NCBI GenBank assembly: GCA_963575645.1
Contig: OY754466.1
Span: 46,656,001 to 46,720,000 of the forward strand
DNA: 64,000 bases
Direction: 5' to 3'
From: Xanthostigma xanthostigma
Lineage: Eukaryota; Arthropoda; Insecta; Raphidioptera; Raphidiidae
This document shows, piece after piece, positions 1 to 64,000 of the stretch. The position numbers and the translations under genes were made by a program. How positions within the stretch are numbered: position 1 is the first letter of the stretch; the number at the start of each line of letters is the position of its first letter. Under the pieces are notes generated by a model. The model worked only from the letters and a program-made list of their open reading frames with translations. It was not told the origin of the DNA and made no database searches.

Positions 1-1242
1 ATAAATCGTGCGACGGTTATAGAGTATGATTTCATGTGGTCGTCAGATGTTTTCCTCGCGCTCCCTGCCATATTTCGCGTTTTAAAACAATAATAGCAAA
101 GCGTTTCAATCCCGCTCTATTGGTCGCTAGCTGCGTTAGTATAGTCTTCGTGGAAGTAGACATCGAATAAAATATTTTATTTTAGATTTTTCTAAGATAT
201 ATTATACTTAATATATTTTTTTTTCAGTGTAACAGCATAAACACTATATTTCCTTAACTGGGTATAAAATTTTCGATAATTAAAGGTGTCGTTTAATTAA
301 TTATTAATTATAACAGTTATTTGAAAAATGCTTATTTGACACAATGTAATAAGAGAATGAAAAATTGCGCACGATAGACGGTGCTACCGTCACGCACCCA
401 GCGATAACCTCTCTGCCAAATATCAAGATTCTAGGACAACGGGAAATGTCCTAGGTTTTTTGATGAAAAAAAATATATTTGGAACAGTAGAATGTACCTT
501 CCGTGATATTTCACCGAGTCATCAAAAATGAGGGGAGGGGGGCAGTAGAGATGTTTACACATGAAAAAGCACATTTTTTCTAAACACTGGGGAGACATAA
601 ACCACTCGCTTTAATTAATTTTGAAAAGTGCGTTTGTCAATATAATTATTATATCATGATCTCGCCGTATATGAATGATGAATCGATGACAGCAGGAGGT
701 TGTCCATATAACTTAATCGTCATTAATCATTAAAGAAGAAATTTAAGCAGCGAAAGATTCAACTGACAACAAAAGAACTTAATCTTACTTCTTTTGTGAA
801 GATCAGAATGAAATGATTATAATAATGTTGGTATTAACATTTCCACCGTGGTTTCATTAAACTTTTACCGAATCTCTTATAGTATTATTATTTTAAAAGG
901 TCGTACTGACCGCTAATTATAGATATATCCACTGGCTTTACGGCCCGGATTCGTCCGCATAGTTTTTGGTTTGGTAGAGGTAACAAATTCGATATATGGG
1001 GCAAGTGCATTTCTGGGGCAAGTTCAGCCACTGTCATTATATTTCACATACACGTGTAGTTAAGTCAGCGAACACCATTTTAGTTCACAGATCGTATACT
1101 GAACCTCGATTTGTTTCACATTTTCGCTTACTGCTCATCGTCCAGTTCTCGCATTCTAATTTTAAATAAAAAATTGTGAAAGCGTTTTTCAAATCGGTCA
1201 GTAGAATCCTTGGATAGAATAATATAAATAATATTTACTTGT
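1..1242. other. Unassigned AT-rich non-coding DNA
   Basis: No open frame of note and no second copy within the window. The only local structure seen is a short perfect hairpin, GACGGT-GCT-ACCGTC, at 377-391. It probably contains decayed repeats that cannot be recognised from this window alone. Confidence 0.6.
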
Positions 1243-1405
1243 CAATAAATAAAATTATCGACCAATTTTTCAGACCATATATTAACAAAAAATATAATTA
1301 ATACATTAATGTTTCAATCCGGATTTTTGTTAATATATTGTCTGAAAAATTGGTCGATAATTTTATTTATTGAAGAGTTCTAATCAGACGTTATTCAAAG
1401 ATTTG
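1243..1405 (-). mobile_element. Inverted-repeat element, copy 1 (Penelope-like family candidate)
   Basis: Two arms of about 33 bp face each other: one begins CAATAAATAAAATTATCGAC at 1243, and its reverse complement ends at 1372. The spacer holds a broken remnant (1311-1326) of the hammerhead-like motif seen complete at 61691-61722, here on the minus strand. Outside the arm, 1373-1405 also matches the flank of the 61.6-kb copy (61553-61585, reverse complement), so the repeat is longer than the hairpin. The inverted repeats plus ribozyme-like core recall Penelope-like retroelement termini, but no reverse transcriptase is visible, so the class is an inference. Confidence 0.6.
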
Positions 1406-1484
1406 AATATTTACTTGTTTTTAAATCATTGAATCTCCACCACTGTACACGACAAACATATTTCTGAATGTGACAAAGAATGTA

Positions 1485-1670
1485 TTATAATTTATTTTTT
1501 GATGATGAAACACTTGGTGTAATCCATTTTTCTTCATTCTGACCCCAGGACTTCTTAAAACCATATGCGTAAAATTGTTTTCTTTTCACTGTAATAAATT
1601 CGCCCACACTTTTATAATAATAACTTATGATGTAACAGTACACTCTATTAATAGTTTTTTGGTGATACAA
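1485..1670 (-). other. Short open frame next to the inverted-repeat element, not recognised
   Basis: A 61-codon frame whose last 40 residues are lysine-rich and hydrophilic (…KKSWGQNEEKWITPS…), ending in a natural-looking SSSKNKL tail. A TTTATTACAG acceptor-like sequence lies in its upstream half. Being beside a repeat it could be the decayed C-terminus of a mobile-element protein. I know of no family match, and it may be chance. Confidence 0.15.
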
Positions 1671-1982
1671 TGGTTGTTTTTATTACAGCCGTATTTGTCC
1701 GGCGTTGCCCGAGAAACACAGCCTTCTGTTATGATAGTTTATTGAGAAATAGCCTAAAATTTTCTTAAATAGTTAATCACAAAAATCTGATATAATTTGA
1801 TTGAATGGTGTTACGTTCAGAGATACGATAAATGTTGCCTTATTTTACACTCATTCATGCATAATACCATTGCGTACGTAGGTAAGGACGTGTTTTATGT
1901 GCCTTAAAAACCTGTTATCTTTAAAAGACCCCCGCTTTCAAGCTAGCAAATCGGCATACGTTTTTAACTAAGTAATATATAC

Positions 1983-2756
1983 ATTACCTGCAGAGAATAC
2001 AATCCCGAGCATGTTTTTCAATCCCGGGATTACAGGATTATAGATGCGTAATCCCGGGATCCCGGAGCTATCCCGGAATTAGACTATGTGGTTTCTAATT
2101 GGGCTGAAATGAAAAAAACTTGAGTAATTACTTAAAAAATGTTTTTAATATCGTTGCACAACACAAATCACAATATAGTAAGAAAATAAAATAGACAAAC
2201 CAAAAAAAAACTTTACTTTTTCAAGAAATCAAAAAGACAACACAAAAAAACTATTTAGAATTTTGAAAATACAATCGCAGAAATATCAAAGCATCCAATG
2301 TTTGACTTCTGCTTCGTAATTTATTGCCAACATAAGCAGCAGCAGCTGAAAACGCTCGCTCAGGTTCTACCCTGGTTGGAGGAATAGACAATAGAACTTA
2401 TATGCTGTTTCTAAGTGATATCCACGAACTCCTCCATTTTCGAACAGGCTTATTTCACGTCTAATACTATTTGCCAACCCCGATTCATTTTGTACGTATT
2501 TCAGGATCTGGAGATTTCATATTCTTACGTATCGTACCGCGTATTAAAGGATTGTTTTTGTCGTTATGTAATAAATAATTATAATCTAGGCAAGATAATT
2601 GTAAAGGCGCAACGGATTACGGAATGCAAGTAGATCTGTTTGTGGCAATCCCGAAAATCCCGAGATTAGCCAAGTACGATCTCGGGATTTTCGGGATCAG
2701 AAAACGGCCGGGATCCCGAGATTCGGGATCCCCGGATTGTATTCTCTAATTACCTG
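1983..2756 (-). mobile_element. hAT-superfamily element with 8-bp TSD
   Basis: The element proper is 1991-2748 (758 bp), flanked on both sides by ATTACCTG (1983-1990 and 2749-2756). The termini are CAGAGAATACAATCC and, read inward from the other end, TAGAGAATACAATCC, which fits the hAT pattern YAG..; 8-bp duplications are diagnostic for hAT. Both subterminal regions carry repeated CCCGGGAT / ATCCCGGG motifs, as expected for transposase binding. A minus-strand remnant of the transposase C-terminus lies inside (2251-2397), so this is an internally deleted or decayed copy. Confidence 0.9.
2251..2397 (-). pseudogene. hAT transposase C-terminal dimerisation segment (remnant)
   Basis: The minus-strand frame ends in TAG at 2251-2253 and reads …SIPPTRVEPERAFSAAAYVG… followed by …LDALIFLRLYF…. 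This is the conserved hAT C-terminal dimerisation motif (PPTSVExERxFSAAG … LDALxFLR). Only about 48 codons survive. The frame is not continuous with anything upstream, and the RNase H-like catalytic domain is absent. It would have mediated transposase dimerisation. It lies inside the TSD-bounded element at 1991-2748, which independently supports the call. Confidence 0.85.
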
Positions 2757-3276
2757 ATAAAATCTTAGCAGTACTGAAATGACGTAGGTCTGGCGGGTCT
2801 GGGATCCTGGTCTATAAATAACTGTCTGATAATTGGAAGGCGTTCCGTGTCGACGTGCCGCCACTGATATCGTACGCACCTTGGTATACCCAAATAGATG
2901 AGCACTCGCTGCAAATACACACCTGTAGATTGCATAATGCTGACTACTGTTAGCCGTAGGTACCTACAGAGAAGAGAGATTTTAAGCGTGTCTCTGTTTT
3001 TCTCTCTCTCTTTAGATAGGTACTTACACATGTGTGTTGAAGCACAGTTGAAACGGCAAAGCAAGCAGTTTTGTCACTCAATATTTTTGTCTTAAGAAAT
3101 GCAGTGCGTCTTGTAATTCCGTTCAGCCATTCGAATATGATTGGCTGCGCGAACTAGTGGGCAGAACGTCTGGTCAACCGCTAGCATATGATTGGTTTAG
3201 CGTAAACTCAAACATGTGCGTGGCTATGCCGTGCACAAATATTGAGCCTCCTTCAAATAAAGCATATATTTTATAA
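2757..3276. other. Unassigned stretch
   Basis: The short frames here on both strands have no recognisable motif. No repeat partner was found within the window. Confidence 0.5.
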
Positions 3277-3605
3277 TTTACTATATGAATTATTGTGTAT
3301 CTACTCAATGTGCGGTGAACGAAGGCAACAAAGCGTATCGAAAATATATCTGCGTCTCTTTCTTCGATGTAATTCCCTGATTTCACTGATGATAGGATTA
3401 GTTGATGTACTTGCATTCAATCTGAATAAAGTATCGCTGTTTCAAAAACTTTGTCTTTTTCTATGACGTTAATATGGGCGTACCCAGCTCTTGGCCCAGG
3501 AGGGAGCAAATTAGAAATTTCTTAAGCCGGGCCCCCCTCCTGGATAAGCCAGTGCTTACGGCGTAAAAAATAACAGTAGTATATGTTTGCACCCTAATGG
3601 TTCGA
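3277..3605 (+). repeat. Dispersed repeat, copy 1 (possible LTR-type piece)
   Basis: It matches the reverse complement of 32579-32917 over about 330 bp with small indels. It includes a polyadenylation-like AATAAA near 3425 and a G/C-rich patch (GGGCGTACCC… TTGGCCCA). An AATAAA followed by a T-rich end would suit the R region of a solo LTR, but no TG…CA ends or TSD are visible. The short frames at 3174-3416, 3242-3466 and 3461-3691 are chance frames across it. Confidence 0.6.
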
Positions 3606-4158
3606 AAGTATATGAAAAAAAGCGACAAAAAAATGGAAATGGTAATTTTGAGGTCCACGCCAATTTTATTACAACTAAATCTTTTCTGCATCGAAATATA
3701 ATTTCAAAACCAACATTTTTGTACATTTTTATAATACTAGACAAATTGCATTGAGTGCTCGAAGATAAAATCACATTGCTGCAGTAATTACTCGTTTTAA
3801 TGTTCAGTGTTTTTTCACAAGTCATGTTTGAATATGAAAAAAATTTTCTTTTACTTTTCCGCGATCTCAAGATGAGATTTCCATGTAACCGCGTGAAATG
3901 GCATCTACTTAATCACAACAATAATGTAAACAATTTTTGATACGACTTTATCAAGGATACGCATATTTTGTTAAAATATTTTAAACACATCATTGCGTCC
4001 TTCTTTTGGTGTGTCTGGACGCGATAAACACAAAAACTATTCAACTAATTTTCATGCGGTTTTCATAATTAGTTTGAGAAAAGATTTGGGAAGGTTTTAT
4101 GTATAGGAGGCTGAACAATGAATAAAGGACCAATAAAGAAAAGCATAATATACTATAA
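3606..4158. other. Unassigned stretch
   Basis: AT-rich. Around 4010-4130 it resembles decayed repeat sequence (an 'aactattcaactaatttt' type stretch, also echoed near 25040), but it cannot be bounded. Confidence 0.4.
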
Positions 4159-4160
4159 TA

Positions 4161-4462
4161 CGCGCCACGGATCTAAAAGGTTCGGAAGCTAGTCACAAAC
4201 AGCCTCGCAAAAGGCACATTTTAGAGCCGTTGAGACTCCCGCCACCTCCCAGCTACCTGCACGGAACGGGCGCCGTCGATGATTGGCCGTGATCGCTCGT
4301 TGCCTTTGTGTCGTTTTCCTGCTTTAAAGTACAGTCGAGTGCGCTATTGTCAAGTTCTTATTTTAGTTTTGTTGAGTTGCGAGTTTGTAGTTTTTCAACA
4401 AACTGTACAAGCGTAAGCCCGCATTCGCATCTAACTTCCGAGCGTTTTAGATTCGTGGCGCG
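4161..4462. mobile_element. Tc1/mariner-like MITE with TA TSD, copy 1
   Basis: Termini of about 37 bp face each other: CGCGCCACGGATCTAAAA at 4161, and its imperfect reverse complement ending at 4462. TA flanks both ends (4159-4160 and 4463-4464). A second, inverted and end-truncated member lies at 58273-58555 and shares the whole interior. No transposase is present, so it is non-autonomous. The TA duplication points to Tc1/mariner, but no protein confirms it. Confidence 0.8.
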
Positions 4463-6181
4463 TACTTGTCATTCAACGGAAAACTTAGCGGAATTTTTCT
4501 TTCCTGGTATTTGTGACCATCCTCTGCATTACAGTTTTAAAGAACTAAAATAAGGAAAATTTCCTTTTGAAAACACACCTAAATTTTCATTTTTCGTGTA
4601 AAATTAAGTGATAATATTTGTATTTACTCCCTGTAAAAATGTACAAACATTAAATAAGGAAAAACCCAAGTCAAACTTATAAAATAGATAAAAACACGCT
4701 TTTGATAAAGGAATTGTCAATTTCCTGGCATACAGTAAAAGCCGATTTAAATTCCGAATACATATTTCATATATAAGTTGAAAGTTAAAGTTTTAGATCA
4801 AAAAGTTATAACGTGAAAATAAACCTTTATTATTTTAGAATTTAATGTCGCATTGTTTTAGTCATTTTTTATACTCATTGCAAATTTAATATGATGGGGC
4901 AACTCTTGGTCGATAGCCATGCTTTGAAAAACCGAATAAATTCTAAATCTCTATAATAAAAAAAAGGTCTGACATTTTTTTTGAATTCTTATGCCAATCA
5001 CTAATAAAAGATCTCACCAGTTATTCCACCCCAACGAAATTTAAAATCGAATATAAGACGTTTTTATCCTATATAACATAGATATATCAAAACAAAACTA
5101 TGCTGTGACGAGTGTAGAGAGTATCTGTAGTGGAAAGAGCAATATGGAACGTCCGACATCTTGTATGGACCTTTTCCTGAACTTGCGCCATCAGTCACCA
5201 GGGTCTAAAATTATTGGCGTCCTGTAAAAACGAACGTTTCGGTATGTGCGAAAAATGATCCCAACAAGATGTCGGAAGTTCATTTCTAACTGAGTAGGCG
5301 GCGGCTGTCTAAACTCTAGAGTATCAAGACGATCGCCATGTTAGTGAGACAGAGGGTCTTCTAAAAAACTGTATGTTAGAAATACAAATATATTTTGTAT
5401 TTTCATTTTTACACCGAGAGATGGTATTACTGTGCACCTTGTCATCTTAGTACTGAACTTTGTTTACACAAATGGCAATTTTGGCTTTTCACGGAGAGAT
5501 GGCGTTACAGCGTTCGTATTACCATTTATCATCGTGGTTACTATATAAATAAATTAAAATTTAATATATTTTACAAAATCTGGCAATTATTATTAAAAAA
5601 AATATATATTATAACAAATAAAAACATTTGCATTGTTAATTTGAAGTTCAAGTGCGACAAAAATAACTGATATGAAGTTTCGAGAGTGTAGTAAGGGAAA
5701 AATTATTAGAACGAACTCACCGATCGAAAATACAAATTAACAAATGCTACTCCCTACCCTCGAAACGCTATTATATTTTATTTTTGTCGCTGTTACGAAC
5801 ATCAACCTTATGTTGTAAATGTTTTTTTAAGGATTATTTTTTCCGCAAAAAGGAACAGCAACGGGATACTCATGCGTGGTAAAAACTACAGACTCCAGTA
5901 CTGTGGACATTTTTATCTTTGTGTACTAATAAATATTGTTGAATTAAATGTAAATCATCCTGTATTTGTTTTTTATGTGATAAATGATAATAGTATTTCC
6001 TGTATGCGATAAATTGTCAGACAATTTGTTGTACAAGCAGATTTCAATTGTCTATATTTTACGTTCTTTGTAGAGAAGTGTTTTATTTCATACGCAGATA
6101 ATGCTATGTATTATTTATATATAGGTAGGTATAGATTATTTATATTAAAAAATTCGTTGTCTTCATTTTAAATTTTGTATT
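4463..6181. other. Unassigned AT-rich DNA
   Basis: No recognisable gene or element was found. Two short stretches near 5416 and 5494 share 'gagatggyrttac', perhaps an old tandem duplication. Nothing else stands out. Confidence 0.5.
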
Positions 6182-6296
6182 TATTGAACACTATTAAATA
6201 TAGAAATATCTTGGAACAATTTTATTCGTTACAATAAATTTACCTTTCAATATTCCAACCAAATTTTCAGGTAAAATATAGTTAGTTGAAGAATAA
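6182..6296 (+). repeat. Dispersed repeat shared with 38534-38651, copy 1
   Basis: About 115 bp starting TTGAACACTATTAAATATAG match 38534-38651 in the same orientation with scattered substitutions. Function and class are unknown. At the other locus a TA-MITE (38653-38995) abuts its end. Confidence 0.6.
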
Positions 6297-7596
6297 ATAC
6301 ACACTGCACTATACTCCTTGGTATTTTTGTTGAATATTGTGACGTTCACCCAAAAATCGACCGATGGCGTTGTGTAAACGTCAAAAAAAGTTTCATTAAA
6401 ATTATGTTTTTTCCTAACACAAAACTTTCACTAACTGTAATATTTTACAAAAGGTTAATAAACAACACATAAATAAATTTGCAAGAGTAATTAACTGCAG
6501 ATATAATACTCCACGTTTATAGGTTAGGCATTATAACCATTTTTATTTTCTCAGGCGAATAAATATTTATACCCGAATATTTGGACAGAATAGATTTATA
6601 CCTGCAGTAAACATAATTATGCTTGGTGAATTGAATTATCGCTATTTTTTCGGGGGAATGAAACTTACGTAAACTTATTATTACCGCTATATAGGCATGA
6701 AAAGCGCAAAAAAATATTTTTCGCATAAACATTTTAGTGGGGGTTTTTAGTGTCAAAAATCTCTTTCAGTTTCTTTTTTTGTGTATTATCGACTACTTAT
6801 TATGTATTGGACGATAAATTTCCATCGCTTTTTCATCTCGCAGGCTTTTGGCCAGTTAATGCTATTAAGAAGATTATGAAATAATTAAATTCTTCAGTGT
6901 GGCGTTAAAAACTGAATTGTGAAATGCACCGGACTACTTTTTGTCGAACATTTTTTTTATTAAACATTTAGTATCTGATACATTCTTGTGCCGAACTAGC
7001 TCAGATTTTGAAGGACGATTTCTTTTTAATTAGTATTAAATTGAAAAATAATATAAATCAGAATTGTTGGTCTCTACACGCGGGTGGGGCACCTGTCAAA
7101 ATCTGTATAGGTACGTAAAAAAGGCAACGTCTTGAAAGATATGCAAGCGATTATCATTCGGTTTCACGAATATCGAGAACAAATGCGGAAAGATTTATTC
7201 TATCGCTACCGTGCAACGCCTGGTAAACAGGAGATATTATGTGCAATATATGTAATATGTGTCTGAATTGTATGATTTTTATGACTCGTGTGACTGTTGA
7301 AACTCGCGAATGGCTCGTTATTAGCAAACTTTCACCACTCGTCATGAAATAATGCATTACAAACTAGATACATAAAGTACTATTATCTCATCATTTTATA
7401 GGTAACCCTAAACTTTCACCATTCTTCCACCAACTCCTGCTTGCAGTATACATCTCTTTACATTTATATTTATGCGACACTATATGACACATACATGCAA
7501 ATATTTTCATCAAAAATAGAGGTTTGAGTTTAAAATCATTAACAAAGTAGGGAACTGCCGAAAACTGCAAAAAAATTGGACACAACATTCATCTCG
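6297..7596. other. Unassigned AT-rich DNA
   Basis: No element ends, tandem arrays or convincing coding frames were seen. The minus-strand frames at 6517-6756, 7154-7357 and 7391-7588 lack recognisable motifs. Confidence 0.5.
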
Positions 7597-7690
7597 GTAA
7601 ACTAAGATGAATGTGTGTATAACTCATGTCCCTCTCCCTTCCCTATTCGTTCTTTTGCACTCGGGTGAAACCGGGCGGGACCGCTTGTAA
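7597..7690 (+). mobile_element. 3' fragment of a Lep1-like Helentron element
   Basis: It matches the 3' part of the element at 22757-23055 (…taaactaagatga…; …gtgaaaccgggcgggac…), ending in a degraded CGCTTGT instead of GCTAGT. The 5' part is missing. Confidence 0.6.
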
Positions 7691-8370
7691 TACATATAAA
7701 AAAATCAAATTCTGTTTAGAGAGAAAAATTAATTGTTGATTGGATTTATTATGGTTAACAAAAAACTGATTACTCTGTGCATTTGAATGAGAATAAATAA
7801 AATTTTATTGTATTATGCAAATTCGAATGTAATTTTTATCACTTATAAAACCAGAGGTCAGTGTCATATATCGTCATAATTTTTTTTGTAATATACAAAT
7901 TATCAGTTATTATCTAATATTTTCATGTAAGGTAGGTTAAAAGTCGAAAAATGTTTTGTTTTTTTTTGCCACAATAAACGTTTGTGAATTTATTTATAAA
8001 ATTCCGGAAAATCGACTAGATATACCTACCGAATTTAATTTTAACATTTCCGTGAAATCTGTTAAGCTACCTGCGTTAAAATGGCAACCAAATAAATGGC
8101 GCGCGAATACATATTATGAAACTAATTAGTTCGAGAAAACAAAAAAAAATAATTTTTAGTTTAAAAAAAATCAGTGTTTACGATTTTCTCTGCTTTTAGT
8201 CTAAAAACTTTTGTTTTTAGGGTTCCATACCCAACTTTATTATATTTTTAACTGACTACAAAAAAAAGACAGGCTTCTCTATTCGATTGTATTTTTTTTT
8301 TGTATGGATGTCCGTCGATATCTTCGCCGGCTATAAACCGATTTCGATGATTTTTTTTATTCGATAGAGT

Positions 8371-8655
8371 ATGTTTCAAAATTGGTCCCATATAAATTTT
8401 AGCAAAATCGGTTCAGCAGTTTTTTAAAAAATTAACAAAAATCAAAGAAATATTGCAAAAGTTGTAGTTTCGGCGTCAACGTTGCTCTTCGGTTTCATTA
8501 GACACTAAAAATGTCTCAAATTTGGTCCCATATAAATTTTAGCAAAATCGGCTCAGCAGTTTTTTAGAAAATTATATCATATCAAGCAAATATTGCAATA
8601 GTTGTAGTTGTCGACGTGAACGTTGCTCTTCGATTTCATTAGACACCAAAAAAGA
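8371..8655 (+). repeat. Tandem duplication, two units of about 141 bp
   Basis: Unit 1 (8371-8511) and unit 2 (8512-8655) both contain TTGGTCCCATATAAATTTTA, AGCAAAATCGG(T/C)TCAGCAG and GAACGTTGCTCTTCG-like segments, and differ mainly by small indels. This is a tandem duplication inside a decayed dispersed repeat (8200-8660) of unknown class. Confidence 0.75.
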
Positions 8656-9279
8656 CAACTAAAAAATTTAAAATAAAAAAACGTTAGTTTTTAAATTGAA
8701 TCTCCTTCAAAAAAGGGTCACTAAAAACATAAATAACAAAGTTTTGAGGTCGGCACCAATTTAATTACTATCACGTTTTATCTAGGTACTTAGGTATATA
8801 GTGCCCCTTTTTTGAAGGAGGTTCCTGGTTCAATTTAAAAAAAAAGTTTTTTGTTTTTAGGAATCCGTATTTCAGAATGAAAAAAATAAACCTGACATTG
8901 TACGTTATAGACGCACAACAACACGGGTCATACATGTCTTAGGGGTCCTTATAGGATCACTTTGCTGTCCCACAGGATCATTTTCTCAGAAACGGCTGGC
9001 GGTATCAAGTTGAAATTAATATTAAGTACTAAGAAGGTGTACAATCCCATAGTCATATGAAAAATGCAAGCTTCTATCTCCCTGCAATGAAAAGATATGT
9101 CCTTCCGAACCTACAGGTTGTGTGCACGAAGCCTACTAGCGCCGCTAGTGGGCAATAGAGAATAATTGAACTCACTTTTTATGGAAATCGCGACATGTTT
9201 CTATGGTGATAGGTCAAAAACTTTTTGTGTAATCATGTTGTGTCAAAAAAAATGTAATAAGAAAAACTGATGTTAATTT

Positions 9280-9400
9280 TATACATATAGGTACCATAAA
9301 ATTCAGATTGTAAACGATTTTATAAATAGCATAACATAAAAGGTATGTGAGAATTGTTTATTTATCAATAATCGACGTAAAATATAAAAATAATTAATTT
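9280..9400 (+). repeat. 121-bp indel flanked by TTAATTT direct repeats
   Basis: Copy 1 reads …TTAATTT (9273-9279) - segment - TTAATTT (9394-9400) …, whereas the 39.8-kb copy has one TTAATTT at the junction. This is either an insertion with a 7-bp duplication in copy 1, or a microhomology deletion in copy 2. No inverted termini are visible on the segment. Confidence 0.7.
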
Positions 9401-9421
9401 GTTTACACTGACAGCGGAACG

Positions 9422-9523
9422 TCAAATTATGGCGCCAATGGTCTTCTTCATTTTACTCACTTCGCCATCAGCGCAACAGTCCGGAACACAGCAAGCATTT
9501 CCAGATAGCTTAGATTTGCCCAT
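9422..9523 (-). pseudogene. THAP-domain-like N-terminal fragment
   Basis: A 33-codon minus-strand frame starts ATG at 9523 and ends TGA at 9422. It reads MGKSKLSGNACCVPDCCADG then lysine-rich. THAP zinc fingers typically begin just after the initiator with CxVPGC, the first two zinc-ligand cysteines. The second copy (40190-40295) encodes the more canonical CCVPGC. The remaining C…CxxH ligands and the AVPTIF box are missing, so only the start of a THAP domain can be argued. THAP domains are DNA-binding modules of P-element transposases and many host proteins. Confidence 0.4.
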
Positions 9524-9914
9524 GTTTTCTTTGTAATTAAAAAAACGTCATAAAATTATAACTATTTTCCATTTTAATAAACATTGCTCACTGACATACG
9601 GAAAATTTGAGATTGAAGTTTCTCCTAGTGCTCACCACAAACGCTCGCATCGAAAAACTCCGCCTCCTTGCACATAGCCCATAGATGCTTTCCGTTGACC
9701 ACTATAATGATTTTGACATGTTTTATGTAGGTTGATGACCAAAGCCCAGACAGATGCATTACTCTCCACTGTCGTCACAACATTGTTTTGTTTTCAATTT
9801 CTATGACACTCAAGATACAAACAAGTCTCAATTCAATCTAAAATCCCGTTGTGAATGCAATGTTTTCATTAATTCAAATTTTACAGTGTGTTTTATCCAT
9901 CTACTAATACATAA

Positions 9915-10060
9915 TATAATAAATGTGAAATGTCTGTTCGTCGTTCTGTCACGCTTAAACGGCTGAACGGATTTTAATGAAATTTTGAGTATGCATAATA
10001 TACCCTACCCGGATTTACTCCGGTGTATGTGATTTCTGTTAAAAAATCGATATAAAACAT
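9915..10060 (+). repeat. Decayed Helentron-type 5' segment
   Basis: The sequence around 'tgtcacgcttaaacggctgaacggatttt' (9945-9975) has the 'gaacggattttaatgaaatt' phrase typical of the 5' parts of Lep1/Helentron-like repeats. It lies just upstream of a better preserved member starting at 10067. Boundaries are not clear. Confidence 0.4.
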
Positions 10061-10066
10061 TATACC

Positions 10067-10471
10067 TATCTATATAAAAATCTCGTCTCACGATGTTCGT
10101 CCGCGCTGATCTCCGAAACCACTGAAACGATTTTGATGAAATTATGTAAATGTGTCTTGCTTGGCGCAACTTACGCTATAGGATAGTTTTTATTAAAAAT
10201 TTTGTACAAAATTACGGTGTTTTGTGAAAAAAAACTGTTTTAGTAACATGTAACGACATCTGAGATAATGTATTCAAAGCTATTAGTTCAGAAGCAAACA
10301 AAAAAAATGTTTTTGTACCAAGTAGCGACATCTGATAGAATTCGCTTAAAGCTATTAGTTCCGAAGCAAATTTGATAGAATTTGCTCAAAGCTATTAGTT
10401 CAGACGCCGGGCCGCAAACTAAATACATTTTATATATATCGCACCCGGGTGAAACCGGGACGGACCGCTAG
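10067..10471 (+). mobile_element. Helentron/Lep1-like non-autonomous element
   Basis: It opens CTATATAAAAATCTCGTCTC, with the 'cactgaaacgattttgatgaaat' phrase near 10120, and closes GGGTGAAACCGGGACGGACC-GCTAG at 10467-10471. Near 10277-10405 there are about three imperfect repeats of roughly 40 bp containing AGCTATTAGTTC(A/C)GA. Relatives are at 18355-18670 (inverted, 3' end plus repeats) and 23056-23478. No coding capacity. Confidence 0.7.
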
Positions 10472-11171
10472 CTGTTAAATAAATAACCTTATGTTTCCAT
10501 GAATTCTCTATCACAGACCCCAGCTCCCATGTTTGAATTTGAGAACTGATAAAAGTACTAATTGGATTATCGATATATATTATTTAAAAATATAAATTGA
10601 AAATATGAACTCATGCTAGTTTCCCGGATGAAGCCGGACTGTTAGTTTCTATGTAAAAATTATTTGATAATTATTTTAGTTATCACCAAATGTATCTTTT
10701 TGATCTAAAATTGTTGTCGCCTAAAACATGCTTAACAATATTATTTTTCTGTATCCACGATGACTTTGCAATGAAATGCGTATGGCGCTAGGGGAGGGTT
10801 TTTTAATGCATGTAGTATTTTATATAACCCGACGTGAATAATTCCGATTATGATGTAAAAGGGTCTCTCTCCATTCTCTCGTTGTTAATCAGATTATTGT
10901 TTTTTTACGTGACTAACGTTGTGGACACATAAATCGACCGTGAACGAACGTAAGATGTTGCTGTAGGTGTTGGAAGGAAACCTTACAGAAACGATTCATA
11001 TAGATTAATGGACATATTTTTGAAATTAAAGCTATTGACTTGTTTACTTTACCACAAACATTAAAATTTGCAATGATTAATTTGGGATGGCGCTCTAGAT
11101 TAACAGATTGCAGAAACTTGATTTCGTTACATTTCGGACTCGCGCACCGAGGCTTCCGTACAAACTTGTAG

Positions 11172-11753
11172 GTAAATAGTAGGGATGTTAGGGAGCTCCG
11201 TAACTGTAACCCTGATGATGAAAATATATTTTGCGCAACGTTGGCCACAAGCGATACTTTGGTAAAGCTTATTTTTCAATTGTTCCTCAACCAAATAAAT
11301 CTCCTTCAATACATATTTTTGGAACAAAACTTCTACTAACAATGTAACCGAAACTATTGGATATTCGATATAAAAATCTATCCGTAAGCGTAACCGAATC
11401 CGATATAAAAGTTTCGAATAATTTCGGATAGAGCCGAAGTTTAAATGATATATATGTATTATGTGTTAATAATTTGTTCTACACCAAATCGGAACATTAA
11501 AAAAAATATATTTTTGATTTCCTTCCCGGTTTGGTAGTGAGCCTTTCATAATTACATGATTGGATCGAAGTAGATATTGCACTTCTCATATTCATAACGC
11601 GAAGCATCTAAATTTAAATCTAAAACTATCCGAGACTGATGGATGATCCGAAATTATTTTATACCCGTAACCATATCTGAAGCCGCTATGATATTATTCC
11701 TATATCCGTTTCCAGATTCGAAATTTTATATCCATAACGTCCCTAGTAAATTG
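11172..11753. mobile_element. hAT-type MITE with near-perfect 8-bp TSD
   Basis: The element 11180-11745 (566 bp) begins TAGGGATGTTAGGG and ends CCATAACGTCCCTA. The flanks are GTAAATAG (11172-11179) and GTAAATTG (11746-11753), an 8-bp duplication with one mismatch. Subterminal CGGATA/CGATAT-like repeats lie near both ends. The first bases TAGGGATG agree with hAT termini. No transposase is left. Confidence 0.75.
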
Positions 11754-13634
11754 TTCGACCATCGCGGGAATCGAGTCTCAAAATTTTTTCCCGCTTAGCC
11801 GTTGGAAAACTTGTCCCCATACATCGACAAACGTCGCGGTCAGTTTGCCAACTATAGCGCGTAATTGCAATGAGTTCAGATGGACTACTGAACTGAATTG
11901 TACCTCGTGGCTATATCTAATGGCCTCGTTGTCGTAACATGTTGTATGCGAGAGCTCTCATATTGTGCTGTATAACTTACGAATTTACCGTTTTCGGATT
12001 TTTCCCTTTATTTGTGCCATAAGACATTGTTTCGTGCCAAATTTCATGAGTCTATGTCAACGGGAAGTTCCCTATAGATTTTGATTCCCAAAAACAACAT
12101 TTTTGTCGTTCGATATTTTTTCATCCGAGTAACGGGTTGGAAGATAAACGAGGAAAACGTAAAACATGTCCGGCTCAGGGGTAGTTTATCGCCCCAAAAA
12201 GGGATGATCAGGTGCAGGGAACTTTTTAGTAGCTCATTCATAATGAGAGATTATTGTCAAAAAAATCTACAGAACTTCAATTATTTCATCTTCTAAAATG
12301 CCTGTACGATGTCTTGCACGGATTATTTTTTTAAATTTATTTACCTATTTTATGTGACAACATTTTGTTTCTCTCGACGCATGCGCCATGCAGTACGGTC
12401 ATGCTTGCTAAAACACTCACTTTTCCGCATACACACAATTTCAGTAATAATTTATATGTTTAAAGTCACATAAATTCAAAAAAAAATATTCGTAAATTAA
12501 TGCTGTGTTTAGAATCCATTACTTTCGTTGACACAGCCTTATTTTTTATAGTATAATGTTTCTAAATATTTATATAGGCATGTAGAACTTGTAATATATT
12601 CAAATTGAGTGTATATTATAATGTTATACAGCTTGCAGAAACAAACGTAATCCAGTTTCAAAAGTTTTGTTTGGTGAAAAAAATGAGATTCAGTTTTCTA
12701 TAGTTTGAATACGGCTTAACCAGTTATTGTCCAATTTTATTTTATGTATTTATATTATTAACGTGTTGAAATAAAAATTGGCTCCATTTGTGAGAAAGAC
12801 TAATTTTTTAGCCGAAACCGAACTTTGGCATTTATTTCACTTTCGGCTGGAGTCGTGTACAACTTCGGGGTGTCAGACTGGTTTTTCTAAAGAACCATTT
12901 ATAAGACTTATGGTCGTATTCATAAAGAACCAATAACTAATTTAACAGGTAGATTGTACTAATAAACCAACTAATAGATTTGGTATTCACAAAGAACATA
13001 ATATAGTGCTATTGGATGTTTAAATCGTCCAGTAATTTAATAGGTAGAAGACCCACCTATTAAACTATTTACTAGACGATTTACAAGGACAAATATATTC
13101 TATTTCATTTCCATTTCTTTTCGGTTTTTAACAATTAATCCAATATGGCTGCGTTATTAATCACATCATAGAGGAATCTCTACCCTGCATAGAGCACATG
13201 TTAATTTGGTTAGTACGAAAGATTATGTGAAAATTAGTCAGAAATCTTATTTTTTTTATATCAGATGTTAACAAAGATATGATTATTGTTTTGTTTTCAT
13301 CAGCGTGAAAAAGATAAGATATTTAGGGATATTTCTTTTTACCTGATATCCACTGAACAACTTACAATTTATAATAAGGACACAAATCATAACGAGTCGA
13401 TAGTTATATTATATTTGACAATTCTGCTTCATGAATTCCAACTTTCCTTATTGGTTCAATAACAGTTAAGGATTCAATAACTATTGAGAGATTTAACAAG
13501 TCTTTATGACTTATGTCATAGCAGGCCAGACTCTAAATTAAAAACTAAAACACATACCAAAATAAACCTTTATTTATTTGGTTTAAATCAATTTTCATAT
13601 AAAGGTAATAAAAAAGGTAAACTATCTTGAGCTT
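11754..13634. other. Unassigned stretch
   Basis: No gene recognised. 11990-12240 contains a phrase about a gene-length repeat tail ('caaatttcatgagtctatgtcaacgggaagt') that looks like an insect repeat, but there is no partner in the window. The opposed frames at 12044-12241 and 12081-12296 are chance. Confidence 0.4.
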
Positions 13635-13701
13635 GAGGATCCAGACACCTAAGATCTCTTGTTTTTGATAAGCTCATTGATGTCAGGTGTCTAAAATCCT
13701 C
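13635..13701. repeat. Short inverted repeat
   Basis: GAGGATCCAGACACCTAAGA at 13635 faces TCAGGTGTCTAAAATCCTC ending at 13701. An imperfect hairpin about 67 bp long, possibly a small MITE remnant or a stem from a larger element. Confidence 0.55.
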
Positions 13702-13948
13702 ACTGGATAGATTCTGGTCGCTGACCGAGATGGCTTGATGCAGCTCAAATGAGTAAACACTCGGTCGGACGTTACATCGGCGTTGGTCGGCTACTCGGTT
13801 GGAGCGACCGTCGTGATTGCGGTGACATGGAACAACATATACGTTAATTTGGAACGTAGTTACCGCTTGTCAGATCACAGTGATCGTTTTAGACGGCTCG
13901 TCACAGTGATTTTTACACGCTTTATATTAACTTCACTTGTAAGTTTGT

Positions 13949-13975
13949 TTGTATGTATGTATGTATGTATGTATG

Positions 13976-14008
<33 letters not shown>

Positions 14009-14010
14009 TT
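13949..14010 (+). repeat. (GTAT)n microsatellite
   Basis: Roughly fifteen GTAT/TATG units, interrupted once by TATATATG. It sits at the same internal place as a shorter GTATGTATG tract in the other copy (51033-51045), so it is part of the foldback family and has changed in length. Confidence 0.9.
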
Positions 14011-14079
14011 GTTTGTAACCTTCGTTTGGACTACAGCAAGTGGTTTATTACTGTAGTATAATATGCCAGCACTGTAACT

Positions 14080-14170
14080 ACAGTGGTTAGCCGTGCGGTC
14101 TAAGGCACGGGTCTTCGCTGACGTCAATTCTCGGAATCACGGGTCGTGGGTTCTAATCCCGTCCACGCCG
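14080..14170 (+). ncRNA. tRNA-like sequence (SINE head or tRNA pseudogene)
   Basis: A box A-like GGTTAGCCGTGCGGTCTAAG is followed about 50 bp later by a good box B, GGGTTCTAATCCC, and then CACGCCG and a run of A. The spacing and variable-arm length resemble a Leu/Ser-type tRNA, but a 5' acceptor strand pairing with CACGCCG is not evident, so I do not call a functional tRNA. The corresponding part of the other foldback copy lacks it, which suggests a separate insertion. Confidence 0.5.
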
Positions 14171-14901
14171 AAAAAAATTTGTATTTTTTTCGGCAAATTT
14201 TTGACAATAAATTGAACTAAAAAGTGGAAAATAAATATAGTTTAAAAAAACTAAAAAACACGCTTTATATCGAACTAAAAAGAAAAAAATATTTTTTTAA
14301 AATAAGCTTAAAACAATAATGAATAAAAAATACAAGTATTATTATGAAAAAAGCGTGGGGCGCTTTGTTCCACATTTTCGTACATCGAGCGCCCCACGCT
14401 TTTTTCACAATAATACTTGTATTTTTTATTCATTATTGTTTTAAGCTTATTTTAAAAAAAATATTTTTTTTCTTTTTAGTTCGATATAAAGCGTGTTTTT
14501 TAGTTTTTTTTTAAAACTATATTTATTTTTATTGTGAAGTTATTTAAATATTTCCCAAATCTAGCTCTAATTACCGCTGGGATACCTGCTCAGTTGCAAC
14601 ATGCAACTCGGAATTGAATGGGTCAAATGAATACATAAGTAAGTGGGATATTCTAGAGGTCCGCGCATGTAAGTCTTGCTTGGCTTGTTGAGCTAAAAGA
14701 CTATTCTTATAGCACGATATGCCCATAAATTTGTTTAATATCAACTATTCTTCAAACATTCTTCTGTAAACAACATAATATTTTCATGTTTCATATTATT
14801 ATGTATAAAATATCTTCATTTAAAAGTTACTGAAATCGTTTATTCTTATTTATTGTCTTCATAAAAACATTAAAACAACCCCAACCTTCATTTTTTCAGT
14901 A

Positions 14902-15125
14902 TTTTTTGACGTGATAACGTCTTATAAATTGATGAAACACCAGCTGCACGCACGAAAAAGTGTAACGTTCCTAACGTTCCGCCTGACCCTGTGCGTGCAA
15001 GCGAGAGCGCAGTAGGCTTCGGCCCAAGTTTGACAGCTACTAAAATTTAGGTTATGTATTACGGAATACGTTATCACGTAAAACTATCGTCCGTAAACCG
15101 ACTTTACAGACAACCAATTTTTTTA
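14902..15125 (-). mobile_element. Interspersed family 'GTCGGTTTACGG', copy a
   Basis: A short form of about 224 bp running from TTTTTTGACGTGATAACGTC to ACTTTACAGACAACCAATTT. The inner GACGTGATAACGTC and CGTTATCACGT form a short inverted pair. The same short form is at 43582-43798, and longer forms are at 27508-28520 and 37131-38205. Class unknown; copy c has a long TSD. Confidence 0.8.
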
Positions 15126-15539
15126 TAAAAAACTAGTTGCTAAGTCTGACCGCGACGTTATTCGTAACTCCCATAACTTAACCCAAGTCACTCCCAAAAT
15201 AATTGTGAAAATGAAACAATTTAGTCAAATACATGTTTGTCGAAAATTCAGCAGAACTGATTTTGGGATTGATCAACATTTGTAGTTATTTTTACAAGTT
15301 GTCGTCATGACTTTTTAAAATACATTTCTGATCAAATCTTTAATATTTTGTTTGCGGTGCATGCAGTAAATGTATATAAAAATAATTTCAAGATACCTAT
15401 CGAAACACAGACGGCAACGATCGCAGTGATTGCAATTTTGGAACGCGTTTTGTTAATTGGGGGTTTCCGTTCTTGTTCTAAAGCAAGGTAGACTTACATA
15501 CCATAAAGTATATAGGTATAATAGCAGTTAATCTATATA

Positions 15540-16605
15540 GAACGTAAGTATAGTTATTACAAATTTTTACTTAGTTTTCACCTGTCCCAGTGTCTGTATA
15601 ATATGTCTGTAATCGAATCTTGCAAGTTAAATTTGATCCACTTCCCGTTATCCGATTGAGCTGAAATTTTGCATACGTATGTAGTTCCAAGAACAATACA
15701 ATATTATAATAATTAACTTACCGTTCCGGCTTTCACCCGGTTGAAAATCGCACTTGTAACGACTTCTCGTTGTCCGATGGAGCTGAAATTTGACATATGT
15801 ATGTAGTTCTGATAACAATACAATATTATAATAACTAACTGACCGGTTCGGCTTTTGTTCGGATGCAAATCGCATTTTTAATAAAGCAAACTAAAAACTT
15901 AAAAATAAATAAACGATATTTTTTTAAAAAACAAGCTTTTATTAGTTGTTAATAAAAATGAACTAAACAGTTAAAAGTAATTTTATTCCGATTAGAAATA
16001 AGTTGTTTTATACCTACTTATCACAGTCTCAAGTTTTCAAATAAAAGCGTGTTACATTTTAGTAACAAGAGAGAACAAAAAGACGGTGTAACAAGCTTTC
16101 ATTTGAAAACTTGAGACTGTGATAAGTACGTATAAAACGACTTATTTCTAGTCGGAATAAAATTATTTTTAACTTTTTAGTTCATTTTTATTAACAACTA
16201 ATAAAAGCTTGTTAAAAAAAAATTAGTTTATTTATTTTTAAGTTTTCAGTGTGCTTTATTAAAAGAACGATTTGTATCCGGACGAAAGCCGGACCGGTCA
16301 GTTAGTTATTATAATATTGTATTGTTCTCGAAACTACATACGTATGCCAAATTGCAACTCTATCGGACAACGAGAAGTAGCTAAAAGTGCGATTTTCAAC
16401 CTGGCGAAAGTCAGAACGGTAAGTTAGTTATCATAATATTGTATTGTTCTCGGAACTACATAAGTATGCAAAATTTCAGCTCAATCGGATAACGGGAAGT
16501 GGGTCAAATTTAACTTGCAAGATTTGATTACAGACATACAGACACCGGGACAGGTGAAACTAATTAAACGCTTGAAATAACTGTACTTGCGTTTTAGATT
16601 TGTTT
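15540..16605. repeat. 1-kb near-perfect snap-back (foldback) element
   Basis: Arms of about 500 bp (15540-16070 and 16085-16605) are reverse complements with only scattered differences. The loop is a few tens of bases around AGAGAACAAAAAGACGG. Each arm contains two diverged tandem units of about 118 bp (in the left arm 15639-15757 and 15760-15870), each with an ATACGTATGTAGTTC-type core and an ACAATATTATAATAA stretch. Fragments of the unit recur at 45886-45985 and 56211-56400. The frame at 15648-15875 lies in the unit and is not a gene. No transposase. Confidence 0.9.
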
Positions 16606-16994
16606 TAGAGAGATTGTTTTTTTTTAGTTTATTGAACGTCGTTAATATTTTATTAAAATGAATTCAAAAACCAAGTATCAGAATTTTACCTCCACAATAT
16701 TTAGTTACTCAATGTTGACTGAATAATTCATCGCTTATTGAAAAACATAAATATAGCGCCATGTTGTGTTTTATGAACAAGGCATTTAAAATTTAATGTT
16801 ACGAGAAAAAATAGTGTGAACGAAAAATTGCACGGTCTGCATTCAGCTTAAAACGTGATCGCAAATTAACAGCACGAGTTTGTTTCGCTGAACGCATTCT
16901 TGTTGCGTCTTTTGTTTTTACCGACGATGCACCAGTCCTTAAGATCACGGCCTAGGTGTCCGGATTGTTTGGGCGTGTGCATTTCTTTGTCTTA

Positions 16995-17655
16995 AGGCCG
17001 CTGCACACGAGGCTAGAAACACTGCTTGATCTTGTGCTGGCCTGCAGGCTTGACACGAGGCTGGAAAGGACGTCACTGCCGGATCGGCTGCTAGCTCACA
17101 TGATAGGTTTTAAAATTAGAACAGGGGCTATTTTTCTTGCTAGGTCCGCTGCACGGTATGAGCAAGAACCAATCAGGAAGCAGTGTCTTGTCACGCGGGC
17201 GACTGGAACAAACGCCCACACTATGCCATAGTGTGTGCTCTGTTCAGAGACAATAAACATGCAGTTTTGTTACCGTTCTAATTATGACTGCGCGCGCACC
17301 GAATCTACCTGCAGAGAAAGCTTGTAATGGCTAGGGGAGGACGGGGTCAATTGTAACACGGGTGAATTTTAACAGTGACTATTTTAATGACATCTACCAA
17401 CAAAATGAGGAAATGATTCTACTGCATCGATGTACATTCAGTCACCAGCGACGGAATGTACATCAATCCAGTAGAATTATATTCTCATTTTGTTAGTAGA
17501 TGTCACTAAACAAGTCACTGTTACAATTGACCCCGTCCTCCCCTACTCGTGTGAAACGAGAACATAATAGCAATCAAGAAAGCCAGCACTAGAAAACTTG
17601 TAGTGAAATTTAGCAAGGAACCTAGCGGCAAATCCAGCCTCGTGTGCAGCGGATT
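16995..17655. mobile_element. AGGCCGCTGCACACGAGGC TIR family, copy 1
   Basis: The left end AGGCCGCTGCACACGAGGCT follows TTA; the right end AGCCTCGTGTGCAGCGGAT is a slightly mutated complement. Internal landmarks shared with 54817-55236 are AGGTTTTAAAATTAGAACAG and GAACCAATCAGGAAGCAGT. Termini starting AGGCC after a TTA-like site resemble the PIF/Harbinger element at 20774, but no matching TSD remains, so the superfamily is tentative. A palindromic MITE (17334-17543) is nested inside. The frame 16956-17231 is chance. Confidence 0.75.
17334..17543. mobile_element. Palindromic MITE with TA flanks, nested
   Basis: It begins GGGGAGGACGGGGTCAATTG and ends with its exact complement, with TA on both sides (17332-17333 and 17544-17545). 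Almost the whole 210 bp folds back on itself, as seen from the paired CAAAATGAGGAAATGATTCT and GAATTATATTCTCATTTTG stretches. The related element at 54817-55236 lacks it at the corresponding place (near 55115), giving an approximate empty site. Confidence 0.85.
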
Positions 17656-18186
17656 TGATTTTCGAGATGAAATGTTGAAGCGTTGGATAATGGTAGATGG
17701 GATACTATCCTACTTACCGCCTGGTTTGCGGTAAACCTCGCAAGCCAGCCCCGTGTGGGGCCCGCGAAGGCTGGGGCCCGACTCTGCTACCTTGACAAAA
17801 GTCCAGTCCGACGAGACACTTTTCGTGAGTAATAAAAAGTTGAAAATACTTGAATAAAATCAGTTAAAAATAGATAGTGTTGAAAACACTTGAATCCAAT
17901 TGTTTTCAAGTTAGAGAGGCTGTATCCGCATTGGAGACTGGGTATTAGAGCCGTCAACTTACATTCGCAGTCTGCCTACGAACTGTTTTGTATTATTAAT
18001 TTATAAAGCCACCTTGGCCTATTGGCCATATAAGGCTTCCCCTGTACCCTTGTTTATCGTTATAACAGTCTGCCTTCTTCTGCTTGTAGATTACTCAGAG
18101 ACGCTTCATTCATATTTAGTAGTTATTTTACTAACATGCGCAAAAAATTATAAATTATCTTATTGTAATTTTATCAAATAATTATT
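17656..18186. other. Unassigned, partly G/C-rich
   Basis: 17690-17830 is unusually G/C-rich for the window (around CAAGCCAGCCCCGTGTGGGG). No reading frame across it is recognisable and no copy was seen elsewhere. It may be a fragment of a foreign repeat. Confidence 0.4.
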
Positions 18187-18354
18187 CCGACATATTTGTA
18201 TGGAGGGTAGAGGTTATGGAGAACCATCTCTGTGCATGAAAAAGTGTCCGTCAAAAAGTGTTAAATTAGGGAACCGCCACTGTCGCAAAAGGGTAAATTT
18301 TAAAGCAAGCGTATGAAGGGCAAAAATTATTCGAGTAGGATAGAAAAGTAAACG
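18187..18354 (+). repeat. Dispersed repeat shared with 59435-59583, copy 1
   Basis: About 150 bp starting TATGGAGGGTAGAGGTTATG and including ACCGCCACTGTCGCAAAAG match the 59.4-kb copy in the same orientation. Both copies lie downstream of an AGGCCGCTGC-family end, at differing distances. Class unknown. Confidence 0.7.
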
Positions 18355-18670
18355 AAGCCCGGCGTCCGAACTAATAACTTTGAGCAAATTCTACCAGATT
18401 TGTTTCTGAACTAATAGCTTTGACCAAATTCTACCAGATTTGCTTCTGGACTAATAGCTTTGAGCGAATTCTATCAGATGTCGCTACTTGGTACTAAAAT
18501 AGTTTTTTTTGTTTGCTTCTGAACTAATAGCTTTGAGTTAATTCTACGAGATGTCGCTACATGTTAGTAAAACATTTTTTTTTTGAGAAAACACCGCTTT
18601 GTACAAACTATTTAATAAAAACTATATTCTATAGCGTAAGTTGGACCAAGCAAAACACATCGTGATACGA
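18355..18670 (-). mobile_element. Helentron-like element, inverted and partial
   Basis: The reverse complement of the 10067-10471 type. From 18355 it carries GCCCGGCGTC and four diverged repeats of about 41 bp (CTAATAGCTTTGAxxAAATT), then TTCTATAGCGTAAGTTGGAC. The outermost 3' tail (gaaaccggg…gctag) is missing at 18355, where it abuts the preceding repeat. Confidence 0.65.
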
Positions 18671-20224
18671 TGATTGAAAATCCAAGTGATACTTTTATCC
18701 CAGTTCTCAGATTAGAACCAGGGGGAGGGGCTTGAATTAACCTCAGCGTGTTTATATATGGCGTTTACATGATTATTAGGTACTACAATCGTAATTTTAA
18801 TAAATTAATAATGGCTTGTACCATCCATGCTTTTATAATTATGAACCTAAATTACGAAATATTATTTTTTTTCCTTTTTAGTAAGCTTATCTTCAAAAAC
18901 TTTTTTTCTCTTATATGCTATTTTATTAAAATTATTATAGCTTGAATATTACAGTTATTATGTAATTGATACAAGATGAAATGAGGTCAACGCCGTAAAT
19001 AATAAATGAATTATAGAAAATATTTCCTATCTTCCATTATTACAGAATATGGTAATACAGGCAAATAGAGACTGGTGGGTATATTTATTGAAATAATTTA
19101 TGAATCAGCTGCTTATTGTCACAATTTTATGGTAATAGATTTTGCTTTAGTGATTTTCTAATCTCTATGATGCAGCAGAGCTACTCGTTGCTATTTATAT
19201 AATCAGAGTGAAAATATAATTAGATTGTGGACAGTACAATTACGAATCCCACATTTATGGTGAATGCGACCGAATACACCCAGTAGGTACATGTTATTTA
19301 AGTAATAATATCTGACGCTTGCTGGAAATAAGGGTGCTCTTTCCTATATATAAAATCTGTTGGTAATGATGAAAAGTGTAGATTATAGACGCTTGATAAC
19401 TGAGGTCATTAGCGGTCAAAGTTTTTAAGACGTCGCAAACAGTAGACCTCTAAAAATTTCAGAAGAATTATTTGGACTTTGTTTTTCAAAGTGTTTTTCT
19501 GGTATAATTTTTGAACGAGGGACCTCCAAGAATTTGATTGTTTAGAACGTCACCAAGTCTAATGCATTGGATGAATGATAAAAATAAACCATATTTTATA
19601 ATGTTTTTCTTTCGATTTAGAGCTTTAAATATCTATTGTTTACGAAAACTTTTAATCTAAAAATGAGGATCTTGATCTTAAACTGCATTGCTGTAATTAT
19701 TTTTTTACAATATCTCTATTGACGAATATTTTGCTTCAATTTTTAAAATATCATAAACTGATATCGAAAAATAGCAATTGAATTTCTCTAAACAAATTTT
19801 TTTGGGAGTTTTGCACATTTTATTATAATTACAATGAAGAATGTGTGTCAAGAATTTTTGTGACAGTTTTTATCAACATCACTTGAGAAAGACTTGACCA
19901 ATATTGATTGATGAAACTTAGTATATTTCCACCTACAAATATACAGGTGCGCTCAGGATTAGGTAATTGGCATTACCGTTATAAATTCTTAATTGTTTTT
20001 GAAATCACCCGGTAGATCTCTATTATTACACGTCTAATTGTATACCTACATTCCATGTTCAGACTTTCAGCATAAACCAGACACTGTATCAGACAAAAAA
20101 GAAATAGCATTGTATATATTTTGTGTTCAATAAATTATTGCACATCCGTATAAATAATTCAGTAGATTTGTTTTATCATTTTCAATTATGCTGGTAGTTG
20201 TTGAACTTGAAATTTGCAAGGTTA
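18671..20224. other. Unassigned AT-rich DNA
   Basis: About 1.5 kb with no recognisable element ends, tandem repeat or gene. The frame at 18748-18945 is AT-rich, hydrophobic low-complexity sequence. Confidence 0.5.
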
Positions 20225-20774
20225 TCATATATTAATACGCTAAGGTTAAAGATGTTTGCCTCCCTTTTTAGAAAAAACCACACAATTTCTCCACATAAAT
20301 TATATATCATTTTACAGATAATTGCTTGCTCTACTGACATCGACAACTAAAAAATGTATTATTGCTTTTGTTTTTGTAAATTAATTAAAATACAGCAACG
20401 CTGAACAACGTCTGCCATCTGACGGTTTTAATTTTGAAACAACGTCAACACTTCGATCTGTCATCTGACCTTCATATTGTAATACAACAGACACAATACT
20501 GCATACTGCCATCTAACGGCTTTAATTTTGAAACAGCGAGCAACGCTGAACAACGTCTCAGCAATGCTGCATGATGCCATCTGACGGCTTAGCTCAACGC
20601 TTTTGCTACTTGCGCCTTTATATGACAATTTTAGTAAAATATTTCTTTGATCTGTCATCTGAGCTTCATATTGTAATACAACAAAAAGAAGAACGTTATA
20701 AGCAGTGTGCAAAATTAGAAACGAATTGAATACCTGCAATTTAAAAAATAATTTTGTAAAGTGATAATTATTAA

Positions 20775-20940
20775 GGCCCCCATACACCTCGTTCTTTTTT
20801 GGCAGTTTTAACCGCCGGGTAAAACTGTACGGTTAAACACGAACAACGGCCATCCCCATACACCTCGTTCTTTTATGGCAGTTTTAACCGCACGGGTAAA
20901 ACTGTACGGTTAATTAAACACGAACAACGGCCATATCCAC
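20775..20940 (+). repeat. Terminal tandem duplication inside the PIF/Harbinger element
   Basis: The stretch from CCATACACCTCGTTCTTTT through CGAACAACGGCCAT occurs twice in a row, with 4-5 bp indels between units. The left TIR therefore has an internal second copy, while the right end has one. Confidence 0.85.
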
Positions 20941-21033
20941 ACAGAGGCGTTGTTTCGTTCAGTTTTTCTGAAGTCGTGGCATCATTAATACGATCTGCTT
21001 TGATGGATCCTACGACAACGTTAGCCCGCAGTG

Positions 21034-21302
21034 GCTATAAAATTAAAATTTTCAAAAAGAAAACGTTCAAAATGGACTAAAGAATGGTTACTTAAACGCA
21101 GGCAATTTTCACACGTAAATCTTCTAAATGAATTACGACTAGAACCAGGAGATTGGTTTAATTTTCGATACAATTGTATGAATTGAGCGAGCTGAAACTT
21201 GAACCTGGGGATTGGTTCAATTACCTGAGAATGGACGAACATACTTATTTTGAGTTATTATTAAAATATAAATCAATACTCAAACTAATTACAATCATTT
21301 AA
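21034..21302 (+). pseudogene. PIF/Harbinger transposase N-terminal remnant
   Basis: Frame 1 (21034-21186) reads …KRKRSKWTKEWLLKRRQF… then …LLNELRLEPGDWFNF. Frame 2 (21189-21302) reads ELKLEPGDWFNYLRMDEHTY then FELLLK. Harbinger transposases start in just this way (basic R-x-RRWWV.PWL..R, LL.ELR.ED…F.NFLRM….F..LL). The LEPGDWFN part is present twice, so a short internal duplication and a frame change break it. The catalytic DDE domain is absent. The reverse-strand frame 21021-21242 is a shadow of this. Confidence 0.75.
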
Positions 21303-21778
21303 TTAATATGACTTATTTGCTGTACGTCGCACCACTGAATAAACACGTCGATTCTTATCGGAAAGCGCCACACATTACGATTTGAAACGACAACCAGCAA
21401 ACACGTCGTGTTTAAAATCAAGATTCGGCAGATATAAAAACTGCCGTGTTTCATCGACAGTTTTTGCCCATACACTTCGGTTTTGACCGACGTGTTTTAT
21501 CGTGACGATGAAAACTGCCAAAAAAGAACGAGGTGTATGGGGGCCTTTATACTTATTTAGTGCGAATAATTCGCACAGGTCACTCTAGTTATGTAAAATC
21601 TTTAAAAGCTATATAACGGCTAGGATATTAAACCATTTGTTGAGATATTTAATTAGCAGCTCCGTATCTAGAGGTTGGCGTGGGAGTTCGAAGCAAAGAG
21701 GCGCCGGGAGATAGTAAAATCTATTCAAAGGAATGATAACAACATAAAACATGATTTTATGTTTTTATCGTATTTGAT

Positions 21779-21886
21779 TTTGATGATATAATAACGGGAA
21801 AAATAAAACCTTATTCTGTACAAAAAATTAAATACTTATATTGTACAGAATAAGGTTCCATTTTTCCCGTTATTATATTATCAAAA
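21779..21886. repeat. Small snap-back hairpin
   Basis: GATATAATAACGGGAAAAAT and CCTTATTCTGTACA face TGTACAGAATAAGG and ATTTTTCCCGTTATTATATT across an 18-bp loop. The arms differ at only a few positions. It may be a minimal MITE. No TSD evident. Confidence 0.75.
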
Positions 21887-21926
21887 AAAGTAAAATCTAA
21901 TATTATTCTTCACAATTACTTGCGCT

Positions 21927-22308
21927 AATTTTATGACTACTTGTTCTAGCGCTATTTTTCTTAATTGATTTTATGTGCTCGCTTCACACGAGACGTCTTT
22001 TCAAGTTTTTGCGCGCAGTGACAGTTCAAATACAAACACAGAGCAAAACGTGTTTGCTGTCTGAATCTGAGCAGAATGACGCCATGTTGGTTTGTGGACG
22101 TTTGTTCATGTCGCCAATGTGACAAGATACTGTTTCCTGATTGGTTCTTGCTCAGCGCAAGCAACAGAGGACCTAACAAGAAAAATAGCCCCTATTCTAA
22201 TTTTAAAATCCATCTTGTGAGCTAGCAGACGAGCCCGCAGTGACGTCATTTCTAGCTTCGTACCCAGCCTACCGGCCAGCAGAAATTCAAGCAGTGTTTC
22301 CAGCCTTT
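21927..22308 (-). mobile_element. AGGCCGCTGC TIR family, copy 2 (inverted, ends lost)
   Basis: Reverse complement of the 54817-55236 interior, including CTGATTGGTTCTTGCTC, CTAATTTTAAAATCCATCTT and TGACGTCATTTCTAGCTTCG. Neither AGGCC terminus survives, so both ends are truncated or decayed. The frame 21961-22179 is chance. Confidence 0.75.
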
Positions 22309-22756
22309 ATTCAGGAATTTTCGTTTATGGCATGTGATCAAAATAATATAGGCGACTATTTTTTTCTTTCGAGTAATTGTAATGCGACAGTGATTTGATA
22401 TTCTAAAAGTCACATTATAGCATAGATAGGTATAAGTAATATTTAATATTAAATTACATTGATTTTTGTTTTGTCATTTATATTGTAGGTGCCTCATCAT
22501 TTAAAGTGTCGCTGTCAATATAACCTTATTTATTATTGATATAGGTAGATTGTTATTTACTGTTTTGTTTTCGTTCAATTAATTATTAATTAACTAATTA
22601 CTGGCTTCATTATAAGATTTATTTTTTAAGTACATTGTATTCGCTGATGAGCTGACCTGTCGAGCGTCTGTAAATACACGCTATGCTTCCCATCATGAAA
22701 TCGAATTTGGAGACAAAGACGTTCATAATGGTGAGGTTCCGAAATTAGTCCCGTGA

Positions 22757-23055
22757 TCTATACTAATATATAAAGCTGAAGAGTTTGTTTGTTTGAACGC
22801 GCTAATCTCAGAAACTACTGGTTCGAATTGAATTTTTTTTTGTTGGTTAGCCCATTGATCGGGGAAGGCTATAGGCTATATAATATCACGCTACGACCAA
22901 TAGGAGCGGAGCATTAATGAAAAATGCTGCAAAATGTAACTCAAAATTTGTCTGTCCGACAAAAGCTTTTGAACGGTAACTCCGATCATCATGTAAACTA
23001 AGATGAGTGTGCGTACTCATGTCCCTCCCCGGGTGAAACCGGGCGGGACTGCTAG
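22757..23055 (+). mobile_element. Lep1 Helitron/Helentron-like element
   Basis: It begins TCTATACTAATATATAAAGC and continues with the 'tttgaacgcgctaatctcag', 'ggaaggctataggctatat' and 'ctacgaccaataggagcgg' phrases. It ends GTGAAACCGGGCGGGACTGC then TAG (CTAG at 23052-23055). These are the conserved blocks of the lepidopteran Lep1 repeat as I know it. It is non-coding. A second element starts at once after its 3' end. Confidence 0.85.
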
Positions 23056-23478
23056 TTTATATATAAACGTGTCACGATGTTCGACCGCGCTAATCTTCGA
23101 AACCACTGAACCGATTTTAAGGAAATTTTGTAAACATGTCCTGCTTAGTCCAACTTACGCTATAGTATAGTTTTTATTAAATATTTTGTACAAAATTACG
23201 GTGTTTTGTGAAAACAAACTGTTTTAGTAACATGCAACGACATCTCATAGAATTTACTCAAAACTATTAATTCAGAATCAAACAAAAAAAAAACTGTTTT
23301 AGTACCAAAGCTATTATTTCAGAACCAAATCTGGTAGAATTTGCTCAAAGCTATTAGTTCAGAAGCAAATCTGGTAGAATTTGCTCAAGACTATTAATTC
23401 AGACGCCGGGCCGTAAACGAAATACATTTTGCAGAATTATATCTATCGCACCAAGATGAAACCGGGACTGCACGCTAG
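23056..23478 (+). mobile_element. Helentron-like element, head to tail with Lep1
   Basis: Same family as 10067-10471: TATATATAAACGTGTCACGA, 'cactgaaccgattttaaggaa', three or so repeats of TATTAGTTCAGAAGCAAATC type, then GACGCCGGGCC and a terminal GCTAG at about 23474-23478. It directly follows the CTAGT end of the preceding element, as expected when Helitrons insert at each other's 3' end or are copied in tandem. Confidence 0.7.
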
Positions 23479-26400
23479 TAAATAAAATAATATTTTTTTG
23501 TCATATGATTTAAAATATATTTAGACCGATATACATATTTCGTATGCCGTTATTGTTAGTAATAATACTGAACATTATGTGAAAAGTGATAATGACTAAA
23601 TAAACAATGATATTATTTTTAGTACAAAAGTGATACTATTGAATTTGAGTATTGACGACGTAATAATATTATGTAAGCAAATTGGGCGAGCGCACTTGAC
23701 ACTCAATGTTGACATTTTATCGATTCCATTGCCGCGATATTTTGTAATCTTAACTGCTATACGGCAATTACTTCTTTAACTTAGGCTGTAATTCTCAGCG
23801 GGGTAGAATCTACATTTCTGTCGCTTGCAGTCTAATCCAAAACCTTCCACTTGAAAAAAAAAATGACGTTAACACGCTTCGACTGACGTCCTAACGAAGT
23901 CGATATGATTTTTTATTCGCGAGATATTGTGTAAAATTTTTTTGGAACCTATTTGGTTAAAAAAAAACGATTTTGAAAAAATTTCTTGCAGACTATATCA
24001 TATATTAATATGTGAAGAAAAAACTGTGTACCGCACATTGCATGCATGGAGGAGTGTGAGATTTGGCATAGTTAAAAGTTCATAGGGAGAATATGTGTTA
24101 CAAATAAATAAATTAAATAATACATACATTCATACACTGTAAAAAAATATTCATTGTTTACGTTCAAACACTGTAAAAAATTAGCGGAGTGAATTAAGGT
24201 CGAAATTCGATCACAGACAGAGCCGCTAGTTTACGTTAATACGTGTCGCTTGACACCGAAACGTATAGTCGATATCATTTTTTATTCTCTAGAACTCGTC
24301 TTTGAAAGAAATGACCACTTTACGTACGTGCATACTTGCACCGAGAGATAGATAGAGAGAGCGAGACAGACAGAGTTCTTTTTTGTAGAAATATAAGATG
24401 AATTGTCTTTCTATCATAAAATCGTAGTTAGTGTCGTATTTATTGTTGTTTGTTTGCAATTAATATAATGTAATTAAATTATTTAAATATTAATGAAGTT
24501 TGCTGATAATGTTCAATAACAACTTTATAGATATTTATAGAAATTGATATTATGTAATGATAATTCAGGCTGTTTATATTTTTTTACCGTCTATCGTTCA
24601 GAAGTTTTTAATAATTGTAAATTTTGCAGAACTACAGATTTGTTGAAACCAAGAAAACGTCATGAAATTGTTTCTTAAATGATTACTTCCAAGGCTATGT
24701 AAACAACGCACCTATCATTTTTATGCGTTTCGAGTTGGAATATTTTCAATGATATTTGTATTGGAAAACATCTGAACGAATAGATTTTTACAAATTCATA
24801 TTTGTCACCTATTTCATCAACGAAAAATAATGTAATTTATTTAAATATAAAGTATTTTAAAATACTTATTCATGTCACATTGTCACATGTTTTAGTTCAT
24901 TACGCTCATAAAAATGAAAATTGTATTCTTTTTCACCCCTAACGCGTATGTGTTGCTATTTCAGTGTACATAGTGGAGAGGACTGTCATTTTGTCGCGAA
25001 CGGGCATGGATGATGACACATCGTTCATTTTTAGCTATTAAGTAGGAAACTATTCAACCGATTTCCATGTGATTGTCATGAATGTATGATATTTATGGGA
25101 AGATTTAAGGCAAAATAATTAACTCTAGACTGTCATTTCCGGGCAACGCCGGGTAATTTTTTTGGAACATTGACTAGTGGTACCTATAGAAACCCTCATT
25201 ACCGCCAGTAAAACGACAGATCTAATAATTGAATTGAACTAGTATTATGTACTCATTGTTTTAAAAATACGAAAAAATATTTAAACATTTCGTGTCACTA
25301 AAAAAGAGTTAATCATATTAATCTATATTTATTTTGAAGGTGTGTTTATCCACTTAAATTGTCAAATGTACCCAAATTTACGTTTTCATAGATAAGTTTT
25401 CAATTAAATACCTAGATCAATTGATAGCTTGGTTCAATGACATTTCTTTTAATCAAGATCATTATTTTATTTCTTCTGCGTTTCACATTTCAATAGAATA
25501 ATAATTCTGAATTAATTGTTTCTGTATTATAGTACAAAGAAAATCAAAATTAATTAATTTCTTCAATTCAAAAAAAATACAATTCATATAATTATGCCAA
25601 AACGGATTTGCGATTAATAAAAAAATTGATCGCTAAAAAAAGTACTGACTCTAAGTAAATAGGTATATCTATATGGGGCCACTACTTCCTAAACATAACA
25701 GACGTTTCTGATCGGTTAACCCCACGAGTGACGAGAAGTTAAATCTGGACAAACATAAAATTCAAAAACTTAAAATAAGAGTTGAGACTGTTAATACCTA
25801 ACTTTAACATTCTGGGAGTAAAGTGTAGGTAGATATTAAGCGAGCAGCTTATGCATATCTAATATAGGTAGGAATTTCTTTGCTGTTTTTATTGTTAAGC
25901 CACTTCTACACGTGCTATAATTGGTCCACCGTCCACGAATATAATGAAAATACAATTGTTGTGTTCGACTTAAGTTTTTGAGGTTAGGCACTTTGTTTTG
26001 TTTCTTTGATGAAACACTACGTCAGCTGTTTCAACAAACAAAATTGAGACTAGTTTTCAATTAGTCACAATTAACCAATGAATATTACAAAAAGGCAGAA
26101 ACTTGTCAAGGCACAAATGCTTGATTGTCTTGTAGGAACACTCCACGAATATCTTGAAGAAGAATCTAATTTTTGGAGTGAAGAAATCGAATTCTAAACA
26201 AAGAAAGTACAATGCATTTACTACTTTTCTCTCAACATTATTAAATAACAACCGCCTTTAAAAATTAACGATCGATTTCGTGTTGAAAAATAGAACAAAT
26301 AGTTTTGTTTAAAATTTATTATAGTTCAAAAAATAAGACTCCCAACTGTGCTTCAACATTTTAGAAGCACGCAGACGTCGATCCTCAACTGTTATTTGTT

Positions 26401-27507
26401 AACCATAATTTATTGTACAGGTAGTTTTTAGACAAGCAAAAACAACATTTTTAACACTCGTGTGTTTAGTGCTGCCGCATAAAACGATGTAGCTCCATAA
26501 CGTCTTCAAATGTCAAAAGCGGTCTTTTTGACATAATATTATGTCCATTTATATTCGATATACAATTAAAAAAACGTTTGTCGCAATTAGCAAAACTTGT
26601 GAATCATAATTTATTTTTTTTATGCGATCTTATGAGACAATTGTGCATTAAATCATTTTTTATGTATATTTCATGAATGGTTAATATTAACAAAAAACTT
26701 TTTAGTACCGAAGTTAATGAACATTGAGTTCTTTACAAAAAAGGTATTGTGTCTTTTTTTCGTAACGTGAAAAGTTGTGTTGTCAAACGTATCCAAAAAC
26801 GATCTGCTTTTTTCTGTTCACACTCACTGCTTTTCTTCCAAATAATTTGTGATTAATTATTTTTAGGAAATACGGTTTTGACAAAATTAATTTACAAGAT
26901 GGCGACGTCCCTCTTTGAACCACATTATCTAAGTATCAAATAACAAAACAAAAACGTGTTCTTCAGTTCGATTTATCACTCCTCAGATGTTTTAAACAAA
27001 AGAAGTACACTTATATTCAAAGAAATGTTTATAAAGTCGTTAATTTTTGCAGTTCTGTTTCAGATTCGGTGCTTCGAAAATTAGTAATATGACAGTTACA
27101 TGCGTGGAAATATTTAGTTTGTATATCAAATTGCTAATTTCAAAAACAACCCTTGAAAAATTTGTTTCGTTGTTCAGGTGTTAAACAAAGTCGCATCTGT
27201 ACATGTGTATGCATTTGTTTGTGGGAGGGGAAAGGTGTGAAAGTCTTTTTTTACGTGCAGCATGTTTGCATAAGCGCCACGTCAGGCGCACTTCTTCTTT
27301 TTCTTGTCATTGAAACCTGTTTTACGTCAACTTGCAAGTAAAATTATTTTACAATATGATGCATTGAATATTTTAATCCATCTTTAAAAATTTGCTTACA
27401 ATTTTCAGTATAATTATAAAAAAGTGGGTGCGTTTACACGTTAGAAGTTATACTTCTTTGGCGAGATAAAAAACTAATTTTTAATTTGCATTGCAAATAC
27501 TTTAATG
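23479..27507. other. Unassigned AT-rich DNA
   Basis: 4 kb with no bounded element. Minor items: a diverged direct pair near 23865-23925 and 24235-24295 (both end in 'gtcgatat.attttttattc'), a short GATAGATAGAGAGAGCGAGA tract near 24345, and a repeat-tail-like GGGCAACGCCGGGTAATTTT at 25142-25161. No frame is convincingly coding. Confidence 0.5.
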
Positions 27508-28520
27508 AAAAAAATTGGTTGTCTGTAAAGTCGGTTTACGGACGATAGTTTTAAGTGATAACGTATTCCGTAATACATAACCTAAATTTATATAATAATT
27601 ATAATAATTCGAATCTATGATATTGCATCTTTCGCTTCAAATTTAGGTAAATTTTATTAAGTAGAATAATAAAACACTATAAAAAGTACACTATTATTAT
27701 ATAAAAAACAACTATGGCATGTATCTCTTTTGCGCATGCGCCGATTTTCCCCAAAAAATTTACAAAAATTTCTAGTAAAAATAGATAGAGTAAAAACCGT
27801 TTTAAAAACTATATTATTATTATATAAAACATCATTATAAGAGATATATTCTTTTACGCATACGCCGATGTTCCCCAAAAACAATAGGCCACTTCATATT
27901 TGCATATCAAACATCCTCCCAAAATTTGGTTTCAATCCGCTTATCCTTGGTGTCGGAATGATAAGAAATGTCAAAAGTGACGTTTGCAACTGTCAAAGTA
28001 TTATGTTCTAATAATAATTAGTTATTCCAATAGTTAACTTAGAAGGCGTTGCATTTCACAAAATACTAATGTCAAAAAATTGAATTAAACATTAGAAATG
28101 CAGCCGTTTTCGTGTTAAGACAAGACATACGTTATTTTCTAATTTCCATGTACGGCAAACAAAGACGACCGATCGCGTCGCGCCATGCATTAGACAACAT
28201 TGCATTTATACAGCTATTTTTCTATATAAATTTGTATAAAATATTTTTCTATATAAATTTGTATAAAAAAACTGTTTAGGCAAATTCTGTTATACGAAAT
28301 CTATGTAAAATGTTCTCCTCTTTCGTTTAAGACTGGTTTCAAACCGATCTGATTTAAATTGAGCGAGAAATTAGCAAAAAGCACGCACAGGGTCAGGCGG
28401 AACGTTACGCGTTACGAACGTTAGGAACGTTACGTTACACTTTTTCGTGCATGCAGTCGGTGTTTTATCAATTTATAAGATTGGTGATTCATCAATTTAT
28501 AAGACGTTACACGTCAATAA
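27508..28520 (+). mobile_element. Interspersed family 'GTCGGTTTACGG', copy b (long form)
   Basis: Starts AAAATTGGTTGTCTGTAAAG, and ends in …TTATAAGACGTTACACGTCA. It shares with copy c an internal block (27910-28265 versus 37202-37445; TTTGGTTTCAATCCGCTTAT…). It has lost or gained other segments. Two diverged tandem units occupy about 27690-27895, each with GCGCATGCGCCGAT- or ACGCATACGCCGAT-like and TTCCCCAAAAA. The frame 27657-27884 lies in those units. No coding domain recognised. Confidence 0.75.
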
Positions 28521-28589
28521 AACAATAAAAGGACTGGATTCACTAAAATTCACAACTAACAAATGTGTTCAATAATATTCACCAATATT

Positions 28590-28680
28590 TAGTGTCCAAC
28601 CGAAGCTTCGGCCAAAATGGGCCGAAGTTTTGGGTGAAGCCGAAGGTTTCTGACAAGCGCCAGAATTGAACGAAGTGTTA
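28590..28680 (+). mobile_element. Possible lone hAT-type terminus
   Basis: TAGTGTCCAACCGAAGCTTC then GGCC and nearby GGCCGAAG/GAAGCCGAAGG repeats look like a hAT end (TAG-TG… with subterminal CCGAAG motifs). The opposite end and TSD were not found, so this is weak. Confidence 0.3.
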
Positions 28681-29088
28681 CGAATGAGCGATAGCGCGAT
28701 GGACATGGCGACTTCTAGAGACAATTAGTGGGCACGTTAGTTATTTTCAATAGTGAACTACCAGAAAGTCAAATGAATAAATTACCGCAAGTGGATTTGA
28801 ATACATGTCAGTTTAACTGTATTTACAAACAAAATACGCACGCCTTAACAATTACGAAATTCTTATTTGACATTTTTTTTACTCAGCTAACGTAAAAAGT
28901 ACCTACCTACAGAGCATCTTTATTAATAAACTCATTTATCTCAATGACAGGTTTAAATAAACTGTAGTTGTTTTTCTCTAACTTGGTTGTGTCGTCATAA
29001 ACCTGCTCGGCTTTTTAATCACTTAAAAATCGTAGAAATCTTTCAGAAAAGTCGGTCAAATTCTTGATTCGTTTGTAATACGCGCGGA

Positions 29089-29610
29089 GTGCCGGGACAC
29101 TCTGGAATCAAAGGCAACGAAAAGTTGATGAGCTGGCGAGGAAAGAATTGTCAACTCCGTATATTGGCCCAGAACCTGCCCTGGGAGTGTCCAAAAGCTT
29201 AGTACGGGGTGAAATAAGGAAATGGGACACAAATCAGCTCAAGACATACTGGAATCAAATCTCATTGCAAGACTTTTATTAAAGGGCCATCCCGAAAGAT
29301 TAATGAAGAACTACTACAACTCAGTAGGAACAATCTTAGTCTGGTGATAGACTTCCTGACAGGACATTGTGCCTTTAAGGACACCTCCAAATAATCGGAC
29401 TGTTTAACAGGGACTTAAAAGTGCGGACAGTGCAATAAGGAGATGGAAACAGCGTATCATATTCGTTGTGAATGCGAGGCTTTGGATCGTAGAAGACAGA
29501 TAATAATCTATGGACAATGTAGAATGAGTCTAGAAGACTATATCAATTACCCAGTCCACGGACTGCACAAGCTAGTGCAAGGAACGAGGGTACTGGACCG
29601 AGTGATATAA
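29089..29610 (+). pseudogene. Non-LTR retrotransposon ORF2 3' end: RNase H and C-terminal zinc knuckle
   Basis: Starts VPGHSGIKGNE, then after a one-base shift VDELARKELSTP and GPEPALG. VPGHSGxxGNExxDxLA is the C-terminal signature of the RNase H domain found in I/R1/Loa-type non-LTR elements. Further pieces are EELLQLSRNN…LTGHC and CGQCNKEMETAYHIRCECEA, a CxxC…HxxxC motif typical of the tail of such ORF2 proteins, followed by LVQGTRVLDRVI and stop at 29608-29610. Several frameshifts and an in-frame stop (near 29278) disable it. Upstream reverse transcriptase is missing: a 5'-truncated, dead copy. Clade not resolved. Confidence 0.88.
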
Positions 29611-29945
29611 AAGATTGGGATAAGCAGCACAATAAGCCCAAGAGGCTGCGGTGTTCCCGGTGACAAGCTGACTCCAGTTAATTAAAAAAAATACACGCGG
29701 AGGATTATTCTTTACTTGCAGTTATTATATTTTACGAGTTTCTGACGAACTAGAAAATACTGAACTAATTTTGATGAAACTCCATTAGCTGGAATCTTCC
29801 CTCTCTCTCTACGCAAATCGGTCACCAAAGCGTTCCAGCCAATGTCAAAGTATGTACCGTCACAAAACAGTACAAAGTCGAGGCAATCGATACAAATATG
29901 TAGTTACGTTACCAAGTGTGTAGGCTTTCACGGCCTGTGTTGATC
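29611..29945. other. Probable LINE 3' tail then unassigned
   Basis: 29611-29690 (…CACAATAAGCCCAAGAGGCT…) is likely 3' untranslated sequence of the retrotransposon upstream, ending in an A-rich run near 29683. The rest shows nothing. Confidence 0.4.
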
Positions 29946-30045
29946 CAAATCTTCTTGGTTTCCGGGCTTGTATGCCGTGGTTCATTGGTATTTCTGCCTT
30001 AGAAATACCAATGGCATACAAGTTCGGAAACCAAGAAGATTTGAG
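29946..30045. repeat. Snap-back hairpin
   Basis: CAAATCTTCTTGGTTTCCGG…CATTGGTATTTCT faces AGAAATACCAATG…CCAAGAAGATTTG with a 5-bp loop and one 6-base bulge (GTGGTT). Long and G/C-richer than surroundings; probably a MITE core or the inverted junction of a larger repeat. The frame 29968-30162 crosses it. Confidence 0.8.
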
Positions 30046-31889
30046 TTACGTTACCGTTTCAAAACGATCCAATTTGAGCATGGCTGGAACAGAGCTACAA
30101 AGAGAATTGAACGTATTAAATATTTAGTTGTGTTTATAAACTGTAGATTAGCAACTAATTAATACGCGTTGCTTCTTCGCGTACTTCGAACTACCACGAT
30201 AATTGTGCAATTAATTTAAGATATTTTATACGTAATGAAATGCTAGTCTTGATCATTTATAAAGCAAGAAACGTGATGGGTCTAGGAGTATCATTAAACA
30301 TAACCATAAAAAACTATTAACACTAATCATTATGTAATTTCGGCAGTCAAACAAAAAAAAAAATATGGACATTAATATTAATGAATATGCATTTATGAAA
30401 TAGCTCAAGAGCTCGTGGTCAAAAATTGCAAGATTTCTGTAAAATCTAGTATTTTGAGAATAGTTAGTATTTATGGTGGAAATATACTTACTATATTCAG
30501 CAATTTAGCGGTCGGAACCTCTGGCGTCAGGACGCTTTTAAAGGTGCATTAACTAGTGATTTGTGTAAAAGTTGAAAATATGCAGCCTATGTTACTGAAG
30601 AAATTTTTTTGTCTATAAATTCATATAAATGTTATATAAGAAAATGTTCTAGAAAATTAATTAATTACCTCTCGGTTAATTATCAGAATGGAAGTGGAGC
30701 TCGTAATATAGACAGTAATATTCTTTCTGTGTTCATTTAAATACACTCAAATATACCTTACCTTCATTTGTTAGCGTCTGTCTATTATTTTATTTAATAA
30801 ACAAACACATGCCGATATTTACTTTGCGTAATTTTTTACTTGTTTGCAGATGTCTCTCAACTCTGAAGTTTCAAAGTCCAGTCATTTTTAAATGTTCGCG
30901 TCATTCACATGTTTTCTCGATTAAGAGCTAAGAAACAGATATTACTAATGTTAAGATATTTGGCCCAAACTAATGAAATAATTCTAAACAACGATACAAA
31001 AAAAAAACATAACTCGCAATGAGTCAATATTATGATTTTTATTTGAAGTGACAATCAATAGTTATTTTTTGCCTTTTGTTATTGAATTTTAATCTTTAAT
31101 TTACGCAAGATCGTCAGTTCAACTAACTATCCTTTTAGAACGATGAAGTTTGGGAAACCTTTTTGTGCGAGATAGGAGATATCAGTATATCACGTTACGT
31201 TCGACTTGCGAGCGGAAAATTGAACCTTAACTTATACAAATTAAAAACTACATACGTCATACATGTATGTTTACATACCTAATAAAATAAAACATTTTAT
31301 AAGAAAATAGAAATTACACTTTTTTATTTTGCTTTTTTATTAGCTATTTTCAAGGTATTTTTTAACCCAGTGCATTTTATAAAAATTAATTCATTAAGTT
31401 GTTGTCTGCATATTCAGTAGATGTAGAACTCGAAAATGTGAACACCACGTCCAGTCAGTAATTTACGTTATTAAGACTCTACTATACTAAATTTTCGGCC
31501 CGGTTTTCTTGGGTAGATTTTGCTTTTGAAACGAAATAATAAAAAAATCTGGACTCGAATAATTCTAAAAATGGTTCCGTTTTTGCTCGGAAGATGTATA
31601 ATAAGTGGGAGAAGCGGAGCTACATCTGTAATACAGACGCGGTCGCGCGGACACGCGCGAACAGGCATCCTATGCAGACCTTTTCTAAGAATGCGATTTT
31701 TTTCTGAATTAGAATTTTCAAAAAAAAAATAATTTTGTTTATAAATTACGTATTAATAAATTAGCAGTAAATTAATTATGTATTTAATTATAAATAACTT
31801 AATTCATTAATAAACTAATAATAAATAAAATAACAACGCTGAGAAAATATATAGCAATTATTCTATAAGAAAATCCTCTGCAGTGTTAA
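30046..31889. other. Unassigned stretch
   Basis: No gene recognised. 31480-31720 is richer in G/C and has opposed open frames (31471-31668 minus, 31520-31732 plus) with no motif; it may belong to the rolling-circle element whose 3' end is at 31890-31941. Confidence 0.45.
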
Positions 31890-31941
31890 TAGACAATCTA
31901 CAAATCCGAGTCAATCCGGAATCCGAACCGGACCGCTAGTA
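31890..31941 (+). mobile_element. 3' end of a Helentron-like element
   Basis: AATCTACAAATCCGAG…GAATCCGAACCGGACCGCTAG matches, in the opposite orientation, the 3' end of 44580-45048 and 58047-58255 (CTAGCAGCCCGGTTCGGCTT… AATTTGTAGATT). The 5' extent is unclear. Confidence 0.6.
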
Positions 31942-32387
31942 TTTGGTACGAATCTATTAAATCTATAAATATTGCATGCTGTTCACCGGTAAAGTCTTCA
32001 AAGATACTTTGCCTTCCAATCAGTTGTACTTACTTAGTTAATTAATAAAGAATAAAATTAATGATGATAATTTAATAACAACATCAATCATTCAAAATGA
32101 TTGACTCATATAGTGTAGTAGCGGACAGCACTTGTTTTATTATTTTTTATGTAGTAGAACAGTTATAACTTATATGCAGTGTGGAGGCATTTGTTTGGTG
32201 AGGTCCAGTTGGTCTGAGAGATCGTCTGTGAATTAACGTTGAGTAATAGGTTTACAGTTATTTTTTAAACAAAAAACTTGGAGGTGTAACCCGATTGAAT
32301 GTTTGGAGAATAACAATATATTAAATAACCCGACGATATAAATTACCGTACACATAATTACCGGTTTAAAGATCGTGTTTAATTTGT

Positions 32388-32490
32388 GCTGGATTGCAGA
32401 AACCATTGCCAGAAAATCTGATTTGACAATGATCTTTGATTGTGATCAGACAGTGTTGAAATTTAAATCGATTCTGCTCGAAAAATAATT
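32388..32490 (+). repeat. Dispersed repeat related to the arms at 60436 and 61200
   Basis: GGATTGCAGAAACCATTGCC and GATTTGACAATGATC, plus GATTCTGCTCGAAAAATAAT, recur around Helitron C (60440-60500 and, inverted, 61135-61270). Class unknown. Confidence 0.5.
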
Positions 32491-32578
32491 TACCGATTGG
32501 AACGATTTTTTTCAAAATTGGGTATACATGTATTTAACACATATACTTTTATTCTATACTGAGCATAGGAATAAAATC

Positions 32579-32917
32579 GCAATCGAACCATTAGGGTGCA
32601 AACATATACTTCTGTCTTTTTCACTGGCGTATTAAGGAGGGCAAAAGGAGCACAGGGGACCCGGCTTAAGAAATTTCTAATTTTCCCCCTACTGGGCCAA
32701 AATCGGGGTACGCCCATGTTAACGTCATACAAAAGAAGACAAAGTTTTTGAAACAGAGATACTTTATTCAGATTGAATGCAAGTACATCAACCAATCCCT
32801 ATCATCGGAGAAATCATGGAATTACATCGAAGAAAGAGACGCAGATATATTTTCGACACGCTTTGTTGCGTTCATTCACCGCACATTGAGTAGATAGACA
32901 GTGATTCATATAGTAAA
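32579..32917 (-). repeat. Dispersed repeat, copy 2 (possible LTR-type piece)
   Basis: Inverted copy of 3277-3605. Its start is cut exactly where the Helentron-like element ending at 32918 begins, so that element probably landed in or beside it. The frame 32490-32795 is chance and resembles the frame in copy 1 only because of repeat identity. Confidence 0.65.
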
Positions 32918-33411
32918 CTAGCGGCCCTGTACGTGCTTTGCTACGTATAAAGTGAAATAATAAAACAATTTAATTGGAACATCTATCTATCTATCTATCT
33001 ATTTTATTAATTGCTAGCTATTTTAAAATATACATGGGCGTATATGTGTGTATGTCGAGCACTCCGGCTGCGTCGTCGTGCTCGAAAAAAATAGCGTAAA
33101 GTATTCGTGTATAACTGGTCTTTAAAACACTTGCTCTATTTCGAGCACTCCGGCTGCGCCGTCGTGCCAAGCAGTTTTAAACGATATCAACAGGTTCGCC
33201 ATCTTATATGGTTGTATTATGACTGTCAAGGAATAGACAAATAATTTGCAATAAAATAATATTGCGACTATAAATTGAAATGTAAGCTATCCTATCTTTC
33301 AAGTTGGGTCGAATTGCACACGGTGTGCAAATCAAATTTAAAATCGGTTCAGTAGTTTAGGAGTTCATCGCGGACAAACATGTGACACGTAATTTTTATA
33401 TATTAAGATTA
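32918..33411 (-). mobile_element. Helentron-like element, minus orientation, copy 1
   Basis: Read on the minus strand it starts ATCTTAATATATAAAAATTA and CGTGTCACATGTTTGTCCGC, has 'aaactactgaaccgatttt', and ends GGGCCGCTAG at 32918. It is nearly identical over 33210-33411 to 44855-45048. It contains a CTAT microsatellite (32982-33002) and two copies of a G/C-rich stem-loop GAGCACTCCGGCTGCG… (33057-33084 and 33140-33168). Non-autonomous. Confidence 0.75.
32982..33002 (+). repeat. (CTAT)n microsatellite
   Basis: Five CTAT units inside the Helentron-like element; such elements often carry microsatellites. Confidence 0.9.
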
Positions 33412-33964
33412 TTAAATATATGATTTAAAATAGCTTTTTGCACGGTTTCCAGTTCGAAACATTTCAGGATCGCTTTAAAATAAAAGAGACCAATTTTGCA
33501 ACGTAAGTCGACGAAAAAACGGTGGAATTCTATAAATTCGAGTGAAGCTCTCGGTCACCAGTTCTTTTATAAATTTATTACTTCCAATATTTCTTTATGC
33601 TAAAGATGTTCTATAAGTGTGTTCGATCTAAACCTATATGAATATATTTTTAAATACAATAAAAAATAAAAAGTATAGCTTGTTCGTTTTAAGTTGACAA
33701 AAAATCACCTGTCATCATCTGTCGTTACTGTATCATTTTAAAAAATATAAAAAAAATTAGTATATATATTTGCAATAAGACACTTACACTATTGGCGTCG
33801 GTCGGATGGCGGAACCTAGGGATCGGACCAAAATTTCTCGACTTAAGCACAAGCAAAGGACAAAAACCGAAAACACAAAAAAATGATGTTTTTAAACCGC
33901 AGCAACATGCTACGCACGTACACAGTAACAGTTCTAATACAAAACAAGCGTCCGCTACCGGTGC
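33412..33964. other. Unassigned, with a possible decayed coding start
   Basis: A plus-strand frame begins ATG at 33806 (MAEPRDRTKISRLKHKQRTK) and shifts at an A7 run near 33880 into another open frame (DVFKPQQHATHVHSN…) that runs to the hAT insertion at 33973. It is basic and hydrophilic; family not recognised. Confidence 0.25.
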
Positions 33965-34470
33965 GTTTATACTAGTGATGTGCCGGATCGTTAAAAATGT
34001 ATATCCGCGGATACGGATCTGAATACGGATATTTGGTTTCAAAATCCGCGGATACGGATACGAATCTTAACTTTCTTAGAGTACGCGGCGGTAAATATTG
34101 CACATCGACCTTTGGAAAGACTATCTGTTATGGGAAAAAGTTATTGACCTCTTTAAGAGTTAACTCTCATAACAGATTGTCTCTTTCCAAAGATCGATGT
34201 GCAATATCTCATTATAAAGATAGTTTTTTAGTACCTTTAAGTTATGTACTATTGGAATGGTACTCACTACGATAAATGTTTGCAATATAAAGGTGCCAAA
34301 TACGATTTTAAGAAATAAAAAATAATCTGAATGGAATTTAACAGTTTTTCATTATTACCTAATCACCTATATATAAATAAATAAAATTTCATCTATGAAT
34401 TGAAAATTAATAAGGTAAAAGATCCGCCAAAAACTAACGGATACGGATCCGGCACATCACTAGTTTATAC
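33965..34470. mobile_element. hAT-type MITE with perfect 8-bp TSD
   Basis: The element 33973-34462 (490 bp) begins TAGTGATGTGCCGGAT and ends ATCCGGCACATCACTA, with GTTTATAC on both sides (33965-33972 and 34463-34470). Subterminal CGGATACGGAT repeats occur at both ends. An internal inverted pair (ATATTGCACATCGACCTTTG near 34097 against CAAAGATCGATGTGCAATAT ending near 34208) makes the middle fold back. No transposase. Confidence 0.93.
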
Positions 34471-35166
34471 AGCACAATATTTGAACTCTCGCATACAACA
34501 CGGTACGACAACTAGACTATCAGATATAGCCACGAGTTACAATAAAGTAAGACTACATCTAATATTGTGCAATTGGTAGAAAGCGAACATTTTTTACCTC
34601 CCATAACATCCATTAAGGCATTACCATTTAATGATACAACAAAAAGCTATTGAAACTACACAAAACTTATTGGAACAGCAAGACGCGGACAACGCCTCTT
34701 CACAAAACACATATGTATATTTTTTAAATTTTACTCAGTGTTTAAAATGTGAGGGTGTTGCGATTAATGACAAAAATAACTAAAAAACATGTATAGTGTG
34801 GACAGACATTAAATTTTGTACCAGTCTACTGTATAGCTGTACCGCTACGGATACACTGTCATGACTCATGAGTCATGTGAGATGATCATAACGTGTCCAT
34901 ATCATTATCTACACACACAGCTTCATAGTATAATATATGCATAGTATTCTAATATGGTTGAACCCATGCGTGTGTGCATTAATAACGAGTTGGGAATAAT
35001 CGTTTATTTTAATAGTCGAAAGGTTGCTCATTCGAATGATTTTGATAATCGAATGATTCATTCGAAATGATTCCTTATAAGTAGTCCGATCGAGATAGAC
35101 AAAAAATAGTGGTAGGTTTACAATAATTCGATAAAGCTGAAAATTTATACAGGTCTTAGGCATACT
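34471..35166. other. Unassigned, with short open frames
   Basis: A plus-strand frame of 47 codons near 34640-34783 (MIQQKAIETTQNLLEQQDAD…) is hydrophilic and could continue the decayed coding region before the hAT insertion, but the frames do not join. The minus-strand frame 34909-35265 (118 codons) runs into the next snap-back and has no motif. Confidence 0.3.
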
Positions 35167-35361
35167 ATTCGGAACCCAAAGGAATCTCTGGTGAGAAATG
35201 CGCTGAACTGTCTTAAGGGGGGTTTTTGACAAAAGCATGATGGAGGCTAGGTTAGCCTCCATCATGCTTTTCTAAATCAATGTTTATCTGTCAAAAACCC
35301 TTCTTAGGACAGTTCAGCGCATTTCTCACCAGAGATCTCATCATTCCTTTGGGTTCCGAAT
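35167..35361. repeat. Snap-back MITE
   Basis: ATTCGGAACCCAAAGGAATC…CTGGTGAGAAATGCGCTGAA…GCATGATGGAGGCTA faces its complement across essentially no loop (TAGGTTAGC at the centre). The right arm has an extra 25 bp. Ends at …TTTGGGTTCCGAAT. No clear TSD. Confidence 0.85.
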
Positions 35362-35567
35362 TACAAATGAAATATCAAAAGCCCCCACCGATCGTACATC
35401 TGCTAAAAAAATTATTCAAAGTCAAAGGTTAAAAGTATCGGTTTTTTGCACTTTTCTCGTAAACGGTAAATGTTATCTAAAAATAGGTCAGACAAAAGTT
35501 GTAGATCATGCAATTGTCTACAAGAATTGGTCATATACTTCTTTTTCCTACGATCCTACTCGGATGT

Positions 35568-35903
35568 CATGGCGCGCAGTGCAAGAATATCAAACTTTCG
35601 GCCAGCGTAGTGTATACTATTTTTCTTCATGCCTCGGTTACTTAATTACTTATTGATTACATAGAAACACAGATAAGTTCCAAGCAAGCAGCTTTGAGGT
35701 TATACGTAAAAACGCGAATAACAGCTGTTCGCGACTACTTATTAGCTAAAATGTAATAGGGTTGCTATGGAAACGAGTGCAGTTGATAGGTTATTTTTTC
35801 TTTACTGCCGCCCGAACGTACGTACTTCCCACATCAGTGCATGTAATCCCACCAATTCGTAAATGCTAGACTTTCTGCCGATCGAGGTATGAAGAAAACA
35901 TTT
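35568..35903. mobile_element. Hairpin arm plus CTTCATACCTCGG element, copy 1
   Basis: 35568-35618 matches the right arm of the palindrome at 42556-42682 (CATGGCGCGCAGTGC… GTGTATAC). It is followed by a sequence bounded by TTTTTCTTCATGCCTCGG (35621) and CGATCGAGGTATGAAGAAAA (about 35879-35898), inverted ends of the family also seen at 42684-43022. Interior landmarks: CAGCTGTTCGCGACTA and GTGCATGTAATCCCACCAAT. Confidence 0.75.
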
Positions 35904-36272
35904 TTTTTAAATATGTATTGGTAAATTCGATATTATAAATATCTTCTGGTTTCACGTCCATTACTGTTGGATTTTTAAAAGAAGACCGGTCTATGGAATG
36001 TAGTCCTATGACCTTATTGCAGAAGAGCGCACATGTATTTTATATTACATAATATTAGTAAAAGGTAATGATCCTGGAACCGCTTCTATGCAATAAGGGA
36101 GTCCAGTCGACCAAACGTTTAACAATTGTGTTATCGCGATAATTGTACTATTGCTATAGCTGTACGACTATACAGCGACACTTGCTAACAGTACAAAAAA
36201 ATCTTACACCAGACAGTACATAGGCGTGCGTCCACGGACTAAGTTGAGAGGTGTTGTCTGAATATCATCAAA

Positions 36273-36431
36273 ATGGAAAGTAAAAAGGGAAAAACAGTTA
36301 GAAGTGGCGCTAGGGAGGTCATAGCGAATGTAATTAAAATGTGCGAGTTAGAGGCTCAAAATAATGCCTTAAAATTTAAAGCTATACTTTGTTTGCATGC
36401 CGTGCCATGCGCCGCCTATGAATTCCGATAA
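36273..36431 (+). pseudogene. Transposase-like N-terminal fragment
   Basis: The 52-codon frame starts MESKKGKTVRSGAREVIANV then IKMCELEAQNNALKFK. The K(K)GKxxRSxAREVIxNV opening is characteristic of a group of insect transposon proteins with a helix-turn-helix and DDE endonuclease (IS630/Tc1-like). After about residue 32 the frame no longer looks like the family, and it stops at 36429-36431. A matching downstream piece lies on the opposite strand (36382-36669), so the gene is broken and rearranged. Confidence 0.5.
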
Positions 36432-36669
36432 TTTGGGAACACATCAGCGACTTCTTGCCCTTTCCCCACCGGTCTTCTTTCGCCGATCGCACAGTATATT
36501 GATGTTTGTAAATGATAGCGGGAAAGTGGACAGGTACAAAATCAAACACCTTATTTGGCTTTGTATGACGTTTCCCTGGTGATCCCAGCTTCTTCAAATC
36601 TTCGTCCATCCCTAGTATCGAGTGATTATTAATAAGCGGCAGGTACCTATCGTGTGATACGAAATACAA
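36382..36669 (-). pseudogene. Transposase-like middle fragment on opposite strand
   Basis: A 95-codon frame containing LKKLGSPGKRHTKPNKVFDF and IIYKHQYTVRSAKEDRWGKG. In the insect transposon proteins mentioned for 36273, the N-terminal helix-turn-helix is followed by a (S/T)PGK(K/R) linker, an (F)D(F/Y) segment and an I..YxYTVRKE-like stretch before the DDE domain. The order fits, but the last 40 residues do not. This is from memory of the family's general pattern; no alignment was run. The catalytic domain is absent. Confidence 0.4.
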
Positions 36670-37114
36670 AGTTACCTGTGGGCTATGTAGTATACCTATT
36701 TACCCACGCGCCGATCTGTTTGTGGCCGATCAAGATGAAATACCTGCCGTAAATTGTTACCTTCGATTTAACTGTATCGACTTTCACTGATTTGGTAATT
36801 TTTTAGTAATAATAAATATTATACAAAGTGTGATATCACGATAATGCACCTTGATACAAGATGTAACGAAAATGGATAACTAAAATAATAATAAATTGTC
36901 TTTATTCGTTTGATTGCTAAGCAGTATTGAATGCGTCCGATACAATTACATAAACTTAAGATAAAAATGAATGAATTAGGAAAAAATAAATAAATACTAC
37001 ATTATTGTTTTTATTTTTTTATTTTTCAAATTTATTTTATTTCATGGACAAATTTACCAAAAAAAAACCGAGACATTGTTTTTTTAAATTAATTTATTTC
37101 CATAATTTATTATA
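36670..37114. other. Unassigned AT-rich DNA
   Basis: Nothing recognisable; very A/T-rich towards the end. Confidence 0.5.
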
Positions 37115-38221
37115 AAAATTAAGAATAAAAAAATTGGTTGTCTGTAAAGTCGGTTTACGGACGATAGTTTTACGTGATAACGTATTCCGTAATACATAAC
37201 CTAAACCTCCTAAAATTTGGTTTCAATCCGCTTATCCTTGGTGTCGGAATGATAAGAAATGTCAAAAGTGACGTTTGCAACTGTCAAAGTATTATGTTTT
37301 AATAATAATTAGTTATTCCAATACTTAACTTAGAAGGCGTTGCATTTCACAGAATACTAATGTCAAAAAATTGAATTAAACATTAGAAATTCAGCCGTTT
37401 TCATGTTGCATTTATACAGCTATTTTTCTATATAAATTTGTATAAAAAAATATATGGTCATACAGTAAGTAGATGAAACTTTGAAGCAGTAATGGGGGTA
37501 AAGAGTAGAATTACTACACCTTGAAACCGAACAGGAAACCGACAATAAGCTTACAGATTGTGGTAGGCTGAAATAGAAATATCAAAAGAAACAACTCACA
37601 AACATTTACTGAAAATGCCTGCTATCGACTATATGTAGTACAGCAGCGTAATTTGGGTTGCCTGCATATATTTTTTCACAAAATTAATAGATTTGTATAA
37701 TAATTCGAATTTATGATATTGCATCTTTCGCTTCAAATTTAGGTTAATTTTATTTATTTAAATCACTTACCATATAATATAATTGTTTTTTTTAACTTTC
37801 TTTCGTATTTAGTTTAAGTCTCAAAGATTAGCTGTCATAATATTTATAAAACAATTGCTTCACTGTTTATAATATAAAATTCCAAAACCTACTTACAATA
37901 TTTAAGTATTTTCATACGTCAAAAAATTGATTTTTATAATGATAAAATTTGTAAGAAAACGATTTTTTCGAGAGATGAGACCTAGCTAAAACGATTTTTT
38001 GCCCCCCAAAATCCCTTTTCAGTAAATTTCATCCAAATCGTTAGGGCCGTTTTCGAGAAAAGCACGCACAGGGTCAGGCGGAACGTTACGCGTTATGCGT
38101 TACGAACGTTAGGAACGTTACGTTACACTTTTTCGTACATGCAGCCGGTGTTTTATCAATTTATAATATTGGTGATTCATCAATTTATAAGACGTTATCA
38201 CGTCAAAAATTAAGATTAAAA
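37115..38221 (+). mobile_element. Interspersed family 'GTCGGTTTACGG', copy c with 16-bp TSD
   Basis: The element (about 37131-38205) starts AAATTGGTTGTCTGTAAAG and ends GACGTTATCACGTC. It is bracketed by AAAATTAAGAATAAAA (37115-37130) and AAAATTAAGATTAAAA (38206-38221), 15 of 16 identical. A duplication this long suggests target-primed reverse transcription rather than cut-and-paste, although the sequence is A-rich. It shares blocks with copy b (27508-28520) and has its own insert at about 37446-37690. Confidence 0.75.
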
Positions 38222-38533
38222 AAAATGTAAATAACTATAAGTTTTGCATTTTAATTAGCAGAGATCAAAATACACTTTTCGTTAAAACATTGTGTTTATG
38301 AATTCTTTATTAAGTCAATTTCTTTGACTATATACATTCATTTATTTAGGCCAACGTTTGCTTTGCATATTATGTGAAAATTGATTTTACATTAATTAGT
38401 ACACTTATTTAATTATTTAAATAGTTCTCTGGCATTATATTCTCAGAATTATATAGGATGAATATTATCCAAATTCACTATCATCGTTCTTTTACGTGAT
38501 CGATTTTCTTTTGCTTGATGCCCATATTCACCG

Positions 38534-38651
38534 AACACTATTAAAGATAGAAATTACTAATCTTGGAACAAATTTATTCGTTAGAATAAAATTTACTTTC
38601 AATTCAACAAGCAAAATATCAGGTAGAAAAGTTATAGTTTAAGAAGAAATT
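38534..38651 (+). repeat. Dispersed repeat shared with 6182-6296, copy 2
   Basis: GAACACTATTAAAGATAGAA…AACAAATTTATTCGTTAGAA matches the 6.2-kb copy. It ends where a TA-flanked MITE begins. Confidence 0.6.
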
Positions 38652-38652
38652 A

Positions 38653-38995
38653 TGACTAATTTTGAATGATTTAATCATATCACTTGGGGGTCCGAAATGC
38701 CGTATTTTTTCACTTGTGTGTAGAATTTTTATTTTATTTATTTTTTTTTATTTTATGTAAGTTTTAACGTACAATATAAAATCTAACAGTAAATTTCGTG
38801 GTTTTTAGAAAGGTTGGGCAATTAGTAAGCTATCAGATCATCTAAAAATTCAGACCAAAAAGTGAGAATATTTTTTTTTTAATTTTTAACTCCCAAAATT
38901 CAGATTTTTTAAAAAGAAAACCCAATTAGATTTTCTCGAAAATGACTCATTTCCGACCCCCAAATGATAGAGGTTAAATCATTCCAAATTAGTCA
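38653..38995. mobile_element. TA-flanked MITE
   Basis: TGACTAATTTTGAATGATTT at 38653 faces a near-complement ending AAATTAGTCA at 38995. The similarity runs on through CACTTGGGGGTCCGAAATG / CATTTCCGACCCCCAAATG, about 50 bp of TIR. TA flanks both sides (38651-38652 and 38996-38997). Tc1/mariner-like by TSD; no protein. Confidence 0.8.
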
Positions 38996-38997
38996 TA

Positions 38998-39799
38998 GTT
39001 TCTTCTCCCGAGAGGAATACGAGCAATTGCCGGTCACTCTGTATACTTTGCTTGGGATCCAGCCCTGGAATCTGCTGTTGAAATTTAATTTTCGATATCT
39101 GAATCGACCCTTTAAGATTGGAAACACTCTTTTGAAACATACTGTGCGTGTTTTAATAGGGTGATTGTGTTTTTTTTTTCGTAAAACAAAGTTTTTTTCT
39201 ATTTTCATTTCATTAAATCGATATGTTACACATTTATAAAAATACGGACTTGAGGACGCGACAGCTGAAATTCCCATCAGTTAAACTTTACTCATGAATA
39301 TTTTACGTTTTATGTAGGTATGTATAGTTGTATACACTTTTCGGTCCTCTTGAAAACACTTTGATGATGATGTGTACTATTATTTTAAAGAACTCCAAAA
39401 GTTTTTGTTAGTTACAAAAGCGTTTAGTTTGTGTTGTATGTATGAGCTTTTTAACCTATCTACACCACACCTTTATAAACCTCCAAAACTAAATGCGTTT
39501 AACGCGATGTATGTGTGTATCGTTTGTCTGTGGCATCGTAGCTTAAATATTAACTAGTGGTCCTATTTTGACGCCTTTTACTTTGTTTGAAAGAGTATTG
39601 TTGCGATATAGTTCTTAGTTTAAAAAATTTGAATTAAAAATAAAATATTTTTAAAAAATAAATTAACAAAATCATTGTTATATAAATTTAGAACCAGTCC
39701 CGTTAAAAAAAAATAACAAAATTTCACCACCATATTTAAAAAAAAACCGCACAGACAACACTGGATCTTCTTAAGGTGTCGTACCTCAAAAGGAAAAAA
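38998..39799. other. Unassigned stretch
   Basis: Opposed short frames at 38964-39164, 38993-39277, 39372-39557 and 39620-39880 have no motif. 39690-39800 is probably the 5' flank of the THAP-like repeat. Confidence 0.4.
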
Positions 39800-40465
39800 A
39801 GGAACTCTAATAGGATCGCTTCTTTGTCCGTCTGTCTGTCTGTTAAGACCCTTTTTCTTAGGAACGCGTGGAGGTATCAAGTTGAAATTAATATCAAATA
39901 CTCAGGTCTGCATCCCTTTGAGCTGTGAAAAAATCAAACTTCTAAGTCAACGCAATCAAAAGATACGGCCGTTTATGCAGCATAATATCTTGCAACAGAA
40001 ATCAAAACCTATAGGCTGTGTGCACGAAGCCTACTAGCGCCGCTAGTGGGTAAAAGAGAATTATTGAACTTACTTTTTATGGAATTGCGACATGTTTCTA
40101 TGGTGATAAGTCAAAAACTTTAGACGGCAATGATGTGTAAAAAAATAAATGTAATAAGGAAAATTGATGTTAATTTGTTTACACTGACAGCGGAACGTCA
40201 AATTAGGGCGCCAATGGTCTTTATTTTACTTAAATCTCCACCAGCGCAACAGCCCGGAACACAGCAAGCATTTCCAAATCGCTTAGTTTTCCCATGTTTT
40301 CTTTGTAATTAAAAAACTTCATAAAATTATAACTATTTTCACTTTTAATAAACATTGCTCATTGACATACGGAAAATTTGAGCTTGAAGTTTCCCCTAGT
40401 GCTCACCACAAACGCTCGCATCGTAAAATTTGTAACTCCGCCTCCTTGCACATAGCCCATAGGGT
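39800..40465 (-). mobile_element. Dispersed 0.7-kb element with THAP-like motif, copy 2
   Basis: Collinear with 8940-9690, lacking its 121-bp segment. The minus strand (40190-40295) has ATG, then a one-base deletion, then GNACCVPGCCAGGDLSKIK and a stop. CCVPGC is a typical THAP opening. The plus-strand frame 40130-40312 is a shadow. Confidence 0.55.
40190..40295 (-). pseudogene. THAP-like N-terminal fragment, frameshifted
   Basis: Relative to 9422-9523 this copy has lost one base between the ATG (40293-40295) and the cysteines, so it cannot be read through. The CCVPGC motif itself is closer to the family than in copy 1. Only the first two putative zinc ligands are present. Confidence 0.4.
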
Positions 40466-40983
40466 ATTTCCTGTTGACATAGAATCATTAAATTTGGCAA
40501 GAAGCGATATCTTATAGCACAAGTACAGGGAAAAATCCTAAAACCGTAAATATAACAAAAAAAAAAAATTGGGATTATTATTTGCAATTGATAAACTAAC
40601 CGCGATTTATGTTGATGTATGGTATACACTAAGCGTTTGACGAACTATTTACATAACTACACGTTTGTACGGAATCCTCGGTGCGCGAGTCCAGCTCTCA
40701 CTTTTATTGAAAACATTTTGAGCACACTTAGTTCGATTTACCCGATAAGTTACCATGCACGATTGTCAGTTTTATTTTCTTTGTTATATCGAAACTGAAA
40801 ATTGTAAACTGTATCATTACTTTATATATACGAATAACATATGTATTTACATTACAGGCGATTCAATTTATCATAGATATTGATTTCTAAATACCTATAT
40901 TACTTACTTTTTGTATAACTATAGAATTGATTATAAAACAGCTTTTACACACAATATTTATTTATTTCCAAATTTACATACTG
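40466..40983. other. Unassigned AT-rich DNA
   Basis: No element ends or convincing frame. Confidence 0.5.
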
Positions 40984-41637
40984 TTAAGGAGGTTGATCTG
41001 TTACAGTCCCAATCAAAGGTAAGTCGAATTCTAAATGGGAACTTTTATAGTTTATAAGTCGATGATACCAATAAATTATTGTCATAAAGGCATAAATAAA
41101 TATTTTTTTTAGTATTAATTAATTCTTTTAGTACTTTATACTTTAATGGACTAACTTTTGAATTTTTTGTACAAAGCTAGGTTAAAAAAAATAAATTTAT
41201 GTAAATATCTATATTTTACATATTTTTTGCAGTAAATTTTGTTGAAAATTTAGTTAAAATTGTTAAATCTGTCATGAATAAAAGTCCATAATCGAAAAGT
41301 GCTAAGGTTTAATAATTTTTTTTATTGATTAAAAGTCTTCTAATTAATTTGGAAAAAATATTAAAATATGCGTAAGACATCGATGCTTTACATAGATAAT
41401 TTTCGGGACTGCTGACAATATTTGGTTATTTGCAAAAAATTAAAATGAACAGTTTGCATGCTAGCTTGACATATTTTCCATAAGACTACATGTAAAAGTT
41501 TCTTTTAATTTTTAACTTTATAAATCTCCTAATGATTTTGGATTTTTTACAGAAAATTTTGTCATAAAAAAATCTATTAAAAAAACTTTATTTCAGATTT
41601 TTTTCATTATCTTCGTTAAACGGCTCAACCTCCTTAA
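40984..41637. mobile_element. piggyBac-like MITE with TTAA TSD
   Basis: TTAA at 40984-40987 and 41634-41637 flank a 646-bp element starting GGAGGTTGA and ending TCAACCTCC. A perfect TTAA duplication with short inverted ends is the piggyBac hallmark, although the 9-bp TIR starts GG rather than the usual CCY. The interior is very AT-rich and non-coding. A PIF-type reading (TTA plus AGG…) fits less well, since the two 3-bp flanks would differ. Confidence 0.65.
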
Positions 41638-41699
41638 GTCATTTAGTGACGTTCATTTAAAAGTCTTAGGTCCCATCAGTATAAGTACCTACATAATGC

Positions 41700-42049
41700 A
41701 TCTAGGGCAGGGGTCGAAAACCTGCGGCTCTTTTGATGTAAAGTTGCGGCTCTCCAGTTCCATACGCAAAAAATAATTATTTTATTATATAAACCCTTAA
41801 AAATCATCCAAACGATCCATGATTGAGTATCACGTCTATCTCTCAGCCATTTCTACTCGCGTCTCACTCGCACCACCCCCGTCGCGACGTGTCGTCTTCG
41901 GATATATATACTATATTATACCTATATAAGCAAATACTATGATACTGAAACAAAAACGTTTAGTGGCTCTTTAAAAACTGGGAAATTTTGTAAATTGTAA
42001 CTTTTGGTTCTTCCGTCTCAAAAGGTTGCCCGCGACACCTGATCTAGGG
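41700..42049. mobile_element. hAT-type MITE with perfect 8-bp TSD
   Basis: ATCTAGGG (41700-41707 and 42042-42049) flanks 41708-42041 (334 bp). The ends are CAGGGGTCGAAAACCTGCGG and AAAAGGTTGCCCGCGACACCTG, imperfect complements of the CAGGGGTCGGCAACCTG type common in animal hAT elements. No transposase. Confidence 0.92.
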
Positions 42050-42555
42050 TTGTCATTATAGGGGGCGTCCATTAATTACGTAAGGTGTTTTTTTTTTATT
42101 TGAAACCTCTTTTCTACTTGGTGAGATTTGGTAAGACATGGTGGGACCTCCCTCCCCATCCTCACGTGATATTTACCCTATAATTTTTAACTAACTAAAT
42201 TTATTTGATATGTTCATGTATTTTGCTTCATACCACTAACTGCCTAAGCGTTAATTCTTCTATGTATTACATTTTTTTTTTGTGAAATAAGAAGGGAAAA
42301 TAATACAAATTGCATTTTATCTGTTATTCTCTGAAGTTGAAGTGAGGTCTTCATTGACCCCACTCTCCCTTTAAATGACATTTTATTGGAACGTAGGTAT
42401 GCCTTGTGTTAAGCAAGATTTTCCTATACTCATGAACTCAGTTTAGAAAGCGCTGCTCTTAACTGATCAATTCAAGCTTTTTATTTTGTATTTTTTTATA
42501 AATTATGAAAAACATTCTGCGAAAGGGCTTCAAAAGGAATTTACGATTTTTAATA
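42050..42555. other. Unassigned stretch
   Basis: Nothing recognisable, apart from a GGGGGCGTCCATTAATTACG phrase at 42061 that looks like part of a dispersed insect repeat. Confidence 0.4.
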
Positions 42556-42682
42556 GTATATTACACCACAAGGGCCGAAAATTTAATATTCTTGCACTGC
42601 GCGCCATGATGCCCTCGGCTCGCCTCGGGCATCATGGCGCGCAGTGCTAGAATATCAAACTTTCGGCCAGTGTGGTGTATAC
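42556..42682. repeat. G/C-rich palindrome
   Basis: GTATATTACACCACAAGGGC…GCACTGCGCGCCATGATGCC faces GGCATCATGGCGCGCAGTGC…GTGGTGTATAC across CTCGGCTCGCCTCG. The inner 20-bp stem is perfect. The right arm alone recurs at 35568-35618, each time followed by the CTTCATACCTCGG element, so the two form one larger repeat. Confidence 0.85.
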
Positions 42683-42683
42683 T

Positions 42684-43022
42684 ATTTTTCTTCATACCTC
42701 GGTCGTAAGTACGCTTATTAAATACATTAATTAGGTAATTAATTACATAAAAGCACAGATAAATCTCAAGTAAGCAGCTTTTTAGGTTATACCTACGTAA
42801 AAACGCGAATGACAGCTGTTCGCGACTATTAGCTAAAATGTAACAGGGTTGATATGGAAACATCATCTTAACAACAGTTGAAAGGTTATTTTTTCTAACT
42901 GCCGCCTGAATTTAAGTACTTCCCGCATCAGTGCGTGTAATCCCACCAATGCGTAAATGTTAGATTTTCTGCCTTGATGCAGAAAGTATGTACCTACTTT
43001 CGATCGAGGTAGGAAGAAAAAA
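42684..43022. mobile_element. CTTCATACCTCGG TIR element, copy 2
   Basis: Bounded by TTTTTCTTCATACCTCGG and CGATCGAGGTAGGAAGAAAA. Same interior landmarks as 35620-35903, with a short extra repeat near the right end (GCCTTGATGCAGAAAGTATG). The frames 42561-42866 and 42863-43078 are non-coding shadows. Confidence 0.75.
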
Positions 43023-43581
43023 TATTTATATAACATTTTTATTCTGTAGTTTTGTGATTGTTTACTCATATAGGTCAACGTTTTTAGTTAGCGATAAAAT
43101 AAATATTTCTTCACCTACAGAATTTTGAACAGTTTATGTAAATTTACATTTAGATAACGTTCCTTATCTATTATCACTACAATATCAAGAATACTTAACA
43201 CTGGAATTGTATTAAAAATAAGTAGGTGTTTAAAGAAAACTGTTTTTTTAATGTTAAAAATGATATGATAAAAATCTATCTAAACATATAAAAAAAGAAC
43301 ATTGTCGGTTACTTAAAATTTTAAGAACCTGTAAACCGATTTGAAGATTTCTTTCACTGTTTAGACGCCATTTTATTGATTACATAGGCTATATTTTATT
43401 ACACTGCTGCAAAGGGGGATGAGATGTTAGCGAAAATAGGAAGCCGAACTGAGTAACTTATGTTTTGATAATTCTTTTCAGACTAAACTGTCTATTTTTT
43501 TACAATTTTAATAATAGCTAAATTCTCCGGCACAAGCCATTAGCACTAAAAAGTATACAGAAATATTTTGCTTGTTTTGTA
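43023..43581. other. Unassigned AT-rich DNA
   Basis: No recognisable feature. Confidence 0.5.
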
Positions 43582-43798
43582 TTTTTTTTGACGTGATAAC
43601 GTCTTATAAATTGATGAAACACCAGCTGCACGCACGAAAAAGTGTAACGTTCCGCCTGACCCTGTGCGTTCAAGCGAGAGCGCAGTAGGCTTCGGCCCAA
43701 GTTTGACAGCTACTAAAATTTAGGTTATGTATTACGGAATACGTTATCACGTAAAACTATCGTCCGTAAACCGACTTTACAGACAACCAATTTTTTTT
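43582..43798 (-). mobile_element. Interspersed family 'GTCGGTTTACGG', copy d
   Basis: The short form, almost identical to 14902-15125 apart from a missing 'cctaacgtt'. Runs from a T-rich start through GACGTGATAACGTC to ACAGACAACCAATTTT. The frames 43518-43700 and 43727-43960 cross it and are not genes. Confidence 0.85.
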
Positions 43799-44104
43799 AA
43801 TATTAGTTTGGCACGAAAACAATCAAAAGAAACAAATTTCTCACATATCACTGTACCTCTTGTAGTCATTCCAGTATTCAATGTTCATACGTACGGGATC
43901 CCTAACTTTACGTTTTTTCGCTCACAGTTCAACCCCTCTCCCCATTCTGTTTTAGCGTAGATATAGCTTATTTTATTGGGGAAGAGGCTTTTGAACAGTG
44001 AAATTCAAATCTACTTAAACCCTAAGATTGACTGACAGATAACGCACAGTCTAAACCAGTGGGTCTAGAAGCATGAAATTTTGCATAGGAGCTCCTTATA
44101 TATA

Positions 44105-44150
44105 AATACATAAAATTATCGACCAATTTTTTCACACTATATACTGACAA
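44105..44150 (+). repeat. Lone arm of the hammerhead-like inverted-repeat family
   Basis: AAAATTATCGACCAATTTTT then TCACACTATATACTGACAAA matches the left arm of 1243-1405 and 61586-61794. The rest of the element is not found on the other side of the MITE that follows, so this copy is truncated. Confidence 0.65.
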
Positions 44151-44168
44151 AAATTATAATTCCTTATA

Positions 44169-44574
44169 CAGGGTGAAAAGTATAATTATGTCATGCTCTA
44201 GACTCTAGAGGGTGGATAGAGATCGCGGAGACAAGCATTTTTAGTATAAGAACCCATGTCCGGAAATGCACTGTACTCTCCAACAAGATCTGTACTGTAC
44301 CAACCGTTTTTCGCCGTATCGTTCTTTTCAAAGTTGTAATTGTTTAGTTTTGTAGCCTGCCAGTGTACTCTAATGTTTTGTTAACATTTATTACAGTAAA
44401 CTGTACAGACCAAACGTTTCAGAGCCCGTTTTCCATCACCTTTGTCTTCCCGACACCCGGCGCACTAACTCCGTAACGGTGCATTTCCGGACATGGGTTC
44501 TTATACTAAAAATGCTTGTCTCCGCGATCTCTATCCACCCTCTAGAGCATGACATAATTATACTTTTCACCCTA
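44169..44574. mobile_element. Tc1/mariner-like MITE with about 100-bp TIRs
   Basis: TA (44167-44168, 44575-44576) flanks inverted arms running CAGGGTGAAAAGTATAATTA…ACAAGCATTTTTAGTATAAG…CCGGAAATGCAC (left, to about 44272) and their complement (44479-44574). The left arm has a 7-bp duplication (CTCTAGACTCTAGAG). TACAGGGTG-like ends with TA duplication fit Tc1/mariner. The interior is non-coding. Confidence 0.85.
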
Positions 44575-44579
44575 TATAA

Positions 44580-45048
44580 CTAGCAGCCCGGTTCGGCTTC
44601 GCTCGAATTTGTAGATTTCCACCGTTGCAAAGTTGGTCTCCACGAAAAGCCTTTTTATTTTAACGCTGAATATTCACTCAATCCAGTCAACAGGTATCGC
44701 CATCTGTTAGAATCCTCTGGAGCTGAGCACTCCGGCTGCGCCGTCGTGCTCGATACCTTAACCTCAGCAACACGTGGTGGTTATGCTATTGAATTGTAGC
44801 TTATATGAAACGTTGCGCCATCTATTGAATATTCACTCAATTCAGTCAACAGATAATTATGACTGTCAAGGAATAGACAAATAATTTGCAATAAAATAAT
44901 ATTGCGACTATAAATTGAAATGTAAGCTATCCTATCTTTCAAGTTGGGTCGAATTGCACACGGTGTGTAAATCAAATTAAAAATCGGTTCAGTAGTTTAG
45001 GAGTTCATCGCGGACAAACATGTGACACGTAATTTTTATATATAAAGA
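44580..45048 (-). mobile_element. Helentron-like element, minus orientation, copy 2
   Basis: The minus strand starts CATCTTTATATATAAAAATT and ends GAACCGGGCTGCTAG at 44580. 44855-45048 is almost identical to 33210-33411. It contains one GAGCACTCCGGCTGCGCCG… stem-loop (44714-44742). It lies immediately beside the TA-MITE end. The frame 44781-44975 lies within it. Confidence 0.75.
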
Positions 45049-45885
45049 TGTAGGTGAGCACTGAGCACTAAAAAAGCATTTTTGAAAATTCATCTCCTAA
45101 GGCGCGTTTCTGACCCAAAAAAAATCCATGCTGTTCTAGAGTGGTACTGCAATACGGTGGAGCCAAAGGCTTCACTACTGATGTCGCTGTCTTGTTCAAC
45201 TCATTCGCGTGCGGAGCCGAGGGTAGCGGCTAGTCGGTAAATAGATCCCTAATACCCGCGTCAAACCAACAAACTTTTCCGCTTTATGATGTATATTAGT
45301 ACAAAGGTCAACCTGTCTACCGTATTAAACTTAGTTCGCTTGGTGAGTCTGCAGAAGGCGTACATAAAAATCAAATATCAAACACAATATAGTTCTAGAA
45401 ACAGTTCAACGATGATGACATTTTATAAATAGACTAGCCACTTGGACTTGCATTTTACAAGCAGCCGTTATTTTTATGCGATTGTTAATTGCTTCGTTAT
45501 TTTAACAATGAAATAATTATGATTTTAAATTTTAAACATGTGAGAATCCTCCTTCTTATTGGGCGTCTCTTATAATCAAGCATTGCCGAACGCTTTTCAA
45601 AAAATCAAGAAGTTCTAACAAACATTGACATGTACACTAGTGACATCGGACGGTTTTTTTAAGTTGATATAACCGTGGTTCTTGTCTTCGCTTTATAATA
45701 GAAATATGACAGCCATAAAAGACTGTAAGGAAAGATCACCTGATCTTGTTCAAAATAATTTTCGTTGAAAGTGTTCCTCTTTTGATTTTTTTCAGATTTT
45801 TTGATCACATGATTTAAAATCTTTTATTTGGCTTGACTCAGTATATTTATTTGTTTCTTTGTTTCAAATCTTGGGATAGCTTTTT
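45049..45885. other. Unassigned stretch
   Basis: No recognisable gene. 45130-45240 is slightly G/C-richer with no coding signal. Confidence 0.45.
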
Positions 45886-45985
45886 CAACTACTTCCCGTT
45901 ATCCGTTTGAGTTGAAATTTTGCGCACGTATGTAGTTCCGATGACTATACAATACTATAATAACTAACTGACCGTTCTTTGGTCA
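45886..45985 (+). repeat. Fragment of the 1-kb foldback unit
   Basis: ACTACTTCCCGTTATCCG…CACGTATGTAGTTCCGATGA…ATAACTAACTGACCG matches one tandem unit from the arms at 15540-16605. Confidence 0.75.
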
Positions 45986-46537
45986 GTAAATATAAAAAAA
46001 GTTTTACCGATTGTAAAGGGTTGTGGAAAGCTATCCCTAATTTGAATACTTAATTAAATGGTGATTTACATAAGACACCGATCTAAATATGGCGGAGTTA
46101 TATAAGGCTGTGACATACAGACGGACAGATGAGACGAGATTATTTGGCTATGGGATCCTAAAAAGTGGCCATCTTGCTGAATTTCAGTAAAGAAGTCAAT
46201 TCGTTTGAATCTAGTTTGTCACTATAAATCTTCATGTAGAATTATATCGTGTTGATGACCACCATCATGATTGTTTTTAATGCATGAATCTCATAAAACT
46301 ATTAGTTCAATTGCGAATAAATAATAGTACCATTTAAACAAGCGTAAATAAATATCTTTGTCAAGTACCAATTGCAACACTAGTTTTTATTAGTTTCATT
46401 TTAACTATCGGAGCCGTTCTATAGACGAAGTGGAAACAAAATGCTTGACCTTTTAGAAATAGACCAATATTTTTAAGACCACCAACTGGTAGAATTAATT
46501 AAACTGCATGTCTTTTTCAACAACTGTGATTAGCTAT

Positions 46538-46650
46538 TTGGGAAAATCCGAGAGAACTTAATAAACCTGGAATTATCAGGGAATTAAATTCAACCTGAAA
46601 ATATCAGGGCATTTTACAAAGTATCAGGGAAAAATAGCATTTTGGAATTT
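46538..46650 (+). repeat. Cluster of CCTGGAATTATCAGGGAA-like motifs
   Basis: Three or four spaced copies of (G)AA(T/A)TATCAGGGAA/CA (46570-46640). Closely spaced motifs of this kind are typical of subterminal transposase-binding repeats of hAT-like elements, but neither end could be fixed. A CCTGGTATATTTTCTGGG phrase near 49960 may be related. Confidence 0.4.
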
Positions 46651-47130
46651 AAAATTTCTAGTTTTGAAAATTTTTTGTTGTTTTAAAACTGCCTTCAGAC
46701 TCGAAAAAAAGTTTTTACCTGGTCATTGAACCTGGTATTCAAGCTTCAGTTTGGTATTTTTCGTTTGCTATGCGACTACTTATCGCTGAAATATCGGCAA
46801 ATAAGTAAAAAGTAACCTTTGGTTTTTCGATATCTGTAAATAATGATCGTATACAGTAAAAGGAAGCTTTACTGTGCCATCATTAGTTTAAGAGTAAGTT
46901 TTTTATGCGTAAAAAATTTGAGAAAATTGTTTTGATGCTCAATTTCGATTTGAAAAAGTACAAAAAAAAATGACGAATCAAAAATATGGAAACATGTTTC
47001 TCCGTCTTGCTATCATACAGATGAATATCCAAAAATCACATAAAATAGGGGATAAAATTACGTAGAGATGTTCTGTTCCTATTACCTATATTAATGTACC
47101 TATATTGATTTTATTTTGTCCCGTTAATGA

Positions 47131-47656
47131 AAGGACCCCGCACAAACCTTATGGGATTTGGTTCTGGGTTAAATTGATCGAATATGGCTTTATTTTATAG
47201 TTTAAAGATCACTAAGAAAAAGTGTCCATCGGCGCATAGCCTAATATACAATAAATTTTTAACTTCTGATATGCTTAGCGAGATTTTAGATATAGGGATA
47301 TCCATTGAATTCACAATCTTAAAAAAACCTAAGCTCTAGAAATATGTTTTCGAGTGCGCTGAATCCGAATATGACATTATTTTATACAGGGTGACACCTT
47401 CCAACATTACCTAGTTTTCGACTATTTTTCTATTTCTAAAAAAAAGCACAAAAGTTGAACATGGAACATATTTGTAAATTCAAAGGATATCCCTATATCT
47501 AAAATCTCGCTAAACATATACGTAGCTAGAAATCTATTGTTTTTTAGACTATGCGCCCATGAACACTTTTTCTGAGTGACCTTTGAACTATAAAATAAAA
47601 CCATTTTCGATCAATTTAACCGAGAACCTAATCTCATAAGATTTGTGCAGGGTTCT
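47131..47656. mobile_element. Long-TIR snap-back element, copy 1
   Basis: AAAGGACCCCGCACAAACCT…TTGATCGAA (left) faces its imperfect complement ending …TGTGCAGGGTTCTTT (right). The arms are about 200 bp. The middle carries ACAGGGTGACACCTTCCAAC in this orientation. Copy 2 (55554-56049) carries it inverted. No coding content. TSD not clear. Confidence 0.8.
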
Positions 47657-47949
47657 TTACTGTATTCTGAAATATGATCAATATTAGAATTAATAGCGCC
47701 TTTAAATTTTTGTTTCACTTCAATATACATGTTCCTACATTTTATAGTCGAAGTTCTAATATTTTCAATATCCCACGGAGTCGAACCGTTCATCGCGCTT
47801 CTTCTCCCATATATGGTACCTATATTAATGCTATATAACAGCTTGTCTTCAAAATTAGACATTTTTAAAATAAGTAAAACAACGTTTAAAAAATCATGCT
47901 TTAACTTACTATCCGGTGAGTAAATGGCCAAATATCGGTAATAAAACAT
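47611..47949 (-). other. Open frame of 112 codons, not recognised
   Basis: The last 19 residues come from the TIR of the preceding snap-back element. The upstream 93 codons (SINIGTIYGRRSAMNG, STPWDIENIRTSTIKCRNM) are free of stops and of balanced composition, not low-complexity, so it may be a decayed mobile-element exon. No family recognised and no second copy in the window. Confidence 0.25.
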
Positions 47950-47989
47950 TGTCGTCTGTTGGTTTGTACTGGTTAAAATGCATTTTGTT

Positions 47990-48080
47990 TTTTGTTTACT
48001 TGTTACGTAAAATGTAATTTCAAGTCTAATTGGGGTTTATACCCTGTCGTTGAATTAAATAAATAAATAAATATATAATG
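47990..48080 (+). repeat. Possible LINE 3' tail
   Basis: TTGGGGTTTATACCCTGTCG then TTGAATTAAATAAATAAATA. Ending in an AAAT-repeat tail is common for insect non-LTR elements. Inferred only from the tail. Confidence 0.35.
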
Positions 48081-48380
48081 CAATGTTAATTTTAAAAATG
48101 GCAAAAAATTCAACAGCATCATTTAATTAAAATATATAATATTATATTATATTGCAGACAACTCACAACGATGCTATTTTTTAATTTAATTTTTAATGTA
48201 CGATGAAATTAATCAAGAGAACTTCAAACAGAAACCTTACAGATTTTTGCAACTGAACCATGTTCTAATAAACTTCAGTTTTCATAACTTCTACATTTTA
48301 CTATGGCTGGTTACAAACGGCATGGACAACGTTATAGTTTAAGAGCTAACAAGCATTTTTGGTTAGGTGAGTGCGAGTAA

Positions 48381-48503
48381 GACGCTACGGATAGATTGAA
48401 TTGTGAGACAGAGACCGTATACTGGCGTATATCGCACCGCATTACACTTCAACTCAGCCCATATACGATCTCTCTCACGCTTCAATCTATATCTGTGGCG
48501 TAT
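48381..48503. repeat. Snap-back hairpin
   Basis: GACGCTACGGATAGATTGAA…GAGACCGTATA faces ATACGATCTCTCTCACGC…TCTGTGGCGTATA. Arms of about 42 bp with several mismatches around a 35-bp loop. Probably a small MITE. Confidence 0.75.
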
Positions 48504-48963
48504 ATAATAGACAGTTTTGTAACTGCCTGGTAGATATTTAGACCCGACTAAATGATCTGGCTGATTTATTTTTTATTTTGTTAAATATGAGAGTATTAAA
48601 ATTTCAATATACTTCAAAATTTTTTTTTGAAAATACAGTTTTGAAAAATTTTAAAAAAATACGAGAGTGCTTTAGACCACACGACTGAAGTAAAACTTCT
48701 TCCTGCCATAATTTGTTATTATTCTCCAGAAAATTCACAAAATATGAACTTTAAAATGAATTTTCAATTTTATTCATTTTAAACGTAGAATATTTAATCT
48801 ATTGAACAAAATATATATTTATAAAACTGTTCAAGAACGAAATGAACAGTCTTATGTAAGAAGAAAGAAATATAAACATTAAGATAATGAAAACAAAAGT
48901 AATACATTGCAATTACTTAGCTCTCGTTGGGTTTTGAGCGTAAATATTTATGAAATATTTAAA
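48504..48963. other. Unassigned AT-rich DNA
   Basis: No feature recognised. Confidence 0.5.
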
Positions 48964-49110
48964 ATTGTCGACCAATTTTTCTCACACCAATATATTGACA
49001 AAAAATAAAAAAATAACAAATCAATATAATATAAGATGACGTTTTGATCCGGATTTGGATCTTCTTCAGAAAAATCTAAAAAATATAAAAATTATTAGTA
49101 TTAGACTGTT
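48964..49110 (-). mobile_element. Hammerhead-like inverted-repeat family, copy 3 (one arm)
   Basis: The arm AAAATTGTCGACCAATTTTT (48962 on) is followed by a minus-strand hammerhead-like motif (49038-49069) whose 5-bp stem GATCC/GGATC is perfect, though GAAA has become AAAA. 49070-49110 is homologous to the reverse complement of 61635-61690. The second arm is missing. Confidence 0.7.
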
Positions 49111-49990
49111 ATTTAATATTTAATATATTTTATGAAATATTATTTAGCTCTGCAAGTTAAGTAGGTTTACAAAACTTTTTTCTGTCACCCGATAGCGCCA
49201 CTGGCAAGTAAAGTATGTGTCATTCTATTGTTAGTACTGCTTATATTTTCGGCTACCTGATGGCGCCACTAGTCAGTGAAGTATTTGTCATCTTTTTTCT
49301 ATCTTCACTAACTTATATCTCCCTCTCAGCTATCGTTCGCCTCGCTCGATCACACTTCCGTAAATTTCTTGTCACGCATTTAGATACCAGCTTACTCCCC
49401 AAGTCAAGCGTGCGTAAAGAAGTTTTACTTAAAAAATTCACGGATTGGTTGATTTTGCGACGTTTCGACTTTTTTATTGAGTCTTCATCAGGCATCTACA
49501 TCACCAAAAAATTTTTATTTTCCCCCATATTTTTTGCTTAGAAATTACACATTTGGTCCTGGCTGTGTGTATTCTAATAGCTTTGATTTTATAGCAGTCA
49601 TCATTATGACATAAACATATTATGAAGCGTCATTTTTTGCCGAACTGTGTACACGACATTGTCATTAATAAAAGTTGCAATCTAAAAATAAGTGTATAGC
49701 CTAAATGGACGCTGTTAGATCAAGATGCTCTGAAATTGCTTATACAAAGCGGATTTATTGTATAAACACCAGACACATGAAATAAGGTCATTTGGGGACA
49801 CCCACACGTCTGGATTGGATCAACAGTAAATTTATTTCAGACATTCAAAACACTTTTGTGGACTGTTGCACCGGCAACTTATCGCGATATAAATCTCAAG
49901 CTTGGAAAGGCGTTAGACTTGTAAATGGAGCGTCCTGGTATAAATTTTCAAAATAGTTAAACCTGGTATATTTTCTGGGATCCAGTTCAA
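49111..49990. other. Unassigned; 108-codon frame of no known family
   Basis: A plus-strand frame at 49215-49541 (MCHSIVSTAYIFGYLMAPLV… then basic) is moderately long. The repeated phrase 'gatagcgccactggcaagtaaagtatgtgtcat' / 'gatggcgccactagtcagtgaagtatttgtcat' (49191, 49259) shows its start spans a 68-bp tandem duplication. I cannot support a gene. Confidence 0.35.
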
Positions 49991-49992
49991 TA

Positions 49993-50397
49993 ACTCGATG
50001 TACCCAAATTTTGATTTTTTTTGTCATAGAAAACGCCAAATTTCCAAAAACCAAAAAAAAAACTGCGGATTATTCACCTCAAAAATACGTAAAAACTTTT
50101 CGTCTGTTATTTTTTGAATCTAACCAATCAGAAATCACATTATACACATCATAACATCTGTGTGGAGAATTACTGCATTACTATCCCACTTTGTATACCC
50201 GACCTCGTAATTGCTTTTAGACGCCCTTCCCTTTTCACTTCGCAAAAAAAAACGTCATCGCATCGACACGACTCCGTAATTGTTTTTTTGTAGAACTCCT
50301 CCCAGACGCCTTTCCCTTTTCCCGCAAAAACTGTTATACATATATGTTATATAAAATAATAATTGTGTATTTCCAATGGAAATTTTGCACATCGAGT
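49993..50397. mobile_element. TA-flanked MITE with short TIR
   Basis: ACTCGATGTACCCAAATTTT (49993) faces AAATTTTGCACATCGAGT (to 50397), with TA at 49991-49992 and 50398-50399. A 405-bp interior without coding sequence. The TIR is short (about 20 bp), so support is moderate. Confidence 0.6.
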
Positions 50398-50399
50398 TA

Positions 50400-50997
50400 T
50401 CGTACTCTAACCTATTTTCTATTTTTTATTGTGTAGTGTAATACAGGAAAAGTGTAAAAACGTCGCCATTTAATTTCCCTACGGTGAAAAATTTTATTAT
50501 CTTGGATTTGCATATGAAATTATTTAGAAATTGTCAAAAAGATTTGAATATAAAACACAAAAAATCGTTTCAGGTTATTTTAAAAATTATTTACACAAAT
50601 GAAAGCCTTTAAATTTAAGCTGTGATCTGATAGAAAAATCTTTTTATATAACAAAGGGGTTCAAGGTTAGAGAGTCAAAACTTTTTTGTGTCAATATGAA
50701 AAGAAAGCGATACATGACATAATATAGAAAATGTTTCTTTTTTCAAATACACAAGAAGCAAAATAGACATCCATTTTTCTTCTGATTCCTCATGGCTATT
50801 GACTTATTGTAAATATTTAAATTTTATTTAATATGTTTTGAGAATCACGTATTCTATATGTCCAATATAATGTTTTCATATGGAAATATCTAACAGGACC
50901 GGCTTTGAATGGGTCGACGCGAAGAGAATATTTTACTTAAATAATTGTGTCTTGTATATTGTCTAGTCCATAATTAATAATGTTAGCTGTCTCTTTT
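50400..50997. other. Unassigned AT-rich DNA
   Basis: No feature recognised. Confidence 0.5.
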
Positions 50998-51360
50998 TAC
51001 ACGCTTTATATTAGTTGCACTTGTAAGTTTGTATGTATGTATGTTTGTTTGTAACCTCGTTTGGACTACAGCAAGTGGTTTATTACTGTTAGTATGTTAT
51101 GCCACTACTGTAAGAGCAATCGTTGAAAAAAGCGTGGGGCGCTTTGTTCCACATTTTCGTACATCGAGCGCCCCACGCTTTTTTCACAATAATACTAGTA
51201 TTTTTTATTCATTATTGTTTTAAGCTTATTTAAAAAAATTTTTTTTACTTTTTAGTTCGATATAAAGCGTGTTTTTTAGTATTTTTTAAACTATATTTAT
51301 TTTTCACTTTTTAGTTTGATATAAAGCGTGTTTTTTAGTTTTTTTAAAACTATATTTTTA
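50998..51360. mobile_element. Foldback element with ACACGCTTTATAT ends, copy 2
   Basis: ACACGCTTTATATTAG at 51000, GGACTACAGCAAGTGG, then the same G/C stem-loop as copy 1 (51128-51181). The left arm of the AT hairpin is missing; the right arm's terminal ~60 bp (TTTTTAGTTCGATATAAAGC…) is duplicated in tandem (51238-51298, 51299-51357). There is no tRNA-like part. The frame 51029-51223 is chance. Confidence 0.8.
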
Positions 51361-51679
51361 CATTATAATTTAAATAAAACTTTAATTTTTATTTATTGGT
51401 TAGCATAAGTTAGGCCAAACGTTACAATCTCATCATGTCGCTTTTTCGATTCATCGCCACACGAACTTATATAGAAGTTTTGCTTAAAAAAATTTCAACC
51501 CTTAAAAAATAGGTAAAAATCAGTGCCTGTACTCACGCACGTACTTATGTCCTTGGGGTTATGTCGGTTGGTTCTTCGAGTTGGCCATCATCAGATATTG
51601 TGATATGCTTTATATACATGTGTGGTTGTACGTCTGATCTGTCTGACAATCCATTTAAATAAAACCAGGACGACAGTGT

Positions 51680-51750
51680 TGTGTAAATGGTCAGCGCGCT
51701 GCAGGCGTTTGGATCAGACTGTCGCGGGTTCGAATGCCACCTCTGCGCAT
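51680..51750 (+). ncRNA. Second tRNA-like sequence (SINE-like)
   Basis: ATGGTCAGCGCGCTGCAGGC (box A-like) and CGCGGGTTCGAATGCCAC (box B) are 25 bp apart, with a CTCTGCGCAT 3' side. It resembles an Ile/Val-type tRNA core or tRNA-derived SINE head. A complete acceptor stem was not established. The minus frame 51691-51876 is a shadow. Confidence 0.5.
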
Positions 51751-52325
51751 GGATATTTTGTGATGTCGAGAAAACCTATTTTTGATAATATTGTCTAATT
51801 TCGCGTTTCTAGGGGAAAAGTAAGGTGAATACAATGAGACACCTCCGATGTACACCCTGCGACTTCTGACCCACAAATAGCGTGCTTTTTAGATCGGCTT
51901 TGAGCTGCATTTACCGTCAGCACATTAGTACCACTAAGCATCTATTATTGTCGTTCACTGAATCTATTTCATTCAGTCAACACCTTTGACAGCTTTGACT
52001 CGGCGGTACGTATGTCGAACACACAGCTTATGGCAGTAGTGACTAGTGTTACAGTGTATCTTGTAGTTTGTTGCCAACAATGTGTGAAAAAAGTTAATAA
52101 TTGAAACATCATAAACTTGGATGTGATATCATTTAATTACGCTTCCCCCCAAACCTACAGTCCATGTTAAGAGGTACGTCCGGTTGACTTTGCAAAACAC
52201 CCGTTTAAAATTTTCATGCGCCGCCACTGTATATATTTAAACATATACAATTGAATATACCTTTAAAAAAATAAAAACCGACAGATTCTTTAGAGTGCAC
52301 AAACGTGTTTTGCATTATAGTTTCA

Positions 52326-52920
52326 CTAGAGTGACCTGTGCGAATTATTCGCACTAAATAAGTATAATAATTATCACTTTACAAAATTATTTTTTAAATG
52401 TGATTGCAGCTATTCAATTCGTTTCTAATTTTGCACACTGCTTATAACGTTCTTCTTTTTGTTGTATTACAATATGAAGCTCAAATGACAGATCGAAGAA
52501 ATATTTTACTGAAATTGTCATATAGAGGCGCAAGTAGCAAAAGCGTTGAGCTTAGCCGTCAGATGGCATCATGCAGCATTGCTGTGACGTTGTTCAGCGT
52601 TGCTCGCTGTTTCAAAATTAAAGCCGTCAGATGGCAGTATGCAGTATTGTGTCTGTTGTATTACAATATGAAGGTCAGATGACAGATCGAGGTGTTGACG
52701 TTGTTTCAAAATTAAAGCCGTCAGATGACAGACGTTGTTCAGCGTTGCTGTATTTTAAATAATTTACAAAAACAAAAGCAATAATAAATTTTTTAGGTGT
52801 CGATGTCAGTAGAGCAAGCAATTATCTGTAAAATGATATATAATTTATGTGGAGAAATTGTGTGGTTTTTTCTAAAAAGGGAGGCAAACATCTTAAACCT
52901 AAGCGCATTAATATATATGA
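52326..52920 (-). mobile_element. Non-autonomous Helitron, copy B (uninterrupted)
   Basis: Minus orientation: 5' TC end at 52920 (after A), 3' CTAG at 52326, and hairpin GTGCGAATTATTCGCAC at 52338-52354. Shows one TTA where copy A has the PIF/Harbinger insertion, so it is the reference empty site. The frame 52404-52682 resembles that of copy A only through repeat identity. Confidence 0.88.
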
Positions 52921-54274
52921 TATTTTAATATGCACATGCTGAACAGTTGACAATTAAAATTAAATTTTAAGCAAAATGGCGTCTTATTTTCCGGAAGCAA
53001 CCGTGCAATCGCTTTAAAAACGAAAATTGTATTAATTGTTCTGTTTTTATTAAACGTAACTACTCATGCTGTTCAATGTTTGCGTTGAATACGATAACGA
53101 TGAAATAGATATTTATATCTTTCTGTACTTGTCAATTTATAACATTTTTGTGTGTTTCACTTCTGCAGTGTGTAGTGTAAACAACATTTTACGGCATTTA
53201 TTATTGCCAGACGTATAGAGATTTTGTGGGGAAAAATTCACTTCTGTAGTGTACTGTGTCAATTATACGGCCTTGATTTTACTATGTAACCTTCGAAGAA
53301 ATTTCGCTTCTTCCGAGGTTGCGTACAACTTTTTTGGGGGATCAACTAAAACTAGGGTATGACTCAAATGTTACAATTTAAAAGGTTTTTTCCTGTTAGG
53401 TACATATTGTATAAAAAATCTAGGTAATTATTTTATTACTATAGGTTTTTAAGTTTGATTTATTTACAGGAAGTAATAATTTTGTGTTTTTTTATTAATT
53501 ATACGAATCTATTTTAATTTTATTAAAGGTTTGTTTTTAAATATTTTTTATAAATAAATTCAACCTTTATAATATATAACTATGTCGCTTACGGAAAAGA
53601 AAAATTAATTTATTTATGCTAATAATTAAAAAATAATCTCTTGAGGCGCATTCGCCAAGACATAAATTACCATGGATCTTCCGAAAGGTATAATTTTCTG
53701 GTTGATGTGTGCATTAGCCATCAACTAATCCCTAATCCAAATACTGTAATCTTGCTCGTAATTTGTAGGTATGAATGAATTGATATTTTATATATTGCGA
53801 TTGAAGAAAGGTATAACGTGTTCTTTTGTTTGCACTGAGCAAGTATGAAAAAATATAACTTGCCATAGTCGTCGCCATCAGCATATACCATCTTCACGAT
53901 CTTCAACTTTTTCATCATAGCTTCCATCAGCCCACTACCATATTAAGTAGTATAACTGCGTCCGTATTTTGTTTATTCAAATATTGTATTCTACAGTATG
54001 TAAACGCGTAAGGTGCACATAGGGAAATTAGCATTGGGAAAAAATACTTGGATCAGAGTTAGTCATGACTGCATTAATTGTTTAATTTCTATTTTATTTT
54101 GATTTATTTTTATTTTACTTGGCTTTTTTAATAATAAAAAGCTCTTATAAATCATTATTTAAATTTTTTTGTACAAAAATAAAACAAAAAGACAACTCCA
54201 TCTGTTTGGAAACATTTCATTCAAAAATTGTCTGACTGGTATAACGTGTTCTAAAACCATATATTTAATACCCT
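52921..54274. other. Unassigned AT-rich DNA
   Basis: No gene recognised. A very short plus-strand start (MASYFPEATVQSL, from 52976) ends at once. The frame 53721-53927 lacks motifs. Confidence 0.45.
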
Positions 54275-54460
54275 CTATATTGCTTGCAAAAATCGGGAGA
54301 AAGACTTAAACACTACGGTGCAGACAGTCTCACAGTGTTTTTCAACACATTCACCGTCATCTTCATCGTTACACACCGGAAGCGCATCACGCTTACCAAA
54401 CTTACGTACTTCTGCCATCATAATGGCCAATACTTTTGACAGTTTATGCGCCGCTATCAT
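54275..54460 (-). other. Small acidic open frame, possible exon remnant
   Basis: 61 codons: MIAAHKLSKVLAIMMAEVRK, then acidic VCNDEDDGECVEKHCETV. A GTACGTAAG donor-like sequence lies at codons 18-20, so a first exon encoding only the N-terminus is conceivable. No family recognised; possibly chance. Confidence 0.2.
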
Positions 54461-54816
54461 TTTGAGGCGCCTCGCGCCGACATTGTTTATTCCATTAATT
54501 TGTAGTTTTTTCTACTGCATAAAAACACTGATTTAAATAACTTGTATATAACTTTTGTAATTATTTATACAAAACACGTACAGAATTCTGTTTATTGCTA
54601 TTGAACTTGTACTAGGCGATCAAAAGGTTCTTTTATTATTAGTAGTATACAAGAATGCTGTTTTATCTTTATTCTGTTCTATTAATACCATAAACGGGTA
54701 TATTTTAATTACAAATAAATTCCATTTTTTTTATCGCCGCCAATTTAACAAAACTACATATTACATAGATATTAAATTGGCGCCGATTTCAAAACTTTAT
54801 TATTTTACTCTTGTAA

Positions 54817-55236
54817 AGGCCGCTGCAACATGAAGCTAGCGGTAGGCTGGGTACGAAGCTGGAAATAACGTCACTGCGGACTGGCCTGCTAGTTTCCAAG
54901 ATAGGTTTTAAAATTAGAACAGAGGCCTATTTTCCCTGTTAGATCTGCAGCTAGGTGTGAGCAAGAACCAATCAGGAAGCAGTATCTTGTCACATAGGCA
55001 CTTGAACAAACGACCACAAACCAACATGGCGTCAGACAACAGACACATTTTGCTCTGTGTTTATATTCGAACTGTTACTGCGCGCGCACCAGAACTATCC
55101 ACAAAACAAGCTTGAAAAATAGTCTCGTGTGAAGCGAGCACTTAACAGCAATCAAGACAACTATAGCGCTAGAAAACTAGTAGCCAAATCTAGCAAGGAA
55201 TCTAGCAGCGTTTCTAGCCTCGTGTGCAGCGGCTTT
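54817..55236. mobile_element. AGGCCGCTGC TIR family, copy 3 (most complete)
   Basis: Left end AGGCCGCTGCAACATGAAGC, right end TAGCCTCGTGTGCAGCGGCT. Interior shared with 16995-17655 and 21927-22308 (GAACCAATCAGGAAGCAGTA; TACTGCGCGCGCACCAGAAC). It lacks the nested MITE of copy 1. Flanks are TAA and TTA, so no clean TSD. Confidence 0.8.
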
Positions 55237-55553
55237 TAGTGACCTTTTTGAAAGGAGGTTAAATTTTTTTAAAAAGTAATTTTATGACTGACATAACAGC
55301 GAGTTCAGTAATTTGGCACCACACTGTTCATTTTCCCATAACAGTAGGATATCTCAAGTATAGGTACGTGATTTAATACATCACCATGAATATTCAGTAA
55401 CTCGTTCACTTATCGGTTTCTAAGCCTTTTTATAATTACTATATAGTTGCATGGTCGTCGATTGCATTGATCCTCCTACGGAGTACAGTCTATATGCGAT
55501 GCATCTTAATAATATGCAACATACAGAGTGTAAGAAGTTTTGATCCATACTCT

Positions 55554-56049
55554 GAAAGGATCCCGCACAAACCTTATGGGATTTGGTTCTCGGTTAAATT
55601 GATCGAAAATGGTTTCATTTTATAGTAAGGTCACTAATAAAAAGTGTCCATGGGCGCATAGCCTAAAAACCAATAGATTTTTAGCTACAGATATGTTAGA
55701 TATATATCCATTGAATTCACAAACATGTCCATGTTCAACTTTTGTGATTTTTTTAGAAATAGATAGTCGAAAACCAGGTAATGTTGGAAGGTGTCACCCT
55801 ATATAAAATAATGTCATATTCGGATTCAGCGCACTCGAAAACATATATTTCTGGAGCGTAGAATTTTTTAAAATTGTGAATTCAATGGATATATCTATAT
55901 CTAAAATCTCGCTAAACATAATATATCTGTAGTTAAAAATCTATTGGACTTTAGGCCATGCGCCCATGGACACTTTTTCTAAAATAAAACAATTTTCAAT
56001 CAATTTAACCGAGAACTAAATCCCATAAGGTTTGTGTGGGGTCCTTTAA
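55554..56049. mobile_element. Long-TIR snap-back element, copy 2
   Basis: AAAGGATCCCGCACAAACCT (left) and …TTTGTGTGGGGTCCTTT (right). The central segment GGTAATGTTGGAAGGTGTCA is inverted relative to copy 1 at 47131-47656, meaning the two inserted in opposite directions. The frame 55609-55806 is chance. Confidence 0.8.
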
Positions 56050-56210
56050 GAAAGAAAATTTTTAAAGGCAAACAAATATTTGTTTCTCTATTGGATCGTA
56101 TAATCTAATTGGACAAAACATTATATATTTTTTTTTGCTTCAAACAAACATTTATTTGCTTCAAAGATTGTTTTCTCAGTATAAAAAAATACAATTATTA
56201 TCCTAGTAAA

Positions 56211-56400
56211 CTTATTGTCTTATAATTTACACGTTTATATTAGCTTCACCTGCTTGAATGTGTGTCTATGTAAAAAAATCTTTCAAATTAATTTTCACCC
56301 TCTTCCAGTCGTCTGAGCAATTTGAAATTTAGCACACGTATTAAGAACCCATGACAATACAATAATTTATATAAATATATTAATAATTTATATAAATTAA
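56211..56400 (+). repeat. Diverged fragment of the foldback unit family
   Basis: ACACGTTTATATTAGCTTCA then CACCTGCTTGAATGTG, and later GAGCAATTTGAAATTTAGCA and ACAATACAATAATTTATATA, track the end and unit of the 15540-16605 element. Confidence 0.5.
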
Positions 56401-58046
56401 TTACTTGACTTGAAAATTTACAGTAACTAGGCTAACAAGCCGTACAGTTATGTACGTTGCGCTGCGTGGTTTTTAGTCATATAGTTAAAAAACTAAAAGA
56501 ACACGGTTTTATAGCCATGTGGACTAAACACTAAAAAAAATTTTTTTTAAATACAGGATATTGTTCAACGGCAATATAATTTATTTTTTTGAATAAGCCA
56601 TTCATTTTTAAGCTTAAAATTGGGTCTTATATCAATTCAAATTTTTAGTCTTTCATTACGTAGTCAATTGAAATTTCGTTTGATAATTTTACCAGTTCTC
56701 AGAATAATACCGGGGAACTGTGAGCTTAAAATTGTAAAGTAGTCGTGAATTTTTAATCAGGAAAAGGTTTTTTATGCTATATGCTTTATCCGTGCAATAA
56801 ATTGTTCAGTCGGTACAGCAAGACCGAGGTAGCTGCTAAGATAGAAGATAAATGAGCTGTGTAAACCATTGAGTGCAATTACATAAATCTGGTTTTACAT
56901 AAATAGCTTATGTGCATGTAAATAATCATCTGAATATAGTTAATAGACAAGTGCGAATAAGTGTACTAGATAAAATTTGGTGTGTTCCTGTATTGTAAAT
57001 ATTTTGTGTACATAATTAGTGACTTTATATTCTTCTGTTACTTAGTCTTTTATTTTATAATTTAGAACCGTCGTTGTTTGTTTCTGTTAACGTTATTATT
57101 TTTGTTAAGTTAAAGAAGTACGCTTTCTTTTGTGTGTTTAACTGTTTTGTTAAACGTTTATTATTATAAATAAATAATTTCTACCGCGAACTAGAACAGT
57201 TTTGTTACAATATTAATCACACACGAAAACAATTCCCTATGGGCCGACTAAAATGTTACACATTGTATAAACTTGTACTTTGATGCACCGATTCGTTTGT
57301 AGTAGGCTCTTCAACTTATTTAAATCAAGTAATCATTTTTATATTGGTATCGTTTTACAGAAAGGGGCGTGTTTTAATCAAACATTACAAACAGATTAAT
57401 TTTTTTGCTGTTTATGCTTTTTTTTAAATAACCTGCGGCAATTTAATCAGTTAAATAGACACGCTGAGACTAATTTACATGAGGCAAGTGCTGCGAACAA
57501 AACTAAGATTAGTATAGATCTGGTTCGTGGTCTCATATCGCTGTTTTTTTCCTTCTTTTGATGATACCGGAGACTTGATTGCAGAAATAACTCGTTTAAT
57601 AAAAAAACAACTTATTTTTTACATTTACCGCGATATGGTTGCGGTTTAGATCACAGCTGTCCAAAAAGCTTATCAGTTATTCAGGTTTGCAGCGATGAAG
57701 CAATAATTGTTTTTTATATATAGGTTGCTTGCATAAATAATCGCCAGAATTAGTTCTAAAGCCGGCTGTAGACGACGTGATATTCGTCAACAAATGCATA
57801 ATTTGTTGCGTATAGATATAATACGAAAAATCGGTAAGACGAAAATCACGTGGTCACAGAACTATAAAACTTGGAAACTGGCCTTATATACACGGCGTTA
57901 TATTGGAGAGAGGCAAAATCAATGTATAAGAATCTGTTAGAAATTCGTCGGCATTTAGCACAGAAGAGAATCTCTAACGAGATTCTCCGATAGTTGCAGA
58001 TTTATAGACAATCAACAGTTATTGCGCTGGTATATGAAATACTAGC
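56401..58046. other. Unassigned AT-rich DNA with one perfect hairpin
   Basis: GAGAATCTC-TAAC-GAGATTCTC at about 57967-57988 is a perfect 9-bp stem. A PIF-like phrase, AAAGCCGGCTGTAGACGACG, occurs at 57759 without a matching end. Otherwise nothing recognised in 1.6 kb. Confidence 0.45.
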
Positions 58047-58255
58047 GGCCCGAATTTGTAGATTGCCACCGTTTTTTGGGCGACTCGCGTTGCAAAATTG
58101 GTTCCACGAAAAGCGCTTTTATATAGGCTATGTCCATCCTTAAGGTCTATTTAAATATTGGTGAAAATATTTTTGAAATCGGATGAGTAGTTTCGGAGAT
58201 CACCTCCTAAATCCCCCCCTCACCGGAACACCTTCACGCATACGCTTTGAACATT
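58047..58255 (-). mobile_element. Helentron-like element, minus orientation, partial
   Basis: Begins CTAGCGGCCCGAATTTGTAG (minus-strand 3' end) and shares GCAAAATTGGTTCCACGAAA with 44580-45048. The 5' part has a 'gaaatcggatgagtagtttcggagatcacc' phrase typical of the group. It runs up to the truncated MITE at 58273. Confidence 0.65.
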
Positions 58256-58272
58256 TTTGCTTCCATATATAT

Positions 58273-58555
58273 CGAATCTAAAAGGCTCGAAAGTTAGATG
58301 CGAATGCGGGCTTGCGCTTGTACATTCTGTTTAAAAACTACAAACTCGCAACTCAACAAAACTAAAATAACAATAACAACTTGGCAATAGCGTACTCGAC
58401 TGTACTTTAAATCAGGAAAGCTACAAGTTACAAATGCAACGAGCGATCACGGCCAATCACCCACGAGCGCACGTTCCGTGCAGGTGGCGGGAGTCTCAAC
58501 GACTCTAAAATGTGTCTTTGCGACTAGCTTCAGAACTTTTTAGATCCGTGGCGCG
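58273..58555. mobile_element. Tc1/mariner-like MITE, copy 2 (left end lost)
   Basis: Inverted relative to 4161-4462. The right end …TTTTTAGATCCGTGGCGCG is complete and followed by TA (58556-58557); the left starts at CGAATCTAAAAGG, lacking the outer CGCGCCA. Interior landmarks: CGATCACGGCCAATCA, CTCAACGACTCTAAAATGTG. Confidence 0.8.
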
Positions 58556-59106
58556 TATTATACTTTTGCACCGTGAAATCAGCGAAGAAATTAGAGTATG
58601 AGGTCTGTAGTTTGCTTTAGTGGTCATAATCTGTGTGACAAGTTTTGTAATATAATACTTGTTGATTTATATTTTCAGTTTGCAAATAATATCTTGACAG
58701 ATTATAATCCGTATAGAAATGTTTTATGCATATATGAAATGGCTTTTAACTTTATCGATTCCACTGACTTGTATTTAAATTTTAAGTGCATCATAGTCAG
58801 ATAAAATAGGTCTGCTTGGTGTTGTCACAGAATTAAACTCTATGACGTGGTATTTATAGCTGTGATTACTCGTCTATACAATAAATAATGTATTAAAGAT
58901 TATTTTTTTTTTTTGTAAAAAATTTTGTCATGTAACTGGGCTAGGTGGAAGATCAACTTAAAGTTGAACCATGCCTTTTGTACGTTTATTATGTACAATA
59001 AAAAATTTATTATTATTAAATTATTAGATTATCTGATTTATTTTTGTTAAAATGAGACTTCTATAGGCGCGCTAGGTAATAACTCCAATCGAAGGGCAGT
59101 ATAGTA
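58556..59106. other. Unassigned; possible LINE tail at the end
   Basis: 58925-59020 (AACTGGGCTAGGTGGAAGAT…GTACGTTTATTATGTACAAT then ATTATTATTA) looks like a non-LTR retrotransposon 3' tail. The frame 58598-58804 has no motif. Confidence 0.35.
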
Positions 59107-59200
59107 TTAAGGCCGCTGCACACGAGGCTTGTTTTGTCGCTCGAATCACTGCTGGGACTCGCGCTGGCTGGCGCGCTGGCTGCGAAGATGGAAACGTCTG
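59107..59200 (+). mobile_element. AGGCCGCTGC TIR family, left-end fragment
   Basis: TTA followed by AGGCCGCTGCACACGAGGCT, then diverging (GGCTGGCGCGCTGGCTGCGA). No right end was found nearby. Confidence 0.6.
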
Positions 59201-59434
59201 TTCGATTGGATTGAAGCTTTATGCACAGATTTTGATTTTTTTTTTAGCGGTACCCGTCTTAATTCTAGGGCTATTTGAAGCTGTAAATAAAAAGCGAGAG
59301 TGTTGGGGCGTTTGCAAGAATGTCGCCAGTGCGTTTGCGATTGCGAAAATACAATGAACCGGTTACCTTGAAGCCCGTACGGCGCGCCGTTGACCGTCGG
59401 GTGTTGTCTCGAATATAGGGTTGGGATTTGTTCT

Positions 59435-59583
59435 GTGTGGCTATGGAGGGTAGAGGTTCAGGAGAACCATTTCTGTGTACGAAAAAGCGTTAAATTAGGG
59501 GACCGCCACTGTCGCAAAAGAGTAAATTTTAAAGCAAGCGTATGGAGGGCAAAAATTATTAGAGTAGGATAGAAACGTAAACG
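59435..59583 (+). repeat. Dispersed repeat shared with 18187-18354, copy 2
   Basis: TATGGAGGGTAGAGGTTCAG, GGACCGCCACTGTCGCAAAA, GGGCAAAAATTATTAGAGTA. The two opposed frames (59390-59572, 59458-59676) are chance. Confidence 0.7.
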
Positions 59584-60435
59584 AGGAAAGAAGAATTTTC
59601 GCTTTTTTATGGCGCACTTTTCAAAAGTAAAACAAAAAACTGAAAAAATAAAAGTAATTTTTGATTTAAATGTCATTTTTAAACGTGCTATTATGCATTT
59701 AGTAGTAAATAAACGATTATACGGATATGAATAAACTATAAAATGACTAAAAAATATTAGTAAAAGCTAACAAAAATGAAATCACTGTCGATACTATCTC
59801 ACAGCAGGTTTTTAAGTTATATTTATTAATTTATTTTGGACTACGTAAACCGTTTAGATTTTATATACTGCAGTGTTATTAACGACTCTAATCATTAAAA
59901 ATACTAATTTTTTCAACTCAGCGCACTTCAAATCGTTTACAACTGCTATGGAGGGTAAACAACTGCTAAATTCATTTTATACTCGGATGCAGCGCTAGCG
60001 CCATTCCGGACGATTTTTGAACTGTTATTTACAGCATTTAGATGGATACTTTTTCAACTTATCTCCCATATAAGATAGCTCTATCCTCCATATAATATGT
60101 GGCCGTGATACGACGAAATAACTAGAACAGTAATTTTATAATAATAAACGAAACGAAAATTTCTTTTAGTGAAAACAATAAGCAATGGAAACGAAACATA
60201 AAAACAGCATTGCAGTTTCTGCTATCAAAATAAAATTGTTTTGAGTGACCCCATTGCGATGACTAGCCAAACATATGAAGTTTCACTATGGTCGTGGATA
60301 GCGCCACACATACCATTTTTATTGATAAAATTTTTACCCAGCCCTGGCAAGTGCAGTCTATGGTCAGCAATGGAACAATGGGGAGTCTCTGGATAACCTA
60401 ACTGCACCGCAATAGTCCCTATAAGCTGCTATTGT
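59584..60435. other. Unassigned stretch
   Basis: No gene recognised. The minus frame 60225-60407 has no motif. Confidence 0.45.
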
Positions 60436-61270
60436 GCTGGGCTGCAGGAAGCATTGTCAAAATATTTGATTTGACAATGACTTTAAACTGCTATTAGTTT
60501 GTTTATACTCACACAAAAACAAATGATTGATCTACATAGAAAAAGAGATCGATTTTCATGCTATTTTTCGATCAATATGCGTAGAAAAAATATGTCCTGT
60601 CGAAGTGACAATTGTTCAAAAAACTATGTTAAATGAATACAATTTTAAGAAAAATAGCGTGACCTGTGCGAATTATTCGCACTAAATAAGTATAATAATT
60701 ATCACTTTACAAAATTATTTTTTAAATATGATTGCAGGTATTCAATTCGTTTCTAATTTTGCACACTGCTTATAACGTTCTTCTTTTTGTTGTAAAAGAA
60801 ATATTTTACAAAAATTGTCATATAGAGGCGCAAGTAGCAAAAGCGTTGTTCAGCGTTGCCCGTCAGATGGCAGTATGCAGTATTTACAATATGAACGTCA
60901 GGTGACAGATCGAAGTGTTAACGTTACGCCGTCAGATGGCAGACGTTGTTCAGAGTTTAATTAATTTACAAAAACAATAGCAATAATAAATTTTTTAGTT
61001 GTCGATATCAGTAGAGCAAGCAATTATCTGTAAAATTATATATAATGTATGTGGAGAAATTGTGTGGTTTTTTCTAAAAAGGGAGGCAAACATCTTTAAC
61101 CTTAGCGTATTAATATAATATATGATGATATTGTTTCAATAGATCAATTATTTTTCGAGCAGAATCATTTCAAAATTCCACAATGTTTTTCTTATACGGA
61201 GAAATATGTGTGATTGCAATCTATCAGATTTTCTGACAATGCTTTCTGCAACTCGGTATTGGCGTAATAA
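60436..61270. repeat. Diverged inverted-repeat element split by Helitron C
   Basis: TGCAGGAAGCATTGTCAAAA (60443) faces, in reverse, TTGCAGAAAGCATTGTCAGA (complement at about 61232-61251). 61138-61160 also matches 32450-32475 inverted. The Helitron at 60654-61125 lies between the arms. Ends not defined. Confidence 0.4.
60654..61125 (-). mobile_element. Non-autonomous Helitron, copy C (internally deleted)
   Basis: Minus orientation: 5' TC end at about 61125 (A before), 3' hairpin GTGCGAATTATTCGCAC near 60666-60682, and CTAT in place of CTAG at the end. About 120 bp shorter than copy B, mainly in the 'gccgtcagatggcag' repeat region. Also shows the empty TTA site. Confidence 0.8.
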
Positions 61271-61552
61271 TTGCAACCAGGGAGGTCGCAATCTCTTCGT
61301 CCTCCACCGCGCTAGTCCATCATCTACGTATTGTTACCGTGCACTTTTGCCGTCAACTGACAAAGATACGATTTCATTTATGTATATTGTATATCGATTA
61401 TCCTAAATAGTTATAGTAATTTGTTTTTGTTTCTTTTTCAGGTGAGTCCATGATTTAATTTTATCCGAGTTTACAAAATCGGTAAGTTTATTAATTTTAA
61501 AGAAATAAATTCTCGTTGATTTTTTTTGCCTATATAGTGTGTCAGAGTACAT

Positions 61553-61794
61553 GTACAAAACTTTGAATAACGTCTGATTACTCTCCAATAAATAAAATTA
61601 TCGATCAATTTTTCAGTCAATATATTAACAAAAATTTGAATTCTGTTAGAATCTAATTACTAATAATTTTTTATATGCTTTAGCTCATTTCTGAAGAAGA
61701 CCCAAATCTGGACCGAAACGTCAATTAATTGAATTATACTTATAATTTTTGTTAATATATTGTCTGAAAAATTGGTCGAAAATTTTATTTATTG
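61553..61794 (+). mobile_element. Hammerhead-like inverted-repeat family, most complete copy
   Basis: Arms CAATAAATAAAATTATCGAT…ATATTAACAAAAAT (61586) and TTTTTGTTAATATATTGTCT…TTTATTTATTG (to 61794). Between them at 61691-61722 is CTGAAGA, a short stem-loop, and GAAACGTC, in that order. The flank 61553-61585 matches 1373-1405 inverted. The reading as Penelope-like rests on the ribozyme-like core and inverted repeats only. Confidence 0.7.
61691..61722 (+). ncRNA. Hammerhead-ribozyme-like core
   Basis: CTGAAGA matches the conserved CUGANGA box and is followed, after a 17-base stem-loop (AGACCCAAATCTGGACC), by GAAAC, the second conserved box. The copy at 49038-49069 has a perfect 5-bp stem II but AAAA for GAAA. 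The cleavage strand and stem I were not established, so activity is not claimed. Confidence 0.35.
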
Positions 61795-62451
61795 TGTTAA
61801 AGTAGGTATATCCTCACCACTTTTTGTGATTTTATTGAAAGTTTTTCAATACGTTTCATGCTCGTAAAATCGGTATTCTTTTCTTCTACTCGGCACAGAG
61901 CTGGCTCTAGTGACGGGTAGTATCCTATTTAAAGTGAAACTTTTTTAGGCACACTAAGAAATCAGAAGTTTTTCACCTTTTCAGACTTCAACCGTTATTT
62001 GAGAGGAAGAGTGGGAGAATCGTTTCTACTTTCTCTGTCAAAGCGTCATGCGCACTTTACACGCGTGCGTAGTGCGTACTGTGTGTATACGATATACGGG
62101 TAACAAATTCCACTCAACCTAATAAATCTCACGCTATATTTCTTTATTTAATATAATAGGATATTTGGAAAATAAAGATCATTGTTGGACTAAAAATCTA
62201 TCGTAAGCCATTTTGCCTTGTGTCCATTTAATGAATTATTAATATTATGAATCATGACGACTATTAAGTGCATTCTCCGTTATGCGTATCAATTTTAATT
62301 GAAAATGCCATTTCAACAGATGCTCTGAAAAGTTTTTAACGCTCACTGACTCGTAGCGGATGAAAAAACAGTAAAATGAATGAATTTTATCATTTAATTA
62401 GTACAATCAATGAATAGTATATTTATAACCAAGAGATGTATGATAGATAGA
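61795..62451. other. Unassigned stretch
   Basis: No recognised feature; 62040-62100 has a GCGCACTTTACACGCGTGCG phrase with weak dyad symmetry. Confidence 0.45.
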
Positions 62452-62620
62452 TATTTTTTGCCAAATCCTAGGAATGGTCTTTCACCAAACCAGACAGTTC
62501 CAAAATAAGTATAAACCTTTCTCGAATAGAACCTATATTGATAAAAAAGCCCACAATATGGCTATCAACGTATATAACCATATACCCACTTACATCCGCG
62601 AACTGCCATTAATTAAATAA

Positions 62621-62880
62621 AAAAAAAAAAAATTGGTTGTCTGTAAAGTCGGTTTACGGACGATAGTTTTACGTGATAACGTATTCCGCTCGAATATCAT
62701 ATTTAATAATACATAACTTAAATTTTAGTAGCTGTCAAACTTGGGCCGACCGTGCTTCTCTATCGCTTATACTGCGCTCTCGCTTGCACGCACAGGGCCA
62801 GGCGGAACGTTACGGCGTTACACTTTTTCGTGCGTGCAACTGGTGTTTCATCAATTTATAAGACGTTATCACGTCAAAAA
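62621..62880 (+). mobile_element. Interspersed family 'GTCGGTTTACGG', copy e, inside a LINE
   Basis: AAATTGGTTGTCTGTAAAGT…GACGTTATCACGTC with A-rich edges on both sides, so the exact junctions (62618-62631 and 62875-62883) are uncertain by a few bases. It contains a short extra piece (CTCGAATATCATATTTAATA) at 62690-62709 compared with copies a and d. Confidence 0.85.
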
Positions 62881-62989
62881 AACTTGAAAAGGTGTTTTAT
62901 AATACAGACGAACTATTTTTATAACTATTTTTTAATGTAACCCTGTATGACGTTTTAATCACCTCCCAGAGGTTTTATTTAAATAAATG

Positions 62990-62990
<1 letters not shown>

Positions 62991-63020
<30 letters not shown>
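62991..63020 (+). repeat. (ATT)n microsatellite
   Basis: Ten ATT units at the 3' end of the LINE remnant; such tails often mark non-LTR element 3' termini. Confidence 0.9.
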
Positions 63021-63022
<2 letters not shown>

Positions 63023-64000
63023 AATAATGTATCATACGAGTTACAAAAATCAATCAGACAATAGTGTAAAAATAATTGTACAAAAACTAATACTATTATG
63101 GCAGTTAAAGAAATTGCCTAGATTGGCCGATTTGCTCATTTAAAAATGATAATTCAATTTTTGTGGGCCCTTGATACTCAGTACCCCAGAATTTAAATCC
63201 TATTAGTTCCTAAGTAGATCTGCCCCTCATGGAGGTACAGCGATCAAAATACCGCGTCGAGATTGGTTCTTATATTTTAAAGACATGAGGTAATAGACAA
63301 AATATCTGTTACCCTAAACGCGTGTCTTCTCCGTTCCGCCGTGGGTAAAAACGATTAAAACTAATTATTTTTGCTTGTTAAATTTTAAGGCGTGCTATCA
63401 ACATCAAAATTATACATTGGTAGAAAGGCAGTGCGTTAATCGCGGTAAAAATGCGTAGGAATTCTTAAACAATTACCTAATAATCGTGCGTAGTATAACA
63501 CCGAACCACACGCAGCAGGCTGCGAATGTGTGAATTTAAACAATTATGATATTAGAACGATGTATCTTTGCTTATAGAATCCATAGTTAGCCAACTGAAT
63601 GGATTCAAATCTCTAGGACTAAGGAACTAAAAGACCAGTTCTTATTAAAAATGATTTATATAGTTTCGAATTAGTAATCACATCATGATGACTTATTAGC
63701 TCTGTTCCAACCTCTTTGCGAACGATAACAGAACCGTCACAGTCATGCGCAGTAGCTAAAAAGTGTTCCAAAACCGATACACAACAGTTTCGCTTTAGCT
63801 ACTGCTCAGGACTTATGACGACGTCTATAAAGTTAGCATATCCACATCAAAAGCCCACGAAGTTAATAGTACCATAATTTGTTGCTATTTTGTTGCTAAT
63901 TTGTTACCCCAAAACTGATTTTGTTGCTCTGACCGTTTTCGAGAAACAATGGATACGGTAGCGTTATATAAAGATGGCATAGCCAGTGGTTGTATCTCTA
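63021..64000. other. Unassigned stretch
   Basis: No gene recognised. GCGCAGTAGCTAAA (63747) faces TTTAGCTACTGCTC (about 63796), a short inverted pair around a 35-bp spacer. Nothing else seen. Confidence 0.45.

What the first reader, a model, noticed from the sequence alone, without database searches (positions are those of the whole stretch)
61553..61794. Inverted-repeat family carrying a hammerhead-ribozyme-like core
Four dispersed loci (1243-1405, 44105-44150, 48964-49110, 61553-61794) share arms beginning CAATAAATAAAATTATCGA. Three contain a motif with the order CTGAAGA - short stem-loop - GAAACG, on the strand dictated by the element's orientation. In the 49-kb copy the stem is perfect (GATCC/GGATC) and GAAA is mutated; in the 61-kb copy GAAA is intact and the stem imperfect. 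Together they suggest an ancestral sequence with both. CUGANGA - stem II - GAAA is the hammerhead core, and Penelope-like elements are known to carry hammerhead motifs in terminal repeats. If right, this is a non-coding Penelope-derived family.
Basis: partly seen in the sequence, partly recalled or inferred. Interest (0 to 1): 0.7.

Follow-up and report, generated by a model that had tools for sequence, protein, structure and literature searches.

The report
Penelope retroelement remnants with minimal hammerheads
These repeats are short, inward-facing remnants of a Penelope-like retrotransposon whose ends carry a cut-down hammerhead ribozyme, a combination already known to science and here found to be very abundant in one large genome.

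Summary
The arms are terminal repeats (pseudo-LTRs) of a Penelope-like element (PLE). The exact 19-base arm occurs 5,393 + 5,389 times in the 623-Mb host genome. Fetched copies are mostly two inward-facing arms with a ~33-base "tail" outside exactly one of them (45 of 50 pairs), and their flanks share 7-14 bp in 33 of 45 (shuffled mean 3.1). Three loci hold the 3' end of a GIY-YIG endonuclease ORF upstream of the motif. The core is a minimal type I hammerhead without stem III. Across PLE families of this genome stems I and II covary: 85.6% of cells paired against 53.8% in shuffles. The cleavage-site base is G in only 83 of 16,739 motif copies. A covariance model built without this family still finds the 61-kb copy (E 0.003). 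Rfam's hammerhead models do not. The window copies look damaged: one is half lost, one has lost G12, one has a mismatched stem II. PLE hammerheads lacking helix III are already published, so this is a new member of a known kind.

The parts
1232..1241 (.). target-site duplication, left copy (TATTTACTTG)
   Evidence: identical 10-mer at 1408-1417
1241..1291 (+). left pseudo-LTR arm of the 1.2-kb copy
   Evidence: 49 of 51 aligned columns identical to the 51-base arm reference that I wrote by eye
1304..1324 (-). 3' half of the hammerhead only (stem II 3' strand and GAAACAT); the CTGAAGA half is missing
1324..1374 (-). right pseudo-LTR arm of the 1.2-kb copy
   Evidence: 51 of 51 aligned columns identical to the arm reference
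1373..1407 (-). one-ended tail of the 1.2-kb copy (right end only)
1408..1417 (.). target-site duplication, right copy
44102..44154 (+). lone degraded arm, no hammerhead
   Evidence: 44 of 53 aligned columns
48962..49007 (+). truncated arm of the 49-kb copy
   Evidence: 44 of 58 aligned columns over 48950-49007
49031..49081 (-). hammerhead of the 49-kb copy; perfect GATCC/GGATC stem II, G12 changed to A
   Evidence: R1 30.5 bits E 3e-5; R2, built without this family, 18.4 bits E 0.031 at 49032-49080
61556..61585 (+). one-ended tail of the 61-kb copy (left end only)
61584..61634 (+). left pseudo-LTR arm of the 61-kb copy
   Evidence: 48 of 51 aligned columns
61683..61729 (+). minimal hammerhead of the 61-kb copy: stem I 61687-61690 with 61723-61726 (3 of 4 pairs, by eye), CTGAAGA 61691-61697, extra A 61698, stem II (3 of 5 pairs, by eye), GAAACGU, cleavage predicted after C17 at 61722
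   Evidence: R2 22.2 bits E 0.003; R1 47.3 bits, in that model by construction
61747..61796 (-). right pseudo-LTR arm of the 61-kb copy
   Evidence: 47 of 51 aligned columns

Best explanation
The family is made of terminal repeats (pseudo-LTRs, pLTRs) of a Penelope-like retrotransposon and its short non-autonomous derivatives. A typical copy runs: target duplication, ~33-base tail, inverted pLTR, interior (palindrome, ORF remnant or other DNA), sense pLTR, target duplication. The pLTR carries a minimal type I hammerhead: stem I, CUGAAGA, one extra nucleotide (A or U as a rule), stem II, GAAACGU, H17, with no stem III. In sense transcripts it is predicted to cut after GAAACGUH. The palindromic ACGU suggests that it acts as a dimer with another copy, possibly helped by the PLE protein. 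Copies spread when a PLE protein (reverse transcriptase plus GIY-YIG endonuclease) nicks AT-rich DNA and starts reverse transcription inside the pLTR, about 69 or 100 nt 3' of the ribozyme cut. Shown here: anatomy, duplications, one-ended tail, ORF link, stem covariation, cleavage-site bias. Inferred: RNA cleavage, dimer formation, the two start sites, extension of both target strands, and mobilisation in trans.
For: Copy number 5,393 + 5,389 arms. Of close neighbours (<1.5 kb) among the first 100 listed arms, 20 of 22 face inward; among the first 100 listed cores, 19 of 22 point outward, the same layout. Tail on one end in 45 of 50 pairs; 25 of 27 among loci picked by the exact arm alone. Flanks share 7 bp or more in 33 of 45; 200 shuffles: mean 3.1, maximum 9. 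ORF remnant in L016, L004 (90.9%, E 1.1e-38) and L058 (69%, one stop inside), similar to GIY-YIG loci L064 and L063 (E 4.0e-8, 3.6e-6); L004 matches the 804-aa L069 ORF at E 6.6e-10, which has RVT_1 and GIY-YIG above cut-off. Stem covariation. Position 17. Independent model. Distances from cut to the two ends: medians 69 (n 56) and 100 (n 24), around the 85-92 nt that follow from PMC11167929. Published structure: passages of PMC3846280, PMC11167929, PMC6155905, PMC7761336.
Against: No Rfam hammerhead model matches, even at E up to 10, in 61400-61900 or in 9 of 85 fetched loci; none at gathering scores in the whole window. Stem III is absent and one nucleotide interrupts the canonical A9-G10.1 junction. 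Two of the five covariation measures do not stand out: pairs changed on both sides (211 of 500 shuffles as high) and further pair types (47 of 500). The L004 remnant scores 20.3 bits for GIY-YIG, below the 22.6 cut-off, and the shorter L016 piece hits nothing in Pfam. No reverse-transcriptase domain was found beside these arms; the genome search with the family's own ORF did not complete. Shared flanks are under 7 bp in 12 of 45, including the 61-kb copy (4 bp), and some shared stretches lie a few bases off the junction. PMC11167929 found the Anolis hammerhead inactive without protein, not needed for insertion, and saw no RNA reads ending at its cut. No expression data were available here.
Confidence: 0.92

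Rival explanations
1. A DNA-transposon MITE: terminal inverted repeats mobilised by a transposase, with a hammerhead-like string of no meaning.
For: Short length, inward-facing near-identical arms, thousands of copies.
Against: The arms are not the outer ends: a ~33-base tail lies outside one arm only in 45 of 50 pairs, and shared flanks vary in length. GIY-YIG ORF remnants lie inside. The motif recurs with different, covarying stems in other families, one beside a GIY-YIG ORF (L068).
Confidence: 0.03
2. The elements are retrozymes: small non-autonomous retroelements with canonical type I hammerheads, copied through RNA circles.
For: Short, non-autonomous, carry a type I-like hammerhead; PMC7229834 (passages) says retrozymes and PLEs co-exist in genomes.
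Against: PMC7229834 describes direct tandem repeats with canonical hammerheads; here close copies are head-to-head and lack helix III.
Confidence: 0.04
3. The element is a PLE derivative, but the motif is no longer a ribozyme in this family: it is kept as a binding or priming structure, or simply inherited. This overlaps with the best explanation on everything but the cutting.
For: Extra nucleotide between A9 and stem II; no stem III; the 49-kb copy and similar copies in L007 and L031 lack G12; PMC11167929 found the Anolis hammerhead dispensable for insertion.
Against: G at position 17 in only 83 of 16,739 copies, a position left open by the search pattern, and covarying stems. The invariance of the core letters is no evidence, because the rows were found by a pattern that fixes them.
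Confidence: 0.3

Closest known systems
Penelope elements of Adineta vaga, such as Pen2a_Av (PMC3846280, passages read)
   Same: Inverted pLTRs, a 31-bp tail optionally at one of the inverted pLTRs, 8-10 bp duplications, palindromes at the inverted junction, unrelated DNA caught between pLTRs
   Different: Low copy number there; here thousands of short copies, most of the fetched ones without ORF; the passages read do not mention the hammerhead
Poseidon of Anolis carolinensis, PAc (PMC11167929, passages and main-text part 2 read)
   Same: Two reverse-transcription start sites that bracket the tail; hammerhead upstream of them; C3 and G8 before the start codon and the codon at the start of stem II, which fits an extra nucleotide between A9 and stem II
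   Different: PAc lies in tandem repeats with an intact ORF. I did not see its hammerhead letters, so the shared extra nucleotide is my inference
Minimal PLE hammerheads of Cervera and de la Pena 2014 and of Lunse, Weinberg and Breaker 2017 (only titles seen, in reference lists; neither paper is held); content as told in passages of PMC6155905 and PMC7761336
   Same: Type I, no helix III, in PLE pseudo-LTRs, thousands per animal genome, dimeric cutting proposed
   Different: Letters could not be compared, nor whether the extra nucleotide was reported

Membership tests
Penelope-like element | one ORF with telomerase-like RT and GIY-YIG endonuclease | tested here: inconclusive
   GIY-YIG remnant upstream of motif and arm in L004, L016, L058; 20.3 bits, below cut-off 22.6; a related 804-aa ORF in the same genome has both domains; RT of this very family not found, search not answered
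Penelope-like element | pseudo-LTRs, often inverted | tested here: met
   20 of 22 close arm pairs among the first 100 listed arms face inward
Penelope-like element | 30-40 bp tail on one pLTR | tested here: met
   45 of 50 pairs; random 60-mers match in 21 of 2,000; in other families by eye in 6 of 9 loci shown: L076, L078, L079, L080, L082, L083
Penelope-like element | short, variable target-site duplication | tested here: met
   shared flank of 7-14 bp in 33 of 45; shuffled mean 3.1, maximum 9
Minimal (PLE-type) hammerhead ribozyme | conserved core CUGANGA ... GAAA | tested here: met
   16,739 exact CTGAAGA/GAAACGT motifs genome-wide, several families, against 35 control matches; the 61-kb copy keeps it, the 49-kb copy has lost G12
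Minimal (PLE-type) hammerhead ribozyme | stems I and II in the right register | tested here: met
   across families; within this family 208 of 250 stem II cells (best slide 140) and 151 of 200 cells of the first four stem I positions (best slide 126)
Minimal (PLE-type) hammerhead ribozyme | H (not G) at the cleavage site | tested here: met
   G in 83 of 16,739; copies within a family are not independent
Minimal (PLE-type) hammerhead ribozyme | RNA cleavage | not testable with these tools
   needs a bench assay
Canonical type I hammerhead (Rfam) | match to the Rfam models, with stem III | tested here: not met
   no hammerhead family; no stem III seen
MITE / TIR DNA transposon | inverted repeats at the very ends and fixed-length duplication | tested here: not met
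   tail outside one arm; variable shared flanks
Retrozyme | direct tandem repeats with canonical type I hammerhead | tested here: not met
   same-direction neighbours in 2 of 22 (cores) and 1 of 22 (arms) close pairs; no stem III

The most novel reading that the evidence does not exclude
The one-tail pattern reveals how PLEs insert. If the two ends chose freely between two reverse-transcription start sites, mixed ends would make up about half of copies; 45 of 50 are mixed. That would mean an asymmetric complex in which one subunit extends one target strand from the inner start site and the other extends the opposite strand from the outer site. The result is an inverted-repeat element that looks like a DNA-transposon MITE but is made wholly by reverse transcription and puts a hammerhead on both strands. 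Against it: PMC11167929 saw no difference in start site between top and bottom strands in vitro, and PMC3846280 explains the inverted repeats by self-priming on an antisense template.
Probability: 0.28. Interest if true: 0.55.

Novelty: new member of a known kind. Interest (0 to 1): 0.36.

Why it matters
A repeat easily annotated as a MITE turns out to be a PLE derivative, and the Rfam scans run here miss a ribozyme-like motif with over sixteen thousand exact copies in one genome. The one-tail pattern gives a countable signature for testing how Penelope elements insert, a step that PMC11167929 leaves open.

Tried and rejected
Rejected: a chance motif (control); a MITE (tail, variable flanks, ORF remnant); a hammerhead in which the tail supplies the cleavage site (an early thought, from an 8-bp match of the tail to GAAACGTTAAT by eye). 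The local stem I fits and covaries across families, so I dropped the latter without a formal test. Rfam scans gave no hammerhead. Pfam on the 78-aa L016 piece found nothing; the longer L004 frame gave GIY-YIG at E 6.8e-4, below the curated cut-off. Searching the window with PLE proteins found nothing at E up to 1.

Rows dropped: 777 loose matches were cut to 116 by an upstream T-rich filter and removal of duplicates; these were cut to 65 by similarity to the family and then to the 50 with a 31-base core. Five of 50 pairs (3 with two tails, 2 with none) were left out of the flank count. The 17 and 13 rows of A1 and A2 were picked by hand as one or a few examples of each motif variant seen, and assigned to families by eye, so they are not a random sample. 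The orientation counts use only the first 100 listed places. Not settled: what the host is (the one query did not complete).

Papers not held: PMC4209133, PMC5785218, PMC5850863, PMC8557442. Searches for prior reports. I saw no report of this family in their listings; most subscription papers are missing from the library.

Full report
What is there. The window lies in a 623-Mb genome of 28 contigs, taken to be eukaryotic from its size and content. The arm CAATAAATAAAATTATCGA has 10,782 exact copies in it and none of the reversed control. Of the four loci reported, the 1.2-kb copy is a nearly perfect pair of arms with a 10-bp duplication (1232-1241 and 1408-1417), a tail on its right end, and only half of the hammerhead. 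The 44-kb copy is a lone arm. The 49-kb copy has a truncated arm and a full motif with G12 changed to A. The 61-kb copy is a pair of arms with a tail on the left and a full motif with mismatches in stem II. So two copies, not three, hold the whole motif.

Anatomy from other copies. I fetched 20 regions with two close arms (19 holding facing pairs, one with two arms in the same direction), eight loci from the top of the same list, and 30 loci most like the 61-kb copy, itself included. Of 50 distinct facing pairs, 45 have the tail (near TTCAAATCTTTGATTAACGTCTGATTAGAACTC, by eye; searched with a 25-base pattern, up to 7 edits) outside one arm only; 3 have two and 2 none. Among loci chosen by the arm alone the count is 25 of 27, among those chosen by likeness 19 of 22. 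Random 60-base pieces of the window match the tail pattern in 21 of 2,000. The longest shared stretch between the 17-18 bases outside each end is 7 bp or more in 33 of 45, against a mean of 3.1 and a maximum of 9 in 200 shuffles; some of these stretches lie a few bases off the junction. Interiors differ, by eye: short palindromes (L009, L012, L019), other sequence, partly palindromic too (L018, L025, L028), and an ORF remnant (L016).

Link to Penelope. A 78-residue frame inside L016 recurs in L004 (90.9%, E 1.1e-38) and, with a stop, in L058 (E 6.1e-15); a 16-residue piece is in L043 (E 0.005). In L004, L016 and L058 it lies upstream of the hammerhead and arm in the same direction. It resembles loci found with the GIY-YIG family (L064 E 4.0e-8, L063 E 3.6e-6). 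An unbroken 804-aa ORF elsewhere (L069), with RVT_1 and GIY-YIG above their cut-offs, matches L004 at E 6.6e-10. The L004 frame itself reaches GIY-YIG at 20.3 bits, under the cut-off of 22.6. PMC3846280 (passages) describes a typical Penelope insert with an inverted pLTR, a 31-bp tail optionally at one of the inverted pLTRs and a 9-bp duplication, which is the plan seen here. I did not find an RT domain of this same family; that search did not complete.

Hammerhead. Within the family, 50 cores of equal length (of 65 family-like ones) pair in stem II in 208 of 250 cells (best slide 140) and in the first four stem I positions in 151 of 200 (best slide 126); position 17 is T 33, C 12, A 4, G 1. 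The fourth stem I pair is C-G in 11 and A-T in 10 copies, a change on both sides, but A-G, unpaired, in 21. CTGAAGAN{14,20}GAAACGT occurs 16,739 times in the genome against 35 for the reversed control, and with G at position 17 only 83 times. The first 100 places listed show several families with different stem II sequences, for example GATAC/GTATC, GTTG/CAAC and GCTA/TAGC. Seventeen hand-picked rows give 85.6% paired cells (shuffles 53.8%, 0 of 500 as high) and covariation 0.724 (slid versions at most 0.197); two weaker measures, pairs changed on both sides and further pair types, were reached by 211 and 47 of 500 shuffles. Thirteen rows without this family give 87.5% and 0.750 (slid at most 0.210), the two weaker measures 73 and 39 of 500. 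A model from those thirteen finds the 61-kb copy at E 0.003 and the 49-kb copy at E 0.031. No Rfam hammerhead model matched the window at gathering scores, 61400-61900 at E up to 10, or 9 of 85 fetched loci at E up to 10.

Two structural peculiarities. Helix III is missing: GAAACGUH runs straight into stem I, as reviews say of PLE hammerheads (PMC6155905, PMC7761336, passages). Between A9 and the pair that opens stem II there is one more nucleotide, A or U in 16 of the 17 rows, followed by G in 16 of 17. [quoted passage not shown] That fits A9, U, G10.1 being the AUG itself, so the extra nucleotide is probably common in PLEs. This is my inference, since I did not see those letters.

How it probably works. 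PMC11167929 reports that the Anolis protein cuts and extends both target strands, and that the tail is the stretch between two reverse-transcription start sites; the main start lies 111-118 bp into the ORF, so about 85-92 nt past the hammerhead cut. Here the arm ends a median of 69 nt past the predicted cut (56 copies, 52-91) and the tail a median of 100 nt (24 copies, 90-107). I read the copies as products of extension from both strands, one start site each, joined in the middle. Other families here show a one-ended tail by eye in 6 of 9 loci looked at. Two printed points speak against this reading: the Anolis start sites did not differ between strands, and PMC3846280 explains inverted repeats by self-priming on an antisense template. 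Cutting by the ribozyme, dimer formation through ACGU and mobilisation in trans are inferred too; the Anolis hammerhead needed protein to cut, was not needed for insertion, and left no matching RNA ends in public reads.

Verdict. The finding is real and, with corrections, rightly interpreted, in a known class. Its interest is moderate: abundance, missed annotation, and the one-tail pattern.

Noticed in passing
window 49452-49499 (-): A second hammerhead of another PLE family, CTGATGAAGACTCAATAAAAAAGTCGAAACGTC, with a 4-bp stem II and 3 of 4 stem I pairs, better preserved than the reported copies (R1 37.3 bits E 5.3e-7; R2 32.2 bits E 6.6e-6). No PLE ORF match in the window and no second copy in the window were found.
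   Followed up: partly
window 11204-11330 (+): Degenerate copy of the PLE family of L076/L078, hammerhead remnant at 11204-11249 (R2 33.1 bits E 3.9e-6; likeness of the rest by eye).
   Followed up: partly
window 26946-26974 (-): Weak match to the PLE hammerhead models (E 0.023, E 0.098).
   Followed up: no
L007, L031 and window 49031-49081: Three similar copies whose motif lacks G12 (for L007 and L031): perhaps a subfamily that spread with a dead ribozyme.
   Followed up: no
L047, L048, L049 (G000:C11:7029762, 7037387, 7045011): The same arm pair three times at about 7.62-kb spacing: a large tandem repeat that contains one of these elements.
   Followed up: no
L069 (G000:C4:23139000-23148990): Three PLE ORF copies close together in both orientations, one 804 aa and unbroken: possible source of a mobilising protein.
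   Followed up: partly
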